Origin: Eubacteriales bacterium
GTDB taxonomy: Bacteria > Bacillota > Clostridia > Christensenellales > Aristaeellaceae
Direction: 5' to 3'
Length of the DNA stretch: 64,000 nucleotides
Assembly (NCBI GenBank): GCA_028705775.1
Contig: JAQWCW010000009.1
Coordinates: forward strand, 1-64,000
Shown here: piece after piece, positions 1 to 64,000 of the stretch
Position numbering within the stretch: position 1 is the first letter of the stretch
Layout: each line of letters opens with the position of its first letter
The notes under the pieces: generated by a model
The model's input: only the letters and a program-made list of their open reading frames with translations
The model's database searches: none
What the model was told of the DNA's origin: nothing
Made by a program: the position numbers and the translations under genes

Positions 1-1059
1 ATCCTTAAGACGGCTGAGGCTCGGAAGAACGTCGATAGGCGGCTCGATTCCCTTATGGTAAAGCTCGCGGCTCAGGATAATCTGACCTTCAGTGATATAA
101 CCGGTAAGGTCGGGAATCGGGTGCGTTTTATCGTCCTCGGGCATCGTGAGTATCGGAATCTGTGTTATAGAGCCTTCCTTACCGATGATGCGCCCAGCGC
201 GCTCGTACATTGTTGCAAGGTCGGTGTACAGGTAGCCGGGATATCCGCGGCGCCCCGGAACCTCCTTGCGCGCGGCGGAAACCTCGCGCAGAGCCTCGGC
301 GTAGTTAGTGATGTCGGTAAGGATTACCAGAACGTGCATTCCTTTTTCATACGCGAGGTATTCGGCGGCGGTAAGCGCCATACGGGGAGTTGCAATACGC
401 TCGATTGCCGGGTCATTGGCAAGATTCATAAACAGAACCGCGCGCTCGATTGCTCCGGTGCGGCGGAAATCGCTGATGAAGAAGTCCGCTTCTTCAAACG
501 TGATTCCTATTGCGCCGAAAACAACGGCGAATTTTTCATCCTTGCCGAGAACCTTTGCCTGACGGGCAATCTGCGTAGCGAGCTGCGCGTGCGGCAAGCC
601 GCTTCCGGAGAACACAGGGAGCTTCTGACCGCGAACGAGCGTGTTAAGACCGTCGATTGCGGAGATACCGGTTTGAATAAACTCGCTGGGATAATTGCGG
701 GCTGCCGGATTTATCGGTTCGCCGTTGATATCCATGCGCTTTTCTGCGATAAGTTCAGGTCCGCCGTCCTTAGGTCTGCCCATTCCGTCGAATACTCGTC
801 CGAGCATATCGGGAGCTACGGAAAGCTCAATGGAATGACCGAGGAATCTGGCCTTGCTTGTGTTAATCTGCAAGCCGTTGGAGCTTTCAAACAGCTGTAC
901 GAGCGCCTTATCGCTGTCGATTTCAAGCACCTTGCCGCGGCGAAGCTCGCCGTTTGCCTGCTCGATTTCCACAAGCTCGTTATACGCAACGCCGCTGACG
1001 CCCTCGACCAGCATAAGCGGGCCGACGACTTCCTTGATAGTGCGGTATTCTTTAAGCAT
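1..1059 (-). CDS. atpB: V-type ATPase subunit B (partial, 3' end outside window)
   Basis: Non-catalytic nucleotide-binding subunit of the cytoplasmic V1 sector, which alternates with subunit A in the hexameric head. The minus-strand frame from the ATG at 1059 starts [19 protein letters not shown] and contains the family stretches [36 protein letters not shown] (a degenerate P-loop, as expected for B) and [20 protein letters not shown]. About 353 codons are present and the frame is still open at position 1, so the C-terminal quarter (about 460 residues is usual) is missing. The start lies 2 bases after the subunit A stop, and A is the next gene upstream, so the two are co-transcribed. Subunit D would be expected just outside the window. 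The long plus-strand frame over this interval is a shadow. Confidence 0.95.
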
Positions 1060-1061
1060 TA

Positions 1062-2828
1062 TCAAAGACCTCCTTCTTCAATCAGGGCAGCGGCCTCGCT
1101 GTTCAGCTCGGACTCTATCTGATCAAACTGTTTCATTTCGCTTTCGGGAATGAACTTTGCTCTGCCTATCTTTTCTCTTACGGGCATTTCAAGAACCCTG
1201 CTCAGGTCAGCGCCCGCATAGAGCGCCGCATTGCCCTGGTCCATATATGCGAGTATGAGCTGCAGCATTCTGTACTGCTTTTCAAGGCTCGTATAGGTGT
1301 CGATATCATCAAAAGCGTTCTGATGCAGATAGTCCTCGCGGATGGAGCGCGCAACTTCCATTGTAAGGCGGTCCTTCCAGCTGAGGGCGTCCATACCGAC
1401 AAGCTGCACGATTTCGTTCAGCTCGTTTTCTTCCTGAAGCACGCGCATTGCTCTTGCGCGCATTTCAGTCCAGTCCGGAGCAACATGGTCTGCAAACCAG
1501 CGGCTTAATTTATCGACATACAGGCTGTAGGACTGCAGCCAGTCGATAGCCGGAAAATGGCGCTTATAGGCAAGCGATGCGGACAAGCCCCAGAATACCT
1601 TTACGATGCGAAGGGTTGCCTGCGAAACAGGCTCGGATATATCGCCGCCGGGAGGCGAAACAGCGCCGATTGCGCTTATTGAGCCGGAGCGCTCGCCGGA
1701 GCAAAGGCAGTCAACAAGGCCTGCGCGTTCGTAGAACTCGGCTATACGGCTCGCCAGATATGCAGGATAGCCTTCTTCACCGGGCATTTCTTCAAGGCGT
1801 CCGGACATTTCGCGCAGCGCCTCTGCCCAGCGGCTTGTCGAGTCAGCCATGATTGCGACGCGATAGCCCATATCGCGGAAGTATTCCGCTATGGTAATGC
1901 CGGTATAGATGCTTGCCTCGCGCGCCGCGACAGGCATATCGGAAGTATTCGCGATAAGCACAGTGCGCTTCATCAGGCTTTCGCCCGTGCGCGGGTCGTG
2001 CAATTCAGGGAATTCACGAAGAACATCGGTCATTTCGTTTCCGCGCTCGCCGCAGCCGACATAAACGATGATGTCCGCATCCGCCCATTTTGCGAGCTGA
2101 TGCTGAACGACTGTTTTGCCAGAGCCGAAAGGGCCGGGAACTGCCGCAACGCCGCCGGAGGCTATCGGGAAGAAGGTGTCGATAACCCTCTGACCCGTTA
2201 CCATCGGGTAGTTCGGCGACAGCTTCTGCTTGTAAGGACGGCCGCGGCGGACAGGCCAGCGCTGAAGCATCTTTACCGGAATATCCTTGCCGGTTTCATC
2301 CGTTATCACGCAGAAAGCGTCCTCAATCGTATATGCGCCGTCATCAATTGACTTGACGGTGCCGGATACTCCCGCAGGAACCATAATCCTATGCTCGACA
2401 ACGGCGCTCTCGTTAACAATGCCGAGAATATCGCCGGTTTTAACCTTGTCCCCCGGAATTGCGCGCTTTACAAACGCCCATTTCTTTTCCCTGTCAAGGG
2501 AGGAAACTTCAATACCTCTCGTTATGCGCTCGCCCGCAAGCTCGACTATTTTAGTCAGCGGTCGCTGTATTCCGTCATATATGGACTCAATAAGTCCGGG
2601 CGCGAGCTCAACGCTCAGCGGAGCGCCGGTTGACTCGACCGGTTCGCCGGGCATCAAACCGCTTGTTTCCTCATAGACCTGTATCGACGCTTTATCGCCG
2701 CGCAGCTCTATGATTTCGCCGACCAGACGCTTGGAGCTGACGCGTACGACATCATACATACGCGCGTCCTGCATTCCGGAAGCGACTATAAGCGGTCCGG
2801 CGACCTTGATGATTTTGCCTTGCGCCAT
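1062..2828 (-). CDS. atpA: V-type ATPase catalytic subunit A
   Basis: Catalytic subunit of the V1 head; it hydrolyses or makes ATP coupled to ion movement through the membrane sector. The 588-residue product has the family's usual length, including the extra bulge domain after the N-terminal barrel that separates V-type A from F-type beta. The P-loop GPFGSGKT is near residue 233, followed by GCGERGNEM and by [20 protein letters not shown]. The ATG at 2828 overlaps the last base of the subunit F gene, and the TGA at 1062-1064 is followed directly by subunit B. This close packing indicates translational coupling within one operon. Nothing unusual is visible. Confidence 0.97.
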
Positions 2829-3166
2829 CAGTTATCCCCGTCCTTTTCAAATAAGATGTCCGCGCCTATTGCCTTCTCAACGTTAGCTTTAAGGTGCCGG
2901 ACAGCGTAGCCTGTCGTTCCGTTAGCACCCGGTATCGGTATTATCGCAGGCAGCGGCTGATTGATATATTTGCTGAGTGTTTCGGGTATTTTCTCTGCGT
3001 AGGTTTCGGTTATGAATATTACGGCGTATCCATCAGCGGCAAGCTGCCTTACAGCCTGTGCTGCTTCGTCGGCGTTCTGAACCGGACGAACGGTCATTCC
3101 CATGGAGCGGAAAGCGAGAACCGCGTCCTTTTCCCCTACTACGCCCATTCCGCGTGCGTCAGACAT
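2828..3166 (-). CDS. atpF: V-type ATPase subunit F
   Basis: Small central-stalk subunit that binds subunit D and helps regulate V1. The 112-residue product reads [20 protein letters not shown], matching the family's opening strand and the G-[DE]-KD-[ST/A]-V-L-x-F-R pattern; it ends with the basic helix [23 protein letters not shown] at 3175 would add three residues and has a slightly better Shine-Dalgarno distance (AAGG); I chose the ATG at 3166 because it gives the conserved N-terminus. The gene overlaps the end of subunit C by about 8 bases and subunit A by one base. Confidence 0.9.
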
Positions 3167-4133
3167 ACATATCACGCATCCTTTCCCTTACCGCGTCCGG
3201 CGAAAAGCCGTTAACGGCGGCGGCAATAAGTATGCGGGCTACGGACGCCTCGCGGCGGGAGCGCAGATAATACTCAACTACGGTTTCCGTTTCCGTAGCG
3301 GTATTGCGCTGCGGCATGAAAAGCTTGTACGACGCGTCGTCCATCTGCTTTTCAAGCTGAGCAACGGGAATCTGCGAGCTTTGCGCGCTTTCAATCGCGG
3401 ACGAGATATCTCTGCCGAATTTGGCGTACAGCCTCGGCAGCTTCTCCGGACTATCTATTGCAGAAAGCAGCTGTTCTTTCTCAATCGTTCCTCCGTCAAT
3501 AAACAGGCGAAGGTAAAGCGATTCGGACTTGCCCATGGCAATAACGCGAATCAGCGATATGCAGTTGAGAAAGTCAACCTTATAGGTGAAGTATTCACGT
3601 ATAAGCGGATACCTTGCGCCAAGCGAGGAGAAAGCCAGAGCATAATAAGCTTTATCAAGCGTGATATCAATGTCCAGAGGGTCGGAGCTTACCGAAAGAC
3701 GCTTTTCAAGCTCGTCAAGAGCCTTTACAAGAATCTCGTTAAGCCCGTTGTAACGGTGCTGGGCAACATCGTGCTCAAGAGTCTGGAGAGGAATAAGCCC
3801 GCATTCGGAAAGCGGAACATCCTCCGTAAGCCCCATGCACCTTGCTTTTAAAAGCATCTTGATATTCGCCGTATCATACTCGTAAAGGAACGCTTCCGCG
3901 ACAGCTGCGTCCGGAACTACGGAGCGGAAAAAGAGCGTCTGCTCCTTTAAAAACTCGTCAGGCAGCTTGCTTAAATCTGCGGATGTTCCCCAGTCCATTT
4001 CGCGCAGGATTGCCGCAATTTCATCCTCCGATGCCGCTGCAACGAGGCGCTCAAGGCGTCCCTTGTCCATCTGGTTTCTTTGGCGGGCGCGGATGCGGCC
4101 TATGGCATATGCCGCGCTGCTTTGTTCAGCCAA
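3159..4133 (-). CDS. atpC: V-type ATPase subunit C (AC39 family)
   Basis: Funnel-shaped subunit that links the V1 central stalk to the rotor ring (the family of yeast subunit d, AC39). The product is helical and poorly conserved, as is normal; recognisable parts are AYAIGRIRARQ at the N-terminus and the C-terminal VEYYLRSRREASVARILIAA. The open frame begins with a TTG at 4148 that overlaps the subunit E stop. I chose the TTG at 4133 because AGGTG lies 7 bases upstream and because the product then opens like other family members. That gives 324 residues, within the usual 320-350. The TTG start is an inference; the identity rests on family pattern and on operon position between E and F. Confidence 0.9.
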   Translation of the reverse strand: MAEQSSAAYAIGRIRARQRNQMDKGRLERLVAAASEDEIAAILREMDWGTSADLSKLPDEFLKEQTLFFRSVVPDAAVAEAFLYEYDTANIKMLLKARCMGLTEDVPLSECGLIPLQTLEHDVAQHRYNGLNEILVKALDELEKRLSVSSDPLDIDITLDKAYYALAFSSLGARYPLIREYFTYKVDFLNCISLIRVIAMGKSESLYLRLFIDGGTIEKEQLLSAIDSPEKLPRLYAKFGRDISSAIESAQSSQIPVAQLEKQMDDASYKLFMPQRNTATETETVVEYYLRSRREASVARILIAAAVNGFSPDAVRERMRDMYV

Positions 4134-4144
4134 CTGGCCACACC

Positions 4145-4747
4145 TCAATTCGTTTTATCATCAAAAAGCGCTCTTGCGACATCGCCTTCAAGCGACGGAC
4201 GAGCAGAATTCAATATGCTTGCGAAGGTGCAGTTGATTTCCATGCCGTCCATGCCAAGCAGGAAACCGCAGCCAACGCCCAAGCGTTTTTCGCCGAGCGT
4301 AAGCGTCGCGGGTTTTCCCGCAGCCTTGAGCGCGGCGTTTGCGTCGTCAACAAACGCTTGATTGATAAGCTCGTTGCTCTTGTCGGAAATTACGCTTTCG
4401 CATCCGCGGGCTGACTCGACGCAAAGCTTGAGCATATACTCGCGCGCCGTTTCGGCAGGCATTGCGTCCATCATTTTAAGAGCCTTTGCGAAAGCTTCGT
4501 CAATAACGACGCGCTTCTGCCTGAGTTCTTCCTTTCGCAAGTCAAGCTCAGCCATTCTGCGCATAAGGCGCTTTGCTTCCGATATTTCCGCGTCTGTCTG
4601 TTCGCGCGCCTTTTCGGTGGACAAACGAACTGCTTCGGCAGAACGTTCTTTTATAGCGTCCGCCTTTTCCTCAGCGGCTTTAAGCGCGTCTTGGGCGCTT
4701 TGGCGGGCATCGGAAAGTATTTTATCCACAATGGCGTCTACGTTCAT
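4145..4747 (-). CDS. atpE: V-type ATPase subunit E
   Basis: Peripheral stalk subunit that pairs with the small G/H subunit to hold the V1 head against rotation. The 200-residue product starts MNVDAIVDKILSDARQSAQD, then forms a long Ala/Glu/Lys/Arg-rich coiled coil to about residue 90, followed by the globular C-terminal part with LGVGCGFLLGMDGMEINCTF. The open frame runs up to 4819, but the ATG at 4747 has AGGTAAGG just upstream and gives the family N-terminus; the extra 24 residues would also overlap the subunit K gene. It overlaps the subunit C reading frame slightly at its end. Confidence 0.93.
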   Translation of the reverse strand: MNVDAIVDKILSDARQSAQDALKAAEEKADAIKERSAEAVRLSTEKAREQTDAEISEAKRLMRRMAELDLRKEELRQKRVVIDEAFAKALKMMDAMPAETAREYMLKLCVESARGCESVISDKSNELINQAFVDDANAALKAAGKPATLTLGEKRLGVGCGFLLGMDGMEINCTFASILNSARPSLEGDVARALFDDKTN

Positions 4748-4757
4748 CTGCCTTACC

Positions 4758-5225
4758 TCACATCGCGAACCAAACCATAAGGAAGGAAGCGAGCAGGGCA
4801 AGAACTGCGTAGGTTTCAACCATAACGGTCATCGTGATGCCCTTACCTGACTGGTCAGGACGGCGCGCTACCATACCGATACAGGAAGCGGCGAGCTTGC
4901 CCTGAAGAATGCCGGAAACAAGGCAGACAACTCCGACAGGCAGGCAGCCAACGAGCAGTGACAGACCCTGCGTAACCGTAGGTATGGTCATAGCGCCGAA
5001 TATGTTAATCTTGATGAGAACGATAAAGCCGATAAGGAAGCCGTAAATGCCCTGCGTAGCGGGCAGAAGCTGCATTACTAGTACTTTACCGAACAGCTCG
5101 GGGTTTTCAGCCGTTACGCCAGAAGCGGCGTCGCCGGCAACCTTAACGCCTTTAGCGGAGCCGATGCCGCTCAGGAATACCGAAATCGCAGCGCCCAAGA
5201 ATCCAAGAATCAGACCAAGTTCCAT
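4758..5225 (-). CDS. atpK: V-type ATPase proteolipid subunit K (rotor ring)
   Basis: Four-helix membrane proteolipid that forms the ion-carrying rotor ring. The 155-residue sequence is an internal duplication: the first hairpin contains LPATQGIYGF (Leu54, Thr57, Gln58) and the second LVSGILQGKLAAS (Gln108) and VETYAV (Glu137). In the characterised Enterococcus hirae NtpK, sodium is held by the equivalent Leu61, Thr64, Gln65, Gln110 and Glu139, and all five are kept here. As in that family only the second hairpin carries the carboxylate; the first has Gln. I infer sodium coupling. The gene lies between I and E with short gaps. Confidence 0.96.
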   Translation of the reverse strand: MELGLILGFLGAAISVFLSGIGSAKGVKVAGDAASGVTAENPELFGKVLVMQLLPATQGIYGFLIGFIVLIKINIFGAMTIPTVTQGLSLLVGCLPVGVVCLVSGILQGKLAASCIGMVARRPDQSGKGITMTVMVETYAVLALLASFLMVWFAM

Positions 5226-5248
5226 GTTAGTTTCCTCCTCCAGAAATT

Positions 5249-7159
5249 TTATTCGTTATCCTTAATATCCACGTACCTGTTATCCGCTGTGAGCGGCACA
5301 AAAGGCTTTCCGTCTGCCTCGTAGAATTTCGTGAAGTACTCGATGTACTGAAGGCGGCAGGAGTGAACGTACGCGCCCAGAGCGTTTATTCCGAGATTGA
5401 AGGTATGAGCGCCGAGAAGGACGATTATTGCGAAAGGCAGCGGGAGCATTCCCGCAAGCATATTGATAACCATTCCGATAACGCCGGTCGCAAGGCCCAT
5501 TCCGAAAAGGCGCGAATAGCTCAGAATATCGCTGAGCCAGCTTGTGACTCCGTACAGGGAGCTTAAGCCGCCGGTCAGCTTTCCGATTAAGTTCTTCTTT
5601 TTCCGTCCGCCGGTTATGAGTATTCCGCCGACGCCAATCAGGATAAGCGCCATTCCAAGCGTTTGCTGACCGATAAGAAGAACGGGAACGCCGCCAATGA
5701 AGAATATCCAAAAGAGCTGGTCGCACACCGCGTCCCACGGATGACCGCGCTTGATGTTCATATAGGCTGCGACTCCAAGACCCGTAAACAGGTGCAGAAC
5801 GCCCAAGCCTATGCAGAGAATCATCATGTTGAGAGGGTCTTCCATCGGGTTGAGGAGCTTAATCGAAGCGGGCGTTATATTGCTCATTCCAAACCACGTA
5901 TCGAAAAGAGCGCCCCAAATCACGGTAGCAACGCCGCCAATCGCAACGACGCCAAGAATCTTGCGCATTGTTCCCTTAACATGGGTGAATTTCAGGATGA
6001 GCGGAATCAGAATCGCCATTATAAGCCCGTAGCCCGCATCGGAAACCATCATTCCGAAGAAGCAGGCGAAGAAGGGCGCCATTACAACAACGGGGTCTAT
6101 TCCGTGATAGCTCGGCAGGGAGTAATTCTCCACGATGGTTTCAAAGGGTCTGAATATGCCCTTGTTCTCCATCTGCGAAGGAGCGTCCTCATCCTCCGCC
6201 GGCTTTCTGAATTCAAGCGCAATGCTCGGAGAAATTGCGGTAAGCTTTTCTGTAACCGCAGTTTCCGCTTCCGCCGGAACCCATGCTTCAAGCATGAAGC
6301 ATTTATCGGAGGCTCTCAAAAGCCCTTCGGTTTCAGCGCGCTTTTCATCCGCAGAGTAAACGTCCGCAAGTATCTTCATCGTCGGAAGCAAGGGCGCGTT
6401 CTTGCCCATTGTCTGCCTGTGCTCCTCGATGTTTTTTTCAAGAGCCGATATTTCCTCGCGAATCTTCTTTTCCCCGTCCTTTACCCTGCCCTCTCCTATC
6501 GGAAGAACAACCTTGGTAAAGTCCGCGGCTCTGAGGATTTCCATTGCGTCCTGATAAGCGTCCCTGTGCGCGAAAACCACAATGTATGAAAGCTGCGAAT
6601 CCATAAATACGGATTCGACGCTGACAAGCGGCAGCTCGCTGAGCTTTTCTTCGACAAGAGCCTGCTTTGATGCGGCAATCGTGCCGGTGAAAACCCTGCT
6701 GTGCTTTGTATCGGTTATCGCTTCTACGGGAGTGTCAAGGCTTTCCCATGGCGCTAACTGATGCAGGCGCGATTCAAGCAGCGAAATATCAGCCCTTACA
6801 GCGCCGATATCCTTCTCCGCCTGCTCGCAGTCTGCAATCGCGCGGAAAACCTCGTCCTCGCGCTTTAGAGCTTCCGCTACTCCGCTTTCGTCGATTACAG
6901 GGCGCGCCTTGAAGCTGTCCAGCATGCTCTTCTTTTCGCCGGAGGCTCGTCCGATTTCCTTGATGCCCCATTCAAGCTTCATCAGCTTCCGCTCAAGGAT
7001 TTCGTCGCCGCTGCTCTGCGCGGGCATTTGCTCGTCCAGCTCTTTATCCGCAATCTCCAGAACGTGCATACAGCCCATGCGCTGAATCTTTTTAAGCAGC
7101 TTTTGCTCGTCCTGCTTCAGCGCTATAAGCGTACACTTTTTCATTTCAACGATTGCCAT
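5249..7159 (-). CDS. atpI: V-type ATPase membrane subunit I (subunit a)
   Basis: Stator subunit that forms the ion half-channels against the K ring. The 636-residue product has a cytoplasmic N-terminal half rich in coiled coil (for example EKKIREEISALEKNIEEH) and a C-terminal half with about seven to eight membrane segments, starting near YHGIDPVVVMAPFFACFFGM and including DILSYSRLFGMGLATGVIG, a family signature. The conserved membrane-embedded Arg is likely the one in YSRLF. The ATG at 7159 overlaps the upstream G/H subunit gene by 14 bases. Length and order fit the family. Confidence 0.95.
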   Translation of the reverse strand: MAIVEMKKCTLIALKQDEQKLLKKIQRMGCMHVLEIADKELDEQMPAQSSGDEILERKLMKLEWGIKEIGRASGEKKSMLDSFKARPVIDESGVAEALKREDEVFRAIADCEQAEKDIGAVRADISLLESRLHQLAPWESLDTPVEAITDTKHSRVFTGTIAASKQALVEEKLSELPLVSVESVFMDSQLSYIVVFAHRDAYQDAMEILRAADFTKVVLPIGEGRVKDGEKKIREEISALEKNIEEHRQTMGKNAPLLPTMKILADVYSADEKRAETEGLLRASDKCFMLEAWVPAEAETAVTEKLTAISPSIALEFRKPAEDEDAPSQMENKGIFRPFETIVENYSLPSYHGIDPVVVMAPFFACFFGMMVSDAGYGLIMAILIPLILKFTHVKGTMRKILGVVAIGGVATVIWGALFDTWFGMSNITPASIKLLNPMEDPLNMMILCIGLGVLHLFTGLGVAAYMNIKRGHPWDAVCDQLFWIFFIGGVPVLLIGQQTLGMALILIGVGGILITGGRKKKNLIGKLTGGLSSLYGVTSWLSDILSYSRLFGMGLATGVIGMVINMLAGMLPLPFAIIVLLGAHTFNLGINALGAYVHSCRLQYIEYFTKFYEADGKPFVPLTADNRYVDIKDNE

Positions 7160-7469
7160 ACTGAACTACCCTTTCCACGATTAGGCGGGCGGCGGCATCG
7201 AGGTTCTGGCGCGCCTTATCCTGTATTATTTCGTAAGACTTGCGCTTCTCTGCCTTTTCGCTTTCAAGCTCCTTGGCTATTTCGCTGCGCGCGTTGTCAA
7301 CGGCGCGCATTGATTCCTGCCTGTTCTCCTGCGCCGCTGCGCGCTGGGAAGCCGTGGAAGCCTCCTCAACGGACTTTACAATGTCCCTGGCTTCGCGCTG
7401 CGCTTTTTGAATCAGCTGCTCAGCCTGCTTTTCAGCGTCGGTAATCTGATTAATCAATTGATTTGCCAA
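7146..7469 (-). CDS. V-type ATPase peripheral-stalk subunit G/H
   Basis: First gene of the V-ATPase operon. The 107-residue product is almost entirely a charged coiled coil (DAEKQAEQLIQKAQREARDI, ESEKAEKRKSYEII) with a short C-terminal segment LIVERVVQYGNR, as in the AhaH/NtpF-type stalk subunit that pairs with subunit E. The start is a TTG at 7469 with GGTGGAG about 4 bases upstream. It lies 35 bases after upp, with no clear terminator between them, so read-through from rpiB-upp is possible. Assignment rests on coiled-coil character plus position. Confidence 0.88.
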   Translation of the reverse strand: MANQLINQITDAEKQAEQLIQKAQREARDIVKSVEEASTASQRAAAQENRQESMRAVDNARSEIAKELESEKAEKRKSYEIIQDKARQNLDAAARLIVERVVQYGNR

Positions 7470-7504
7470 AGCACTCCACCCGACCTTTCGTTTGGCGCTG
7501 TATT

Positions 7505-8158
<654 letters not shown>

Positions 8159-8165
8159 TCAAACA

Positions 8166-8201
8166 TCACGCCGCCCGGCTTCTATTGAGCAGGCGACGTG
8201 A
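8166..8201 (-). terminator. Stem-loop between rpiB and upp
   Basis: In the minus-strand RNA the arms TCACGTCGCC and GGCGGCGTGA pair over 10 positions with one G-U pair, around a 16-base loop. The bases after it (TGTTTGAATC) are only weakly U-rich, so it may be a weak terminator, an attenuator or simply a stabilising structure in front of upp. I see no PyrR-type binding loop. Confidence 0.4.
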
Positions 8202-8209
8202 CATTGATT

Positions 8210-8650
8210 TCATTGTTCGTTTTCCATCTGCGTCATAAGGTCAACGCGACGCTGATGACGTCCGCCTTCAAACTCGGCAGTAAGCCAAGCTTTGAGCACG
8301 GACAAGGCAACCTCGCTTCCGATAACGCGCGCCCCGACGCAAAGGACGTTGGAATCATTGTGGCGGCGCGTAATCTCGGCTGTAAACGCCTCATGGCATA
8401 CGCTTGCGCGAATGCCCTTCATTTTGTTTGCAGCTATGCTCATTCCGATTCCGGTACCGCAAATAAGGATACCTTTATCGCATTGCTTCTGCTGAATAGC
8501 GGCGCAAACCTTTTTGGCGATTACGGGATAATCAATGGATTTTTCGTCATAAGAGCCAAAATCCTCAAACTCATAGCCGTTTTCCTTAAGGTATTCCATG
8601 TAGATTTGCTTGAGCGCAAAGCCGCCCTGGTCGCAGCCAATGGCGATCAT
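8210..8650 (-). CDS. rpiB: Ribose 5-phosphate isomerase B
   Basis: Interconverts ribose 5-phosphate and ribulose 5-phosphate in the pentose phosphate pathway (RpiB/LacAB family). The 146-residue product starts MIAIGCDQGGFALKQ and has the active-site stretch GILICGTGIGMSIAANKMKG, with the catalytic Cys in ICGTG, followed by RASVCHEAFTAEITRRHNDSN. The ATG has GGGGGTGAAGGT just upstream, and a strong promoter lies about 30 bases further up. rpe, the partner epimerase of the same pathway, is present elsewhere in the window (15139-15786). Confidence 0.97.
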   Translation of the reverse strand: MIAIGCDQGGFALKQIYMEYLKENGYEFEDFGSYDEKSIDYPVIAKKVCAAIQQKQCDKGILICGTGIGMSIAANKMKGIRASVCHEAFTAEITRRHNDSNVLCVGARVIGSEVALSVLKAWLTAEFEGGRHQRRVDLMTQMENEQ

Positions 8651-8677
8651 ACCTTCACCCCCGATTTTATCTAACTT

Positions 8678-8706
8678 ATTATAACTGATAGGTTTGAATT
8701 TCGCAA
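8678..8706 (-). promoter_or_regulatory. Sigma-A-type promoter for rpiB-upp (and perhaps the V-ATPase)
   Basis: On the minus strand, -35 TTGCGA (8701-8706), a 17-base spacer and a perfect -10 TATAAT (8678-8683), ending about 28 bases before the rpiB start codon. Confidence 0.8.
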
Positions 8707-8779
8707 CCTAAAATGCGCTTTTTATCGCCATTTGAGCTTGATATTTCACGAAACACGAGCGAAAATGCCTTTCTGCGTG

Positions 8780-8813
8780 AAAAACCGCCCCGAGCAAAAC
8801 GCGTCGAGACGGC
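8780..8813 (-). terminator. Possible terminator after the dapF-dapL-gtrA operon
   Basis: Minus-strand RNA reads GCCGTCTCGACGCG, then GCTCGGGGCGG followed by five U. An outer five-pair stem (CCGTC/GGCGG, one G-U) and an inner CGA/TCG can form. It sits just after the GtrA stop codon. The stem is imperfect. Confidence 0.45.
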
Positions 8814-8819
8814 ATTCAA

Positions 8820-9230
8820 TCATTTTTGCGCAAGCTCGTTTGTGTCCAGCGTTTTCTTGAAAACAACAAGCCGCTGATACAGGAATTCCGTAACGAAGTT
8901 TACTATCATCGTCAGGGCAAGAACAAGATATTCGTTCCAGCCTATATTGGTAAGCGTGTCGCCCCACCAAAGGCTGAGCGGGGTGAACACGGCATAGTAG
9001 GCAAGCACGAGCGCCATTGCCTTCGGAACGTTTTCAGCGGATTTGAAGGTGTACCTTCTGTTGAAGGTGAAATTCCAAACCACGCTGAGCAGCAGCGCTA
9101 TGAGATACGCCGGCCAATAGATTAGCTTCAGAACCTCATTAAGCAGAGTGAATGACAGAAGCTGAATTATACCGGCGGAGGCGGAAAACAGAACGAATTT
9201 GAGCGCCCGCATCCATTCCTTGTTCTTCAT
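8820..9230 (-). CDS. GtrA-family membrane protein
   Basis: 136-residue protein with four predicted membrane segments (near LKFVLFSASAGIIQLLSFTL, WPAYLIALLLSVVWNFTFNR, ALVLAYYAVFTPLSLWW and EYLVLALTMIVNFVTEFLYQ). The WNFTFNRRYTF motif and the final NFVTEFLYQRLVVF are typical of the GtrA/DPMS family, thought to move lipid-linked sugars across the membrane. The open frame extends further upstream, but the ATG at 9230 overlaps the dapL stop (TAATG) and gives the family length, so the extension is rejected. Why a GtrA protein sits behind two lysine/cell-wall precursor genes is not clear; a link to envelope polymer assembly is inference. Confidence 0.88.
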   Translation of the reverse strand: MKNKEWMRALKFVLFSASAGIIQLLSFTLLNEVLKLIYWPAYLIALLLSVVWNFTFNRRYTFKSAENVPKAMALVLAYYAVFTPLSLWWGDTLTNIGWNEYLVLALTMIVNFVTEFLYQRLVVFKKTLDTNELAQK

Positions 9231-10465
9231 TAACGAGGCATCTCGCTTATCCTGCGGCAGGCTTCCACCGTTTTCTCGTATGTATTGAAGGCGGTAAGAC
9301 GGATGAAGCCCTCGCCGCAGCTGCCAAAGCCGCTGCCGGGCGTGCAGACAACCTTGCACTCGTTTAGCAGCTTGTCAAAGAAGCCCCATGAGTTTTCGCC
9401 ATCCGGCACCTTAACCCATACATAAGGCGCGTCCGTTCCGCCAAACACAGTCAAACCGAGCTTTTTCAAGGACTCGCGGATATACATTGCGTTCTTGAGA
9501 TAGAAATCAATCGCTTCCTGCGTCTGCTTTTTCCCTTCGGGAGAATACACAGCTGCCGCTCCGCGCTGAACAACATAGTTAACGCCGTTGAATTTTGTAC
9601 TCTGCCTGCGCTTCCACATGGCGTTCAGCGAAACGGGCGTTCCGTCCTCGCCTGCGCCCATAACGGAATGCGGAACAACGCAGTATCCGCAGCGCGTACC
9701 GGTAAAGCCGGCGGTTTTTGAGTAGGAGTTGAATTCCACCGCTACTTTCTTTGCGCCTTCAATCTCATATATGGTTACAGGCACGTCGGGATTGTTGACG
9801 AAAGCCCTGTAAGCCGCGTCATAAAGAATAACGCATTCGTTTTCAAGAGCGTAATCAACAAACTTTTTAAGCTGGAAGCGGGTAAGAACCGTTCCTGTGG
9901 GATTGTTTGGATAGCAAAGATAAATCACATCCACCTTTTCCTTGGGCAATTCCGGCACGAAGCCGTTTTCCTCAAGGCAGGGAAGATAGGTAAGACGCGA
10001 CCACGAAGCGCTGTTTTCGTCATAAGTTCCGGCGCGCCCTGCCATTGCGTTGGTGTCTACATACACGGGATAAACGGGATTCGGAACGGCAACGCGGCAT
10101 TCCTCTCCGAAAAGCTCCTGAAAATTGCCTGTATCGCTCTTTGCGCCGTCCGAGATAAAAACCTCGTCAAACTCAAGCTCTACACCATGAGCCTTATAAT
10201 CGTTTTCGCGGATTGCGTTTACCAGAAAATCGTATCCGAAATCGGGGCCGTAGCCTCTGAAGGTTTCGCTTTTGCCCATTTCGGCTACCGCGCTCTGCAT
10301 CGCTTCAATAATTACGAGACAGAGCGGACGGGTTACATCGCCGATTCCTAGAGAAATAACGTCTGCATCGGGATTTTGCTGCTTGTAAGCCTTTACCCTG
10401 CGAGCAACCTCAGCAAAAAGATAGCTTCCGGGCAGCTTTTGATAGTTGTTGTTTACAGGTATCAT
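9230..10465 (-). CDS. dapL: LL-diaminopimelate aminotransferase
   Basis: PLP enzyme that makes LL-diaminopimelate directly from tetrahydrodipicolinate, by-passing the succinylase and acetylase routes to lysine and peptidoglycan. The 411-residue length matches the family. The N-terminus MIPVNNNYQKLPGSYLFAEV, the substrate loops ISLGIGDVTRPL and ISDGAKSDTGNFQELFG, and the Schiff-base lysine in NSYSKTAGFTGTRCGY are all present. It is followed by a 1-base overlap with the GtrA gene and preceded by dapF, the next enzyme in the pathway. Confidence 0.97.
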   Translation of the reverse strand: MIPVNNNYQKLPGSYLFAEVARRVKAYKQQNPDADVISLGIGDVTRPLCLVIIEAMQSAVAEMGKSETFRGYGPDFGYDFLVNAIRENDYKAHGVELEFDEVFISDGAKSDTGNFQELFGEECRVAVPNPVYPVYVDTNAMAGRAGTYDENSASWSRLTYLPCLEENGFVPELPKEKVDVIYLCYPNNPTGTVLTRFQLKKFVDYALENECVILYDAAYRAFVNNPDVPVTIYEIEGAKKVAVEFNSYSKTAGFTGTRCGYCVVPHSVMGAGEDGTPVSLNAMWKRRQSTKFNGVNYVVQRGAAAVYSPEGKKQTQEAIDFYLKNAMYIRESLKKLGLTVFGGTDAPYVWVKVPDGENSWGFFDKLLNECKVVCTPGSGFGSCGEGFIRLTAFNTYEKTVEACRRISEMPR

Positions 10466-10484
10466 CAGAACCTCTCCCCCTATA

Positions 10485-11321
10485 TCAGCCTAAATATTCG
10501 CCTTCAAACACGTATTCTGCCGGCCCTTCCTGATAAACATGGTTATCGCTTGCAGACCATTCAAGCTTCAGCGTTCCGCCGGATAGCTGCATGGTTACTT
10601 CCCTGTCCGCCTTGCCGTTGAGAACGGAGGCGACAAGCGCCGCGCAGGCGCCAGAGCCGCAGGCGAGAGTTTCGCCGGAGCCGCGCTCCCATACGCGCAT
10701 TTTGATATGCTTTCTGTCTATAATCTGAACGAACTCCGTATTGGTTCTGCGAGGGAATATTGCGTTGTTCTCAAACTGCGGCCCGATTAGGCTAAGCTCA
10801 AGCACATCCACATCCGGCACGAAAGTGACGGCGTGAGGATTGCCCATTGACACGCAGGTTATCGGCCACTGATGACCTGCCGCCGTTATGCGATGACCCA
10901 GCACTATATCGCCGCCGATATTGACCGGAATTTTTTGCGGGTCAAGCTCAGGCGAACCCATATCGACTCGAACGCTCTTTACCATCCCGTTTTCATCAGG
11001 GTTTATATGAAGAAGCTTGATTCCGCTTTTCGTAAGCAGCGTTATAGTGGTTCTGTCGGTCATTTTTCTTTCATATACAAACTTGCCTATGCAGCGTGTT
11101 GCGTTGCCGCATATTTCTGCCTCGCTGCCGTCGGCATTGAAGATTCTCATTCCGAAATCTGCTGAATCGCAAGGCTCTATAAGAACAATACCGTCCGCGC
11201 CGACTCCGAAATGCGGGCGGCTCATTTCTATGGCAAGGCTCTCCGGATTGTTTACAGTCTCCTCGAAGCAGTTTATAAAAATATAATCATTCCCGATTCC
11301 CTGCATCTTGGTAAATCGCAT
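10485..11321 (-). CDS. dapF: Diaminopimelate epimerase
   Basis: Converts LL- to meso-diaminopimelate for lysine and peptidoglycan. The product of 278 residues begins MRFTKMQGIGNDYIFINCF and has both catalytic cysteines, in AEICGNATRCIGKFVYE and GETLACGSGACAA. The open frame continues to 11351, but the ATG at 11321 gives the family N-terminus and has GGAAGGGGA about 8 bases upstream. It is the first gene of dapF-dapL-gtrA, with 19 bases between dapF and dapL, and a -10 box lies 33 bases upstream of the start. Confidence 0.97.
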   Translation of the reverse strand: MRFTKMQGIGNDYIFINCFEETVNNPESLAIEMSRPHFGVGADGIVLIEPCDSADFGMRIFNADGSEAEICGNATRCIGKFVYERKMTDRTTITLLTKSGIKLLHINPDENGMVKSVRVDMGSPELDPQKIPVNIGGDIVLGHRITAAGHQWPITCVSMGNPHAVTFVPDVDVLELSLIGPQFENNAIFPRRTNTEFVQIIDRKHIKMRVWERGSGETLACGSGACAALVASVLNGKADREVTMQLSGGTLKLEWSASDNHVYQEGPAEYVFEGEYLG

Positions 11322-11353
11322 CGACAAATCCCCTTCCAAACGTTTACCCATCT

Positions 11354-11382
11354 ATTATACACGAAAGTGCGATGAATTTCAC
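11354..11382 (-). promoter_or_regulatory. Promoter for dapF-dapL-gtrA
   Basis: Minus strand: -10 TATAAT (11354-11359), 17-base spacer, weaker -35 GTGAAA (11377-11382). It faces away from the promoter of the XRE regulator at 11455-11483. Confidence 0.6.
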
Positions 11383-11433
11383 TTAAAATATAGAAAAATG
11401 CACTGAAAAGCGTATTTATTACTGATGCATGGC

Positions 11434-11448
11434 TGCCCGAGACGGGCA
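11434..11448. promoter_or_regulatory. Palindrome between divergent promoters, possible operator
   Basis: TGCCCGAGACGGGCA is a perfect 6-base inverted repeat around AGA. It ends 6 bases before the -35 box of the XRE/S24-like gene, a place where an autoregulatory operator would be expected. No second copy was noticed in the window. Confidence 0.4.
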
Positions 11449-11454
11449 ACCTGC

Positions 11455-11483
11455 TTGAAATGGATGATAAATGAATATATAAT
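11455..11483 (+). promoter_or_regulatory. Promoter for the XRE/S24-like regulator
   Basis: Plus strand: -35 TTGAAA (11455-11460), 17-base spacer, -10 TATAAT (11478-11483), 33 bases before the ATG at 11517, which has the ribosome binding site GGAGG. Confidence 0.75.
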
Positions 11484-11516
11484 GCTTCTATCTTATAAAC
11501 AAACGGAGGTAAACCT

Positions 11517-12239
11517 ATGAGCCGTTTAGGCGATTTATTGCAGACAGAGCGCCTTCGCCATAAAATGACCGCGAAGCAGGTGGCGAAGAAAGCCGGAGTC
11601 AGCGAAAAATATCTTATCGAAGTTGAAAGCGGAAAGCGGATTATCGCAGACGACCAAGCGCGCAGGATTCTCAAGCTCATCGGACTTACGGAGCAGACGG
11701 AAAGCAATTTCTCCCTTGATGATATCGCGGCGACCGTTGACCTTTCGGCAGCATCCCCTTTGATAGAGCAGGAAGTCAAAAAGCTTCCGAAGGAAAAGCT
11801 GAAGCCGGTTGCGAGCGCCGGAGACGGAGCGGAGAGCGGAATCTGGCTGGACGCACTTGCAGGAGTTCTCAAGCGCGTTCCGGTTTACAATGCGGTCATG
11901 AAGGAGGTTGAGCACAAGGTACTGCCTGTGCTTAACGGAAAAATTGAAAACGCCGCTGCTGAAAAAGTTTTTTATTTCCTCTCTCCCGATGACTCAATGC
12001 GCGGATTCAGGATTTACTCGGGTGATTTGGCGCTGATAGTGCCAGCGCAAAGCCCAATCGAGGACGCGATAATGCTCGTTGAGGCAAACGAAAGACGCGC
12101 TCTGCGCAAGGTTCGCAAGCAGGACGCGACTCACGTGCTTCTCCAGAGCTTCGGACGCGAATACAATGCCGAGGTGCTTCCGATTCCCGATGTAAAGTTC
12201 TTAGGCAGAGCTGTAAGGCTTGAAATTGAGCTTGGCTGA
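11517..12239 (+). CDS. XRE-family regulator with an S24 (LexA/CI-like) C-terminal domain
   Basis: 240-residue regulator. Residues 4-57 form an XRE helix-turn-helix (LLQTERLRHKMTAKQVAKKA, then GVSEKYLIEVESGKR). Residues 150-235 look like an S24 fold: DDSMRGFRIYSGDLALIVP carries the nucleophile-type Ser160, and LRKVRKQ aligns with the strand that supplies the general-base lysine. By spacing with LexA (Ser119 to Lys156, 37 residues) the lysine position is Arg197 here, with Lys198 next to it. It may therefore sense or dimerise without self-cleavage, although Lys198 could substitute. An Ala-Gly pair at 101-102 resembles a cleavage site. It stands alone, divergent from dapF, with its own promoter and a palindrome upstream. 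The target genes are unknown. Confidence 0.82.
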   Translation: MSRLGDLLQTERLRHKMTAKQVAKKAGVSEKYLIEVESGKRIIADDQARRILKLIGLTEQTESNFSLDDIAATVDLSAASPLIEQEVKKLPKEKLKPVASAGDGAESGIWLDALAGVLKRVPVYNAVMKEVEHKVLPVLNGKIENAAAEKVFYFLSPDDSMRGFRIYSGDLALIVPAQSPIEDAIMLVEANERRALRKVRKQDATHVLLQSFGREYNAEVLPIPDVKFLGRAVRLEIELG

Positions 12240-12265
12240 TTTTATTAATACCTGAGTGTACAAGA

Positions 12266-12299
12266 AAGCCCCGCGCCCGCATAAGCAGGCACGGGGCTT
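12266..12299. terminator. Terminator shared by convergent XRE regulator and pckA
   Basis: Arms at 12266-12280 and 12285-12299 around an ATAA loop. In minus-strand RNA (pckA) all 15 positions pair, two of them as G-U; in plus-strand RNA the same two positions are A-C mismatches. The stem is followed by TTTCTTG on the minus side and by TTGCTTT on the plus side. It is therefore best for pckA but probably serves both genes. Confidence 0.85.
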
Positions 12300-12311
12300 G
12301 TTGCTTTGGAA

Positions 12312-13889
12312 TTACGCTTTAGGGCCGGCGTTGACGACTTCGGCAGGCATATTGGTGTACTTCTCGAAGTTCTTACGGAAACGAGCCGCAAGATCCTTCG
12401 CAGCCGCATCATAAGCAGCCTTGTCTTCCCAAGTGTCGCGGGGATTGAGCACCTCGCTGGGGCAGTTCGGGCAGGTCTTGGGAACCATAACGTTGAAGTT
12501 CGTGTCAAGAACGAACTCGGACTTTTCCAGCTCGCCGTTGAGGCAGGCGGTAACCATAGCGCGGGTGTAGGGCAGCTTCATACGATGTCCGCCCTTGCCT
12601 GCGGGGCCGCCTGACCAACCGGTGTTTACGAGATAAACGTTAACGCCGTACTTGTCAATCTTCTGTCCGAGCAGCTCCGCATAACGGGCGGCGGGGAGCG
12701 GAAGGAAAGGCGCGCCGAAGCAGGTGGAGAAGGTCGCCTGAGGCTCGGTTACTCCGCGCTCGGTTCCGGCAAGCTTAGCAGTATAGCCGCTGACATAATG
12801 GTACATAGCAGCTTCCTTGCTCAGCTTGGATACGGGAGGAAGAACGCCGAAAGCATCGGCGGTAAGGAAGATAACAGTCTTGGGATGAGCGCCTACGCCC
12901 GGAATCTTCGCGTTGGAGATGTAGGTTACAGGATATCCTACGCGGGTGTTTTCGGTAAGGGAGCCGTCGTCAAAATCAAGCTCGCGGGTTTCGGGGGCGA
13001 TGATTACGTTCTCGACCAGAGCGCCGAACTTGATTGCTCCGTAGATTTCCGGCTCATGCTCTTTGGAAAGGTTGATGCACTTTGCGTAGCAGCCGCCCTC
13101 GATGTTGAAGATTCCGTCGTCAGACCAGCCGTGTTCGTCGTCGCCGATGAGGAAGCGGTCAGGGTCAGCGGAAAGGGTGGTCTTGCCGGTTCCGGAAAGA
13201 CCGAAGAACAGAGCGCTGTCCCCGTCCTTGCCGATGTTGGCAGAGCAATGCATCGAGAAAACGTTCTGCTTAGGAAGCAGATAGTTCATAGTGGAGAAAA
13301 CGGACTTCTTCATCTCGCCGGCGTACTGGCTTCCGGCGATGATGATAAGCTTGCGGGTGAAGGAAAGAATGATGGCAGCCTCGCTGTGTACGCCGTCAAC
13401 CTCAGGAATGCACTTGAAGCCGGGAGCGCAGATTACGGTGAAGCCGGGAGCATAGCTCTTCAGTTCCTCCTCGGTAGGACGAACGAGCAAATCATGCATG
13501 AACATATTCTGACTCGCAAGCTCGTTTATGCAGCGAACGGGAAGCTGATACTTCTTGTCAGCGCCGGCAAAGCCATCAAAAACGAAGATTTCGCGGTTCT
13601 GCAGATAAGAAGTAATCTTTGCGTAGATGCTCTCGAATTTCTCTTCAGAAATCGGAACATTGATTTTGCCCCACGCGATTTCGTCATGAATACTCTTTTC
13701 GTCTACAATGTAGCGGTCGTCAGGGCTGCGACCGGTATACTTGCCGGTGTTAACAACCAGCGCGCCGGTATTGGATAATACGCCCTCGCCGCGTGCAACA
13801 GCCTTTTCGGTCAGCTTGCTGACAGGCAGATTGTAATACACCTTAGCGGGATTGATGATTCCAAGATATTCCAAAGAAAGGTCACTCAT
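12312..13889 (-). CDS. pckA: Phosphoenolpyruvate carboxykinase (ATP)
   Basis: Interconverts oxaloacetate plus ATP with PEP, CO2 and ADP; in fermentative anaerobes it often works in the carboxylating direction. The 525-residue product has the kinase-1a loop [16 protein letters not shown], the metal-binding region [20 protein letters not shown], and the substrate-binding [12 protein letters not shown]. These identify the ATP-dependent, not the GTP-dependent, family. The ATG at 13889 has GGAGG upstream. It forms a single-gene unit with its own promoter (13941-13969) and a terminator. Confidence 0.98.
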
Positions 13890-13940
13890 CGATTTTCAAC
13901 CTCCAAATCGCGTTTTGGTATTCTGCGTACTTTTCGCCCG

Positions 13941-13969
13941 CATATACCTGTTGGGGGAAAAACTCTCAA
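13941..13969 (-). promoter_or_regulatory. Promoter for pckA
   Basis: Minus strand: -35 TTGAGA (13964-13969), 17-base spacer, -10 TATATG (13941-13946), about 51 bases from the start codon. An inverted repeat overlaps the -35 box. Confidence 0.55.
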
Positions 13970-13978
13970 CGTTTCCCC
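13954..13978. promoter_or_regulatory. Inverted repeat over the pckA -35 box, possible operator
   Basis: GGGGAAA (13954-13960) and TTTCCCC (13972-13978) are perfect inverted arms with 11 bases between them, centred on the proposed -35 element. A bound regulator would block polymerase. I do not recognise it as the site of a known regulator. Confidence 0.4.
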
Positions 13979-14023
13979 TATTCTACTCATTCTACTTAAA
14001 ATCCCTTATTCCTGCAAACTCGT

Positions 14024-14869
14024 TTATTTTTTCACATATTTATTTTCTATTACTTTTGAAAGACGCGCAAAATCATCAAGGGTCAGCTGCTCGCCTCTTA
14101 TCATTTCATCAATGCCCGCTTCTCGTAGCCATTCAATCAGTTCTCCCCTTTCAGCGGTAAACCCGCCCCTCAGGCTGTTGAGCAAGGTTTTTCTGCGCGC
14201 AAGGAAAGCCGCCTTAACAACGCGCATATAAATCTTCTCGTCTGTATCCGGATAAAGCGGCGTTTCGCGCATTTTCAGGCGCACAAAGGAGCTGTCGACC
14301 TTAGGCTTTGGAGTAAAGCATTCCGCAGGGACGTTCAGGGCGATGCTTACCTCGGATTTCAGCTGCGCGAGAATGGACAGCGGGCAGTAGCCGTCGTCCT
14401 TCGGACGCGCTACAAGCTTATCGGCAACCTCAGCCTGCACCATTGCGCAAATACTTTTGATTCTAAGGTTCGAGGATAAAAGCATTGTCATAAGCGGAGT
14501 GGTTATGTAATACGGAAGATTCGTAACGATATGAAAGCCGCCCGCAAAATCCGTGCACAGCTCGCTCAGGTTCGTTTTCAAAACGTCGCCCAATACGACC
14601 TTTACGTTATCCCTTCCGCCCAAGGTGACCTTCAAAACCGGCAGGAGCTTTTCGTCAATATCAAGCGCGATAACGCGCCCTGCTTTTTCGGAAAGCATTG
14701 CCGTCATCGTTCCGCTTCCCGGACCGATTTCAAGCACATCATCCTCTTTTGTTATTTCCGTTTTTTCAACCAACTGCTCGAGCAAGCCTTCATCGAAAAT
14801 GAAGTTCTGCCCAAGCCCTTTTTTATACCTGAAATCCTGGTCACGCAGAGCCTGCTTTGCCTTACTCAC
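14024..14869 (-). CDS. rsmA: 16S rRNA (adenine1518-N6/adenine1519-N6)-dimethyltransferase
   Basis: Dimethylates two adjacent adenines in helix 45 of 16S rRNA late in small-subunit assembly (KsgA). The 281-residue product opens with the family pattern FRYKKGLGQNFIFDEGLL, followed by the SAM-binding VLEIGPGSGTMTAML and the catalytic NLPYYITTPLMTMLL. The open frame extends to 14962, but the GTG at 14869 has GGAGG 5 bases upstream and gives the right N-terminus; the longer version would run through the upstream gene. It is the last gene of the priA-led cluster, 11 bases after the small membrane protein gene. Confidence 0.96.
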   Translation of the reverse strand: MSKAKQALRDQDFRYKKGLGQNFIFDEGLLEQLVEKTEITKEDDVLEIGPGSGTMTAMLSEKAGRVIALDIDEKLLPVLKVTLGGRDNVKVVLGDVLKTNLSELCTDFAGGFHIVTNLPYYITTPLMTMLLSSNLRIKSICAMVQAEVADKLVARPKDDGYCPLSILAQLKSEVSIALNVPAECFTPKPKVDSSFVRLKMRETPLYPDTDEKIYMRVVKAAFLARRKTLLNSLRGGFTAERGELIEWLREAGIDEMIRGEQLTLDDFARLSKVIENKYVKK

Positions 14870-14880
14870 TGAATCCTCCG

Positions 14881-15069
14881 TCAAGTCTTTGTAAGCAGTA
14901 GTATTCCAAATATCAGAAGCGCCAGTCCGATAAGCGATAATACGAACCAGAACGGAACGCATATAAAGAAAAGAATCAAGCCGGATATCACTGCTGCCGT
15001 TCCGATAACGGCGCGCGCGCTATTTCCTGAGCTGTATACCTTTTCCCCGCACTCATGCTTGCCTTTCAT
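14881..15069 (-). CDS. Small membrane protein, unknown function
   Basis: 62-residue protein: a short hydrophilic head (MKGKHECGEKVYSSG) and two adjacent membrane helices (ARAVIGTAAVISGLILFFIC and FWFVLSLIGLALLIFGILLL). GGGAGG lies 9 bases upstream of the ATG at 15069; an earlier ATG at 15093 would add MVCGRCGR, giving a Cys-x2-Cys pair and a third Cys, so a metal-binding head is possible if that start is used. It sits between rpe and rsmA in the same direction with short gaps. I do not recognise a family. Confidence 0.65.
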   Translation of the reverse strand: MKGKHECGEKVYSSGNSARAVIGTAAVISGLILFFICVPFWFVLSLIGLALLIFGILLLTKT

Positions 15070-15138
15070 TCTCCCGCACCTCCCACATACCATGCTTACT
15101 CATGATATGCCGGTAAGGTTCGGGGTTTTACTTAATGT

Positions 15139-15786
15139 TTACAGGCTGTGCAGCGCGGCTATATCCCCTTCGGCATCCTTTGAAGTGAAAAGCGCAGTAC
15201 CCATAACGAGGGCGTTTGCGCCGCTTTTAACAATTTCGGCGGCGTTAAGCATATTAATTCCGCCGTCTACTTCAAGTATAGGCGTTTTTCCGCGCTCATT
15301 GCAGAGCCGCTTTATTTCAACCATGCGCGCAGGCGCGTCGGAAGCCATCTTTTGACCGCCGAAGCCCGGTTCAACCGACATGAGAAGTATAAGCCCTACA
15401 TCGTCAAGATACGGAAGAAGCGTCTCAACGGGCGTTTGGGGCTTTATTGATACTCCTGCTCTTAGCCCCAAATCGTTTATCGCCTTTATTGCCGCTCGCA
15501 AATCCTTATGCGCCTCAAGGTGAAGCGTTATTCCGTCAGCGCCCGCGTCCGCAAAGGTTTTTACGTATCTTACGCCCTCGTCAACCATGAGATGGCAGTC
15601 AAGATACAGGCTTGTGATACGCTTTAGCGCCTTAACAATCGCGGGGCCGTACGATATATTCGGAACGAAGTTACCGTCCATTACGTCTATATGAAGCCAA
15701 TCCGCCTTTGCCCTTTCCATCCTGCGAACCTCGTCCTCTAGATGCAGAATGTCAGCCGCCAGAATCGACGGCGCAGCCTTAATCAT
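15139..15786 (-). CDS. rpe: Ribulose-phosphate 3-epimerase
   Basis: Interconverts ribulose 5-phosphate and xylulose 5-phosphate. The 215-residue TIM-barrel product starts MIKAAPSILAADILHLEDE and has the metal-binding HIDVMDGNFVPNISYGP and CHLMVDE, then LMSVEPGFGGQKM and LEVDGGINMLNA with the catalytic Asp. The open frame runs on to 15840, but the ATG at 15786 has GGAGG 7 bases upstream and overlaps the rsgA stop. rsgA-rpe adjacency is common in Firmicutes. Confidence 0.97.
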   Translation of the reverse strand: MIKAAPSILAADILHLEDEVRRMERAKADWLHIDVMDGNFVPNISYGPAIVKALKRITSLYLDCHLMVDEGVRYVKTFADAGADGITLHLEAHKDLRAAIKAINDLGLRAGVSIKPQTPVETLLPYLDDVGLILLMSVEPGFGGQKMASDAPARMVEIKRLCNERGKTPILEVDGGINMLNAAEIVKSGANALVMGTALFTSKDAEGDIAALHSL

Positions 15787-16714
15787 ATCTATTCCTCCAG
15801 CTTTCCTTGACGGCGGAAAGCAGACGCAGATATCTCTCATATCTTTCGCGTGAGATGCCGCCTCTTTTGATTAGCTCCTCAACTCCGCAGCCCGGCTCGC
15901 CCTGATGATAGCAAGGCGAAAATTTGCAGCTCATCTGCGCGCTTGTTATTTCAGGGTAATAATCCTGAAGCTCCGTAGGCTCAATGCCCCCCTCAAGCTC
16001 AAGCAAGCTGAAGCCCGGAGTGTCCATGACCCTGATTCCGTCCTTTGAAATAAGCAGCTCGCTGTGGCGCGTAGTGTTCTTGCCGCGCTCGATTTTTTCG
16101 CTTATGCTGCCCGTTTCAAGCTCCCTTTCAAGGAGCTTGCCGAGGATTGAGCTTTTGCCGACGCCCGACTGACCGCAGAAGCAGCAAATCTTGCCCTTCA
16201 TCCAGCTTTTCAGCGAGTCAAGCCCCGTTTCCTTTTCCGCGCTCACGCACATTGTCTGAACGCCGGACGGCTGATACTGACGTTTGACGTCCTCGTAGGT
16301 TTTCTCGTCTATATCGGACTTGTTTACGACTATAAGCGGCTCAACGCCCGCTTTGTAGGCGTAGACGAGCATTCTGTCAAGCAGCAGAAGGTCTGGCTGA
16401 GGAACGGGAGAAAGCACGTTTATCATTGCGTCGACATTTGCAACCGGCGGGCGGATGAACGAGTTCTTTCTTTCCAGAATATCCTCAATCCAACCGTTTT
16501 CCGTTTTGCTTCCGGGAATGAAAAGCACCCTGTCGCCTATCATGGGCGTCATATGGATATGCTTGAACTTTTTTTTGCACCTAAGGGTGCATTCGCTGCC
16601 GTCCGGAGAAAGGATTGTATAGAACCCGCCCCTGCCGCGGATTATTATCCCTTCGGGGAGATTATGCTCGTTAATGAAGCACCACCACCCCACCGGAATA
16701 GAATTCGCCGTCAA
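15779..16714 (-). CDS. rsgA: Ribosome small-subunit biogenesis GTPase RsgA
   Basis: Circularly permuted GTPase that checks maturation of the 30S subunit. It has an OB-fold N-terminus (PEGIIIRGRGGFYTILSPDG), the guanine-specificity motif VVNKSDID placed before the P-loop GQSGVGKSSIL, switch DTPGFS, and the zinc site CKFSPCYHQGEPGC. The start is uncertain: the open frame begins with a TTG at 16714 that overlaps prkC by 44 bases; a GTG at 16693 and an ATT at 16675 are also in frame and no clear Shine-Dalgarno sequence decides between them. The family N-terminus suggests the true start lies close to 16675-16693. Confidence 0.93.
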   Translation of the reverse strand: MTANSIPVGWWCFINEHNLPEGIIIRGRGGFYTILSPDGSECTLRCKKKFKHIHMTPMIGDRVLFIPGSKTENGWIEDILERKNSFIRPPVANVDAMINVLSPVPQPDLLLLDRMLVYAYKAGVEPLIVVNKSDIDEKTYEDVKRQYQPSGVQTMCVSAEKETGLDSLKSWMKGKICCFCGQSGVGKSSILGKLLERELETGSISEKIERGKNTTRHSELLISKDGIRVMDTPGFSLLELEGGIEPTELQDYYPEITSAQMSCKFSPCYHQGEPGCGVEELIKRGGISRERYERYLRLLSAVKESWRNRYD

Positions 16715-18539
16715 TATAGACGCTGTAAGGATAGCTGCCCTTTTCGGGTCCCTTAATCACAACGTCCTGACTTCTGCTGTCGCGCGATTCGTAGCTCTGC
16801 CTGAAAATTTCCGTTTCATTCTCGCTCTCATCCACAGCTTTTATAACAACCTCAAGCTTCCTGTTATAGGAAGGAAGGGTGATTGTTATCGTGCCCTCGT
16901 ATCTGACGGAAACGTATTCGTATACCGTAAGCGTTATCTCGGTTTCCTCGATTACCGTTTCTCCCGCCGCTATCGACTGCGCGCTTACAAGCCCCGCGAG
17001 CTTTTCATCGGCTGTGGAAACGGACAGTACCGCGTCGGAAACGCGAAGATTGCTGCTGTCGAGCTGCTCAACCGCCTCGGCAATCGTTTTTCCTCGAAGC
17101 TCGGGAATCGTTACCTTTCCGCCGCTTACCGTAACCGTAACCGCCTCGCCTGCGGAGATTGCCGTTCCCGCTTCGGGCGTCTGCGAAAGAATCGTGCCGT
17201 TCGGCTGGTCTGATACAACCTTCTGCTCAACCATTTGCAGTATTATTCCGGACGCAGAGGCGATGGTTATCGCGTGCTCGATATTCATGTCTACGAATGC
17301 GGGAACCTTGCCCCTGTCCGCGCCAAGGCTTACTATGATATAAACGGTATCGCCCTTTTTCGCGGAGGTTTCCATAGCGGGCGTCTGACTTATAACATAG
17401 CCCTCGCGGACAGCCTCGTGGTGCTGGCGCATTATGCTTGTGTTAAGCCCTTTGTCCTTATTGAGCTTTATCGCTTCAGCTTCGGTCAAATCAACCAAAT
17501 CCGGCACAGTAACCGTATTGACAACCGAATCGTGAACCGCGGTTATTCCCGCATAAATCGAAACGATAACGAAAATCAGCAGAGCAATCGTAAGCAAGGC
17601 TGAAACAACCTTCGTCTGTTTGCGCGTCCTACCGCGCTTCAGGTTCTTTGCAGAGCGGCCGGCATCCCTTGCGCTCAGAATTCTCTGGTTTCCCGTCGTC
17701 TGCTTGCTATCGCCCGCGCCCTGTGATTTCTGGCTCTGGAGCAAGTCCTCAGCCATATCGCGCGCGCTTTGGTAGCGCTCTGCGGGGTTTTTCTCCATCG
17801 CTTTCATTACAACGCGGCAAAGCGCCGGAGGAACGTCGGGAGAAAAGGTCGTAATCGGGGCGGGTTTGTTGCGTATATGCTGCATAGCGACAGCAACGGG
17901 CGTTTCACCGTCAAACGGAACATGACCCGTAAGCATTTCATACATCACAACGCCGACGCTGTACAAATCGGAGCGCTCGGTAACCGGCTCTCCCTTTGCC
18001 TGCTCAGGCGAAAAATAGTGGACGCTGCCCATTACGCTGTCCGCTTTGCTTATGGTTTTTGTGTCCGCCATTCGCGCGATTCCGAAATCCGACACCTTTA
18101 TAAGCCCTTCGGAATGCACAAGCACATTCTGCGGCTTTATATCGCGGTGGATTATACCGTTTTTGTGCGCGTGCTGGAGCGCGGAAAGAATTCTGATGGC
18201 AATCTGCGTCGTCACCTGCGGGCTTAGTCTGCCCTTCTCCTTGATGACCTGCTTGAGCGTTTTGCCCTCTACGTACTCCATTACGATGAAGCGGTTGTCC
18301 TTATCCTCCCCTACATCGAGAAGGTTCACAATGTTGTGGTGGCTCATTTTGCTTGCCGCAAGAGCCTCACGGTCAAAACGCTCAAGGAATTCCGCGTCCT
18401 GCTTGAATTCGGGTCTTAAAACCTTGATTGCAACATCGTGACCCGTCCTCAAATCTATTGCTTTGTATACAATGGACATACCGCCGTTTCCGATTATGGA
18501 AACAAGCTTGTATCTGCCAGCTAAAATGCGCCCTATCAT
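16671..18539 (-). CDS. prkC: Serine/threonine kinase with PASTA domains
   Basis: Membrane kinase that senses peptidoglycan fragments or lipid II and controls cell-wall growth and, in Bacillus, spore germination. The kinase domain (about 1-265) has the loop GNGGMSIVYKA, catalytic HRDIKPQNVL and DFGIAR. A basic linker precedes one membrane helix (about 312-334), followed outside by three PASTA repeats (starting VTVPDLVDL, GKVPAFVDM and KVTIPELRG) and a C-terminal extracytoplasmic domain of about 70 residues ending YSGGVVVLH. The ATG overlaps the prpC stop (ATGA). The total of 622 residues is typical. Confidence 0.97.
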   Translation of the reverse strand: MIGRILAGRYKLVSIIGNGGMSIVYKAIDLRTGHDVAIKVLRPEFKQDAEFLERFDREALAASKMSHHNIVNLLDVGEDKDNRFIVMEYVEGKTLKQVIKEKGRLSPQVTTQIAIRILSALQHAHKNGIIHRDIKPQNVLVHSEGLIKVSDFGIARMADTKTISKADSVMGSVHYFSPEQAKGEPVTERSDLYSVGVVMYEMLTGHVPFDGETPVAVAMQHIRNKPAPITTFSPDVPPALCRVVMKAMEKNPAERYQSARDMAEDLLQSQKSQGAGDSKQTTGNQRILSARDAGRSAKNLKRGRTRKQTKVVSALLTIALLIFVIVSIYAGITAVHDSVVNTVTVPDLVDLTEAEAIKLNKDKGLNTSIMRQHHEAVREGYVISQTPAMETSAKKGDTVYIIVSLGADRGKVPAFVDMNIEHAITIASASGIILQMVEQKVVSDQPNGTILSQTPEAGTAISAGEAVTVTVSGGKVTIPELRGKTIAEAVEQLDSSNLRVSDAVLSVSTADEKLAGLVSAQSIAAGETVIEETEITLTVYEYVSVRYEGTITITLPSYNRKLEVVIKAVDESENETEIFRQSYESRDSRSQDVVIKGPEKGSYPYSVYIDGEFYSGGVVVLH

Positions 18540-19327
18540 GCTTTCACCTCCTGTACCATCAGAAGTACAAGGGTGATATTGTCCCTGCCGCCCGCCGCAA
18601 GGGACATCTGGAGAAGCTTTTCTGCGGCGTGTTCAATGCTTTCCGTTTCGAGCACGCTTTGCATTTCCGTATCATCAATATTTCCCGAAAGCCCGTCAGA
18701 GCAAAGCAGCCATACGTCGCAGGGCTTTTTTTCGACTATGCGGATATCCGTTTCGATTTCCTTATCCGTTCCGACTGCGCGGGTAATTACATTGCGATAA
18801 GGATGCGTTTTCGCCTGCTCGGCGGTTATTCTTCCCGCCTTGAGCAGTTCGCCGACAACACTGTGGTCCTCCGTCATCTGTGTGAAAACATGGTCGCGCA
18901 GAAGGTAAGCGCGGCTGTCGCCTATATGCCCGAGAATGAAGCTGTCGCCTTTATCCCACAGGATTGTCAGCGTTGTGCCCATTCCGCTCTGCTCTTTATG
19001 CTCGCAGCTGGACTTGAAAATGCGCGTATTGGCTTCGTTTGCGGCTGAGCAGAGAGCTTCCTTGGTGGGCGTTTCCTGATGAAGAAGCTCGCTGAGCGTG
19101 CTGACAACCATCGCGGAAGCGATTTCGCCCGCGTTATGGCCGCCCATTCCGTCGGCAACTATATATAAGCCGTCCTTTTTTGACACAAGCACAGAATCCT
19201 CGTTATTCGAGCGCACCTTGCCCACATGGGTTCTGTACGTCGCGATAATTCCGCTCATGTCCTTTTCCGGCGGTCTGTCAATGTCAAGCCGCTCCTGAAC
19301 GGATACGCTCTGCTTCTTCTTGCTCAT
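18536..19327 (-). CDS. prpC: PP2C-family protein phosphatase
   Basis: Metal-dependent Ser/Thr phosphatase that opposes the PrkC kinase encoded next to it. The 263-residue product has the PP2C motifs RSNNEDSVLV, YIVADGMGGHNAGE (the metal-binding Asp in DGMGGH), GMGTTLTI, LGHIGDSRAY and LLCSDGLSGNIDD. The first 23 residues (up to MSGIIATYRT) lie ahead of the usual domain start; the ATG at 19327 overlaps the rlmN stop, so I keep it, though Met24 is possible. Confidence 0.96.
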   Translation of the reverse strand: MSKKKQSVSVQERLDIDRPPEKDMSGIIATYRTHVGKVRSNNEDSVLVSKKDGLYIVADGMGGHNAGEIASAMVVSTLSELLHQETPTKEALCSAANEANTRIFKSSCEHKEQSGMGTTLTILWDKGDSFILGHIGDSRAYLLRDHVFTQMTEDHSVVGELLKAGRITAEQAKTHPYRNVITRAVGTDKEIETDIRIVEKKPCDVWLLCSDGLSGNIDDTEMQSVLETESIEHAAEKLLQMSLAAGGRDNITLVLLMVQEVKA

Positions 19328-20358
19328 GTATTCCCCTCCATGGTATGCCTGCGCAGCTGCCCGCAGGCGCCTTCAATGTCGTCGCCCATCTCGCGCCTTC
19401 TGGTTGCGGAGATGTGCTTTTCCTCAAGCGTTTTAAGAAAAGCCGAAACCTGTTTTTCGCTTACTCCGCGAAGCCCTCTTTCGGGCACGGAGTTGAGCGG
19501 TATTACGTTTACATGGCACTGCATATTCCGCAAAAGGTTCGACAGCTGATATGCGTGCAGCGTATCGGCGTTGATGCCGTCAATCAGCGCGTATTCAAAG
19601 ATTACCCGTCGTCCCGTTTTCTTGATATACAGCCTGCAAGCCTCGATAACCTGCGATATTGCGTAGGTCTTGGCAATGGGCATTATCTGCCTTCGGATTT
19701 CGTCGTTTGGCGCGTGAAGCGATACGGACAACGTAACCGGCAGGTTCTCGTCTGCAAAGCGTATCATTTCCGGAACCAAGCCGCAGGTAGAGAGCGATAC
19801 GTTCCTGAGACCTACGGAAAGCCCGTCCTCGCGCCTCACTTCGTTAAGAAAGCGGATTACATTGTTATAATTGTCAAACGGCTCGCCGCTTCCCATAAGC
19901 ACAACGTGGCCGACTCGCCCTTTATCTCCGAGATAGCGGTTCGCGCACACGACCTGAGAAAGCATTTCGGATGCGGAAAGCGAGCGGACGCAGCCGCCAA
20001 GCGTGCTTGCGCAGAACAGACAGCCCATTTTGCAGCCCACTTGTGTTGAAACGCACAGCGTATAACCGTAGTGGTAGCGCATAAGAACGCCCTCGATTAG
20101 GTTTCCGTCGGGGAGGTCGTAAAGCAGCTTAACCGTTCCGTCAATTTTGGACGGGTATGCAGCATGAATCTTTAGCGACAAAGGCAAAGCCTTTTTCGCA
20201 AGCTCCGACCTGAGCGAAAGCGGAAGCGTCGTCATTTCCTCAAAGGGAACGCCCTTGACGAGATATTGGTATAGCTGAGAAGCGCGGAAGGGCTTTTCGC
20301 CCATCGCGCTTATATATGCCTTCAGCTCATCCATGCTTTTTTCAAGCAGCTCGTCCAC
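19324..20358 (-). CDS. rlmN: 23S rRNA (adenine2503-C2)-methyltransferase RlmN
   Basis: Radical SAM enzyme that methylates A2503 of 23S rRNA and A37 of some tRNAs. The 344-residue product has the cluster motif CKMGCLFC (C-x3-C-x2-C), the HYGYTLCVSTQVGC lead-in, GSGEPFDNYNNV, and the resolving-Cys region near the C-terminus. The start is a GTG at 20358 just after the rsmB stop, preceded by AAAGGA. It sits in the conserved order rsmB-rlmN-prpC-prkC. Confidence 0.97.
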   Translation of the reverse strand: MDELLEKSMDELKAYISAMGEKPFRASQLYQYLVKGVPFEEMTTLPLSLRSELAKKALPLSLKIHAAYPSKIDGTVKLLYDLPDGNLIEGVLMRYHYGYTLCVSTQVGCKMGCLFCASTLGGCVRSLSASEMLSQVVCANRYLGDKGRVGHVVLMGSGEPFDNYNNVIRFLNEVRREDGLSVGLRNVSLSTCGLVPEMIRFADENLPVTLSVSLHAPNDEIRRQIMPIAKTYAISQVIEACRLYIKKTGRRVIFEYALIDGINADTLHAYQLSNLLRNMQCHVNVIPLNSVPERGLRGVSEKQVSAFLKTLEEKHISATRRREMGDDIEGACGQLRRHTMEGNT

Positions 20359-20361
20359 TTA

Positions 20362-22293
20362 TCAGATTTCCTTTCTCCGCAAAAGCGCGATATAAAATCC
20401 GTCTACTCCATCACGCATACGCGAGAACTGAACGCCGAGACCAACCTCCGCATTCGGGAACTCGCAAAGCAGCTTATCGCTGATTTTTTCAGCCGCAAAT
20501 TCGTCATGCTTTGCAAGGAATGCCTCTACTTGCTTCTCGTTTTCGGAGGGCAGCACGGAACAGGTGGAATACACCAGAGCGCCGCCCTTTTTAACATAGC
20601 CGGATACGGTATCGAGAAGCTTGCTTTGGCGGGCATGAAGCTCCTCAAGGGAGGAATCGGCATAGTGATACTTGATTTCGGGCTTTTGGTCTATAACGCC
20701 AAGCCCGCTGCACGGCGCGTCAAGAATAACCGCGTCCATCGTTTTCAGAAAGTCGCTCTTGACTTGGCAGGCGTCGCGGACAGCGGGACGGACGCACTCG
20801 TCAAGATGAAGCCTGCGCGAGGACGCTCTTATCAGGTTGACTCTATGCTCGTAAATATCCCATGCGTATACACGACCTGTGCCATGCATGATTTCGGCAG
20901 CGTAGCAGGTTTTTCCTCCCGGCGCGGCGCAGGCGTCGAGTACCTGCATTCCGGGGTTTAATGAAAGCGCCTGCACGGCGAGCATACTCGTTTCGCCCTG
21001 AATTGAGTATTCGCCGTTCTGATATGCGGGGGTATCGCTCAGGTTTTCAGCCGCCGATACGCGGAAAGCATGGGAAACCATTCCGCTTTGCGCTTCGATT
21101 CCGTTATCCGCAAAATACTTTTTCAGCTTTTCATCGTCACCGAAAAGAAGGTTTTGCCTTACCGTGGTATAATGCTCCTTCTGGCGATAGGACATCATCT
21201 TCTCGGCATTTTCGCGCCCAAGCTCTTCCTCGAGGCGCTTAACAAGAGAAATATCAAACGAATACTTGATTGAGCAGTAAAGCGCCCAATCGGTTTCCTG
21301 CGAAGGAAGCGCCACCTTTTCAGGCTCCCTGAGATATGCGCGTATTATCGCGTTAGTAAAGCCGGTAAAGCTTTCGCCTACAGTGCGCGCGAGCTTTACG
21401 GCTTCGTCCGTTACCGCGTGCTGCGGAACTCTGTCCATATAGATTAGCTGGCAGAGCGAAAGGCGCAGAATCTCGCGGATTTTTTCAGGCATTTCGCGCT
21501 TATCCTCGCAGTATGCGTCTATAACGTAATCGAGGTACAGCTTGTTATCAAGTGTCGTATAGACGATGTTCGAGGCAAGGCGCTTGTCGGCGGGCTGCAA
21601 AACCCTTCCGTCCATCCGTTTATCAAGCGCAAGCGTGGAGAACGCGCCATGTTCGTTTACGTCCGTAAGCACGTCAAGTGCAATTCTGCGCGCAATTCCC
21701 GCCGCTTCCGGCTTTACCGGTGCGGGACGGGTGAAGCTTCCCGCAGGTTTAGCTTTTCCAAATCCGCCGGTGCGACCAAACGAAGAATGGGGACGGCTTG
21801 AGCTGTCATGATTAAAGCGGGGTCTGCTTTCGTTTTGCCCGTGACTGCCGTAGCGCGGCTTGTCCCCGTCCTGACGTACAGGACGCGGCGAACCGTCTGC
21901 ATTTGCGGGTCTGCCGAAATGCGGTTTATCCCCGTATGGACGGGCAGGGCGAGCCGCTCCTTCGGAGCTTGCGGGTCTTGCGTAGCGAGGCTTGTCGCCG
22001 TCCTGACGTACAGGGCGCGGCGAACCTTCTGCATTTGCGGGTCTGCCGAAATGCGGTTTATCCCCGTATGGACGGGCAGGGCGAGCCGCTCCTTCGGAGC
22101 TTGCGGGCTTTGCGTAGCGCGGCTTGTCGCCGCTGCCGTTTCCGCTTGCATTAAAGCGCGCGCCGGAGGACGGTTGAGCAGGTCTGCCATAGCGAGGCGC
22201 TGCGTGTCCGTCCGAATTGCTTCTTTGTGAATATGATGCGCTCCCCGCGCGCTGAGAATAGGGCTTCTTGTTTACCGGCGGTCTTCTTTGCAT
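20362..22293 (-). CDS. rsmB: 16S rRNA (cytosine967-C5)-methyltransferase RsmB with a long repetitive N-terminal extension
   Basis: Methylates C967 of 16S rRNA. From about residue 200 the protein is ordinary RsmB: NusB-like RNA-binding domain (IARRIALDVLTDVNEHGAFS), then SAM motif VLDACAAPGGKTCYAAEIM, the active-site DAPCSGLGVIDQKPEI and the second Cys in YSTCSVLPSENEKQ. The first 200 residues are unusual: disordered, rich in Arg, Pro, Gly, Ser and Lys, with a tandem 44-residue repeat (GDKPRYARPASSEGAARPAR and so on). RsmB is normally about 440 residues; this one is 643. The extension is in frame with the catalytic part and has a good start (ATG 22293, GGAG upstream, 2 bases after fmt), so it is probably translated. 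A role in RNA binding is inference. Confidence 0.95.
   Translation of the reverse strand: MQRRPPVNKKPYSQRAGSASYSQRSNSDGHAAPRYGRPAQPSSGARFNASGNGSGDKPRYAKPASSEGAARPARPYGDKPHFGRPANAEGSPRPVRQDGDKPRYARPASSEGAARPARPYGDKPHFGRPANADGSPRPVRQDGDKPRYGSHGQNESRPRFNHDSSSRPHSSFGRTGGFGKAKPAGSFTRPAPVKPEAAGIARRIALDVLTDVNEHGAFSTLALDKRMDGRVLQPADKRLASNIVYTTLDNKLYLDYVIDAYCEDKREMPEKIREILRLSLCQLIYMDRVPQHAVTDEAVKLARTVGESFTGFTNAIIRAYLREPEKVALPSQETDWALYCSIKYSFDISLVKRLEEELGRENAEKMMSYRQKEHYTTVRQNLLFGDDEKLKKYFADNGIEAQSGMVSHAFRVSAAENLSDTPAYQNGEYSIQGETSMLAVQALSLNPGMQVLDACAAPGGKTCYAAEIMHGTGRVYAWDIYEHRVNLIRASSRRLHLDECVRPAVRDACQVKSDFLKTMDAVILDAPCSGLGVIDQKPEIKYHYADSSLEELHARQSKLLDTVSGYVKKGGALVYSTCSVLPSENEKQVEAFLAKHDEFAAEKISDKLLCEFPNAEVGLGVQFSRMRDGVDGFYIALLRRKEI
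21850..22131. repeat. 132-bp tandem repeat inside rsmB
   Basis: Two full copies of a 132-base unit start at 21850 and 21982, and a third, partial copy starts at 22114. The copies differ at only a few positions. The unit is exactly 44 codons, so changes in copy number keep the rsmB frame. Each unit encodes two half-repeats of the form GDKP[RH][YF]..RPA....G..RP.R. Confidence 0.9.
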
Positions 22294-22295
22294 AA

Positions 22296-23228
22296 TTACT
22301 CCTTAAGCTGCCATGCAGCTTTTATATCGTGTCCCCTCATATAGTCTTTGGCAGGCATCCGTTTGCCTCCGGGCATTTGCAGCTCCGTTATTTCAATCGC
22401 TCCGTCGCCCGTTTGAATCACAAGTCCGTTTTGCGCGTCGGCGAAAGCAATGCTTCCTGCGCTCTTTGAGCTATCGCCAGATACTGCTTTTACCGCGCAT
22501 ATCTTGACCGTCCCGCTCTCAAGCTCCGCGAATGTTCCGGGCCACGGAGTAAACGCCCGAACCCTTCTTTCGATTTCCTCCGCGCTTTCGCGGAAGGTAA
22601 TCAAGCCCATTTCCTTAGAAAGCATTTTGTCATAGCTCATACCTGAGTCAGGCTGTTTCTGAGGCGTGATATTTCTGCTCTCAATTCCGTCCAAGGTCTT
22701 TATGAGCAGCTTCGCGCCGATATCAGCAAGCCTTTTCGTAAGCTCCGGCGTCGTTTCGCCCATGCCGATTTCCGTGCGCTCACAAAGCAGCATATCGCCG
22801 GAATCGATTCCAGCGTCCGTCAGCATTGTCGTAACGCCGGTCTCCTTATCACCCTGCCAGATTGCATAGGCAACCGGCGCGCTTCCGCGATGGCGGGGAA
22901 GCAGGGAGGCGTGAACGTTGATTGTTCCAAGGCGCGGAATATCGAGTATCTGCTGAGAGAGAATCTGTCCGAAAGCCGCCGTTACAAAAGCGTCAGCGCC
23001 TATTGAAGTCAAGTCCTCAATGCTCTCCTTGCGAATCTTCTGCGGCTGAAAAACAGGAATGCCGTTCTCCTTGGCAAGAGCCTTAACCGGACTTTCGACA
23101 AGCTTTCCCCCTCGGCCTTTTGGTCTGTCCGGCTGAGTGAAAACCGCCGCGACCTCATGCCTTGACAGGATAAGCGCGCGCAGAACCGTTTCGGCAAATA
23201 CAGGCGTCCCCATGAACACTAAGCGCAT
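22296..23228 (-). CDS. fmt: Methionyl-tRNA formyltransferase
   Basis: Formylates initiator Met-tRNA using 10-formyl-THF. The 310-residue product starts MRLVFMGTPVFAETVLRALI and has the catalytic region INVHASLLPRHRGSAPVAYA with the SLLPxxRG signature, then GVTTMLTDAGIDSGDML. It starts at the base after the end of the def gene and runs in the same direction, as in most Firmicutes. FolD (42945-43790) supplies the one-carbon pool. Confidence 0.97.
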   Translation of the reverse strand: MRLVFMGTPVFAETVLRALILSRHEVAAVFTQPDRPKGRGGKLVESPVKALAKENGIPVFQPQKIRKESIEDLTSIGADAFVTAAFGQILSQQILDIPRLGTINVHASLLPRHRGSAPVAYAIWQGDKETGVTTMLTDAGIDSGDMLLCERTEIGMGETTPELTKRLADIGAKLLIKTLDGIESRNITPQKQPDSGMSYDKMLSKEMGLITFRESAEEIERRVRAFTPWPGTFAELESGTVKICAVKAVSGDSSKSAGSIAFADAQNGLVIQTGDGAIEITELQMPGGKRMPAKDYMRGHDIKAAWQLKE

Positions 23229-23708
23229 TTATTTCTCTCCGTCCTCGTCCGGCTGATTGTAGGGTATTTCTTTATCCATGATGTCAATATAGAGCTTTCC
23301 GTCAAGATGGTCTGTTTCGTGGCAGATTGCCCTCGCAAGCAGCTCCTCGCCGGTAAGCTCAAAGAAACCGCCGTTTCTGTCCTGCGCCCTTACCGTTACC
23401 TTCATCGGACGGCTTACAAGTCCGGCTCTGTTGGGAATGCTTAGGCATCCCTCCCTGCCGTACTGCTCGCCTTCGGTAAACACGATTTCGGGATTGATAA
23501 GCTCGAAAAGCCCGTCGCCCGTATCAATTACGACAATCCGCTTGAGTATTCCGACCTGCGGTGCGGCAAGCCCGCACCCGTCGGCGTCGTACATAGTGTC
23601 CGCCATATCGTCAAGCAAAGAGCCGAGCTTTTTATCGAATACTGTTACGGGTTTTGCAATCTTTCTGAGCTTTTCGTTTCCGAGGGTAATAATCTTGCGG
23701 TATCCCAT
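23229..23708 (-). CDS. def: Peptide deformylase
   Basis: Metalloenzyme that removes the formyl group from new proteins. The 159-residue protein has all three family motifs: GCGLAAPQVG, EGCLSIP and the metal-binding HETDHLDG. It belongs to the shorter type commonly found beside fmt. It lies 15 bases after priA and directly before fmt. Confidence 0.97.
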   Translation of the reverse strand: MGYRKIITLGNEKLRKIAKPVTVFDKKLGSLLDDMADTMYDADGCGLAAPQVGILKRIVVIDTGDGLFELINPEIVFTEGEQYGREGCLSIPNRAGLVSRPMKVTVRAQDRNGGFFELTGEELLARAICHETDHLDGKLYIDIMDKEIPYNQPDEDGEK

Positions 23709-23723
23709 CTTTCCTTCTTCTCC

Positions 23724-25952
23724 TTACATCAGCGTTGCGGGGTCAACCTCGCAGTATATGGTTGTTTCGCCGCTTTCCGCGGCGCAGTTCTGCAAAAAGT
23801 CAATAACCGGCTGCGATGATTTATGCACCAGAAGCTTGAGCAATATGTGATAGCGGAATTTTCCGCGTATCATCTTAACCGGCGCCGCTTCGCCCCTTAG
23901 TATAAGCACTCTCCTGCGCTGCTCCGGATGCAGCTCGAGGTAGTCCTCCGTGAGCTTGAGCATTTCCTCCATCTTATGGCTGCACGCCGTTTCGGACGGA
24001 GATTCGAGCAAAAGGCGGCAAATCATCGTAAACGGCGGGAACAGCCCGCGCCTTCGCCTTGCGAACTCCTCCTGAAAGAACTCGCGATAATCCTGCCGCG
24101 AGGCGGCGGCAATTGCGTAATGCTCAGGCTTGTACGTCTGAACCACAACCTCGCCCGCCTCGTCCGCCCGTCCGGCGCGACCCGAAACCTGCGTAAGAAG
24201 CTGAAAGGTTCTTTCCGGCGCCCTGAAATCGGGAAGCATGAGCGTCAAATCCGCCATGATAACCCCGACAAGCGTAACCGCCGGAAAATCAAGCCCCTTG
24301 GCAATCATCTGCGTCCCTATCAGCACCTGCGCCCGCCGCGCTCTGAAAGCGTCGAGAATTTCCTCGTGCGAGCCGCGCTTTTCTGTCGTGTCAAGGTCCA
24401 TGCGGAGTATTCCGGTATCGGGGAACAGCTTCCGTATTTCTTCCTCAACGCGTTGCGTTCCTATGCCGAACTGCTTTATATGCGCGGAGTGGCAGGACGG
24501 GCATTCGGACGGAAGCGGGATGGCGTTTCCGCAGTAATGGCAATGCAGCATTCCATCGTCCTGATGATAGGTCATGGCGATATCGCAGCTTGAGCATTTA
24601 ATCGCCTCGCCGCAGTTGCGGCAGGTCACGCTCTGCGCGTAGCCGCGCCTGTTGAGAAAAAGAATGCACTGGTGTCCGCTGCCGATACAGGTTTTTAGCT
24701 TGTCCAGCAGAAGGCGGCTGAATATGGAGCGGTTGCCGTCCTTCAGCTCCTGCCGCATATCAACAAGCTCTACGTGAGCCATGGGTCTGTTATGAACCCT
24801 GTGCGGCATTTCGAGCAAATCGTAATCGCCCTTCTGAGCCTTGGCAAAAGAGAGAATGCTCGGAGTTGCGCTCGCAAGAAGCAGCGTCGCGCCCTCGTTT
24901 TGGCAGCGAAACGCCGCGATTTCTCTTGCGTCATAGCGCGGGAATTTGTCGCTGATGTAGCTCTGCTCATGCTCCTCATCCACAACGATTAGTCCCAAAT
25001 CCTTGAGCGGAGCGAAAACGGCGCTTCTTGCGCCTATAACAACCTGCGCCATTCCGAAGCGGATTCTGCGCCATTCATCATAGCGCTGCGCTGCGGTAAG
25101 GCGGGAGTGCAGCACGGCTGCCCTCTCCCCGAATCGGGAGTGAAACCACGAAACCATCTGCGGCGTCAATGCGATTTCAGGAACGAGAACTATTGCGCCC
25201 TTGCCCGCCTTGAGCGTTTCGCGTACAAGCCTGATGTAGACCTCGCTTTTGCCGCTGCCCGTTACGCCGTGAAGCAGAAAGCTTCCTTTCCCATTTCTGA
25301 GTTGAGGGATAATTTCGTCAAGCGCGTCGCTCTGCTCCTGAGTAAGCTCCGGGTCTTGCGAAGGATGAACAGGAATACCGCTCATCGGAGAGCGGAAAAC
25401 CACTTGCTCCTTAACCTCCACCAATCCCTGCTCCGCAAGCTCCTTGACAGCATCCTGCGGCTGCTTTACGAGCAGGGTCAGCTCCTGAATGCTTTTTTCC
25501 TCATAATCAGAAAGCAAACGCAAAACAAACTGGCGTTTTTTGCTCCGCTTGTTCTGCTCAATCGCCGCCTCAAGCTTTTCTTGCGGAACAACGAGCCTTA
25601 CGCGCTTTTCAATCTTTTCGCTTACCTGACCCGAGCGCAGCTGAGCGGGTATCAACAGCCTCAATGCTTCCACCAAGGTAGAATGGTTCTCCGTCTGCAT
25701 ATGGATTGCAAGCTCCATAAGCTTTGGCAGAATCAGCGGATAGTCCTCCATCGGCTTTATAACCGATTTCAGCTTTTCCGCAGGGCAGTCGGTTGTGTCG
25801 CAAAGGTTTATAACATAGCCTTCAATGCTCCTTCGCCCGAATGGAACAAGCACTCGCGTTCCGGCGGAGAGGCTCATTTTTTGCGGAACGGAATAGGTAA
25901 AAACGTGCGCAACATTTTCGTGCGCTATGTCAACCATAACCTCCGCAAACAA
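23724..25952 (-). CDS. priA: Primosomal protein N' (replication restart helicase PriA)
   Basis: Superfamily 2 helicase that reloads the replisome at stalled forks. The product has Walker A GVTGSGKSEVY, the DEEH box in LIVVDEEHEQSYISDKFPRY, and the eight-cysteine zinc region (CRNCGEAIKCSSCDIAMTYH and CHYCGNAIPLPSECPSC), then GTQMIAKGLDFP. The open frame extends to a TTG at 25997, but a strong promoter at 26003-26031 puts the transcript start near 25996, so that codon cannot be used. The TTG at 25952 has AAGGGGG 6-8 bases upstream and gives the usual N-terminus (LFAEVMVDIAHENVAHVF), 742 residues. Confidence 0.95.
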   Translation of the reverse strand: MFAEVMVDIAHENVAHVFTYSVPQKMSLSAGTRVLVPFGRRSIEGYVINLCDTTDCPAEKLKSVIKPMEDYPLILPKLMELAIHMQTENHSTLVEALRLLIPAQLRSGQVSEKIEKRVRLVVPQEKLEAAIEQNKRSKKRQFVLRLLSDYEEKSIQELTLLVKQPQDAVKELAEQGLVEVKEQVVFRSPMSGIPVHPSQDPELTQEQSDALDEIIPQLRNGKGSFLLHGVTGSGKSEVYIRLVRETLKAGKGAIVLVPEIALTPQMVSWFHSRFGERAAVLHSRLTAAQRYDEWRRIRFGMAQVVIGARSAVFAPLKDLGLIVVDEEHEQSYISDKFPRYDAREIAAFRCQNEGATLLLASATPSILSFAKAQKGDYDLLEMPHRVHNRPMAHVELVDMRQELKDGNRSIFSRLLLDKLKTCIGSGHQCILFLNRRGYAQSVTCRNCGEAIKCSSCDIAMTYHQDDGMLHCHYCGNAIPLPSECPSCHSAHIKQFGIGTQRVEEEIRKLFPDTGILRMDLDTTEKRGSHEEILDAFRARRAQVLIGTQMIAKGLDFPAVTLVGVIMADLTLMLPDFRAPERTFQLLTQVSGRAGRADEAGEVVVQTYKPEHYAIAAASRQDYREFFQEEFARRRRGLFPPFTMICRLLLESPSETACSHKMEEMLKLTEDYLELHPEQRRRVLILRGEAAPVKMIRGKFRYHILLKLLVHKSSQPVIDFLQNCAAESGETTIYCEVDPATLM

Positions 25953-26002
25953 AAGCCTACCCCCTTTCGCAAAACGCCCAAGAGCAAACAAATCCAAATT
26001 GC

Positions 26003-26031
26003 ATTATACATGATTTATTCTTGAGTGACAA
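26003..26031 (-). promoter_or_regulatory. Promoter for the priA-def-fmt-rsmB-rlmN-prpC-prkC-rsgA-rpe-rsmA cluster
   Basis: Minus strand: -35 TTGTCA (26026-26031), 17-base spacer, perfect -10 TATAAT (26003-26008), in the 43-base gap between the sigK stop and the priA open frame. Confidence 0.8.
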
Positions 26032-26040
26032 GGCGGAGGG

Positions 26041-26733
26041 TCACTTTATTTCGCCCGTCTGCTCCCGCAGAAGCTCGATTGCCCTCTTTTCAACTCTCGA
26101 AACATAGCTTCGCGATATGCCCAAGGCTTTGGCTATATCGCGCTGCGGATACATTTTGCCGCCTAGGATTCCATAGCGCATTTCCATAACCGTCCTCTCC
26201 CTTGTCGGAAGCTGCTTTACAGCCTCCTTTATCTTTTCGATTGTGAGCTTTTTATCCACCTGTGTTATCACGCTGTCGCGCTCGCTTCCGAGCGTATCCA
26301 TAAGCGTTATTTCATTGCCCTCGCCGTCGTTTCCTATCGGCTCCTGAAGGCTGATTTCGTTTTTCCACTTCTTTGACGCGCGCAGGAGCATACGGATTTC
26401 GTTTTCAATGCATCTTGCTGCGTATGTGCATACACCCGTGCCCATTTCCGGCTTGTATGTTCCTATCGCCTTTATTAGCCCGATTGAGCCGACGGAAATC
26501 AAATCGTCCTGCGTATATCCCGAAACAGAATACTTCCTCGCGATATGCACCACAAGCCGAAGATTATGCCTTATCAGCTTCTGACGGGCTTCCTCGCTGC
26601 CGCCGAGTAGCTCCTTCAGCGCCGTTTCCTCTTCCTGAGGAGAAAGCTTTTTGGGAAACGATGATGATGAAGAAAGATGCCCGAAGAAAAACAACACATC
26701 CGAAAACAAACAGGCAAGAAGCCATGAAAGCAT
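26041..26733 (-). CDS. sigK: RNA polymerase sigma-K factor (mother-cell sporulation)
   Basis: Late mother-cell sigma factor. The 230-residue product has a hydrophobic N-terminus (MLSWLLACLFSDVLFFFGHL) like the pro-sequence of pro-sigma-K, which is cut off by SpoIVFB. After it come SFPKKLSPQEEETALKEL, region 2 (HNLRLVVHIARKYSVSGYTQ, DDLISVGSIGLIKAIGTYKP) with the sigma-K/E hallmark YAARCIENEIRMLLRASKK, the linker EPIGNDGEGNEITLMDTL, and the region 4 helix-turn-helix DIAKALGISRSYVSRVEKRA. The gene is continuous, so there is no skin-type insertion. Its Shine-Dalgarno sequence lies in a stem-loop (26734-26771). Confidence 0.94.
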   Translation of the reverse strand: MLSWLLACLFSDVLFFFGHLSSSSSFPKKLSPQEEETALKELLGGSEEARQKLIRHNLRLVVHIARKYSVSGYTQDDLISVGSIGLIKAIGTYKPEMGTGVCTYAARCIENEIRMLLRASKKWKNEISLQEPIGNDGEGNEITLMDTLGSERDSVITQVDKKLTIEKIKEAVKQLPTRERTVMEMRYGILGGKMYPQRDIAKALGISRSYVSRVEKRAIELLREQTGEIK

Positions 26734-26771
26734 AAAAATCCCTCCCGCAAAAGCCTATGTGCGGAAGGGAT
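26734..26771 (-). terminator. Terminator-like hairpin directly in front of sigK
   Basis: Minus-strand RNA: ATCCCTTCCGCA (26771-26760) pairs with TGCGGGAGGGAT (26749-26738) over 12 positions (one G-U), loop of 10, then five U that run into the sigK AUG at 26733. The 3' arm contains GGGAGGG, the only plausible ribosome binding site for sigK. It would stop transcripts coming from the rnj-ylbF-mltG-U32 side and, if read through, would hide the sigK ribosome binding site. Confidence 0.75.
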
Positions 26772-26787
26772 GTCCATATCACTTATA

Positions 26788-28041
26788 TCAGAGGTGGTTT
26801 CTGTTCGGGCCTCTCAGCATATCGCCCGAAGAAAGTCTTGCGGGAATATCGTCAAGCCTCAGCCTTACGCCGTTCTGCCCGCAGGAATCAATCGTTTTGC
26901 CGTCGATTTCGCGCCGCATTCTGCTCAAGGTAAACGGATATACTCCATCTGGAGTTACCGCCTCAAGCCTGTCGCCGAGCGTAAGCTTACCCTTTACGGT
27001 AACAAGAGCGGACGATGCGCCGAAAGCAGCGTTGTAATCGGCGTCCTCAACATAACCGACATACTCCATGCTTTGCTCGTATGCTCCCGCGCCGCCCGCA
27101 GGAACATTCTTCATGAAAAAGCCTGTATCATAATGCCGATGGCTTATCTTTTCAAGCTCCCGACGGTAGTATTCCTGCTTGCCTTGATAGCTTCCGTCGT
27201 TTTTCACGTAATCCTGCATTGCCTCGCGATAGCATCTGACCGCGCACGCCGTATAGTATTCGCTTTTCATGCGTCCTTCGATTTTGAAAGAATCAATTCC
27301 GCAATTGTATAGCTCCGGCAGATTGCCGATTAGACACAAATCGTTTGCAGACATAAGATACGAGCCGTTTTCATCCTCGCTTATATCAAACTCCGCACCG
27401 TCCTTTTCCTTCAATACGGAATAGAGCCTTCTGCACGGCTGAGCGCACGCGCCCTGATTTGCGCTTCTGTATTCGCCGCGAAGGGCTGCGCTTAGTATGC
27501 AGCGCCCCGAATATGCCATGCAGGACGCGCCGTGTACAAACGCCTCAAGCTCAACGCTGCCGGCAAGATTTTCGCGCAGCGCACGGATTTTATCATATGA
27601 GAGCTCGCGGGCAAGCACTATCCGTTTTGCTCCGAGCCGCGCGTACAGAGCCGCCGCGCGGGAGTTTGTTACGTTCGCCTGCGTGCTGATGTGGATTTCC
27701 AAATCCGGAACGCTGTTTTTGATTTCAATTATTGCGCCGATATCCGCAACAATCGCCGCGTCAGCTCCTATTTCCCGAGCGCTTTTTGCCGCGCTGACAA
27801 GCGATGGAAGCTGGTCCTCCGTTGGGTAAATATTGAGCGTAACATAGAGCCGCTTGCCCGCCTTGTGCGTAAGCGACGCCGCAAGCGCAAGCTCATCCTC
27901 GGAAAAGTTCTTTGCTCCCGCCCGCATTCCGAAGCGCGGCATACCGAGGTAAACCGCGTCCGCTCCGAAGCGCAGAGCCGCCTTGAGCTGGCTCATTCCG
28001 CCTGCCGGCGCAAGCAGCTCAACATTTTTCCTTATGCTCAT
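26788..28041 (-). CDS. U32 peptidase-family protein
   Basis: 417-residue U32 protein; members include the collagenase-like PrtC and enzymes that hydroxylate RNA (RlhA, TrhP). It begins ELLAPAGGMSQLKAALRFGA and has the family signature LEAFVHGASCMAYSGRC, followed by NQGACAQPCRRLY, whose cysteines probably bind an iron-sulfur cluster. The C-terminal part (IDSFKIEGRMKSEYYTACAV, then RHYDTGFF) is also typical. It overlaps mltG by 4 bases. Whether it acts on protein or RNA cannot be read from the sequence; RNA hydroxylation is the better-supported role for this type. Confidence 0.92.
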   Translation of the reverse strand: MSIRKNVELLAPAGGMSQLKAALRFGADAVYLGMPRFGMRAGAKNFSEDELALAASLTHKAGKRLYVTLNIYPTEDQLPSLVSAAKSAREIGADAAIVADIGAIIEIKNSVPDLEIHISTQANVTNSRAAALYARLGAKRIVLARELSYDKIRALRENLAGSVELEAFVHGASCMAYSGRCILSAALRGEYRSANQGACAQPCRRLYSVLKEKDGAEFDISEDENGSYLMSANDLCLIGNLPELYNCGIDSFKIEGRMKSEYYTACAVRCYREAMQDYVKNDGSYQGKQEYYRRELEKISHRHYDTGFFMKNVPAGGAGAYEQSMEYVGYVEDADYNAAFGASSALVTVKGKLTLGDRLEAVTPDGVYPFTLSRMRREIDGKTIDSCGQNGVRLRLDDIPARLSSGDMLRGPNRNHL

Positions 28042-29228
28042 TCGTTTACCCCGCGCGATTCGTCATACTGCTTCCACAGCGGCGCGTATTTTGCCACAGC
28101 CGCCTCGTGCTCCTTGAGCGTCTTTGAGAAGTAAAGCTCGCCCGTGTTCGGGTCTGTCGAGCAGAAATAGAGATAGTTCTCGGCAACGAAGGTTTCATCC
28201 GGATATAGCGCCGCCTGAATTGCGTCCGGCGAAGGATTGCAGACAGGCCCGAGCGGAAGTCCGGAATAAAGATAAGTGTTATAGGGCGAATCGAAAGCCA
28301 AATCACTGCTTGTGAGCGACATTCTCGTTACGCCGCTTGCGTACTTGATTGTGACATCGCTTTGCAGCTTCATGTTTTTCTTGAGCCTGTTATGGAAAAC
28401 TGCCGAAACCCTTGCAAAATCAGCGCCCTTGGCTTCCTTTTCTATCATGGAGGCGAGCGTGATTATTTCGTCCATGCTCATATTAAGCTGCTCGGCGCGC
28501 TCCGACTGAGAAGCGGAGAAAGCAACCTGCGTCTGAGTAAGCAGCTTTGTGACGATATCCTTGGCGGTCGCGTTGGTGTAGATTTCATACGTGTTCGGGG
28601 AGAGATAGCCTTCAAGCACATATTTGCGCTCCGAAACATTCTTGCTTGCGCGAACTTCCTCCACATAATAGTAATCGGTAAAGCCCGAGCCGTCCCTGCA
28701 AAGGGAAAGAAAATCCTCCGCCGTTGCGATAATTTTGCTGTCTTTTAAATAGTCGGCAATGTTTTCAACAGTCCAGCCGGGAATGATGGTTATATTCTGC
28801 GTAAGCGCGCGCCCGTCGCCAGTAACGAGCTGCGAAGCGATTTCATCAATCGTCATTGACGGCGAAAGCTCATAGGTTCCCGCCTGCACCTTCTGACCCA
28901 TTCCACGGAAATCCATGTAATACTTAAAAATTGCCGAATTGCGCAGCAGACCCGCATCTTCAAGATTATTTGCTACTCTTGTAAGGCTTGAACCGCTTCC
29001 GACGGTAAAAACCTGCTTTTCGGTGTTTGCGGTGTCAACGGGGCTTATATAGTCGTTATATATGTGCGTCCATACGCCGTATAAAAGCCCTGCGACAATA
29101 AGAAGGCAGGATACGCCCAAAAGGACGGGCCTTACCGCCAGCCAGAGCCAGTTGTACCAGTATATGCCGTATTTGCGCTCTTCCCTAAGGCTTTGCGCGT
29201 CATAATCCTTGCGGTTGCGTTTTGGCAT
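28038..29228 (-). CDS. mltG: Endolytic transglycosylase MltG
   Basis: Membrane enzyme that cuts nascent glycan strands, thought to terminate peptidoglycan polymerisation. The 396-residue product has a cytoplasmic N-terminus of about 34 residues (KRNRKDYDAQSLREERKYGI), one membrane helix (PVLLGVSCLLIVAGLLYGVW), a LysM-like segment, and the YceG catalytic domain with LASMIEKEAKG (catalytic Glu), VFHNRLKKNMKLQSDVTIKY and SPYNTYLYSGLPLGPVCNPS. It overlaps the U32 gene and follows the ylbF-like gene by 15 bases. Confidence 0.95.
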   Translation of the reverse strand: MPKRNRKDYDAQSLREERKYGIYWYNWLWLAVRPVLLGVSCLLIVAGLLYGVWTHIYNDYISPVDTANTEKQVFTVGSGSSLTRVANNLEDAGLLRNSAIFKYYMDFRGMGQKVQAGTYELSPSMTIDEIASQLVTGDGRALTQNITIIPGWTVENIADYLKDSKIIATAEDFLSLCRDGSGFTDYYYVEEVRASKNVSERKYVLEGYLSPNTYEIYTNATAKDIVTKLLTQTQVAFSASQSERAEQLNMSMDEIITLASMIEKEAKGADFARVSAVFHNRLKKNMKLQSDVTIKYASGVTRMSLTSSDLAFDSPYNTYLYSGLPLGPVCNPSPDAIQAALYPDETFVAENYLYFCSTDPNTGELYFSKTLKEHEAAVAKYAPLWKQYDESRGVNE

Positions 29229-29243
29229 CAGCCGTTCCCTCCG

Positions 29244-29597
29244 TTATGTTTCCTGTCCTGGCAGAGATATCTGAAGTCCGGACGCGTCCGTTATCAGCTT
29301 GATAATATCGGCGACAAGCTGCTGAAGCTTCATCTCGGACATAAGGTAGGCGGATATGTCCTTCTGAGTATAGAGCAGGGATGATAACTGCGAAAAGCGC
29401 TGCATATCTTCCTGCGCACCGGCAGAGCCTGCCATTGCGCTCAGCTGGAGTCTGCTCTGGAGAGCTTTGTACTCCTTGAGCAGCGCGCGGTTAACCTCAT
29501 CCTCCATCACGATTTCCTTGAGCCGCTTATATTCGCGGCATTCTTCGGATTCGCTCAGCTCCCTTGCGAGGTTGTTGGCTCCGTCATAACAGTTCAT
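29244..29597 (-). CDS. YlbF/YmcA-family protein
   Basis: 117-residue helical protein: NLARELSESEECREYKRLKE, then EVNRALLKEYKALQSRLQL, then LSSLLYTQKDISAYLMSEMK, the layout of the YlbF/YmcA (Com_YlbF) family. In Bacillus these proteins form the Y-complex that affects RNase Y and RNA processing; RNase J is encoded immediately upstream here, which suits a link to RNA decay (inference). The ATG at 29597 has AGGGAGG upstream. A terminator separates it from rnj, so it may have its own promoter; I could not identify one with confidence. Confidence 0.85.
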   Translation of the reverse strand: MNCYDGANNLARELSESEECREYKRLKEIVMEDEVNRALLKEYKALQSRLQLSAMAGSAGAQEDMQRFSQLSSLLYTQKDISAYLMSEMKLQQLVADIIKLITDASGLQISLPGQET

Positions 29598-29655
29598 ATT
29601 CCGTCCTCCCTATTAACGCATAGCAAAGTCCGTTTCATGCAGTATAATTTTTCAC

Positions 29656-29680
29656 AAAAAGGCTGCCGCTTCCGGCAGCC
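29656..29680 (-). terminator. Intrinsic terminator of rnj
   Basis: Minus-strand RNA: GGCTGCCG-GAAG-CGGCAGCC, a perfect 8-pair stem with a tetraloop (29680-29661), followed by five U. It sits 29 bases after the rnj stop. Confidence 0.92.
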
Positions 29681-29708
29681 CTTATGATACCATTTATTCT
29701 TTGCTTAA

Positions 29709-31373
29709 TCAAATCTCCACGATAATCGGCAGAACCATCGGGCTGCGCTTCATCTTCTCATATATATAGCGATGCAGCTCTTCCTTGACGCGGTTCTTGA
29801 TAGCCTGCCAGTCCGTGCCCTCGATATGTCCGTAGGACGCGATGATGTTGCGAACCTGAATGCGGGTATTTTCCATAAGGTCCTCATTTTCACGCACATA
29901 TACAAAGCCGCGCGATATAATGTCCGGCCCGCTTACAAGCGCGCCCTGCGCTTTATCGATTGCCATTACAACGATGATAAGACCGTCCTGAGAGAGCAGC
30001 TTCCTGTCCCTGAGAACCACGTTTCCGACATCGCCGATTCCGAGACCGTCTACAAGCACGCTGCCGGTAGGAACAATCTCCGTAACGTGCATTCCGCCGT
30101 TTTTGGATATTTCGATTGCCTCGCCGATTTCGGGAATGTGGACGTTTTCAGGGGGCATTCCGAGGCTTTCGGCAAGCTGAGCGTGAATCCAGAGATGGCG
30201 GTATTCGCCGTGGACGGGGATGAAATATTTAGGCTTTACAAGCGTGTGAATCAGCTTGATTTCTTCCTGACACGCGTGACCGGAAACGTGAACCTCGGCA
30301 AGCCCGTCATAAATAACGTTCGCGCCGCAGCGGTAGAGCTGATTTATAACTCTTGACACGAATTTCTCGTTGCCGGGGATAGGCGTCGCGGAAATCATTA
30401 CTGTGTCGGTTGAACGAATTTGGAGCTTGCGATGCTCGGAGAACGCCATGCGCGTAAGTCCGCTCATCGGTTCGCCCTGACTTCCCGTCGTAAGCACGAG
30501 CAGCTGGTCGTCGCGAAGCCTGTCAATATCGTCGATATCAACGATGTTTTCTTCGGGAATTTTCAGCTCGCCCAGAAGCATTGCAACCTTGCTGACGTTG
30601 ACCATGCTTCTGCCTACAAAGCAGACTTTTCTGCCATAGTTCGTTCCGCAGTCAACAACCTGCTGAATTCTGTGAATATTGGAGGCGAACATTGCTATCA
30701 TTATTCTGCCGGTTGCGCTTCTGAAAAGATTGTTAAAGGTATCGCCTATCTTCCGCTCGCTCATCGTGTAGCCCTTGCGCTCAACGTTCGTGCTTTCGCA
30801 TAAGAGCGCGAGAACTCCCTTGGCGCCGATTTCTGCAAACGAATGAAGGTCGGTAACCTCGCCGTCTATCGGCGTGTAGTCAATCTTGAAATCGCCCGTT
30901 ACGACAATCGTTCCCGCAGGGCAGGTTATAGCAAGCGCGCAGGCTCCGGCGATGGAGTGGCTCACCTTGATAAACCTGATGGTAAACGCGCCGAGCGTTA
31001 TAACATCGTGAGGGCGAACCGTTGTGAGCGGAATATTGGGAACTCTGTGCTCCTTGAGCTTCAGCTCAACAAGCGCCATTGTAAGGCGCGTGCCGTAGAG
31101 CGGAGCAGGAACCTGCTTGAGAATATACGGAGTTGCGCCGATGTGGTCCTCATGGCCATGCGTTATAACATAGCCGCGAACCCTGTCCGCGTTCTTTACA
31201 AGATAAGAGACATCCGGAATTACAAGGTCGATTCCAAGCATATCTTCCTTTGGAAATATAGAGCCGCAATCAACAACGATGATATCGTTCTCATACTCAA
31301 TCACCGTCATGTTCTTGCCGATTTCATCTACGCCGCCCAGCGGTATAATTCTGATTTTCTTTGAAATAGCCAC
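29709..31373 (-). CDS. rnj: Ribonuclease J
   Basis: Metallo-beta-lactamase/beta-CASP nuclease with 5'-exonuclease and endonuclease activity in mRNA decay and rRNA maturation. The 554-residue product has the metal-binding THGHEDHIGATPYIL, VSHSIAGACA, TGDFKIDYTPIDG, the beta-CASP part with GSQGEPMSGLTRMA and HVSGHACQEEIKLI, and a C-terminal domain ending MVLPIIVEI. The start is a GTG at 31373 with AAAGGGG upstream. It is transcribed from a promoter over 200 bases upstream through a structured leader (31479-31580). It is a single-gene unit closed by its own terminator. Confidence 0.97.
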   Translation of the reverse strand: MAISKKIRIIPLGGVDEIGKNMTVIEYENDIIVVDCGSIFPKEDMLGIDLVIPDVSYLVKNADRVRGYVITHGHEDHIGATPYILKQVPAPLYGTRLTMALVELKLKEHRVPNIPLTTVRPHDVITLGAFTIRFIKVSHSIAGACALAITCPAGTIVVTGDFKIDYTPIDGEVTDLHSFAEIGAKGVLALLCESTNVERKGYTMSERKIGDTFNNLFRSATGRIMIAMFASNIHRIQQVVDCGTNYGRKVCFVGRSMVNVSKVAMLLGELKIPEENIVDIDDIDRLRDDQLLVLTTGSQGEPMSGLTRMAFSEHRKLQIRSTDTVMISATPIPGNEKFVSRVINQLYRCGANVIYDGLAEVHVSGHACQEEIKLIHTLVKPKYFIPVHGEYRHLWIHAQLAESLGMPPENVHIPEIGEAIEISKNGGMHVTEIVPTGSVLVDGLGIGDVGNVVLRDRKLLSQDGLIIVVMAIDKAQGALVSGPDIISRGFVYVRENEDLMENTRIQVRNIIASYGHIEGTDWQAIKNRVKEELHRYIYEKMKRSPMVLPIIVEI

Positions 31374-31478
31374 GTAATGACCCCTTTCGTGTGGTGAATT
31401 CTTTATGCATTACAATCCGCACACTTTATACGTCTATACCATAAACGTAAACAAGCGCGGAATAACTACGCAATTAAT

Positions 31479-31580
31479 AATACGAGAACAGCGATTATCA
31501 TAAAAAGCGGCAACATCAGCCGCCATTACGGATAATGATTTTCGAGCTAAGACTCGTATTCTGTTTTGATGAATTACGAG
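31479..31580 (-). promoter_or_regulatory. Structured 5' leader of rnj
   Basis: The rnj promoter predicts a leader of about 219 nt. In the minus-strand RNA: helix P1 pairs 31580-31571 with 31561-31553 (CTCGTAATTC with GAATACGAG, one bulge). Two back-to-back hairpins follow, CATTA-TCCG-TAATG (31537-31524) and GCGGC-TGATGTT-GCCGC (31523-31507), the second followed by five U like a terminator. AATACGAG in the 3' arm of P1 (31560-31553) is also perfectly complementary to CTCGTATT at 31486-31479, so P1 and a long-range helix enclosing both hairpins are mutually exclusive. No other gene is seen in 31374-31662. Confidence 0.55.
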
Positions 31581-31598
31581 ACATTCTGTATCATTTGC

Positions 31599-31627
31599 AT
31601 TGTAGCACAAATAATACCTTCGTTCAA
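31599..31627 (-). promoter_or_regulatory. Promoter for rnj
   Basis: Minus strand: -35 TTGAAC (31622-31627), 17-base spacer, -10 TACAAT (31599-31604). The predicted transcript start is near 31592, about 219 bases ahead of the rnj start codon. Confidence 0.75.
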
Positions 31628-31662
31628 TACCTTTGGCGTAAAAAACCGAATAATGCAATCGA

Positions 31663-32097
31663 TTAATCACGCGCCGCGCCGGTGCATTCGTCGGAAAGCT
31701 CGCCCTCGTGGATTCCGACAATTTCGGCGCGCCATTTGCCGCTCCCGCGCCTTTTTTTCTCCGTGAGCAAAAGCACAAGATAGGAAACAGCAAGCATCAG
31801 AAATGCGCAGAGAGCGATTATAAGCTCATTGTTCGGGAAAAGAACATATCCCAAAGCAAGACCGGCAAGCAGCATGGAAAGCGGAAACACATACGAAAGC
31901 ACGCTTGCCGCCGCAATTTTACCGTCGGTAAGCTTCACGTCAAGAAGCTCCCCTATGGGATAATTGCCGCTGAGCAGCAGCGAGAATTCACGCTGGCTTT
32001 TCGGACACATTCCGCACTTCCCGCACGCGGTCGGGCGGCTGAACTTAATAAGCACGGAATCATTTTCACTTTTTATAACTTCTCCCGTGCGAATCAT
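31663..32097 (-). CDS. RseC/MucC-family (SoxR-reducing type) membrane protein
   Basis: 144-residue protein: a soluble N-terminal part MIRTGEVIKSENDSVLIKF with four Cys (TACGKCGMCPKSQ plus neighbours, a possible metal or redox site), then two membrane helices (VLSYVFPLSMLLAGLALGYV and LIIALCAFLMLAVSYLVLLL) and a basic, then acidic tail. This is the RseC_MucC pattern. The open frame reaches 32142, but the ATG at 32097 has GGAGAAGG upstream. In many Firmicutes such a gene lies near Rnf complexes; here it follows spoIIIAH and has its own promoter. Function here is unknown. Confidence 0.85.
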   Translation of the reverse strand: MIRTGEVIKSENDSVLIKFSRPTACGKCGMCPKSQREFSLLLSGNYPIGELLDVKLTDGKIAAASVLSYVFPLSMLLAGLALGYVLFPNNELIIALCAFLMLAVSYLVLLLTEKKRRGSGKWRAEIVGIHEGELSDECTGAARD

Positions 32098-32130
32098 TTG
32101 TCTGCACCTTCTCCTTATCAAACATAGATT

Positions 32131-32159
32131 ATTATAACACAAGGATTATTGTTTGAAAA
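32131..32159 (-). promoter_or_regulatory. Promoter for the RseC-like gene
   Basis: Minus strand: -10 TATAAT (32131-32136), 17-base spacer, weak -35 TTTTCA (32154-32159). It lies between the spoIIIAH stop and the RseC-like start, so that gene need not belong to the sporulation operon. Confidence 0.5.
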
Positions 32160-32166
32160 CGTTTTT

Positions 32167-32649
32167 TTATATAAACTCAGCATAAATGATTGACTGTTTT
32201 TCAAGCGGAATACCTGTCGCCTCGTATAAGGAATACGAAAGTTTCGCGGCGTCCTCCTCATTTTGTACGCCTTTTTTGATAAAAACGCTCAGGCTGCCGT
32301 TCTCGACTGCCGCCGCTCCCTTGAGCGAAAAGCTTTCAAGCACGCCTTCCGCATACCATACAAGCTCCATGTTTTTTGATAGCCGCACCATTTCCTCTGC
32401 TGCCAAATCCCGCGTTTCCTGAGACAAAAGCGCGTCGCACGCCGCTTTTTCAAGCTGCGCAAGAGCTGCGCGGAAATTATCGTTCCTCTCCGCGCGGTAA
32501 TCCTGATAGGTCTTTGGCGCAAACGCCTCTGCCGTCTTTGCACTTGAGCCGAAACCCGAGAGCAGCATATACGCCGAAAGGATTACAAGGCAGAGCGCAA
32601 TACCGCACCTGAGCTTATTTCCCGCCGCTTCCATAAATCTTGCCGTCAC
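32167..32649 (-). CDS. spoIIIAH: Stage III sporulation protein AH
   Basis: Mother-cell membrane protein whose extracellular part forms a ring and contacts SpoIIQ of the forespore in the feeding-tube complex. The 160-residue protein has one N-terminal membrane helix (CGIALCLVILSAYMLLSGF) and a C-terminal ring-building (YscJ/FliF-like) domain with MVRLSKNMELVWYAEGVLES and GSLSVFIKKGVQNEEDAAKL. It is shorter than the Bacillus protein (about 218) but normal for Clostridia. The GTG at 32649 overlaps spoIIIAG; an ATG five codons later is also possible. Confidence 0.9.
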   Translation of the reverse strand: MTARFMEAAGNKLRCGIALCLVILSAYMLLSGFGSSAKTAEAFAPKTYQDYRAERNDNFRAALAQLEKAACDALLSQETRDLAAEEMVRLSKNMELVWYAEGVLESFSLKGAAAVENGSLSVFIKKGVQNEEDAAKLSYSLYEATGIPLEKQSIIYAEFI

Positions 32650-32995
32650 CGCCCATTACATAGATTTCAACCGCTTCATAGGGAAGCGAGCAAAGCACCT
32701 GCACGGCTCGCCTCAGCTTCAACGAAACGCCGATATCCGCCGCTCCCTCGGCAACCACAACCGCGCCGACTGCCCTTTGATTGGATGAAAGAGCGTACTC
32801 GCCCCCGTCCTCCGCGCTTATGTACACCTCTACCCTGCCCGCTCCATCAATTTTGCTGAGCAGCGCGGCGATTTCATTAACTCCGTTTACATCAGGCGAT
32901 ACTCGTGCTATCAGCGATATGAGCAGCGAAACGATAAGCAGCACGGCGGCAAGCACGCCGCCCCTTAATGATTTCAGCTTATCTATCAGCTTCAC
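32615..32995 (-). CDS. spoIIIAG: Stage III sporulation protein AG
   Basis: Forms a large ring in the intermembrane space of the engulfed forespore. The product, about 126 residues, starts KLIDKLKSLRGG, has one membrane helix (VLAAVLLIVSLLISLIA) and a ring-building domain with RVEVYISAEDGGEYALSSNQ, GAVVVAEGAADIGVSLKLRR and AVQVLCSLPYEAVEIYVM, the strongest signature of the family. The open frame runs up to 33028; I chose the GTG at 32995 (GGTGA 5 bases upstream) because it gives the family start. It is shorter than Bacillus SpoIIIAG (about 229) and lacks that protein's long insertion. Confidence 0.88.
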   Translation of the reverse strand: MKLIDKLKSLRGGVLAAVLLIVSLLISLIARVSPDVNGVNEIAALLSKIDGAGRVEVYISAEDGGEYALSSNQRAVGAVVVAEGAADIGVSLKLRRAVQVLCSLPYEAVEIYVMGGDGKIYGSGGK

Positions 32996-33287
32996 TTTCT
33001 TCACCGCCGTCCAGCTTCGTTTCGGCAAGCTCCTTCAAGCCTCCGAGCACGCTGTCGTTCCTTTCTTCATATGTGCTGCCGTTTTCGTTTATTACATCGC
33101 GCCCTTGCGCAAAGATATTCGCACGAAACCCCTCCATCATATCGAAAAAACCAGTGACCATGATACAGTAGATAATCATCGCCACAATAAACCGCGCCGT
33201 TTTTCTGATTTTCCCTTCCGGCAGAAGCATTTCCGCAATTGAATACCCGACGCCGAGCGCCGCAAGCAGCTTAAACAGATTCTCCAT
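32979..33287 (-). CDS. spoIIIAF: Stage III sporulation protein AF (short form)
   Basis: 102-residue protein with two N-terminal membrane helices (FKLLAALGVGYSIAEMLLP and TARFIVAMIIYCIMVTGFFD) and a charged tail ending EESEADR. The N-terminal pattern (hairpin with LLPEGKIRKTARFI) fits SpoIIIAF, and the position between AE and AG fixes the assignment. Bacillus SpoIIIAF is about 206 residues with a C-terminal ring-building domain; that domain is missing here. There is no downstream frame that would restore it, so this seems to be a natural short form rather than a frameshift. Confidence 0.82.
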   Translation of the reverse strand: MENLFKLLAALGVGYSIAEMLLPEGKIRKTARFIVAMIIYCIMVTGFFDMMEGFRANIFAQGRDVINENGSTYEERNDSVLGGLKELAETKLDGGEESEADR

Positions 33288-33293
33288 AAAACC

Positions 33294-34427
33294 TCACGAA
33301 ACGCCCGCTCCGAGCGTCATCGAAGCCATAACCTGCGCAAGCAGCATAATGAACATCGCAAGCGTTCCAAGCTCCAATAAAAAGAGCATCGAAAGCACCT
33401 TCCCAAAGCCGTCCAGCATCTTTATCGGCGCTTCATCGGCAATCGGCTCAAGAAGCGCCGCCGAGGCAGTATAAAGCAATGCCGCTCCCGCCGTTTGAAG
33501 TATCGGCCCTATACATACGAGTAGCAGAAGGACTATTCCCATAACGCCGATTCCGTTCTTGATTAACAGGACAGAGCCGAGAATGGTTTCAAGCGTTTCC
33601 GAAAGCATTCCGCCTATTACCGGCACGAACTGGTCGATTGTATACTTAGCGCCGCGCAGCATTACGCCGTCCAGGGAAGCGCCGGTAAGCCCGCTGATAG
33701 CTGTAACGCCCATGAACACGGTTACTGCCATTCCGAGCGTCCATGCGGCGGCGTTCCTCAGCAGAGCGCACAGGCGCGTCAATGAAAAACGAGGACTCAC
33801 GCTTCCCGCAACCGAAAGCATTGCGGCTCCGCTTACGAGCGGAAGCGAAACGTGGGTTATAATCGCCGTCATGCTTCCGCACGCCGCAACCAAAGCGGGC
33901 TTCAGAAGCGAGGATGAGTTGACGGAGCCAACCGCGCTCATGATAGTCAGCATGACGGGGAAAATCGACTGCATACAGCTTGACAGGTTTCCTACTGTTT
34001 CATAACAAAGTGAAAGCATACCTGCAATATTTGACGACAGGATAAGCGAAGTTATGAAAAGGATTGTAAGGCGCACGGGAGTACGCATTCGCGTAAGCCT
34101 TCCGCTGTTTTCCGTTCCGGTAAGAAGCGAATAAAGGACAATCGGCGCAAGCGCGGAAAGAAGCGCTGCGGCGCTTCCTGAAATTGATGAAAATAAAAGC
34201 TCAAAGATTTTTGACAGAAGCGCATTTCCGTCAATCGTAAGCTCGCCCTTGGCTATTCCGATGAGCGTTTCGCCGAAATCCCTGTCAGGCATCAGCTCCT
34301 CGCTCCATTTTCTTGCCTCGTCAAGCTCCGCGTTTTCAATAACCGCCGAAAGAACCTCGTCGCTGCCCGCCATTGCTTGCGCGGGCAGAATCAGAAACAG
34401 AAGGATGACGGCAAGGAAGCGCTTCAT
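33294..34427 (-). CDS. spoIIIAE: Stage III sporulation protein AE
   Basis: Polytopic membrane protein of the SpoIIIA complex. The 377-residue product has a signal-like N-terminus (RFLAVILLFLILPAQAMAGS) and at least six membrane segments from about residue 80, including LSALAPIVLYSLLTG, LFITSLILSSNIAGMLSLCY and VMGIVLLLLVCIGPILQTAG, and the family motif TIDQFVPVIGGMLSETLETI. It overlaps spoIIIAD (ATGA). Confidence 0.95.
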   Translation of the reverse strand: MKRFLAVILLFLILPAQAMAGSDEVLSAVIENAELDEARKWSEELMPDRDFGETLIGIAKGELTIDGNALLSKIFELLFSSISGSAAALLSALAPIVLYSLLTGTENSGRLTRMRTPVRLTILFITSLILSSNIAGMLSLCYETVGNLSSCMQSIFPVMLTIMSAVGSVNSSSLLKPALVAACGSMTAIITHVSLPLVSGAAMLSVAGSVSPRFSLTRLCALLRNAAAWTLGMAVTVFMGVTAISGLTGASLDGVMLRGAKYTIDQFVPVIGGMLSETLETILGSVLLIKNGIGVMGIVLLLLVCIGPILQTAGAALLYTASAALLEPIADEAPIKMLDGFGKVLSMLFLLELGTLAMFIMLLAQVMASMTLGAGVS

Positions 34428-34810
34428 GCCATTTTCTCCGTTATAAGCGAAATCATCGACGCAATTACAGGCAGGGAAAGCGATATAAGGAGAGCCTTTC
34501 CGGCAAGCGTTACCTTTGATGCGAGAAGCGGAAGCCCTGCTTCCTCGCAGCTTTCAGCCGCGAACTCAACAATGTATGCGCTTCCGATTACCTTCAGGGT
34601 CAGCGCGATATGCTCGCCCTTTACTCCCGCGGATTTCATGACGGATGAAAACCAGCCGGCGATATTCAGATACTCCGAGGCGAACAGCATGAACAATATT
34701 GCGCCGCATGAAAAGGAAACAAGCAGGGCGAAAGACGGGCTGTGTTCCCTTGTGATTGTGCATAAAATAACCGCTGCAAGAGCAAACCCGCATACCTGAA
34801 AAGCGCTCAT
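34424..34810 (-). CDS. spoIIIAD: Stage III sporulation protein AD
   Basis: 128-residue membrane protein with four hydrophobic segments (FQVCGFALAAVILCTITRE, FALLVSFSCGAILFMLFAS, LTLKVIGSAYIVEFAAESCE and LISLSLPVIASMISLITEK). The pattern KVIGSAYIVEFAAESCEEAG is characteristic of the family. It starts on the last bases of spoIIIAC and ends on the first bases of spoIIIAE. Confidence 0.95.
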   Translation of the reverse strand: MSAFQVCGFALAAVILCTITREHSPSFALLVSFSCGAILFMLFASEYLNIAGWFSSVMKSAGVKGEHIALTLKVIGSAYIVEFAAESCEEAGLPLLASKVTLAGKALLISLSLPVIASMISLITEKMA

Positions 34811-35007
34811 CAGAAAAGCTGAAAGATTGAGCGGACAGAAGCAAACAAATCGCCTATCATCTCAATCACAAGGCACAAAGCAAGCACAAGACCGGCGATT
34901 GACACCAGCATTGCCATTTCCTCGCGCCCTGATTTTGTCAGAAGCTGATGAAGCACCGTAACCAGTATTCCGACGCCCGCGATTTTGAAAAGCACATCGA
35001 CCTGCAT
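34810..35007 (-). CDS. spoIIIAC: Stage III sporulation protein AC
   Basis: 65-residue protein with two membrane helices: VDVLFKIAGVGILVTVLHQL and ALCLVIEMIGDLFASVRSIF, separated by KSGREEMAMLVSIAG. Length and sequence match the family, distantly related to export-apparatus proteins. The ATG at 35007 has AGGAGAGA upstream. Confidence 0.95.
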   Translation of the reverse strand: MQVDVLFKIAGVGILVTVLHQLLTKSGREEMAMLVSIAGLVLALCLVIEMIGDLFASVRSIFQLF

Positions 35008-35019
35008 TTCTCATCTCTC

Positions 35020-35535
35020 CTATATCAAAAGAATTAAAAGCATAAGCCCGATGAGCATTCCGCCGCTCCTGATTAGCTTTGCGTCGCGCCTTCGCTTTTC
35101 CTCGGCAAACACGGCGAACTCGTTTATTCGGGGCATTTCTGCCAAAATAACGGCTGCCGATGACATCCGCGTCAGCTTTTCCTCATAGGATAACGCCCGC
35201 GCGACGCACTCGATTTCCTCCTTGGTAAGCAGTTTTTGTTTCTCATAGATTGCAGCGCAGGAGAGGTATGCGCTCTTTAAGCTTTCGTTTGGCGAATTGG
35301 AGAGCCTAAGCAGGATATCGCCAAGCAGCGTTTTCATCTGTTTTGAGTCAGTTGCAAACTCCGCAAGCGTTTTGCGCGTATCGCCTTCCGGCGCGATAAC
35401 GGACTTATGCAGGCTTGCGATAAGACGCGAATGCTCTGAAAGCAGCTTTGCCCTGTTCTCAAGCTTTCCGGACAAGGAAAAGCCGTACCACGAGCAGCAA
35501 AGCATACAGATTAGCGGCGGAAGAAGCGTCAGCAC
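35020..35535 (-). CDS. spoIIIAB: Stage III sporulation protein AB
   Basis: 171-residue protein with membrane helices at both ends (LTLLPPLICMLCCSWYGFSL and GGMLIGLMLLILLI) and a helical soluble part between them (REHSRLIAS-like helices, CVARALSYEEKLTRMSSAAV), the layout of SpoIIIAB, which resembles GspF/PilC-type membrane components. The open frame starts at an ATG at 35550, but the GTG at 35535 has GGAGG at the right distance and gives the family start; it overlaps the spoIIIAA stop. Confidence 0.9.
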   Translation of the reverse strand: MLTLLPPLICMLCCSWYGFSLSGKLENRAKLLSEHSRLIASLHKSVIAPEGDTRKTLAEFATDSKQMKTLLGDILLRLSNSPNESLKSAYLSCAAIYEKQKLLTKEEIECVARALSYEEKLTRMSSAAVILAEMPRINEFAVFAEEKRRRDAKLIRSGGMLIGLMLLILLI

Positions 35536-36425
35536 GGCCATTCCTCCCATGTAACGATTTCGCTCACCTGTCCGGTTTCCTTACCGGACAGCACTATCGC
35601 CGCGGAGAATATTCCCTGCTTCCACAGTCTGCCTATCACGGGGCGCGCGGTAAAGTCGGATAGCGTAGCGGCATGAGCCGTGCAGACAAGCGCTACTCCG
35701 CAGCGCGCAATATCGGTTATTGCTTCCGAATCCTCCTGCGACGCTATTTCATCCGTCAGTATCACGTCAGGCTGCATTGAGCGCAAAAGCCACCTCATCG
35801 CTCTTGATTTTCGGAGGCTGTCCACTACGTCGGCGCGAATCCCGACGGGCAGAAGCGGCGTTCCGTTTTCGCAAGCGGCAATCTCGCCCCGCTCGTCCGC
35901 TATTCCGGTATGCAGGTGGTACTTATCGCTCAAAGCCTCCGAAGCGGCGCGAAGCAGCGTTGTTTTTCCTGAGCCGGGCGCGCCGAGAATTATGACAGAG
36001 CAGGGTTTCCCTCCGCTCATAAGCGCATCCGAAACCTGCCTCGGAAGCCCTGCCCGCGGCTTTGCGATGCGTATGCAGACGCTGGAAACATCAAGGAGCG
36101 TTTCGCGCTTTTCGTCATCGGTTTCCACATGACCGCAGACTCCGACGCGATGACCGCCGCTCATGGTGAAATATCCTTGCGAAAGCGAGCGCTGCCTCGC
36201 ATACAGCGCATGGCCGCATAATGAGTGTATAACGCGCAGAAGCTCATCCGGGTATATTCTTTCCGCAAGCAGAATCTCTTTTCCGTAAACGCATATATAC
36301 GCCCGTCCGCCGGTCGAAATCCTTATTTCGGTTGCTCCGGCAGCCTCGCTTTCGCTTATACCGAGCAGCCTTGCCTGCGCCCGTTCCGGAAGCGACTGCG
36401 CTATCAAAAGCCTGAAATCGTCCAT
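35529..36425 (-). CDS. spoIIIAA: Stage III sporulation protein AA (secretion-type ATPase)
   Basis: Cytoplasmic ATPase of the SpoIIIA channel, related to AAA+/secretion ATPases. The 298-residue product has GHRVGVCGHVETDDEKRETL and SSVCIRIAKPRAGLP, then Walker A ILGAPGSGKTTLLRAASEAL, GIADERGEIAACENG, Walker B PDVILTDEIASQEDSEAI and the sensor region VALVCTAHAATLSDF. First gene of spoIIIAA-AH, 12 bases after the L,D-transpeptidase gene. Confidence 0.95.
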   Translation of the reverse strand: MDDFRLLIAQSLPERAQARLLGISESEAAGATEIRISTGGRAYICVYGKEILLAERIYPDELLRVIHSLCGHALYARQRSLSQGYFTMSGGHRVGVCGHVETDDEKRETLLDVSSVCIRIAKPRAGLPRQVSDALMSGGKPCSVIILGAPGSGKTTLLRAASEALSDKYHLHTGIADERGEIAACENGTPLLPVGIRADVVDSLRKSRAMRWLLRSMQPDVILTDEIASQEDSEAITDIARCGVALVCTAHAATLSDFTARPVIGRLWKQGIFSAAIVLSGKETGQVSEIVTWEEWPC

Positions 36426-36437
36426 TCTATGCCCCCG

Positions 36438-37127
36438 TCATTCATAAAGAATCAGCCCAAGCCGCTTCATGAGCAGAACTCCGCATACGCCGTCCTCGTA
36501 AAGACCGAATTCCTTCTGCGCTTTTCTTACTGCCAAGGCGGTGTAATTCCCGTACACTCCGTCCGGATGACCCGAAAGATACCCGCCGAGGATAAGGCGC
36601 TGCTGGAGCGCTTTGACATGGCTTCCCCTGTCGCCGGAGCGCATTTCGCGGTAGCCATAGTCCAACAAGCCGTATGCTCCGCCCATAATGACTACCTTTG
36701 AGCCGTTCGGAACCATCTTGTATACTTCTTCCGCGTCGTTGTTCTTGAGCCTTATACAGCCGTGCGACGCGTTATAGCCAATGCTTTCGGGCTTATTCGT
36801 CCCGTGAATTCCGTACTGCCCCCACGGAACGCTCAAACCCAGAAAGCAGGTTCCGAAACCGCTCATTTCTCCCGAAAAGCGGCTGTTTACTAAAAATATA
36901 CCAATCGGCGTAGGAGTGTCATATTTGCCGGTCGCAATAGTGCAAATCTTCTTTGCAATTCCATTTTTATATACGGAAAGCCGTTTCAAATCAATATCCA
37001 CGAATACGACCGTTTCTTCATTTGCAAAGCTTGAAACGCTCTTAGCGCCGCCGTACGGCTTTATGGCAATAAGAAACGCGAGGATGAAAACCGCATATAA
37101 GGCTTTTATAATCCCGCGCTGTTTCAT
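36438..37127 (-). CDS. L,D-transpeptidase with C-terminal peptidoglycan-binding domain
   Basis: 229-residue exported or anchored cell-wall enzyme: an N-terminal membrane segment (IIKALYAVFILAFLIAI), a YkuD domain (about 40-150) with the active-site signature HGTNKPESIGYNASHGCIRL, including the catalytic Cys in SHGCIRL, then a PG_binding_1 domain (SGDRGSHVKALQQRLILGGY, DGVYGNYTALAVRKAQKEFG). It makes 3-3 or protein cross-links in peptidoglycan. It is the first gene of a unit that continues into spoIIIA with a 12-base gap, behind a sigma-E-like promoter, so a role in spore cortex or engulfment is inferred. The ATG at 37127 has TGGAGGAG. Confidence 0.93.
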   Translation of the reverse strand: MKQRGIIKALYAVFILAFLIAIKPYGGAKSVSSFANEETVVFVDIDLKRLSVYKNGIAKKICTIATGKYDTPTPIGIFLVNSRFSGEMSGFGTCFLGLSVPWGQYGIHGTNKPESIGYNASHGCIRLKNNDAEEVYKMVPNGSKVVIMGGAYGLLDYGYREMRSGDRGSHVKALQQRLILGGYLSGHPDGVYGNYTALAVRKAQKEFGLYEDGVCGVLLMKRLGLILYE

Positions 37128-37139
37128 ACTCCTCCAAAC

Positions 37140-37175
37140 AAAAAAGCAGACCGCTGCGCTACTGCGCCGCGGTCT
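37140..37175 (-). terminator. Intrinsic terminator of the desulfurase-thiI operon
   Basis: Minus-strand RNA: AGACCGC-G-GCGC loop AGTA GCGC-A-GCGGTCT (one G/A mismatch) at 37175-37148, followed two bases later by six T at 37145-37140. Confidence 0.85.
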
Positions 37176-37202
37176 ACTCTATGCTTGCCCTCTTGATGAT
37201 AT
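37176..37202 (-). promoter_or_regulatory. Sigma-E-like promoter for the L,D-transpeptidase-spoIIIA unit
   Basis: Minus strand: -35 ATATC (37198-37202), 14-base spacer, -10 CATAGAGT (37176-37183), compared with the known sigma-E pattern ATATT-N14-CATACAnT. Predicted start near 37169, inside the 5' arm of the thiI terminator, so transcripts from this promoter would lack part of that stem. In Bacillus spoIIIA is under sigma-E. No sigma-A-like alternative is seen in this gap. Confidence 0.5.
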
Positions 37203-37211
37203 TACAGATTA

Positions 37212-38357
37212 TCAGGTTTCGATAACCTCCACGCCGTCAATTGCCGCCTGAATCAGCGCCTCGCTGTCCAGTTTTTCTTCGCATTCCAGAATCTTTTCGA
37301 GCTTGGGATGCGTTGCCGGATGCCTTGGAGTGAATACGGTGCAGCAATCCTCAAACGGCAGGCTGCTCGTTTCAAAGGTTCCGATTTTAACGGCAATATC
37401 AATTATCTCCTGCTTGTCAAAGCCAATCAGCGGTCTGAATACAGGCAGGGAGCATACGGCGTTTGTTGTCTGGAGCGCATAGATTGTCTGGCTTGCGACC
37501 TGACCGATACTTTCGCCGGTGATAAGCGCCTGACTTCCGTTTTTTTGCGCTATTCTGTCAGCGATTCTCATCATATATCTGCGCATCAGAATCGTCGTGT
37601 ATTCATCCATGCATTTCTCATGTATCTGCATCTGAATATCGGTAAACGGCACGATATGGACGCGAACGCCGCAGCAGCTTTCGCTGATTATTTTAGCCAA
37701 ATCAATTACCTTCTGCTTTGCGCGCTCGCTGGTATACGGGAAGGAATAAAAATGAACCGCGTCAATCTTTACCCCGCGCTTTGCAATCATCCATCCGGCA
37801 ACGGGGCTGTCGATTCCGCCGGAAAGGAGCAGCGTCGCTCTGCCGTTCGTGCCGACGGGCATTCCGCCGTATGCGGGAATGTTTTTCAAATACAGCAGCG
37901 CGCTGTCGCGTATTTCGACATTCAACACGTTCTGCGGTTTCTTGACGTCAACCTTGAGCTGCGGATGCTCCATCAGTATTCTCTCGCCGAGCTGCGCGTT
38001 GATTTCAGGGCTGTCAATAGGATAATGCTTGTCGCTTCTGCGGGCAAGCACCTTGAAGGTTCCGCTTACGCCGTCCATCATGCGGCTCGCGGTTTCCTTT
38101 ATCTTCTCAAAATCGTCCTTTTCCATTTCGATTGCGGGGCTTACGGAATGTACGCCGAACACGCGGGTTACGCGCCTTACGCACTCGTCCATATCCTTAA
38201 CGTCTATCATGTAAATGCGGCTGTCCGAAAGATAAACCTCGCCGCAGACATCCTTGACTCTTTCGCGGATGCGGCGCATGAGCATCTTCATGAAAAACGG
38301 TCTGTTAAGCCCTTTGAGATAAATTTCCCCGAATTTTGCAAGCAATACCTCGCGCAT
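37212..38357 (-). CDS. thiI: tRNA 4-thiouridine synthase ThiI
   Basis: ATP-dependent sulfur transfer to U8 of tRNA. The 381-residue protein has a THUMP domain in the N-terminal half and the PP-loop LLLSGGIDSPVAGWMIAKRG near residue 175, followed by FYSFPYTSERAKQKV. It lacks the C-terminal rhodanese domain, as is normal in Firmicutes, where the neighbouring cysteine desulfurase delivers sulfur directly. It lies 5 bases after that desulfurase gene; the ATG has AAAGGAGAT. Confidence 0.97.
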   Translation of the reverse strand: MREVLLAKFGEIYLKGLNRPFFMKMLMRRIRERVKDVCGEVYLSDSRIYMIDVKDMDECVRRVTRVFGVHSVSPAIEMEKDDFEKIKETASRMMDGVSGTFKVLARRSDKHYPIDSPEINAQLGERILMEHPQLKVDVKKPQNVLNVEIRDSALLYLKNIPAYGGMPVGTNGRATLLLSGGIDSPVAGWMIAKRGVKIDAVHFYSFPYTSERAKQKVIDLAKIISESCCGVRVHIVPFTDIQMQIHEKCMDEYTTILMRRYMMRIADRIAQKNGSQALITGESIGQVASQTIYALQTTNAVCSLPVFRPLIGFDKQEIIDIAVKIGTFETSSLPFEDCCTVFTPRHPATHPKLEKILECEEKLDSEALIQAAIDGVEVIET

Positions 38358-38362
38358 ATGTA

Positions 38363-39517
38363 CTATCTCCTTTGATAACGCTTGAGCAGCTCATAGTTTC
38401 TTTTTACCGCGTCTGCCGTAATTTCGCATTCGTCAATTGTGTTAAGCCTTCCGAAGCTGAAACGAATCGAGCTTGACGCCATTTCCGCGCTAAGCCCCAT
38501 TGCGACAAGGGTTTCAGATGGCTTTCGCGCGTGCGCGGAGCACGCCGAGCCCATTGAAACGTAAATTTCTTCGCCCTCAAGGGCGTGAAGAAGCGTTTCG
38601 GAGCGAACGGAAGGGAAAGCTATGTTCAGGATATGAGGCGCGGCGGCGGGTGATTCAATGTCCTCGCCGTTAAGCCTTGCCTCCGGAACGCCGCTTGATA
38701 TAAGCTCAAACAGCCTTTTCTTTATTCCGAGAAGCCTTGAATGCATTCCCGCGTCCGCAAGCATTTCCTTAATCGCTTCGCCCATTCCGATAATTCCGGA
38801 CGTGTTCTCCGTTCCGGAGCGCCTGTCCTTCTCCTGCCCGCCGCCAACCTGCCGCGGCGCGCATCTTACGCCCTCTGCAATAACAAGCGCGCCCTCGCCC
38901 TTAGGTCCGTGAAGCTTATGGCTGCTGAGAGCGTAGCTTGCCCTCGGAAACGCCTTGAGGCTTATCGGGCTTCTGAGATAGCCCTGAACTCCGTCAATGT
39001 GCAAAACAGCTTCCGGCGACAGCCTGCTCCTCAGCTTTTCGATTTCGTCAATGGGCTGAACTGTGCCGGTTTCGTTGTTCACCTGCATTACGCATATCAG
39101 CAGAACGCTTTCGTCAAGCATCTTTTCGAGCGCAGTCAAGTCAACCATGCCCGCAGAGTCAACTGGTATCTGCTCCGCTTTATGCGAGAAGAATTCCGCG
39201 TCCTTACAAGCCGCCTTTACAGCCGGATGCTCCACTGCGCTGTAAAGAATCCTTCCGGGCTTTCTTGCCGCGCGGCTGATGCCCAATACAGCCAAGTTGT
39301 CGCTCTCCGTGCCGCCTGACGTAAATATGACCCGTTCCGCTTTCACGGAAAGGGTCGAGGCGATTAAACGCCTTACTTCGTTAAGCTCGTTTTCGACATT
39401 CAAAGCCGGCGAATACGCGGCGCTCGGATTGAAAAAGCCGTCGCGAAGCGCGCGCTGCATTGCGCTGATAACGCCGTCTGTCGGCTGCGTTGTCGCGCTG
39501 TTATCGAAGTAAATCAC
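38363..39517 (-). CDS. Cysteine desulfurase (NifS/IscS type, partner of ThiI)
   Basis: PLP enzyme that releases sulfur from cysteine as a persulfide. The 384-residue protein starts MIYFDNSATTQPTDGVISAM and has the PLP lysine in LSSHKLHGPKGEGALVI, QVGGGQEKDRRSGTENTSGI, and the persulfide-carrying Cys in SMGSACSAHARKPSETLVAM. Direct adjacency to thiI suggests that it serves tRNA thiolation, like the Bacillus NifZ-ThiI pair. The GTG start at 39517 overlaps the TGA of the upstream gene. Confidence 0.95.
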   Translation of the reverse strand: MIYFDNSATTQPTDGVISAMQRALRDGFFNPSAAYSPALNVENELNEVRRLIASTLSVKAERVIFTSGGTESDNLAVLGISRAARKPGRILYSAVEHPAVKAACKDAEFFSHKAEQIPVDSAGMVDLTALEKMLDESVLLICVMQVNNETGTVQPIDEIEKLRSRLSPEAVLHIDGVQGYLRSPISLKAFPRASYALSSHKLHGPKGEGALVIAEGVRCAPRQVGGGQEKDRRSGTENTSGIIGMGEAIKEMLADAGMHSRLLGIKKRLFELISSGVPEARLNGEDIESPAAAPHILNIAFPSVRSETLLHALEGEEIYVSMGSACSAHARKPSETLVAMGLSAEMASSSIRFSFGRLNTIDECEITADAVKRNYELLKRYQRR

Positions 39518-40059
39518 TCCTGAAATGCCCCCCGCGCGGCGTACTGCTTAATCATAGTTACCATTTCATCGGACGGCTCGCAGACAATCATTCTCTTATT
39601 GCCGTCCTTGTTGAAATAGAAGTAGAAAAGCTTGGAATCCCTGTTGAGGAACCAGTTGCTTCTCGTCATCGGCTTCATCGACATAAAGCGTGGGAACTGC
39701 TTTCCGTCCACAAATCCCATTGCTTCAACGTTTTTGACCTTCATCGAGCCGAGATTTTTACGGCGCGAGTTGTTGAGTACGCGCGCAAAATCCAAATCGC
39801 CGTTCGTGAAGGTGTACTCATACTCCATTTTGAGATAGTCCTTGCGCAGATAGATAAGCGCAGCAAGACCGCCGCAAACAAGGAAAAGCACGAGGGGAGG
39901 CCACGAAAACGCGCCCATCGAGATTGACGAAAAGAGCTGCGAGAGCATCATAAACGCGACTACCGCCATAATATACATCATCACGTTCACCAGAATAAAC
40001 GCAACATCGTCAATTGTCCTGCCGCGCTTAACAACAATTTCTTCCTTAAAATGATCCAT
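39514..40059 (-). CDS. Conserved membrane protein, unknown function
   Basis: 181-residue protein: N-terminal VVKRGRTIDDVAFILVNVMM, two membrane helices (VAFILVNVMMYIMAVVAFMM and WPPLVLFLVCGGLAALIYL), then a soluble PH-like beta-rich domain (MEYEYTFTNGDLDFARVLNN, KVKNVEAMGFVDGKQFP, DSKLFYFYFNKDGNKRMIVC). This recalls the DUF6106 group of Clostridia, from memory only. It is the first gene of a unit with the desulfurase and thiI, and overlaps the desulfurase start by 4 bases. No function is evident. Confidence 0.8.
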   Translation of the reverse strand: MDHFKEEIVVKRGRTIDDVAFILVNVMMYIMAVVAFMMLSQLFSSISMGAFSWPPLVLFLVCGGLAALIYLRKDYLKMEYEYTFTNGDLDFARVLNNSRRKNLGSMKVKNVEAMGFVDGKQFPRFMSMKPMTRSNWFLNRDSKLFYFYFNKDGNKRMIVCEPSDEMVTMIKQYAARGAFQE

Positions 40060-40091
40060 AACGCTCCTCCTTGTTCGATTACACTCCGCTT

Positions 40092-40120
40092 ATTATAGCA
40101 TTCGCCAAACTCCGCGGCAA
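40092..40120 (-). promoter_or_regulatory. Promoter for membrane protein-desulfurase-thiI operon
   Basis: Minus strand: -35 TTGCCG (40115-40120), 17-base spacer, perfect -10 TATAAT (40092-40097), 32 bases before the start codon at 40059. Confidence 0.75.
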
Positions 40121-40137
40121 TAGAAAAGATGATAAAT

Positions 40138-40590
40138 TTACAAAGCGTACATAAGAACGCCTATTACTATTCCGCAAACGAAGCCGCCGAGCACCTCTAG
40201 CGGAGTATGACCTACGATTTCCTTGAGCTGCTCCTGAGAAAGCGGCTTACCTTCAAAAACGAATTCGCGCATAATCTGGTTAAGCATAACCGCCTGCTTG
40301 CCGGTTTCGCGCCTTACCCCCGCCGCGTCGTACATGACTATTGAAGTGAAAGCGACGCAGACGGCGAACAGCGCGCTGTCAAACCCGACGGTTGAGCCGA
40401 TGCCGAAGCAAACCGCAACGCACATCGAAGTATGGCTTGAAGGCATTCCACCCGAGCCAAAGAAATGCTTGAGCGAAAGCCGCCTTTCAATAAGGCTGTA
40501 TATGACGACCTTGAGCGCCTGCGCGCCGAACCAGCCGAAAAGAGCTGTATAAAGCAGCTTATTGCTGAATATTCCAAGGAAATCATTCAT
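40138..40590 (-). CDS. Divergent PAP2 (DUF212) family membrane protein
   Basis: 150-residue polytopic protein with SLKHFFGSGGMPSSHTSMCV, which holds the GGMPSSHTS motif of the divergent PAP2 family, then VMYDAAGVRRETGKQAVMLN and GHTPLEVLGGFVCGIVIGVL. Related proteins include acid phosphatase/vanadium-dependent haloperoxidase-like enzymes and may act on isoprenoid phosphates. The open frame extends to 40674, but the ATG at 40590 has GAGGAGCG upstream and avoids overlapping ispA. Position behind ispA supports a role with polyprenyl phosphates (inference). Confidence 0.9.
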   Translation of the reverse strand: MNDFLGIFSNKLLYTALFGWFGAQALKVVIYSLIERRLSLKHFFGSGGMPSSHTSMCVAVCFGIGSTVGFDSALFAVCVAFTSIVMYDAAGVRRETGKQAVMLNQIMREFVFEGKPLSQEQLKEIVGHTPLEVLGGFVCGIVIGVLMYAL

Positions 40591-40603
40591 CGTCAATCGC
40601 TCC

Positions 40604-41512
40604 TCAACGCATACGGGATAAGGAATAATTCGCAAGCTCCGTAAAGAAATCCGCCTTTTCGCCATAGGGCGCAAGCGCGTTTACCGCGTCCTGAGTAAAC
40701 TCCTCCGCTGCCTTTTTCGCTCCCGAAAGCCCGTAGAGCGAGACGGCTGTAAGCTTTCCATGCTCCGCGTCGGAGCCTATCGGCTTTCCAAGCTCCTGCT
40801 GATTCCCGATTACGTCAAGGCAGTCGTCAATCACCTGAAAGGCATGACCGAGCCCCGCGCCGTATTTCTCAAAATCCGAAAGAATTGCGCCGCTCGCTCC
40901 GCCGAGCAAGAGACCGGCAAGGATTGGCGCCGTAATCAAATCCGCCGTCTTTTTTTGCTGGAGATAGAACAGCCTTCCGGCTTCCGGCTGCCTGTCCTCG
41001 CTCTCCAAATCAATAACCTGCCCGCCTATCATTCCGCCGATTCCCGCGCGAAGTGAAATTTCCTTCATTGCGCGAATTGCGTTTTCAGGCTTTATTTCGC
41101 CGTTTGCCGCTGCAGAAAGCATGGTTTCAAAAGCGGCGCTCTGCAATCCGTCGCCTGCCAGAATGGCCATTCCGTCGCCGAAAACTATATGATTGCTCGG
41201 CTTGCCGCGCCTAAGGTCATCGTCGTCCATAGCCGGAAGGTCGTCATGGATTAGGCTGTAAGTGTGAATCATTTCAACGGCAGCGGCATACGGGAGCGCA
41301 GCCATGAGCGGAACAGACATGAAATCCGCGGCAGCCATTAGCAGAACGGGGCGCATACGCTTCCCGCCTGCCAAAAGACTGTAACGCATTGCTTTTGCAA
41401 GCGTCAGCGGCGGCGCATCTGTCTTTGGAAGCTCCTCCGCGTCGTCCCACAGCTTTTCAATATAATCGTCAACAAGCGCAAGATACTCGTCATACTGCTT
41501 TTCGTAAATCAT
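40604..41512 (-). CDS. ispA: Short-chain polyprenyl (farnesyl) diphosphate synthase
   Basis: Condenses IPP with allylic diphosphates to make farnesyl or geranylgeranyl diphosphate. The 302-residue protein has the first Asp-rich motif in LIHDDLPAMDDDDLRRGKPS and the second in FQVIDDCLDVIGNQQELGKP, plus GGKRMRPVLL. The order xseA-xseB-ispA is common in bacteria. ATGA overlap with xseB. Confidence 0.96.
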   Translation of the reverse strand: MIYEKQYDEYLALVDDYIEKLWDDAEELPKTDAPPLTLAKAMRYSLLAGGKRMRPVLLMAAADFMSVPLMAALPYAAAVEMIHTYSLIHDDLPAMDDDDLRRGKPSNHIVFGDGMAILAGDGLQSAAFETMLSAAANGEIKPENAIRAMKEISLRAGIGGMIGGQVIDLESEDRQPEAGRLFYLQQKKTADLITAPILAGLLLGGASGAILSDFEKYGAGLGHAFQVIDDCLDVIGNQQELGKPIGSDAEHGKLTAVSLYGLSGAKKAAEEFTQDAVNALAPYGEKADFFTELANYSLSRMR

Positions 41513-41748
41513 TCCCGTTCATCCTCTGCTTCAGCGCTCTCAATTTCGTTTTTGCCGTTCTCGCTTCTGAGTATTTCAATACGGCGTTTTCCGCTTTCAA
41601 GCATCTCGTTGAGCTGCTTTTCAAGCTTTACGCCTTTCTCGTAGTAAATGAGCGTGTCCTCCAATGAAAGCTCGCCCTTCTCCATTGTTTCCACAAGCCC
41701 GCTGAGCATTTCAAGCCCTTCTTCAAAGCCTGGCTTTTTCGCTGCCAT
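41509..41748 (-). CDS. xseB: Exodeoxyribonuclease VII small subunit
   Basis: 79-residue protein with [20 protein letters not shown] and the SLEDTLIYYEKGVKLEKQLN helix, the family core; it ends in an acidic tail (IESAEAEDERE). The open frame extends to 41796, but the ATG at 41748 gives the family start; it overlaps the end of xseA by about 26 bases. Confidence 0.95.
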   Translation of the reverse strand: MAAKKPGFEEGLEMLSGLVETMEKGELSLEDTLIYYEKGVKLEKQLNEMLESGKRRIEILRSENGKNEIESAEAEDERE

Positions 41749-42952
41749 CCATATCGCTCCTGACATTATTAATCGTAGCGCTGAGGCTTCCGTCAAACAG
41801 CTTTATCCGCACATCATCGCCCGCCTTAAGCGTTTTTGCGCTCCTGACAAGGCTGTTATTCATCGTTATCAATGCGTATCCGTTCTTGAGCGCGTTCTGC
41901 GGACTGACGCTTTCAAGCCGCGAGGAAACCGCCTTGAGTTTCATCTGAAAGCCGCTGATTCCCGAAGCGGCAAGCAGCGCAAGCCTTTTAGCGATATCAT
42001 GAAGCTCCCTTTGCTTTTCGCTCATATTGCGATTCGGCTCCATTTTCGATAATCGCGCCGAGGCGAGCCGCAATTCAGCGCTGCGTTTTTCGTTTGCCGC
42101 GCAGGCGCTGTCATAAAGGCTTCGGTTCAGCTCAAGAAGCGTCATGCGGAGGTCGTTGTATACAGGAAAAACCATTTCGGCGGCTGCGGACGGTGTCGGC
42201 GCGCGCATATCCGCAGCCATATCGGCTATCGAAACGTCCGTTTCGTGCCCGACAGCCGAAACAATCGGAACGCGCGACGCGCGTATCGCTCTTGCAAGCG
42301 ACTCATCACTGAAGCAGAACAAATCCTCAAAGGAGCCGCCGCCGCGCCCGATTATCACTACATCCACATCCTCGACGGTCTGGATTGCATTAAGCGCGCT
42401 GATGATGGATTTCGGCGCGTCCGCGCCCTGTACCTGCGACGGGCAGAGCAAAAGCGGTATTTTCGGATTCCTGCGCTTTGAAACGCTCAAAATATCGTGC
42501 CATACCGCGCCGGATTCGGAGGTTACAACGCCGACGCGCCTTGGCAGAAGCGGCAGCGGTCGTTTAAGCACCTCGTCAAACAGCCCTTCCGCGAACAGGC
42601 GGCGCTTCCTTCTCTCAAACTCCTCGTATAGCGCCCCGACTCCGTCCTTCTTAGCGCCTGTAACCTGTATCTGAAACTGTCCGTCCTTTTGATACAGCGC
42701 CGGCTGACCGGAAAGAATAACACGGAGGCCGTCTGCAAGTCGAAAGGCGAGCCTTTCTGCATAGGAGCGGAACATAACGCATCTTACGGACGCGTCGCTG
42801 TCCTTGAGGGTAAAGTAAAAGTGACCGCTTGCATATGACTTGCAGTTCGAGATTTCGCCCGCGACCATAACGCTGTGAAGCATCGGGTCAGTCGCAATCG
42901 AAAGCGCGACGTAGTTGTTAAGCTCCTTTACGCTCAGAACCCTGTCAGGCAT
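41723..42952 (-). CDS. xseA: Exodeoxyribonuclease VII large subunit
   Basis: Catalytic subunit for single-strand DNA degradation. About 409 residues: N-terminal OB domain ([39 protein letters not shown]), the catalytic domain with [40 protein letters not shown] and [20 protein letters not shown], then a coiled-coil tail. The ATG at 42952 overlaps the folD stop; an upstream start at 42982 is in frame but lies within folD and is less likely. Confidence 0.96.
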
Positions 42953-43790
42953 ATCTTTCGGCAGCCTCAACAGTGTTATCAAGCAGCATAGTGATTGTCA
43001 TTTTGCCTACCCCGCCGGGAACGGGCGTTATATATCCGGCAACCTCGCTGACCGAATCGTAATCAACATCGCCAACAACCTTGCCGTCTACGCGGTTGAT
43101 TCCGACGTCGATTACGACGGCGCCCGGCTTTACCATATCGGCGGTTATAAACTTCGCCTTGCCAACCGCTGCCACAAGGATATCGGCGGTTTTGGTGAAT
43201 TCCTTCAGATTCTGCGTTCTGCTGTGGCACATGGTTACGGTGCAGTTAGCGCCGAGAAGCAGCACTGACATCGGCTTTCCGACGATATTGCTTCTTCCGA
43301 TAACTACGGCGTGCTTTCCCGAAAGGTCAATTCCGGTTGAGCGAATCATATACATAGCGCCCTTGGGCGTGCAGGCGACAACGCCCTCCGTTCCGATAAG
43401 CAGCTTGCCCATGTTTTCGATATGAAAACCGTCTACATCCTTTTTAGCGTCGATTAGCGCAAGCGCCTTCTGCTCGTCAAGCCCATTCGGAAGCGGAAGC
43501 TGCACGAGTATTCCGTTCACGTTTTCGTCCTTGTTAAGCTTTTTGATAAGCTCCTCAAGCTCGCTTTGCGTGGCGGTTTCTGGGAGCCTGTACGAAAACG
43601 ACTTTACGCCGATTTCCTCGCAGCCATTTTCCTTATTGCGGACGTAAATTTTGCTTGCCTCGTCCTCGCCTACGAGTATAACCGCAAGCCCTGGCGTAAT
43701 TCCGCGCGCCTTGAGCGCATTTACGCGCTCCTTGAGCTTTTCCCTCAGCTCCGCCGACAGGGTTTTTCCGTCAATCCTTATAGCCGACAT
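42945..43790 (-). CDS. folD: Methylenetetrahydrofolate dehydrogenase/cyclohydrolase
   Basis: Bifunctional one-carbon enzyme giving 10-formyl-THF for purines and fMet-tRNA. The 281-residue protein has the catalytic Lys region [47 protein letters not shown] and [19 protein letters not shown], and ends [20 protein letters not shown]. The ATG at 43790 has GGAGG. Confidence 0.97.
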
Positions 43791-43793
43791 TGT

Positions 43794-44750
43794 TCATTCC
43801 TCCCGCTGTGATAAGTATTTATCAAGACCAATCAACGCGACCCCGACAGCGTTATCTCCGGAAAGCTCCGGTCTGCCGAAATACAGCTTTATTGGCGTTC
43901 TTCGCTTTTTCATTCTCTCCGCGAGCATTTTCCTGAAAAGCTCCGAGGAAGCGATTCCTCCGGCAACGAGCAGGCTGTTTGCGCCCTGCTTTTTCAAACC
44001 GGCTTCAAGCATCCTTATCGCAGAGCGGACAAGCAAATCATAAACTTCGATTGCGATTTGCTCCTTTGAAAGCTCGTTTTCCTTAATAAGACGCGCAAGT
44101 GCCGCTTCCGCGCCGGATAAATGGCAGGACGCAGTGCCTCTCTCTATGGAAACAGGAAGTATCGACATCGGGACGGCAGAGCGAGCAAGCTCCTCAAGGC
44201 TGGGACCCGATGGGAAAGGAAGCCCGAGCATAACTCCTATCCTGTCCACAAGCTGACCCGCATGAAGGTCAAGGCTCGTCCCAAGAAGCGATATATCATC
44301 GCCGTTTACCGAAAGCAAATCCGTTGTTCCGCCGGACAGATGGAAAGCAAGAAAGCTATCCTGCGAAAGGCCCGTTCCGTACATTGCGGCTCGGATATGC
44401 CCCATCTGGTGGTTCGTTTTATAACAGGGAACGCCCAAAGCCGCCGAAATAGCCTCGGCGTGCGAAAGCCCCGCCATGAAAACGGGCAGATATGAGTCCT
44501 CGCCCTTACGCGGCGCAGTGCTTGCGCATACTGCGACTATCTCCATATCAAAAAACTCGCCGCGCAATTTGACAATCAGCGGTGAGATTTGCTTTTCATG
44601 AATGAATACAGCTTCGCTTTGGCGCAGCCCGCGTTTTCCTTGTTCGACCTCGAGCATTTTTCTTTGGCTTGATATAAGCTGACCGGAAAGCGACACAATC
44701 GCCGCCGAAGTTGTATAACAGCTTGTATCCAACCCCAGAACGACTTTCAC
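43794..44750 (-). CDS. Kae1/TsaD-like ATPase paralogue
   Basis: 318-residue ASKHA-fold protein (VVLGLDTSCYTTSAAIVSLS) with the metal-binding pair in TNHQMGHIRAAM (H-x3-H) and a phosphate loop LAFHLSGGTTDLL, then LVAGGIASSELFRKMLAERM and GRPELSGDNAVGVALIGL. True TsaD has HMEGH and VSGGHT; this protein has HQMGH and LSGGTT, so it is probably the second, Clostridia-type paralogue rather than the t6A enzyme itself. The GTG at 44750 directly follows the nusB stop. Function is not established. Confidence 0.85.
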   Translation of the reverse strand: MKVVLGLDTSCYTTSAAIVSLSGQLISSQRKMLEVEQGKRGLRQSEAVFIHEKQISPLIVKLRGEFFDMEIVAVCASTAPRKGEDSYLPVFMAGLSHAEAISAALGVPCYKTNHQMGHIRAAMYGTGLSQDSFLAFHLSGGTTDLLSVNGDDISLLGTSLDLHAGQLVDRIGVMLGLPFPSGPSLEELARSAVPMSILPVSIERGTASCHLSGAEAALARLIKENELSKEQIAIEVYDLLVRSAIRMLEAGLKKQGANSLLVAGGIASSELFRKMLAERMKKRRTPIKLYFGRPELSGDNAVGVALIGLDKYLSQREE

Positions 44751-45152
44751 TTACTCACCCCGCTCGCGCAAAAAAGCGCCAAGCAGACCATTGATGTATG
44801 CCTTGCTCTCGGCGTCCGAATAGATATCCGCAAGATTGCAAGCCTCGCTTACGGAAACATTGTCCGGAACTGCGGGGCAATAAATAATCTCATAGAGAGC
44901 AAGCCTCAGAATCGCCAAATCAACCTTCGCTATTCTGTCTATAGTCCAGTTGCGGCTGAATTTTGAAATAATCCCGTCAATCTCGGTTTGATTATCCCTG
45001 ACTCCGCTCAGCATGGACTCTATGTACGCCGTATCGTCGTCATTGGGGTTTACGTTAAGAAGTCCGCAGAGAGTTTCGTTTCCGCCCTCTCCGCCCATCA
45101 TTGCCTCGTAAATAAGCTGCATAGCGGTGCAGCGCGCCAAAGAGCGTCCCAT
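44751..45152 (-). CDS. nusB: Transcription antitermination factor NusB
   Basis: All-helical RNA-binding protein that helps rRNA operon antitermination. The 133-residue protein has RSLARCTAMQLIYEAMMGGE, WTIDRIAKVDLAILRLALYE and VSVSEACNLADIYSDAESKA, then YINGLLGAFLRE, all characteristic. The ATG has GAGGAAAG. It lies 14 bases after the DUF2273-like gene; asp23-amaP-nusB is a familiar Firmicutes order. Confidence 0.96.
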   Translation of the reverse strand: MGRSLARCTAMQLIYEAMMGGEGGNETLCGLLNVNPNDDDTAYIESMLSGVRDNQTEIDGIISKFSRNWTIDRIAKVDLAILRLALYEIIYCPAVPDNVSVSEACNLADIYSDAESKAYINGLLGAFLRERGE

Positions 45153-45166
45153 ACGTTAAGCTTTCC

Positions 45167-45478
45167 TCATTCCGTCTTTTGTTCGTCAGCGGTATTTTCA
45201 GGGGTTTCCTTCTTGAATGACTGAATTTCCGCCTTCTGCGGAACAGGGGTTTCTAGCTTCTGAACCGATGGGACAAGCCTGCCAATCAGCCGCTTGAATT
45301 TCTCGGTTTTGTTATCAACAGCGCCAATCAGATAGCCTGCCGCAAACATCGCAAGCACGAACAGCATCTTCCAGAAGCCGAAAATCAGCCAGAAAAGAGC
45401 TATGAGCGCGCCGATTATTCCGCAGACAACGCCGCAGGCAGGCGTTCCGAAACTGAATGCGCTTTTGTCATCCTTCAT
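45167..45478 (-). CDS. DUF2273-like small membrane protein
   Basis: 103-residue protein with two membrane helices (GTPACGVVCGIIGALIALFW and LIFGFWKMLFVLAMFAAGYL) followed by IGAVDNKTEKFKRLIGRL and a polar tail. The DUF2273 family sits in Asp23/AmaP envelope modules, as here. The open frame continues to 45514, but the ATG at 45478 overlaps the amaP stop by about 11 bases and gives the family start. Confidence 0.85.
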   Translation of the reverse strand: MKDDKSAFSFGTPACGVVCGIIGALIALFWLIFGFWKMLFVLAMFAAGYLIGAVDNKTEKFKRLIGRLVPSVQKLETPVPQKAEIQSFKKETPENTADEQKTE

Positions 45479-46538
45479 ACGGTCTTTCCTCCTCGCCGTC
45501 CTCAAGACCTTCATCAGACGCGGTCTTTTCTACGCTTTCGGACTCGGTAATTCCGTTACTATCATATGAGCCGTCAGGATTGATTGTGCCGCTCTCGGTT
45601 TCATTATCGGAAGCTCTTTCAAACTCCGAATAATCCTCGCCGCTGTCCTTTTCAGCTTCTGCATTCTCATCGCTTGCGGAAGCCTCGACGGAATCAGGCT
45701 CTACAGCCTGCGTTTCGGCTTCTTCGGGAGCGGTGACCGTTTCGCTTTCGGATACAGGCTCGGATACGCCTTTTATAGCTTCATCGTTTTGTACGGCAGC
45801 GTCATCCTGCTGGGCGGTTTCATCCTTCTCGGCTTCTGCTTCAGAGCTTGCAGCCATATCCGCGCTCTGCTCAAGGTTATAAAGCTCCTTGGGATTATCA
45901 ATGTGGAAAAGCTTTGAATGAGCGGGTTGCTTTTCTTCCTCGTCAATATGCTTTTCCTCAGCTCCCGGCAGGCAAGGCATTTCTACTTCAAATTCATTCC
46001 TTGCACCCGGAATCAGCAGCGGAGTTCCGCTCACATAAACGATGACTTCCCTGACCGAAACGCCCGAGCATTCCTGAACATACTGCTTGATTTGCCTTTG
46101 GAGAGTATCCGCAGTAAGCGGAATGCTTATTCCGCCCACAAGGTCAACGCAGAGCCGTATTATCATTCCGGAGCGCGTATCCTTGAGGTCAAGGTGCGTA
46201 ACGTTAAGGTCGCCGTGCAAATTAACGCACTTGCGAACCATAGCTTCCATCGCTGTTGTAGAGATAAGAAGCTCGCCCTGCTCAAGCGACTGGGAAACAA
46301 ACTTCCCGTCGGGTTTGTGCGGGAATATGAAACAAAATACGTAGATTCCGCACAGCACAAGAACAGCCGCAAGCGCGCCCAATGCAACGGACTCCCAAAG
46401 CCCCAGCGTTACGGTTATAAACGCAAGGCGCTCTGGCACAAAAACCTCGCAAGCACACAGAATGCCGACGGCAATCAGAATAATGCCTGCAAGCGCTGAT
46501 ATAAGCTTATCGCACCAATTGAGCTTCAAAACACGCAC
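45468..46538 (-). CDS. amaP: Alkaline shock response membrane anchor protein AmaP, with long acidic tail
   Basis: Membrane anchor for the Asp23 protein. The first 180 residues are typical: two membrane helices (ALAGIILIAVGILCACEVFV and ALGALAAVLVLCGIYVFCFI) and a ring-like domain with ISTTAMEAMVRKCVNLHGDL and LCVDLVGGISIPLTADTLQR. The remaining roughly 170 residues form an unusual acidic, low-complexity tail (Glu, Asp, Ser, Ala) ending EDGEEERPYEG. AmaP is normally 180-200 residues. The GTG start has GGAAGGCG. It lies 27 bases after asp23 in the same direction. Confidence 0.88.
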   Translation of the reverse strand: MRVLKLNWCDKLISALAGIILIAVGILCACEVFVPERLAFITVTLGLWESVALGALAAVLVLCGIYVFCFIFPHKPDGKFVSQSLEQGELLISTTAMEAMVRKCVNLHGDLNVTHLDLKDTRSGMIIRLCVDLVGGISIPLTADTLQRQIKQYVQECSGVSVREVIVYVSGTPLLIPGARNEFEVEMPCLPGAEEKHIDEEEKQPAHSKLFHIDNPKELYNLEQSADMAASSEAEAEKDETAQQDDAAVQNDEAIKGVSEPVSESETVTAPEEAETQAVEPDSVEASASDENAEAEKDSGEDYSEFERASDNETESGTINPDGSYDSNGITESESVEKTASDEGLEDGEEERPYEG

Positions 46539-46565
46539 CGCCTTCCGTAACGGAAAAGAAAAGTG

Positions 46566-47240
46566 TTACTCCTTCGGTTCTTCGGGCTTTATCGGTTCTT
46601 CGGGCTTTATCGGTTCTTCGGGCTCTATCGGTTCTTCAGGCTCTGTCGGTTCTTCGGGTTCTTCTGCATCGGATGCTGCCTCGGCAGCTTCGTCTGCTTT
46701 GGATTTCTTTTCGGAATCGCTCTTTTCCGCATCGGAGTCGATATCAGTCATGCGCTCCTCGGCGTTTCGCGGAGCATTAGCTTCCTGCTTTTCACCGGAG
46801 GCTATCGCGCCGGAAGCGCTTGCAGCCGCAAGGCCCTGCTGGGTTTCCTTGTTCTCCTTCTCAAAGCTGACGCCCTGAACATGAACGTCAACGCGCACAA
46901 CCTTAAGTCCGGTCATGCTTTCAACGGCTTTACGCACGTTTTCCTGCACATCGGATGCCGCCTTCTGGATAGGAGTGCCGTATTCCACGATAATATACAA
47001 GTCGATAGAGGCTTCTTCGCTGCCGATTTCGACCTTCACGCCGCGTGTGATATTCTTATTGCGCCCGAGAATATCGGAAATTCCGCCGACAGTACACATA
47101 CCGGCGATACCCTCAACCTCATTGGTCGCAACGCCCGCGATTATCGCCACAACCTCGTTGGCGTAAGTTATCGTTCCCTCGTTCTCCCCTTCCACCTTGA
47201 CGTGGACGGGCAGATTATCCTTATCCTTCTTACCAGCCAT
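46566..47240 (-). CDS. Asp23/Gls24-family envelope stress protein, with repetitive tail
   Basis: 224-residue protein. The first 130 residues match Asp23: GTITYANEVVAIIAGVATNE, VEGIAGMCTVGGISDILGR, VKVEIGSEEASIDLYIIVEY, and the C-terminal helix VQENVRKAVESMTGLKVVRV. The rest is a disordered tail that ends in Pro/Glu repeats of six residues (EPEEPI, KPEEPI). A start at the ATG 47240 has GGAGG 9 bases upstream. Together with AmaP and the DUF2273-like protein it forms a membrane-tethered module that responds to cell-envelope stress in other Firmicutes. Confidence 0.9.
   Translation of the reverse strand: MAGKKDKDNLPVHVKVEGENEGTITYANEVVAIIAGVATNEVEGIAGMCTVGGISDILGRNKNITRGVKVEIGSEEASIDLYIIVEYGTPIQKAASDVQENVRKAVESMTGLKVVRVDVHVQGVSFEKENKETQQGLAAASASGAIASGEKQEANAPRNAEERMTDIDSDAEKSDSEKKSKADEAAEAASDAEEPEEPTEPEEPIEPEEPIKPEEPIKPEEPKE
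46574..46663. repeat. 18-bp tandem repeat encoding the Asp23-family tail
   Basis: Five copies of an 18-base unit (TCGGTTCTTCGGGCTTTA on the plus strand) begin at 46574, 46592, 46610, 46628 and 46646; the last two have diverged. Each unit codes for six residues of the PEEP(I/T)(E/K) type, so copy-number changes keep the frame. Confidence 0.9.
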
Positions 47241-47268
47241 CAAAAAGCACCTCCTTGGGATATAGATT

Positions 47269-47297
47269 AGTATAACAGATTCCCCCGTGATTTACAA
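47269..47297 (-). promoter_or_regulatory. Promoter for asp23-amaP-DUF2273-nusB and following genes
   Basis: Minus strand: -35 TTGTAA (47292-47297), 17-base spacer, -10 TATACT (47269-47274), 28 bases before the start at 47240. It lies in the gap after hisS. Confidence 0.7.
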
Positions 47298-47332
47298 ACA
47301 ATTCTGTCTCGGAAGCTCTTTGCGTCTTTTTT

Positions 47333-48631
47333 TCAGTAATCGGTGCCGCACTGCTCTGCGTCAATATCCGCAAGCTGCTCGGCAATCTTTCCTGCCGCTT
47401 CGCCGATATAGAAAAGCTCCTCGTCGCGGGAAACCATGTCGCGCGATTTGACAAGACCGTTCCGCAGCTCATCCTGACCGATTACCACAGTTATCGGCGC
47501 GCCGGTTTTATCCGCAAACTTGAACTGCACTTTAAGCGAGCGGGAATTATGGTCGCAGTCCGCTTTCAGCCCGATTTCGCGGAGCTGCTGGCAGAGCTTG
47601 AACGCCGGAAGCTTAGCTTCGGGAGTCTGAATCGTCACGTATACGTCGAGCGTTCTGGGCTTCGGGATTTCGATGCCCTCCTGCTCAACAAGCATCAGAA
47701 CGCGCTCAATGCCCATTCCGAAGCCGACGGCGCAGGTAGCAGGGCCGCCGAGCTCCTCAACAAGCTTGTCATACCTTCCACCGCCGCAAATCGTCAGCTC
47801 GCCCTTTTCTGTTTGCGTTATCAGCTCAAAAACGGTCCTTGTGTAATAATCAAGCCCGCGAACTATTCTGCTGTCGATAACATAAGGAATCTCAAGCTCC
47901 TCAAGCAGGCTTTTCAGGCACTCAAAATGCTCCTTGCACTCGTCGCAGAGCATATCGAGCATAGCAGGAGCGTCCTTGACTTCCTGCTGGCATATGGGCG
48001 ATTTGCAGTCAAGAATACGCATGGGATTGCGCTCAAGGCGGGTATGGCAGGTTTCGCAGAGCTTTCCCTCATGCTCATGCATAAAGCCGCGTAGGGTTTC
48101 AAGATACGCTTTTCTGCATTCAGGGCAGCCGATTGAATTAATCTTGACCGTAAGATTCTTGACTCCGAGCTTTTTGAAGAACCTGTACGCAACGGTTATT
48201 ACATCGGCGTCCGCTGACGCGTCCTTTGCTCCGTAGCACTCAATGCCGAACTGGTGATGCTCCCTGAGCCTTCCCGCCTGAGGATTCTCATAGCGGAAAA
48301 TCGGATTATTGATGTAGTACATCTTGCAAGGAAGCGCGTCGGAAACAAGCCGTCCCTCAAGAAATGCGCGCGCTGCGCCTGCCGTTCCCTCGGGCTTTAG
48401 AGTTATGGAGCGGTCGCCCTTGTCCTTGAAGGTATACATTTCCTTTTGGACAACGTCGGTCGTGTCGCCTATGGAGCGGAGGAAAAGCTCGGTATGCTCG
48501 AATACGGGCGTGCGCACCTCGCGGAAGCCCGCAAGCTCCGCCTCCGTCCTCATCATTTTCTCCAGAGCCTGCCATTTGTAAATCTCCGTAGGCAGTACGT
48601 CCTTGGTTCCCTTAGGCGCTTGAGTAAGCAT
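47333..48631 (-). CDS. hisS: Histidyl-tRNA synthetase
   Basis: Class II synthetase of 432 residues: APKGTKDVLPTEIYKWQALE, motif 2 region TLKPEGTAGAARAF and NPIFRYENPQAGRLREHHQF, the His-binding RGLDYYTRTVFELI, motif 3 CAVGFGMGIERVLMLVEQ, and an anticodon-binding C-terminus. A Cys-rich insert (CPECRKAY, CETCHTRLE, CDECKEHFEC) is normal in Firmicutes. It follows the Zn-ribbon gene by 20 bases. No T-box was seen upstream. Confidence 0.97.
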   Translation of the reverse strand: MLTQAPKGTKDVLPTEIYKWQALEKMMRTEAELAGFREVRTPVFEHTELFLRSIGDTTDVVQKEMYTFKDKGDRSITLKPEGTAGAARAFLEGRLVSDALPCKMYYINNPIFRYENPQAGRLREHHQFGIECYGAKDASADADVITVAYRFFKKLGVKNLTVKINSIGCPECRKAYLETLRGFMHEHEGKLCETCHTRLERNPMRILDCKSPICQQEVKDAPAMLDMLCDECKEHFECLKSLLEELEIPYVIDSRIVRGLDYYTRTVFELITQTEKGELTICGGGRYDKLVEELGGPATCAVGFGMGIERVLMLVEQEGIEIPKPRTLDVYVTIQTPEAKLPAFKLCQQLREIGLKADCDHNSRSLKVQFKFADKTGAPITVVIGQDELRNGLVKSRDMVSRDEELFYIGEAAGKIAEQLADIDAEQCGTDY

Positions 48632-48651
48632 ACATTCACCCTTTTTCTTAA

Positions 48652-48867
48652 TCAGTTATTCATCAGGAAATCGAGTATGTTCATTCCCGTGCTTGTCTGC
48701 GAGCGGAAAAGCTCGGTATAGCCGCATTTCGAGCATGAAACGGTTATGAACTTGTTATTCTGAACGTTGAAAATTTTGCTGAAATTGCCGCCCGTAGTCT
48801 GAATCTGCCCCTGCTCAAACGAATTGCAGCCGCATTTGGGGCACACATATTGTATCTTCTGGCTCAT
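48652..48867 (-). CDS. Zn-ribbon protein
   Basis: 71-residue protein with two Cys-x2-Cys pairs (YVCPKCGCNSF and VSCSKCGYTELFR), which together form one zinc ribbon; the middle (GGNFSKIFNVQNNKFITV) matches the small nucleic-acid-binding Zn-ribbon family (zinc_ribbon_13 type, from memory). The ATG overlaps the stop of the acyl-CoA synthetase gene (ATGA). Function is unknown. Confidence 0.85.
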   Translation of the reverse strand: MSQKIQYVCPKCGCNSFEQGQIQTTGGNFSKIFNVQNNKFITVSCSKCGYTELFRSQTSTGMNILDFLMNN

Positions 48868-50549
48868 TTCTTTTCTGAATCCTTTCCTTCAAGCTGCTTA
48901 TCCTCGTCGACATGGCGGATTTTTACGCGCTGAATTTTTCCGCTTATCGTTTTCGGCAGCTGGTCAACGAACTCTACGATTCTTGGATATTTGTAAGGCG
49001 CGGTAGTGCGCTTTACATGGTTCTGAAGCTCCTTTACAAGCTCCGGTGAAGGCTCATAGCCCTTATTGAGAACGATTGTCGCCTTTACGAGCTGGACGCG
49101 CACGGGGTCGGGAACTGCCGTTATCGCGCATTCGAGAACGGCGGGATGCTCCATCAGCGCGCTTTCGACTTCAAACGGCCCTATGCGGTAGCCGCTTGAC
49201 TTAATTACATCGTCACCGCGCCCGACAAAGTGGTAATAGCCGTGAACGTCGCGCCATGCCATATCTCCGGTATGGTACATTCCGTCGCGGAAAACCTCTT
49301 TGTTCTTTGCCTCGTCATTGTAATAGCCTATGAAAAGACCGATGGGATATCCCTTATCAAGGCGAACGACAATTTCGCCCTCCTCACCGTCGTCAACGCT
49401 TCTTCCGTCCTCGTCAACAAGGTCGATATCATACTGCGGCGACGGTCTTCCGGAGGAACCGGGCTGAGGCTCCATCCATTTTGAAGTCATCAGCAGCGGG
49501 GTTGTTTCGCTTTGCCCGAACGCCTCGTACATTTTGACGCCCGTGCGCTCATAGAACTTGTTATAGACCTCGGGATTGAGCGCCTCGCCCGCCGTGTTAG
49601 CCCATTTAAGGCTTGAAAGGTCGAACTCCTCAAGGTTTTCCTTGAGCATGAAGTTATATATTGTCGGCGGAGCGCAGAAGTTGGTTACATGGTGCTTTGC
49701 AATTTCGGCAATCAAATCGCGGGGAATGAACTTATCCATGTCGTACACGAAAAGAGCCGTTCCGCAAATCCACTGCCCGAATATTTTACCCCAGCCGCAC
49801 TTTGCCCAGCCGGTATCCGCAACCGCGACATGAAGCGTTTTATCGTTTACATTATGCCAGTATGCCGCCGTGGGTATCTGCCCGAGCGGATAAGTATAGC
49901 AATGAACGGCGAGCTTCGGCATTCCGGTTGTGCCGGATGTGAAATACGCCATCATCATATCGCCGTTTGCGGTTTTTTCTTTCGGTCTTTTAAAGATTTC
50001 GGAAGCGTTATCAATTCCGGCGCTGAGATTTTCCCAGCCGTCGCGCGTTCCTAAGGTAAACAGATATTTTATGCACGGCGCTTCCTTTTTCGCGCTTTCA
50101 AAATGCCCGCATATCTCGTCATCGTTGACCGCTACGCAGCCGGATATTCCTGCCATGTTGCAGCGGTATACAATATCCTTCTTGGCAAGCTGATAGGTAG
50201 CGGGAATAATGACGCAGCCGAGCTTAATCAGCGCGAGGGTGCATACCCAGAACTCATAACGGCGCTTCAATACGAGCATTACCTTGTCGCCCTTTTTGAA
50301 GCCCATCTGCGCAAAATAGTTGGCGCACTTGTCGCTCATCCGCTTCATATCGGCAAAGGTGAAATGGTGCTCCTCGCCTTCGGGGTTGCACCACACCATT
50401 GCGAGCTGAGAGGGAGCAAGGCGAGCGTACTCGTCAATAATATCAAAGCCGAAATTGAAATGCTCCGGCACTCCGAAAAAGTGAAAGTTTTTCTCAAAAT
50501 CCGTTTGGTCCTTGAAATCCAGCTTAACATAGCGGGAAGCGAGTTCCAT
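48864..50549 (-). CDS. AMP-forming acyl-CoA synthetase (acetyl/medium-chain type)
   Basis: Activates a carboxylic acid to its CoA thioester by way of an acyl-adenylate. The 561-residue protein has the ATP loop YFTSGTTGMPKLAVH, the GQSETTPLLMT motif, the hinge YHTGDMAWRDVHGYYHFVGR with DDVIKSSGYRIGPFEVESAL, and the C-terminal catalytic Lys in PKTISGKIQRVKIR. Overall it looks like the AcsM/medium-chain group. Just upstream is an XRE-cupin regulator in the same direction with a 32-base gap, likely its controller. Substrate cannot be read from the sequence. Confidence 0.93.
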   Translation of the reverse strand: MELASRYVKLDFKDQTDFEKNFHFFGVPEHFNFGFDIIDEYARLAPSQLAMVWCNPEGEEHHFTFADMKRMSDKCANYFAQMGFKKGDKVMLVLKRRYEFWVCTLALIKLGCVIIPATYQLAKKDIVYRCNMAGISGCVAVNDDEICGHFESAKKEAPCIKYLFTLGTRDGWENLSAGIDNASEIFKRPKEKTANGDMMMAYFTSGTTGMPKLAVHCYTYPLGQIPTAAYWHNVNDKTLHVAVADTGWAKCGWGKIFGQWICGTALFVYDMDKFIPRDLIAEIAKHHVTNFCAPPTIYNFMLKENLEEFDLSSLKWANTAGEALNPEVYNKFYERTGVKMYEAFGQSETTPLLMTSKWMEPQPGSSGRPSPQYDIDLVDEDGRSVDDGEEGEIVVRLDKGYPIGLFIGYYNDEAKNKEVFRDGMYHTGDMAWRDVHGYYHFVGRGDDVIKSSGYRIGPFEVESALMEHPAVLECAITAVPDPVRVQLVKATIVLNKGYEPSPELVKELQNHVKRTTAPYKYPRIVEFVDQLPKTISGKIQRVKIRHVDEDKQLEGKDSEKK

Positions 50550-50581
50550 ACTTGCAGCGCTCCTTTGAACCTGCCTATTGA

Positions 50582-51139
50582 TTACTCAGGGATAACCATT
50601 GCCAGAAAATGCACCGGCTTTTCGCCGACGCACTGCATCGCGTGCGGCACATGGGAATCATAATAAATAGAATCGCCTGCTTCGAGAATTACCTCGTTGC
50701 CCGCAAGCTCCATACGCATCGTGCCCTCGAGAATGTAGTCGAATTCCTGCCCGTCGTGGCTGTTCGGCTCGCATTTCGGGTTGGCGTGCGGCGGAACCGT
50801 AACATAGAGCGGCTCTATCTTCCTGTTGGCAAACTTATAGGCAAGATTTTTATAAATATAATGATTTGTGCGGGTAATGTTCTTTCCTGCGCCCGCACGG
50901 ACGATGGAATAAGTATTCAGATGAGGCGTTTCGCCCGTGAGCAGCTGCGTCATATCGACATGGAATATCTCGCAAAGCTTCATGATAAAGCTAATCGGAA
51001 TATCCGTTTCCCCGCTTTCGTACGAAACGTAATCATCCTGCGCAAGATTGCAAACCTCCGCCATCTGAGCGACGGTGTAGTCCGACAATTCACGTAAGTC
51101 TTTGATGCGCATGGCTATCTGCCTTACCTGTTCGGACAT
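50582..51139 (-). CDS. XRE-family regulator with cupin sensor domain
   Basis: 185-residue regulator: an XRE helix-turn-helix at about 4-60 (IAMRIKDLRELSDYTVAQMA, CNLAQDDYVSYESGETDI) and a cupin domain at about 105-180 (NSHDGQEFDYILEGTMRMEL, LEAGDSIYYDSHVPHAMQC). This layout controls a neighbouring metabolic gene in response to a small ligand; the acyl-CoA synthetase gene directly downstream is the probable target. The open frame runs to 51172, but the ATG at 51139 has GGAGG 9 bases upstream. The same architecture often precedes this synthetase in gut Clostridia (recollection). Confidence 0.92.
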   Translation of the reverse strand: MSEQVRQIAMRIKDLRELSDYTVAQMAEVCNLAQDDYVSYESGETDIPISFIMKLCEIFHVDMTQLLTGETPHLNTYSIVRAGAGKNITRTNHYIYKNLAYKFANRKIEPLYVTVPPHANPKCEPNSHDGQEFDYILEGTMRMELAGNEVILEAGDSIYYDSHVPHAMQCVGEKPVHFLAMVIPE

Positions 51140-51185
51140 AACGGGTGCACCTCCTTTAGGATGCCTAAGCATCTTTATTCAAGAA

Positions 51186-51214
51186 AGTATAACAAAAACG
51201 AGTGCGTCATTCAA
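51186..51214 (-). promoter_or_regulatory. Promoter for the XRE-cupin/acyl-CoA synthetase operon
   Basis: Minus strand: -35 TTGAAT (51209-51214), 17-base spacer, -10 TATACT (51186-51191), 46 bases from the ATG at 51139. Divergent from dpaA. Confidence 0.7.
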
Positions 51215-51276
51215 GAGCAAAAAGTGAATTTGAATCACCAAACAGTGTTTCGGGGTAGCATTAAGGTTTTTTGCTG

Positions 51277-51285
51277 CATATTGTA
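51277..51285 (+). promoter_or_regulatory. Possible sigma-K-type -10 element before dpaA
   Basis: CATATTGTA fits the sigma-K -10 pattern CATAnnnTA and lies 40 bases before the dpaA start. The AC expected 16-17 bases upstream is not present, so this is weak. spoVF (dpaAB) is sigma-K-dependent in Bacillus. Confidence 0.3.
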
Positions 51286-51325
51286 AAGTATCGCGCACTC
51301 TGCGCTTTGCGAGGAGGGACTTATT

Positions 51326-52168
51326 ATGCGCTGTATTCTGCTTGGGGGCGACGAGCGGCAGGGCGAGCTTGCCGTAATTCTGAGGCGCGCTGGCTTTCAC
51401 TCAGTGCAGCTCTGCCACAAAGCGCTGACGCCTATCGACTTGCCCGCGCTCACAGACGAGCTTTCGCAGCTGGGAAGCGGCGACTTGCTGATTCTTCCCC
51501 AGCCGATATCCGAAAAATACGGCAGGCTCTGCCTCAGCGGTATTTCGGAGGGCATATCTCTTGAAAAAGCGCTTGAATGCGTAAATGAAAATGTAACGGT
51601 ATGCGCTTTCAGATGCGAAACAAAGATAAAAAGAAAAAGGCTTGTGCTTCCGATGGAGAGCGAGGAGTACCTTGCATACACATCGCAGCTTACCGCAAAA
51701 GCGCTGCTTCTGCATTGGTATCACGATGAGGAATTCACCCTTTTGGGCAAAAAAGTTTTGATTACCGGCTACGGCAGATGCGCAAAAGCGATTGCGCGGG
51801 AGCTGAAGGATTTGGGCGTCAAGGTCATAGTCTCTGCAAGAAGCGTTCACCAGTTAAGCGATGCGTATATGTGCGGGTTTGGAGCTGTTCCCCTTGAAAC
51901 GCTTTATGAAAAGAGCGCTGATTTTGATATTCTGGTGAATACAATCCCATTTCAGGTTCTTCCCGCCGCATACATCGGCTCGCTTTCCAAAAGCGTCCGC
52001 CTTTATGATATTGCGTCAAGCCCCTACGGTTTTTCAATCGAAACTGTTGAGTCTCTAAATCTATACGCAGAAAGGCTTCCAGGGCTTCCCGGAAGATACT
52101 ATCCACGGCTTTGCGCTCAGAAGGTATACGAACTAATCGTCAGAAATATGAGGGAGGCAGAAATATGA
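51326..52168 (+). CDS. dpaA: Dipicolinate synthase subunit A
   Basis: Mother-cell enzyme that, with DpaB, oxidises the DapA product to dipicolinic acid for the spore core (SpoVFA). The 280-residue protein has RCILLGGDERQGELAVILRR, a mid-protein segment YTSQLTAKALLLHWYHDEEF, and an NAD(P)-binding fold VLITGYGRCAKAIARELKDL, then YDIASSPYGFSIETVESLNL and ERLPGLPGRYYPRLCA. The ATG at 51326 has GAGGAGGG upstream. ATGA overlap with dpaB. Length (about 297 in Bacillus) is close to the family's. Confidence 0.95.
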   Translation: MRCILLGGDERQGELAVILRRAGFHSVQLCHKALTPIDLPALTDELSQLGSGDLLILPQPISEKYGRLCLSGISEGISLEKALECVNENVTVCAFRCETKIKRKRLVLPMESEEYLAYTSQLTAKALLLHWYHDEEFTLLGKKVLITGYGRCAKAIARELKDLGVKVIVSARSVHQLSDAYMCGFGAVPLETLYEKSADFDILVNTIPFQVLPAAYIGSLSKSVRLYDIASSPYGFSIETVESLNLYAERLPGLPGRYYPRLCAQKVYELIVRNMREAEI

Positions 52169-52749
52169 ACGCCACCCGTTTAGCGGTAGCGATGACCGGC
52201 TCATACTGCACGTTTGCAAAAGCGTTTGCTGCTATGGAGGAGCTGATGAGATACGGCTTTGAGCTGATACCCGTACTCTCCTATAACGCCGCAACGCAGG
52301 ACACACGTTTCTTTACAGCTATAGAAGTGCTTGCCCGAATTGAAAAGATTTGCGGAAAGCCTCCGCTTACAAGCCTTTCGGATGTCGAGCCGTTCGGACC
52401 GGCGCGGATGACCGACGCGTACCTTATCATGCCCGCTACCGGAAATACGATAGCAAAGCTTGCGGCGGGAATATTCGATACGCCTGCGCTTCTTGGGGCA
52501 AAATCGCATCTTCGCAATCAGCGACCTCTTATTATTTTCGTTTCGACAAACGACGGGCTTTCGACTGCAGCAAAGAATATCGGTGCGCTGCTTGAGAAGA
52601 AGGATGTTTATTTCGTGCCGTTCTCGCAGGACGACCCGCGCAAAAAACCGCGCTCTTTGGTAAGCGATTTTTCAAAAGTGCGGCAGACGGTTCTTTCGGC
52701 GCTGGAGGGGGTTCAGCTTCAGCCGCTGATAGGCGCTCCGTGCGAGTAA
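52165..52749 (+). CDS. dpaB: Dipicolinate synthase subunit B
   Basis: Flavoprotein-like partner of DpaA (SpoVFB). About 194 residues: RLAVAMTGSYCTFAKAFAAM, then MRYGFELIPVLSYNAATQDT, then LSDVEPFGPARMTDAYLIMP and ATGNTIAKLAAGIFDTPALL, the phosphopantothenoylcysteine-decarboxylase-like fold of the family; it ends PRSLVSDFSKVRQTVLSALE. An earlier start at 52111 is in frame but would overlap dpaA extensively; the ATG at 52165 has GGGAGG. Confidence 0.95.
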   Translation: MNATRLAVAMTGSYCTFAKAFAAMEELMRYGFELIPVLSYNAATQDTRFFTAIEVLARIEKICGKPPLTSLSDVEPFGPARMTDAYLIMPATGNTIAKLAAGIFDTPALLGAKSHLRNQRPLIIFVSTNDGLSTAAKNIGALLEKKDVYFVPFSQDDPRKKPRSLVSDFSKVRQTVLSALEGVQLQPLIGAPCE

Positions 52750-52778
52750 CCCTGTAAGCGCTTTGGGACGAATCAAAG

Positions 52779-52860
52779 CCCTTCCTTCGTTATATATGGT
52801 ATAAGCTATGCCGCTCATAATAATCGCGGCTATGCGGCTGCCATGCCGATTAAGGAAGGG
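52779..52860 (+). promoter_or_regulatory. Inverted repeat and possible forespore promoter before the exported-protein gene
   Basis: CCCTTCCTT (52779-52787) and AAGGAAGGG (52852-52860) are perfect 9-base arms; the right arm contains the Shine-Dalgarno sequence of the gene starting at 52869. Between them lie GCCGC/GCGGC (a smaller stem) and a sigma-F/G-like promoter, ATATG (52794-52798), 17 bases, CATAATA (52816-52822). If that promoter is used, the RNA lacks the left arm; a transcript from further upstream would contain both arms and could hide the ribosome binding site. Confidence 0.35.
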
Positions 52861-52868
52861 GTCAAGCA

Positions 52869-54014
52869 ATGAAAAAAGTATTTATTCTGATACTGTCTCT
52901 GGCGCTTTGCATATCATTTCCGGCGGCGGCTCAGGAAGAGCCCGCCCTGTCCATAACGGAGCTTTCCGTGCCATTCGGCGATATAGCCGTGCGCAGTCCG
53001 CAAATATCCGGAATTGATAATGCGGACGTTATTAATCAAGCGATTCTGGATACCCTCGGCTGGAACGAATGCGTAACGCAGAATCAGCAGGGCAACAGTC
53101 TAGATGTAAGCTACGAATGCTATCTTGACGATAATATTGTGTCCGTGCTGTTTTCCCTGCACGGGGAAATACCGTCGTCAAGGGATGAGCGCGCGTACAA
53201 AAGCGCTTCCTTCATGCTTGAAACCGGCGAGCCGATAACGCTCGATTCCTTGTTTACCGATACGGACGCGGCAGTATCGCACATGGAGAGCATCCTCTGG
53301 GACGCGCTTCCCGAGGATTTGTTTTTCTACTGCGATAATACCGACATTTCCCCTATGCCGCGCGACTGCTTTTTCATCGACGGCAGCGGAATCACAATCG
53401 GCTACGGCATACGCAGCTTTTCGCTTCTGAGCGGCTATGCTGGAAAGGCGCATTTCTACCCTTATGAAATAGCCGAATACCTGAATACCGATGAAGGCTC
53501 GCTCGCGCTAAAGCTTTGGGCGCATCAGCTCGGGCTTTCCGGCAAAGCAGAGCGCGAAGCGCTTATGCATGAGGATTTTACAAGCGGCAGGATTGCAGGT
53601 CTGCCCTATGCAATCGGAGATAATATTGAGAAAACCGTAAACGAATACAGGCTGCTTACTACCCCCGATTATATTACCGGCTCGCGAATCGTTGAATTTG
53701 AGGAAGCGAGAACGCGCGGCTCAAGAGTGCTTACGGACGCGCTTACAAGCACAACGCAAAACAGTGAAGTCTTGGGAATCCGCGCTTACAGGGCGAGCAT
53801 ATACGGAATCATCACAACCGGCGTTTCAACAAAGGCAGACATAACAGAGGCATTCGGAGAGCCGGAAAGCTCTGTTACGCTTGACGCGTATTCAGCTCAG
53901 GACTGGCAGCTGCCCGCAGGAGAAAGCGTCTACTACACAATAGATGGGCGAAACCTTCGGCTGCACTTTACAGAGGACGGAATTTTGTATATGATACAGA
54001 TATCCGGTGTGTGA
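52869..54014 (+). CDS. Exported protein with RsiV/DUF3298-like domain
   Basis: 381-residue protein with a signal peptide (KKVFILILSLALCISFPAAA, cut before QEEP). Residues 30-215 resemble the DUF4163/DUF3298 pair of RsiV and related proteins: LDVSYECYLDDNIVSVLFSL, GEPITLDSLFTD, ITIGYGIRSFSLLSGYAGKA, HFYPYEIAEYL. The C-terminal third (TTGVSTKADITEAFGEPESS, YYTIDGRNLRLHF) is a small extra domain like those in SmpA/BamE-type repeats. There is no transmembrane anti-sigma segment, so it is not an anti-sigma factor; lysozyme binding as in RsiV is only a possibility. It lies between dpaB and ftsK on the plus strand. Confidence 0.7.
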   Translation: MKKVFILILSLALCISFPAAAQEEPALSITELSVPFGDIAVRSPQISGIDNADVINQAILDTLGWNECVTQNQQGNSLDVSYECYLDDNIVSVLFSLHGEIPSSRDERAYKSASFMLETGEPITLDSLFTDTDAAVSHMESILWDALPEDLFFYCDNTDISPMPRDCFFIDGSGITIGYGIRSFSLLSGYAGKAHFYPYEIAEYLNTDEGSLALKLWAHQLGLSGKAEREALMHEDFTSGRIAGLPYAIGDNIEKTVNEYRLLTTPDYITGSRIVEFEEARTRGSRVLTDALTSTTQNSEVLGIRAYRASIYGIITTGVSTKADITEAFGEPESSVTLDAYSAQDWQLPAGESVYYTIDGRNLRLHFTEDGILYMIQISGV

Positions 54015-54043
54015 TTATGCTCCGGTCGAAAGGGCGATAAGCT

Positions 54044-57037
54044 TTGGCTCAAAGGAAAACCGCTGTGAAAGCGAAGGTAAAGACATATTCATCGGATAGC
54101 CTGCTGCTCCGAACAATCGTGGGCATTGCGCTTTGCGCTTTGTCCGCGCTGTTTTTGCTGTGCATGATTTTCTCCGACAGAAGCACCGTGCTGTTTGCCC
54201 TGCATTCTTTTCTCTACGGGCTTTGCAGCGTTATGTCGCCCGTGTTCACGCTTCTGCTTCTTTGGGGCGGTTTGCTCACCCTTATTTCCACTCGGCGTAA
54301 GCCGAAAAGCACCTTTTATTATATATGCATATGCTTGTTTTTTCTGATGCTGCTTACCCTTCTCGGAATCCAAAGCATTGACTCTATCAACGCGTACGCA
54401 CAGCAGCTCGGCAAAACCTACCCTACCGCTTATCTTACGACGCTTGAAACCGCATACTATATCAATTCCCATTATGCTGCCAATGTCGGCGGTTTCCTTA
54501 ATATGCTGCTTGCATGGCCGGCGTGGAAATATATCGGTGCCCAGCAGAGCCTTGCGATTGTCTACTCGCTTTGCGCGCTCTGCCTGCTTCCAATGATTCT
54601 GCGCGCTTTCCTCAAGTATCGCAAGGCGATTAAGGAGGACAGAGCGGCGCTTGACGAATCATGGCAGAAGGACGAAGCAAAGCCGCTCGCCGATTATGCC
54701 GCTGCCGACGGCGCTGAGGACGCAAGCGAATCCCTTCAGCGCGTAAGCACTGCAATGAACGCTAAGCCTCAGAACAGACCTGTAACCATTAATCAGCAGC
54801 GTCGGCCGCTTGTTCCCAAACAGGAGTTTGAGGAAATAATTCCGGCTGACCAGTTTACGGAGGATAATGTGCCGCACACGCGCAAGCCCAAGCGCGGCAA
54901 GCGTGGCGGAGTTCAGTTTGAGGAAGCGTCCACCGATATTTACACAGAGGATATTTATCCGCCCTCCTTCCCTGCCGGAGCTGCTCAGGAGCAGGTAAGG
55001 CACGCCCCTCCCGAATGGGCGGATTTAAGCGCAGAAACCGGAAAACCCGAGTTCACTCCCGCTTCATTTGACGATGACGGCTTTGCTGAGGAAGCTCCAT
55101 GGATTGCGCCAGCCGGTCCTTGGGCTGTTCCTCAGAAAACTACCGAAACGATAAAGCCTGCTCCCGTAAAGCCTGAAACAGTTGAAAAAACGCCTTTTCC
55201 TCCGCGCGGAGGCTATAAAACTGAAGGCGCAGAGCAGAAAACAACGATTCCCGCGCCGATTATGCCTCAGCCGGTTAAGCCTGAGGTGAAAGCGCCGATA
55301 GTTAGTCCGATTATCGAGGACGAGCCTGACGACTTTTTTGAGAACGAAACAATCTATCAGCCGCAGTCTGCCGCAGCGCAAAAAAGCAAGAGCCGCAGAC
55401 GCTCTACAAAGGATACCGCTGCGCCGTCCGTTCCGAGCCCTGCCCCTGTTATCAACTATGATACAGCGCGCCCGCTGAGGCTTGACGAAACTCCGATAAT
55501 AAGACCTCAACGCGCTCACGACGAGATAAAGCAAAACAAAAATGACGAGTATCATTTCCCGACTCCGGATTTGCTTACTCCCGCGCCCGTCCGCGTTCAG
55601 CAAGATATAGACGCAGACAGACGCAAGGCAGAAAAGCTTGAGGAAACAATAAAGAGCTTCGGTATCGCCGCCTGCGTAAGAAGCTTTGTTCACGGGCCGG
55701 CAATCACCCAATTTTCAGTTGAAATCGCACAGGGCGTAAGGCTGCAGAAGCTATTGAACATAAGCGATACGATTGCGCTTTCGATGGCGGCAAGCGGCGT
55801 AATCATGGAAGCGATTCCTGGTACATCCTATGTCGGCGTTGAAATCCCGAACGACGCTGTTGAAACTGTTCATTTCAGCAGCATTGTCAATAATCCCGTA
55901 TTCACCAATCAAAAAAGCCCGCTTACAGTAGCGCTGGGTCAGCAGATAAACGGAAACTGCGTGGTATGCGATTTGAGCAAAATGCCCCATCTGCTTATCG
56001 CCGGCGCAACCGGAAGCGGTAAATCCGTATGCATTAACTCGATTATTTGCTCCATCCTTTTCCGCTCCTCGCCCAAGGATGTAAGAATGATTCTTGTAGA
56101 CCCGAAGGTCGTTGAGCTTCAAGTTTACGAGGGTATTCCCCATCTGCTCGTCCCCGTTGTCAGCAATCCCAAAAAGGCAGCAGGCGCGCTGCGCTGGGCG
56201 GTTGATGAAATGATGGAAAGATACAAGAAGTTTACCGAGCGCAAGGTACGGAACATCGCGGGCTTCAACTCGGCTCTTAAAAGCGGAGAGGACAAAATGC
56301 CTCACATTCTCATCATAATCGACGAGCTTGCCGATTTGATGATTGCCGCAAAAAAAGAAGTTGAGGAATATATACAGCGCTTGAGCCAGCTTGCAAGAGC
56401 CGCCGGAATTCACATGGTTGTCGCCACTCAGCGGCCTTCTGTCGACGTCGTAACCGGCACAATCAAGGCGAACATCCCAAGCCGTATAGCTTTCGCGGTT
56501 TCATCGTACACGGATTCCAGAACGATTCTTGACAGAAACGGCGCTGAAAAGCTGCTGGGCAAGGGCGATATGCTCTATAATCCGATGGGCGCTTTCAAGC
56601 CTACGCGCGTTCAGGGCTGCTTCCTTGACGATGACGAGGTTACGCGCATTGTTGAATACATCAAGCGCTACTCTCATGCCGAATACGACCCTGATATACT
56701 TGAGGAGCTTGACAAGGAAGAAAAAGAAGAAACCGCCGACATGGAGTACGGCGGCGATATTCCCGAAAAAGCGGACGCTCAGGTGGACAGTTATCTGCAA
56801 AAGGCTATCAAGATGGCTGTCGAGGAAGGTCAGATGTCCATCAGTATGCTCCAGAGGCGGCTGCGCGTCGGCTACGGCAGAGCCGGTCATCTTGTGGACG
56901 AGATGGCGCGAAGGGGTATTATAAGCCAAAGCGAGGGCGCAAAATCCCGTAAAACGCTTATCAGCAGGAGCGAGTATATGGATATGTTCCCCGACGACGA
57001 GGACAACTCGTTATATCCGATGAACGACGAAGAATAA
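54044..57037 (+). CDS. ftsK: FtsK/SpoIIIE DNA translocase
   Basis: Membrane-anchored motor that pumps the chromosome across the division or sporulation septum. The 997-residue protein has four N-terminal membrane helices (LLLRTIVGIALCALSALFLL to YSLCALCLLPMILRAFLKY), a long Pro-rich linker (about 200-500), the alpha/beta motor with Walker A IAGATGSGKSVCIN (about 654) and Walker B LIIIDELADLM (about 756), and the DNA-reading gamma domain at the C-terminus (IKMAVEEGQMSISMLQRRLR). The start is a TTG at 54044 with AAAGGG upstream. In a sporulating organism this is the SpoIIIE-type motor; whether a second FtsK exists cannot be judged here. Confidence 0.96.
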   Translation: MAQRKTAVKAKVKTYSSDSLLLRTIVGIALCALSALFLLCMIFSDRSTVLFALHSFLYGLCSVMSPVFTLLLLWGGLLTLISTRRKPKSTFYYICICLFFLMLLTLLGIQSIDSINAYAQQLGKTYPTAYLTTLETAYYINSHYAANVGGFLNMLLAWPAWKYIGAQQSLAIVYSLCALCLLPMILRAFLKYRKAIKEDRAALDESWQKDEAKPLADYAAADGAEDASESLQRVSTAMNAKPQNRPVTINQQRRPLVPKQEFEEIIPADQFTEDNVPHTRKPKRGKRGGVQFEEASTDIYTEDIYPPSFPAGAAQEQVRHAPPEWADLSAETGKPEFTPASFDDDGFAEEAPWIAPAGPWAVPQKTTETIKPAPVKPETVEKTPFPPRGGYKTEGAEQKTTIPAPIMPQPVKPEVKAPIVSPIIEDEPDDFFENETIYQPQSAAAQKSKSRRRSTKDTAAPSVPSPAPVINYDTARPLRLDETPIIRPQRAHDEIKQNKNDEYHFPTPDLLTPAPVRVQQDIDADRRKAEKLEETIKSFGIAACVRSFVHGPAITQFSVEIAQGVRLQKLLNISDTIALSMAASGVIMEAIPGTSYVGVEIPNDAVETVHFSSIVNNPVFTNQKSPLTVALGQQINGNCVVCDLSKMPHLLIAGATGSGKSVCINSIICSILFRSSPKDVRMILVDPKVVELQVYEGIPHLLVPVVSNPKKAAGALRWAVDEMMERYKKFTERKVRNIAGFNSALKSGEDKMPHILIIIDELADLMIAAKKEVEEYIQRLSQLARAAGIHMVVATQRPSVDVVTGTIKANIPSRIAFAVSSYTDSRTILDRNGAEKLLGKGDMLYNPMGAFKPTRVQGCFLDDDEVTRIVEYIKRYSHAEYDPDILEELDKEEKEETADMEYGGDIPEKADAQVDSYLQKAIKMAVEEGQMSISMLQRRLRVGYGRAGHLVDEMARRGIISQSEGAKSRKTLISRSEYMDMFPDDEDNSLYPMNDEE

Positions 57038-58546
57038 TCAGGGCGAAACAAGAAATACGTTTTTTGCGTCGGCGGTGTACTCAGTACCGCCGACGTTTGT
57101 TTCTGCAATAATAATATAGCTTCCGGAAGGGCACAGCTCGCCGCTCTGCGTTTTTCCGTTCCAATAAAGGGTTGCGCTGTCGGGAGTAAGCCCCTCGGGT
57201 CGAGTGGCTTTTTTATAGCACAGCCGCCTTACAACCCTGCCTGTCGACTGCGAAAAAACGGTTACCGTAAGCTCAACCGGAAAGCGGTGAGCTACAAGTA
57301 TGGGCAGCTCATCCCCCGCCGACGGCTCAAAAACATCGCGGGTCATAACGAACAAAGAAGGGTTACCACTCTGCGGCAGAACAGTTATTATACGGCTGAA
57401 GCAGATTCGCGGAATGCCGTTGTTTATTGTAAGCAGCTGAAAGAGCAGATAACCGCTTCCCCCTTCGTCCGTAAGCGAAAGCGTTCGGCTTTTACGCCCG
57501 GGCTTAACCATGCCCTTTTCGGCAGGGTCGGTTATATTGCTTTCCTCGCTGTCGAAGAACAGCTGCGCCGAATCAAACTGCCAGTTGCCGTTTTCCATGT
57601 ATACGATTTGATAAGCGATTCGCGCTTCTTCCGTAACCGTAAACTCGAAGGACAGATTATGCTCGGAAAGCGTCAGAGTAGTGCTTGGAAAGGTAACGTT
57701 TTCAACGGCTAACGGGTTTTCCGTTTTTAGTTTTGCCGATATGTCAAACAGGCACATATCATCGTCTTGCGGATAAGCTTGAGTTGTGCTTGTTGCGTTG
57801 TTGTCGATGAGAAACTCATACATTTCGCTCAATGTCACTGTTTCGTTATGGTCCGCGTCTGCGGTTGTTCCTCCGAAATAACCCGTTCCTATCGCGAATG
57901 AATTCGCAAAATAACTGTACGCTCCGACGAGCTGTGCGAAATCCTGCCTGCCTGAATACAGCCAACTTATTTCTGAGCCGCCTGCGGAGGTAAGAATCTT
58001 GAATTCATCGCCTAAAAAATACTGCTTTGTCACGCCGCCGCTTACGCCCTTACCGATAAGCGCGCCGCTGTTGCACGCGTCAATCAGAAGCACTTTTGTG
58101 CCTTTGATACCCTTGAACATATCCTCTAGCATTTTTGCCGAAAGGAATTCCTCAGCCGTTCCGTCGGAGAGCAGAAGATAAGCCTCTCCGTCCGAATACA
58201 CGCCGTGAGTGCTTATATAGAAATATGAAACATCGTTATCGTCGGCGGAAATGAACGCCTGACGGATTGATTGACCGAGACCGTTGACGGTTCGGATTGT
58301 GGACGAAACCGTTCTGAGTACCTCAAAATCCATTCCGGTTGAATAAAATGCGTTACGCATAAGCGCGACGTTGTTTCCGCTGCTCGGCCATGTATCCAGT
58401 TGCGAAATGAAGAAATTGCAGCCGACAAACAGGGCGCGGCGCGTAACGGGATTTTCTTCATCCTCCGCTTTTGCAAAAGAAAAAAGCGAAAGTATAAGCA
58501 GCGCTGCCGCAATAAGCCTCGCTGTGCGGCTAAAGCAAGCGCTCAT
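57038..58546 (-). CDS. Secreted caspase-family (C14-like) protein
   Basis: 502-residue protein with a signal peptide (LIAAALLILSLFSFAKAEDE). Residues about 35-260 form a caspase-like fold: TRRALFVGCNFF, then the catalytic dyad His114 in YFYISTHGVYSDGEAYLLLS and Cys158 in KVLLIDACNSGALIGKG, then TSAGGSEISWLYSGRQDFAQ. The second half is beta-rich (LTLSEHNLSFEFTVTEEARI, GYLLFQLLTINNGIP) and ends in a FlgD-type Ig fold (ATLYWNGKTQSGELCPSGSY, IIIAE). Open frame extends to 58564; the ATG at 58546 has GGGAGG. It ends one base after the convergent ftsK stop and follows the VanW gene. Substrate and role are unknown. Confidence 0.86.
   Translation of the reverse strand: MSACFSRTARLIAAALLILSLFSFAKAEDEENPVTRRALFVGCNFFISQLDTWPSSGNNVALMRNAFYSTGMDFEVLRTVSSTIRTVNGLGQSIRQAFISADDNDVSYFYISTHGVYSDGEAYLLLSDGTAEEFLSAKMLEDMFKGIKGTKVLLIDACNSGALIGKGVSGGVTKQYFLGDEFKILTSAGGSEISWLYSGRQDFAQLVGAYSYFANSFAIGTGYFGGTTADADHNETVTLSEMYEFLIDNNATSTTQAYPQDDDMCLFDISAKLKTENPLAVENVTFPSTTLTLSEHNLSFEFTVTEEARIAYQIVYMENGNWQFDSAQLFFDSEESNITDPAEKGMVKPGRKSRTLSLTDEGGSGYLLFQLLTINNGIPRICFSRIITVLPQSGNPSLFVMTRDVFEPSAGDELPILVAHRFPVELTVTVFSQSTGRVVRRLCYKKATRPEGLTPDSATLYWNGKTQSGELCPSGSYIIIAETNVGGTEYTADAKNVFLVSP
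57067..57102 (+). terminator. Terminator of ftsK, embedded in the opposing caspase-like gene
   Basis: CGTCGGCGGT (57067-57076) pairs perfectly with ACCGCCGACG (57086-57095) around GTACTCAGT, followed by TTTGTTT. The ftsK stop ends at 57037. The whole element lies within the 3' coding end of the minus-strand gene (57038-58546), encoding part of VGGTEYTADA. Confidence 0.8.
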
Positions 58547-58604
58547 ACTTCCGCCTCCCTTCAATCGTCAAGCGGTGCGCGTCGGTTTTTCCGCGCAGGC
58601 AAAA

Positions 58605-60494
58605 TCACCTCATCTGAGTTCCTGTATAAATGATTGCCGGTCTTGCTCTGTACGTATCCTCCGACAGCATTACTCGTCCGACTTCAACGCCGTTCTGCTT
58701 CGTAATCCTGAATGTCTGATATACATAGCCGTCGCGCTTCTTCTGCGTAACATAGGTTTCATCAATATATGTTACGTATTTTCCATTGGTATCGGAGCGG
58801 TATTCGGGCTCTTCAGGCGCTTTAATCGTTTCTATAAGATTGGATTCAAGCTCGTAGGTTGTGTCTCCAAGCGACCTTCCGTACACATAGCAGTAGGTTA
58901 TAAGGCGCTTGGAATTGCTCGGGTCGGACATAACGCCGCAGAGGAAGTAGAGATTGCTGCCGGTGTTATTCTTGATTACCAAATCAATCGTTCTGTCGCG
59001 GGTGTACATAACGGTAGCGTCCTGACCAAGCTGCGTGTAATTGACGATATCGGAGTGGGCGGTGCGCTTCACGATATCCATGCCTGCAAGGAGCGCGCCC
59101 TGATATATCGTTGTGCTTGACTGGCAGACTCCGCCGCCTATGCCGTCCCGCAATTCGCCATAAGCATATTCAAGAGCCTCAAGGAAGCCGTTTTTCGCCG
59201 AACGCATTCCGACTTTCTTGTTAAAGCTCAGCTGCTGACCGTTTTCAAGCACAGTTCCGTTGATTCTGGAAAGCGAAAGCGCAACGTTGGAATTGCGGTT
59301 TTCGGTGCTTGTGTTGCTGATAACGGTCGTTGCTTTTCCGCGCAGAGTTCTGTCCAGCATAAGCTCCGTCTTTGTAACCTTCGGCGAAAGCGATATTGTA
59401 TGGATTGGCAGAATTGCGCTCTCCATATGCTCGACCTTCTGCATAACCTCGCTCAATGTAGCGTCGGTATCGAGCATTACTCCGCTTACTTCGTCCGTAT
59501 ATACGAACGGAGTATAGAAATTATCTCCGGTAAAATCGCTTACAGTTGCGTCTCTTGCTGGCGTATAGATGAATGCGGCGATTTCGTCCAGAAGCCTGCT
59601 TATCGGCTCCGTTGTGTAAGTAACCTGCGAGTAAAGATATACAGGGGTTTCGCTCAACGCGTCAAGCGCCGCTTTTCTCTGCTCGTTGTTTCCGACTCTG
59701 CCTATCGACCATGCCTCGTCAAGGCGAGTCGCAAGGTCAGTCTGCATTGAGATTGTATCGGGTGTAATCGTCCATACAAACCCATTGAAGGCGAGCTGAA
59801 CAAACCAGTTTGCATACCTCTGCTGCAAATTGCTCAGAGCTGCGTTATAGCCTTGCTCCGCGGTCATTCCGCCGAGCGGAATGTCGTCAAGATATATGTT
59901 TCCGGCAAATATTGCTTCATGGTCGGAGGTTTTGTCAATCACGCTTACCTGCGCCGCAATAAGAGCGTCATAAACCTTGAAGCCGCCGAAAACAAGCAGA
60001 CCGATTACGGCTGCAGCTATCGCGAGGGTAACGCCCAAAGGACGCTTGCGCTTAACAGGAGGCTTTTTGCTTCCGCCGCCGCTTGACGTGCGCTTGGGTC
60101 TGTCAATCGGTCTCGGCGAGAATCCGCCTGCGGCATACGGCGGTATATAGCCGCTGCCCGCGTTCTTAATCGGCGGCGTGCCGCCCTGCTGATAGGAAGA
60201 AGCCCTTCGCACGGGATGGTTAACCCCTGCGGAGCTTCTTGGCGAAGCGCCCTGCGGAGCGCCTGTATTGCGGGGAATGCTGTTTATACTGCCCTGCTGA
60301 TAAGGAATCGCGGCTTCCGTGTAATTCGGAGGATATGCTCCCTGCGGAGGCGCGGCAGAAAACGAAGGCGCACCGAACGTAATCCCGCCCTGCTGCGCCG
60401 GAATTTGCGGCGCGCCGGCAGGATACTGCGGAATCGGCTGCTGCTCGTTATATCCGCCCTTATAAGGGTTTCCTCCGTTACCGCTCTGCGTCAT
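58605..60494 (-). CDS. VanW-family protein with G5-like tail
   Basis: 629-residue membrane-anchored protein. A cytoplasmic N-terminus of about 150 residues is Pro/Gly/Gln-rich (QQPIPQYPAGAPQIPAQQGG), then RPKRTSSGGGSKKPPVKRKR and one membrane helix (LGVTLAIAAAVIGLLVFGGF). Outside lie two putative peptidoglycan-binding-type repeats (YLDDIPLGGMTAEQGYNAAL), the VanW domain (RNSNVALSLSRINGTVLENG, FNKKVG, IGGGVCQSSTTIYQGALLAG) and a G5-like C-terminus (ETYVTQKKRDGYVYQTFRIT). The ATG at 60494 has GGAGG. VanW proteins are linked to the cell wall; exact function is unknown. Confidence 0.93.
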   Translation of the reverse strand: MTQSGNGGNPYKGGYNEQQPIPQYPAGAPQIPAQQGGITFGAPSFSAAPPQGAYPPNYTEAAIPYQQGSINSIPRNTGAPQGASPRSSAGVNHPVRRASSYQQGGTPPIKNAGSGYIPPYAAGGFSPRPIDRPKRTSSGGGSKKPPVKRKRPLGVTLAIAAAVIGLLVFGGFKVYDALIAAQVSVIDKTSDHEAIFAGNIYLDDIPLGGMTAEQGYNAALSNLQQRYANWFVQLAFNGFVWTITPDTISMQTDLATRLDEAWSIGRVGNNEQRKAALDALSETPVYLYSQVTYTTEPISRLLDEIAAFIYTPARDATVSDFTGDNFYTPFVYTDEVSGVMLDTDATLSEVMQKVEHMESAILPIHTISLSPKVTKTELMLDRTLRGKATTVISNTSTENRNSNVALSLSRINGTVLENGQQLSFNKKVGMRSAKNGFLEALEYAYGELRDGIGGGVCQSSTTIYQGALLAGMDIVKRTAHSDIVNYTQLGQDATVMYTRDRTIDLVIKNNTGSNLYFLCGVMSDPSNSKRLITYCYVYGRSLGDTTYELESNLIETIKAPEEPEYRSDTNGKYVTYIDETYVTQKKRDGYVYQTFRITKQNGVEVGRVMLSEDTYRARPAIIYTGTQMR

Positions 60495-60513
60495 TTCATC
60501 CTCCAATGTAATT

Positions 60514-61383
60514 TCAGGAATTCTGAGGTTTTGATATCGCAGTTAATAGGTTCTCGCAGCAGGAGGACATATCCTGCCAGTATTTGCACATTCCGCCTAA
60601 CGGAGCGTGCATTGAGCCGTGTCCGTGATAGTCGCTTCCGCCTGTTACGATAAGCCCGCAGCGCTTTGCTATCGCCATAAGCGCGCCGATATCCCTGCCA
60701 ACGGATGTTGGATGGTACACCTCTATGCCCTTAAGCCCAAGGCTCGTCCACTCATCAATCAACTGCGAGAGTGACGGAAGCGGCAGTTTATAAAGGTATG
60801 GGTGCGCGAGAACAGGAACAAGCCCGCACTCCGCTATTTTGCTGATTATTTCGCCCGCATCCCTATGCGCGCGCGGTACATATCCTGCTTTTCCGACAGC
60901 CAGATAGCGCTCGCAGGCTTCGTCCACATCCTTGGCGTATCCCGCCGCAACAAGCTGATGACCGACGTGCATTCTGCCGATGCTTTTGCCGTCCGCGCGC
61001 GCAAGAGGAGTAAGTGAAATTCCTATCGCTTCAAGGCGGGCATAGATTTCAAGCATTCTGTCATCACGCTCCTTGCGCATGACCGAAAGAAAACCCATAA
61101 GCTCCTCAGAAGCAGTCACATCGCCGTAAGCCAGAATATGGTATTCATTTACGCCGCCTGTCGATATTTCAACTCCGGGGAGCACGGAAAGACTTGTGCC
61201 CTCAGCAGCCTGCTGAGCCATTGCTATGCCGCCCACTGCGTCATGGTCCGTTACGGCTAAAAGGTTAAGCCCCGCCCCCAGAGCTAGTGAAACAAGCTCT
61301 TTGGGAGAGGCGTCGCCGTCAGAAACGGTGGTATGAGTATGTAAATCGGCTGCAAGCTCTTTGTTAATTCTCGTCAGGCTCAT
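60514..61383 (-). CDS. PHP-domain phosphoesterase
   Basis: 289-residue metal-dependent phosphoesterase of the YciV/RnaseAM-like PHP group: ADLHTHTTVSDGDASPKELV, LAVTDHDAVGG, VLPGVEISTGGVNEYHILAY, LVPVLAHPYLYKLPLPSLSQ and GLIVTGGSDYHGHGSMHAPL, which carry the metal-binding His, Asp and Glu residues. Members hydrolyse 3',5'-bisphosphate nucleotides or RNA 5' ends. The open frame runs to 61464, but the ATG at 61383 gives the family start; it overlaps the ftsH stop by about 20 bases. It ends 19 bases before the VanW start. Confidence 0.92.
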   Translation of the reverse strand: MSLTRINKELAADLHTHTTVSDGDASPKELVSLALGAGLNLLAVTDHDAVGGIAMAQQAAEGTSLSVLPGVEISTGGVNEYHILAYGDVTASEELMGFLSVMRKERDDRMLEIYARLEAIGISLTPLARADGKSIGRMHVGHQLVAAGYAKDVDEACERYLAVGKAGYVPRAHRDAGEIISKIAECGLVPVLAHPYLYKLPLPSLSQLIDEWTSLGLKGIEVYHPTSVGRDIGALMAIAKRCGLIVTGGSDYHGHGSMHAPLGGMCKYWQDMSSCCENLLTAISKPQNS

Positions 61384-63382
61384 GGAACGCCTCAGTGTCA
61401 TCGTCGCCAACCTGCGGCATATGCGGAATTCCGGCAGCTGAAGGCGCGTCAGGCTCGGATTCAAGCTCCGGCTCGGGTTGAATTACCGGCTTTTCGGGGG
61501 CGATATAAGGAATGCCCTCCATGAAGCAGCGGAATTCATCCTTTGAAACGGTTTCGCGCTCAACAAGCAGCTCGGAAAGCGCAATCAGCTTATCCTTGAA
61601 GCTGATAAGCGTGTTATAAGCCGTTTCATAGCAGCCTTCAACAATGCGCTTTACCTCGCTGTCGATTGCCGCTGCAACCTCCTCGGAATACTCCTGACTG
61701 TGCGCAAAATCCCGTCCGAGGAAAACCTCTTCATCTCCGGAGAGATAAACATGACCCAAGGATTCGCTCATTCCGTACTTGGTAACCATCGCCTTGGCGA
61801 GCTGCGTCGCGTACTTAAGGTCGCTCTGCGCGCCTGTTGAAACATCGCCGAGCATTAGCTTTTCAGCCGCGTTTCCGCCAAGTGACATTGCAATTCTGTC
61901 AAGAATCTGACTCTTTGTGATAAAATCGCTTTCCTTGCTGGGAAGCACCAATGTATGACCGCCGGAGGTTCCTCTGGGAACAATAGTGACGAGGTGAACA
62001 TCGTCGCAGTTGGGAAGCACATGGCCGACGATGGCGTGACCGCCCTCATGGAGCGCGACCATCTTCTTATCCTCAGGCGTAACCTTATGGCTGCGCTTTT
62101 CGGGGCCCATCTGTACGCGCTCAACCGCTTCGCGCAGTATGTCGTTATCAATGGTTTTGCGGCGATTTCTTGCAGAAAGGATAGCCGCCTCGTTCATTAT
62201 GTTTTCAAGGTCAGCGCCGGTTGAAAACGGGGTTTGCTTCGCAAGCTCGCGAAGGTCAACATCCTTTGCAAGAGGCTTTCCGCGGGAATGCACCTTAAGC
62301 ACAGCCTCGCGCCCATCAAGGTCGGGATAATTAACTGTAACCTGCCTGTCAAAACGGCCGGGGCGAAGAAGCGCAGGGTCAAGAATGTCGCGGCGGTTAG
62401 TCGCCGCCATTACGATTACGCCCTCGTTATTGGAGAAGCCGTCCATTTCAACGAGAAGCTGATTAAGCGTCTGCTCGCGCTCATCATGACCGCCGCCCAT
62501 TCCTGCGCCGCGGTGTCTGCCTACCGCGTCGATTTCATCAATGAAGATTATACTCGGCGCTGCTTTTTTTGCCTGGTCAAATAAATCGCGAACGCGGCTT
62601 GCGCCCACGCCTACGAACATTTCAACAAAATCAGAGCCGCTTATTGAGAAGAACGGTACGTTTGCCTCGCCGGAAACCGCTTTGGCAAGCAGGGTTTTGC
62701 CTGTACCGGGAGGGCCCACGAGTAGCACACCCTTCGGAATGCGCGCGCCCATGTCGGTATACATCTTCGGGTTTTTAAGGAAGTCAACGATTTCGCGAAG
62801 TTCTTCCTTTTCCTCGTCCTCGCCTGCCACATCGGCAAACGTTACCTTGTTTTTCGGGTCAGCCATACGCGCGTGGCTTTTTCCGAAATTCATTACCTTG
62901 TTATTTCCGCCGCCCTGAGAGCGCATGATGAAAAGCCACAGCGCTATCATAAGCACAATCATGATAATCGTGGGCAGAAGCTCAATATACCAAGGCGTGC
63001 TTATCGGCGCGCGGTAATCAACGGTAAAACCGTAATCGGAGGTTGTCAGCTCCGTTGCGGCTACGCCTTTTTTAGCCGCATAGATGGCTTTTATATCGTT
63101 ATTGAAAACTTCCTCGCTGCCGATATTAGTTTCAAAATCATACTTTGCGGGGAAGTCGCTCAGGGAAATCTTCGAGCCGTTGTAAAGACCGACCATTGTC
63201 GTTCCATTGCTCGAAATCGCGACGCGCGAAACTTCGCCTTCGCTTATTTTTGTAAGCAAAGTGCTGTATTCTATACGCCTGTTGACCGTTGTCCCCATTC
63301 CGTTAATGAGAAGAGCCACTATAATAAACGCGGCAATCAGGCAAATATACATCATAAATCCGCGTCCGGTCTTTTTGTTCAA
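61364..63382 (-). CDS. ftsH: ATP-dependent zinc metalloprotease FtsH
   Basis: Membrane AAA+ protease for quality control of membrane and regulatory proteins, also needed for sporulation in Bacillus. The 672-residue protein has two membrane helices ([20 protein letters not shown] and [20 protein letters not shown]), Walker [13 protein letters not shown], Walker [12 protein letters not shown], the SRH region [20 protein letters not shown], and the zinc site [10 protein letters not shown] with [11 protein letters not shown] as the third ligand. The C-terminal tail is acidic and Pro-rich. The start is a TTG at 63382 with GGGAGG upstream. Confidence 0.97.
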
Positions 63383-63419
63383 GCCTCAAACCTCCCTACA
63401 TGAATCCAAATTACAGAGC

Positions 63420-63448
63420 ATTATACCATAAAGATTCTTTCCATGCAA
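63420..63448 (-). promoter_or_regulatory. Promoter for ftsH-PHP-vanW-caspase-like genes
   Basis: Minus strand: -35 TTGCAT (63443-63448), 17-base spacer, perfect -10 TATAAT (63420-63425), 38 bases before the ftsH start. The rest of the gap to 63558 shows nothing else that I can support. Confidence 0.8.
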
Positions 63449-63558
63449 TCAGTACATTGGCGAAAAACGGCGAAATCACGCTCATAAAATGTCCTATGAA
63501 TCTATTGCTTCCATGGGTTTTCATGCCTTTTTCCGCTATAAGATTGTTTACAAAAATG

Positions 63559-64000
63559 TTACCTTTTCCGCTCCCGTGGCATCAGGATTGCAGAAACGGC
63601 TGTCAGTATCGTAAAAGCAAGATTACCATCTGCGCCTTCAATAATTCTGATATAGGCGCAGGCAAAGGAAGCGCAGAGCGCAAGAAGCGCGGAAAGAACG
63701 AGCCTTTCCCTTGAAACGGCGGAGATTATAAGAATCATCAGCATCAGCTTTTCGGCAGTTATTGCTCCGGCGCCGCAGGCAAGCGCGCCGACTGCGCCGG
63801 AAACAGCGCAAGCGATGATTGCGACGGCTACCGTCATACGCTCAGTTTTTATTCCCATATCAGACGCGGAGCGGCAGCTTTCCCCTGCCGCCTTCATGGA
63901 AAGCCTGAGCTTTCTCACGAAAATAAGTGTTGCCGATATTGCGATGAATAATGCCGAAGCTATAATCAGAACCGTATTATTGTCAAGCGCCGTTTTCGAG
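63559..64000 (-). CDS. Membrane permease, partial (5' end outside window)
   Basis: The minus-strand frame is open from 63559 to the window edge (about 146 codons seen), so the gene starts outside. It has several hydrophobic helices (LIIASALFIAISATLIFV, VAVAIIACAVSGAVGALAC, LMLMILIISAVS, LVLSALLALCASFACAYI, AFTILTAVSAIL) and a cytoplasmic loop SMKAAGESCRSASDMGIKTE in the place where metal-ABC (ZnuB/ABC-3) permeases have a similar loop. The end (GADGNLAFTILTAVSAILMP) also recalls that family. Identity is tentative; other permeases are possible. Confidence 0.45.
   Translation of the reverse strand, partial: SKTALDNNTVLIIASALFIAISATLIFVRKLRLSMKAAGESCRSASDMGIKTERMTVAVAIIACAVSGAVGALACGAGAITAEKLMLMILIISAVSRERLVLSALLALCASFACAYIRIIEGADGNLAFTILTAVSAILMPRERKR

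Follow-up and report, generated by a model that had tools for sequence, protein, structure and literature searches.

Does the leader of an RNase J gene regulate that gene, and if so, does it act as a switch between two competing helices? The question arose from an earlier note on the 64,000-nt stretch of Eubacteriales DNA analyzed here (the window), which proposed that the RNA upstream of rnj can alternate between a local helix, P1, and a long-range helix enclosing a terminator-like hairpin. Our analysis suggests that this region is probably an ordinary but long (~219 nt) 5' UTR of a single-copy rnj with its own extended -10 promoter, moderately folded and fast-evolving, which may serve RNase-dependent control of rnj mRNA lifetime. 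The gene, its leader, and its upstream neighbor are arranged as follows.

29709..31373 (-), rnj, encoding an RNase J family ribonuclease of 554 aa, GTG start
31374..31592 (-), 5' leader of rnj, ~219 nt, its start inferred at 7 nt downstream of the -10
31381..31388 (-), Shine-Dalgarno (SD) region GAAAGGGG of rnj
31599..31627 (-), predicted rnj promoter TTGAAC-17-TACAAT with TG (extended -10), the top-scoring site upstream of rnj
31663..32142 (-), rseC-like gene (RseC_MucC) upstream of rnj, directly after spoIIIA genes

The rnj product matched TIGR00649 with 611 bits, together with RNase_J_b_CASP and RNase_J_C, and judged by these profiles it is a genuine RNase J. It was the single match above the cut-off in its own genome, and no rnj relatives were found in the viral contigs searched. 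Downstream (3') of rnj the gene order is ylbF, mltG, and a U32 gene. On the upstream side, the minus strand from 31663 to 34810 carries spoIIIAD-AH followed directly by the RseC/MucC-family gene and then by rnj, and several relatives likewise have a short RseC-like gene close to rnj. Read-through from the rseC-like gene into rnj is possible. The TTGAAC-17-TACAAT site had the top promoter score between rseC and rnj; the transcript start at ~31592 was placed from the promoter position, and the leader length was counted to the GTG at 31373. These results bear out the earlier description of a clear promoter followed by a leader of about 219 nt.

The length of this leader is shared by rnj genes elsewhere in the host's family. 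We surveyed ~135 distinct rnj upstream regions of the family, 71% of which (n = 96) had a strong predicted promoter, compared with 5.5% of shuffled sequences, and 99% of the strong calls were TG-extended. The predicted leader was at least 90 nt long in 94 of these 96 regions (98%), with a median of 144.5 nt and none below 60 nt, the window's 219 nt ranking at the 82nd percentile. Nine genes taken as controls from these loci had a median leader of 40 nt, with at least 90 nt in two of the nine, a contrast that is an indication rather than a measured rate because of the small control set and the relatedness of the genomes. There is thus an indication that a long leader is a trait of rnj across this bacterial family, which places a long leader (219 nt predicted in the window) family-wide on the gene of a major mRNA-decay ribonuclease. 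The promoter, the leader, the identity of rnj, and the family-wide leader length are all established at the level of sequence.

The leader is predicted to fold into a 5' domain, in which a central hairpin accompanies P1, and a strong hairpin on the 3' side, which the earlier note did not mention. The elements are listed in the direction of transcription.

31553..31580 (-), P1 hairpin CTCGTA/TACGAG, 6 bp with a 16-nt loop (31580-31575 paired with 31558-31553), by folding
31524..31537 (-), CATTA-UCCG-TAATG hairpin, by folding, an alternative to the longer hairpin at 31494..31536
31502..31524 (-), terminator-like hairpin GGCGGC(7)GCCGCT followed by U5, stem ~-10 kcal/mol, by folding
31494..31536 (-), longer imperfect hairpin ATTATC..GATAAT in the MFE fold, which takes in the terminator-like stem and leaves some of the U-tract base-paired
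31479..31486 (-), distal segment CTCGTATT, able to pair with the P1 3' arm AATACGAG and positioned downstream of the U-tract
31416..31461 (-), strong 3' hairpin UCCGCGC..UACGUUUAU-GGU-AUAGACGUA..GUGCGGA, by folding (z = -2.7 for 31460-31400)

P1 was found where it had been described (31580-31553), with a predicted pair probability of 0.87-0.91 before the distal segment is transcribed. The distal CTCGTATT (31486-31479) does form a perfect 8-bp pairing with AATACGAG (31560-31553), as claimed. Of the two directly stacked hairpins that had been described, the one with the UCCG loop and the one followed by U5 are both present; however, they are not fully separate, because G31524 is common to both. 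Once 31494 has been transcribed, the MFE fold prefers a single hairpin (31536-31494) to the two smaller ones.

Overall, the leader folds only slightly better than chance. Its folding z was -1.6, with 12 of 200 shuffles equally good, and a separate estimate from 40 shuffles gave -2.4, so that the figure is noisy; a z of -1.6 was also reached by 20% of tiles of 219 nt placed at random in the window. P1 together with its 8-nt competitor occurred in 0.9% of shuffles of the leader and a comparable terminator-like hairpin in 0.35%, but both values overstate the surprise because the two definitions were set after the sequence had been seen. Across the family, the mean folding z was -1.17 for rnj leaders and -1.58 for the long leaders, compared with -0.37 for rnj coding segments. 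The family's rnj leaders thus beat shuffled sequences somewhat and the coding segments hardly do so, which was counted in favor of the long-leader explanation.

The window's genus is represented by a single genome, and in the rnj protein tree the window stands alone on a long branch next to two clades (fork support 82, drawn open). A blastn search of the leader against 308 genomes of the host's family returned no convincing or alignable relative. The matches obtained were marginal, 18-32 nt long, and were treated as chance; the one whose surroundings were read, in L003, was not in rnj. Given that no alignable relative was found among these 308 genomes, the structure of the window leader may not be under selection. 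The window had no Rfam match, further search of the leader gave only chance matches, and none was found in 20 relatives. The earlier statement that no known riboswitch could be recognized is therefore upheld, there being no Rfam match above the gathering score.

A terminator hairpin with its U-tract (GGCGGC-7-GCCGCT + U5) does lie inside the rnj leader, and it could serve for transcription attenuation. Part of the rnj transcripts would then stop at ~31502, yielding a leader RNA of ~90 nt, and the choice between P1 and the long-range pairing would not be the regulator; any control would have another source, such as a protein or the rate of transcription. The stem of ~-10 kcal/mol with five U, the scarcity of comparable hairpins in leader shuffles (0.35%, subject to the caveat above), and a predicted hairpin probability of 0.85-0.89 at the moment of decision are all consistent with this reading. 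However, we saw no upstream segment fit to serve as an antiterminator, the competing distal segment comes after the U-tract, and the hairpin itself just forms the apex of a longer one. Furthermore, a terminator-like hairpin was present in just one of 110 other rnj leaders (two of 111 including the window). We therefore consider attenuation unlikely. The intrinsic transcription attenuators of Bacillota resemble the window leader in having a G+C-rich stem and U5 inside a leader, but the window leader has no antiterminator and its competing segment follows the U-tract. The sole other carrier found, the distant relative L075, has a strong terminator-like hairpin, TGCGCCTGCGTCTGCGGGCGCA-GTTTTTC, ~217 nt before rnj.

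Alternatively, the hairpin at 31524-31502 could be the terminator of the spoIIIA/rseC operon upstream, or of a small RNA that starts at 31592, with the main rnj promoter located further downstream, for example at TATTAT (31482-31477). The end of rseC at 31663, the lack of any other terminator-like site between rseC and rnj, and the promoter position ~110-140 nt before rnj in many relatives point this way. However, this -10 candidate is weak, scoring 10.0 compared with 13.5, and is without the TG that 99% of the strong family promoter calls have, which makes this arrangement quite unlikely.

The proposed switch fared worse. The two pairings are indeed mutually exclusive and nearly isoenergetic, and the long-range helix does enclose the terminator-like hairpin. 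In the two states, the whole leader had energies of -53.8 and -54.9 kcal/mol and the 5' domain had -28.6 and -28.2 kcal/mol, the alternative pairings thus differing by no more than ~1-3 kcal/mol. What did not hold is a regulatory effect, as neither termination nor exposure of the SD was affected. When the polymerase arrives at the U-tract (31502), P1 and the hairpin are all that can have formed; the distal segment (31486-31479) follows 16 nt further on, its arm has not yet been made at the moment of decision, and the switch therefore cannot decide termination. Both pairings are compatible with the terminator-like hairpin, which the long-range helix merely encloses, and in the window leader we found no alternative pairing that is available before the U-tract and would block the terminator. 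With 30-100 nt of coding sequence included, the unpaired probability of the SD GAAAGGGG was nearly identical in the two states. A role for the freed P1 5' arm as an anti-SD appeared in the leader-only fold and was gone once 30-100 nt of coding sequence was added. A distal arm that locks the 5' end of the RNA against RNase J was rejected as well, because this pairing was no better than in shuffled leaders (p = 0.32) and was lost with coding sequence. None of the three outputs checked (termination, SD access, and 5'-end locking) was thus found. The arrangement occurred in two of 111 rnj leaders including the window, and the other carrier is unrelated. A true conformational switch, such as P1 against the long-range helix, that senses RNase J or a ligand would fit the near-equal energies of the two states and the rarity of the exclusive arrangement in shuffles (0.9%, again a value chosen with hindsight), but on these results it is very unlikely. 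That the exclusivity regulates rnj is not supported, and the specific switch as proposed is a poor starting point.

A leader peptide is scarcely credible: a 22-codon frame from the ATG at 31584, whose stop lies inside the terminator loop, and a hydrophobic 11-codon frame from the ATG at 31501 both exist, but neither has a Shine-Dalgarno sequence, for which reason both were rejected, the first ATG is ~8 nt from the inferred start, and no homologue was found by which codon constraint could be judged. The hydrophobic frame (MIIAVLVLLIA, 31501-31466, minus strand) directly follows the U-tract and is probably due to chance.

We thus return to the long leader as a site of RNase-dependent control. 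The competition between P1 and the long-range helix would be a by-product of the repeated CTCGTA and would by itself control neither termination nor translation. The leader may instead expose or hide cleavage and 5'-entry sites, as the rny and rne leaders do, and RNase Y or RNase J would thereby adjust the lifetime of the rnj mRNA. This last step taken alone, RNase-dependent control of rnj through the leader, is an inference that we hold to be less likely than not. Autoregulation of RNase J via its leader is a plausible and reasonable idea, helped by the long rnj leaders predicted across the family. In the literature searched, where most subscription journals lay outside coverage, we found no account of RNase J being controlled by way of its own leader.

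Several ribonuclease genes provide precedents. In Bacillus subtilis, RNase Y autoregulates via cleavages in its ORF and its 164-nt 5' UTR, and RNase J1 trims the RNA from the cut sites; control is strongest in the first ~100 nt of the ORF (PMC10303841). The rny and window leaders are alike in being long (164 nt and ~219 nt) and in preceding the gene of a key mRNA-decay enzyme in Bacillota. However, cleavage and a response to enzyme level were shown for rny, whereas the gene in the window encodes a different enzyme, RNase J. In E. coli, rne, pnp, and rnc are subject to feedback through their own mRNAs (reviewed in PMC3997798), and the rne leader mediates RNase E autoregulation (Schuck et al. 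2009, as cited in PMC7283877). The rne leader as described there resembles that of the window in being the structured leader of a ribonuclease gene, but the enzyme is different, and the window has neither an Rfam match nor a demonstrated binding hairpin.

More broadly, RNase J synthesis in the host's family of Clostridia might be controlled via long, lineage-specific rnj leaders as a counterpart of the rne and rny feedback, the window being one fast-evolving leader and two sister genera having a dedicated element at the transcript start; we regard this wider proposal as somewhat doubtful. The element in question is conserved over ~45 nt at the predicted rnj transcript start in the sister genera g13 and g14, with the consensus TGTTAnATGGGATCGTTnGCC...CGACAAATnCATTCCC. 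We described it with a sequence-only model of 49 positions (R1), the search with which gave the following loci.

L129:213-256, L120:277-320, L040:1566-1611, and 13 other loci, g13/g14 element

Of 300 family genomes, 13 had an R1 match, one in each; all of these genomes belong to g13 or g14, and every match lies inside an rnj leader. Among 396 genomes drawn from the order, R1 matched in no genus other than g13. The element was found only before rnj and is not in Rfam. Its specificity for rnj and its position at the transcript start in two sister genera were counted in favor of the long-leader explanation. No base pairs were supported within it, and it may therefore function either in the RNA or as promoter-adjacent DNA. 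A GGGA/UCCC basal stem was rejected, since a slid register scored equally well and shuffles reached the same score. The window belongs to the same family, and the comparison likewise concerns the rnj transcript start, but its leader had no R1 match up to E = 10 with filters off. A likeness noticed by eye (GATACAG..TCGT..CGAAAATCATTATCC) was accordingly not accepted as homology.

Should rnj leaders prove to be feedback sites, then RNase J, the main 5'-to-3' exonuclease in many Bacillota, would be seen to govern its own abundance in the way known for RNase E and RNase Y. Concrete targets for pursuing this idea are the long leaders predicted across the family and the 45-nt element that the two genera have only before rnj.

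Other rnj leaders of the family also have sequences in common, and alignments of the g24-group and clade B leaders yielded no supported consensus structure. The leaders of genus g24 (L134-L149) begin with a different common sequence, GAACGAAAGGTGTTGCCG, and in some of them a distal CTTCGTTT could pair with ACGAAAG. In the clade B leaders (L005-L032), AGATTGG recurs close to the predicted start, and a motif resembling AATA(C/G)GA is found midway along the leader.
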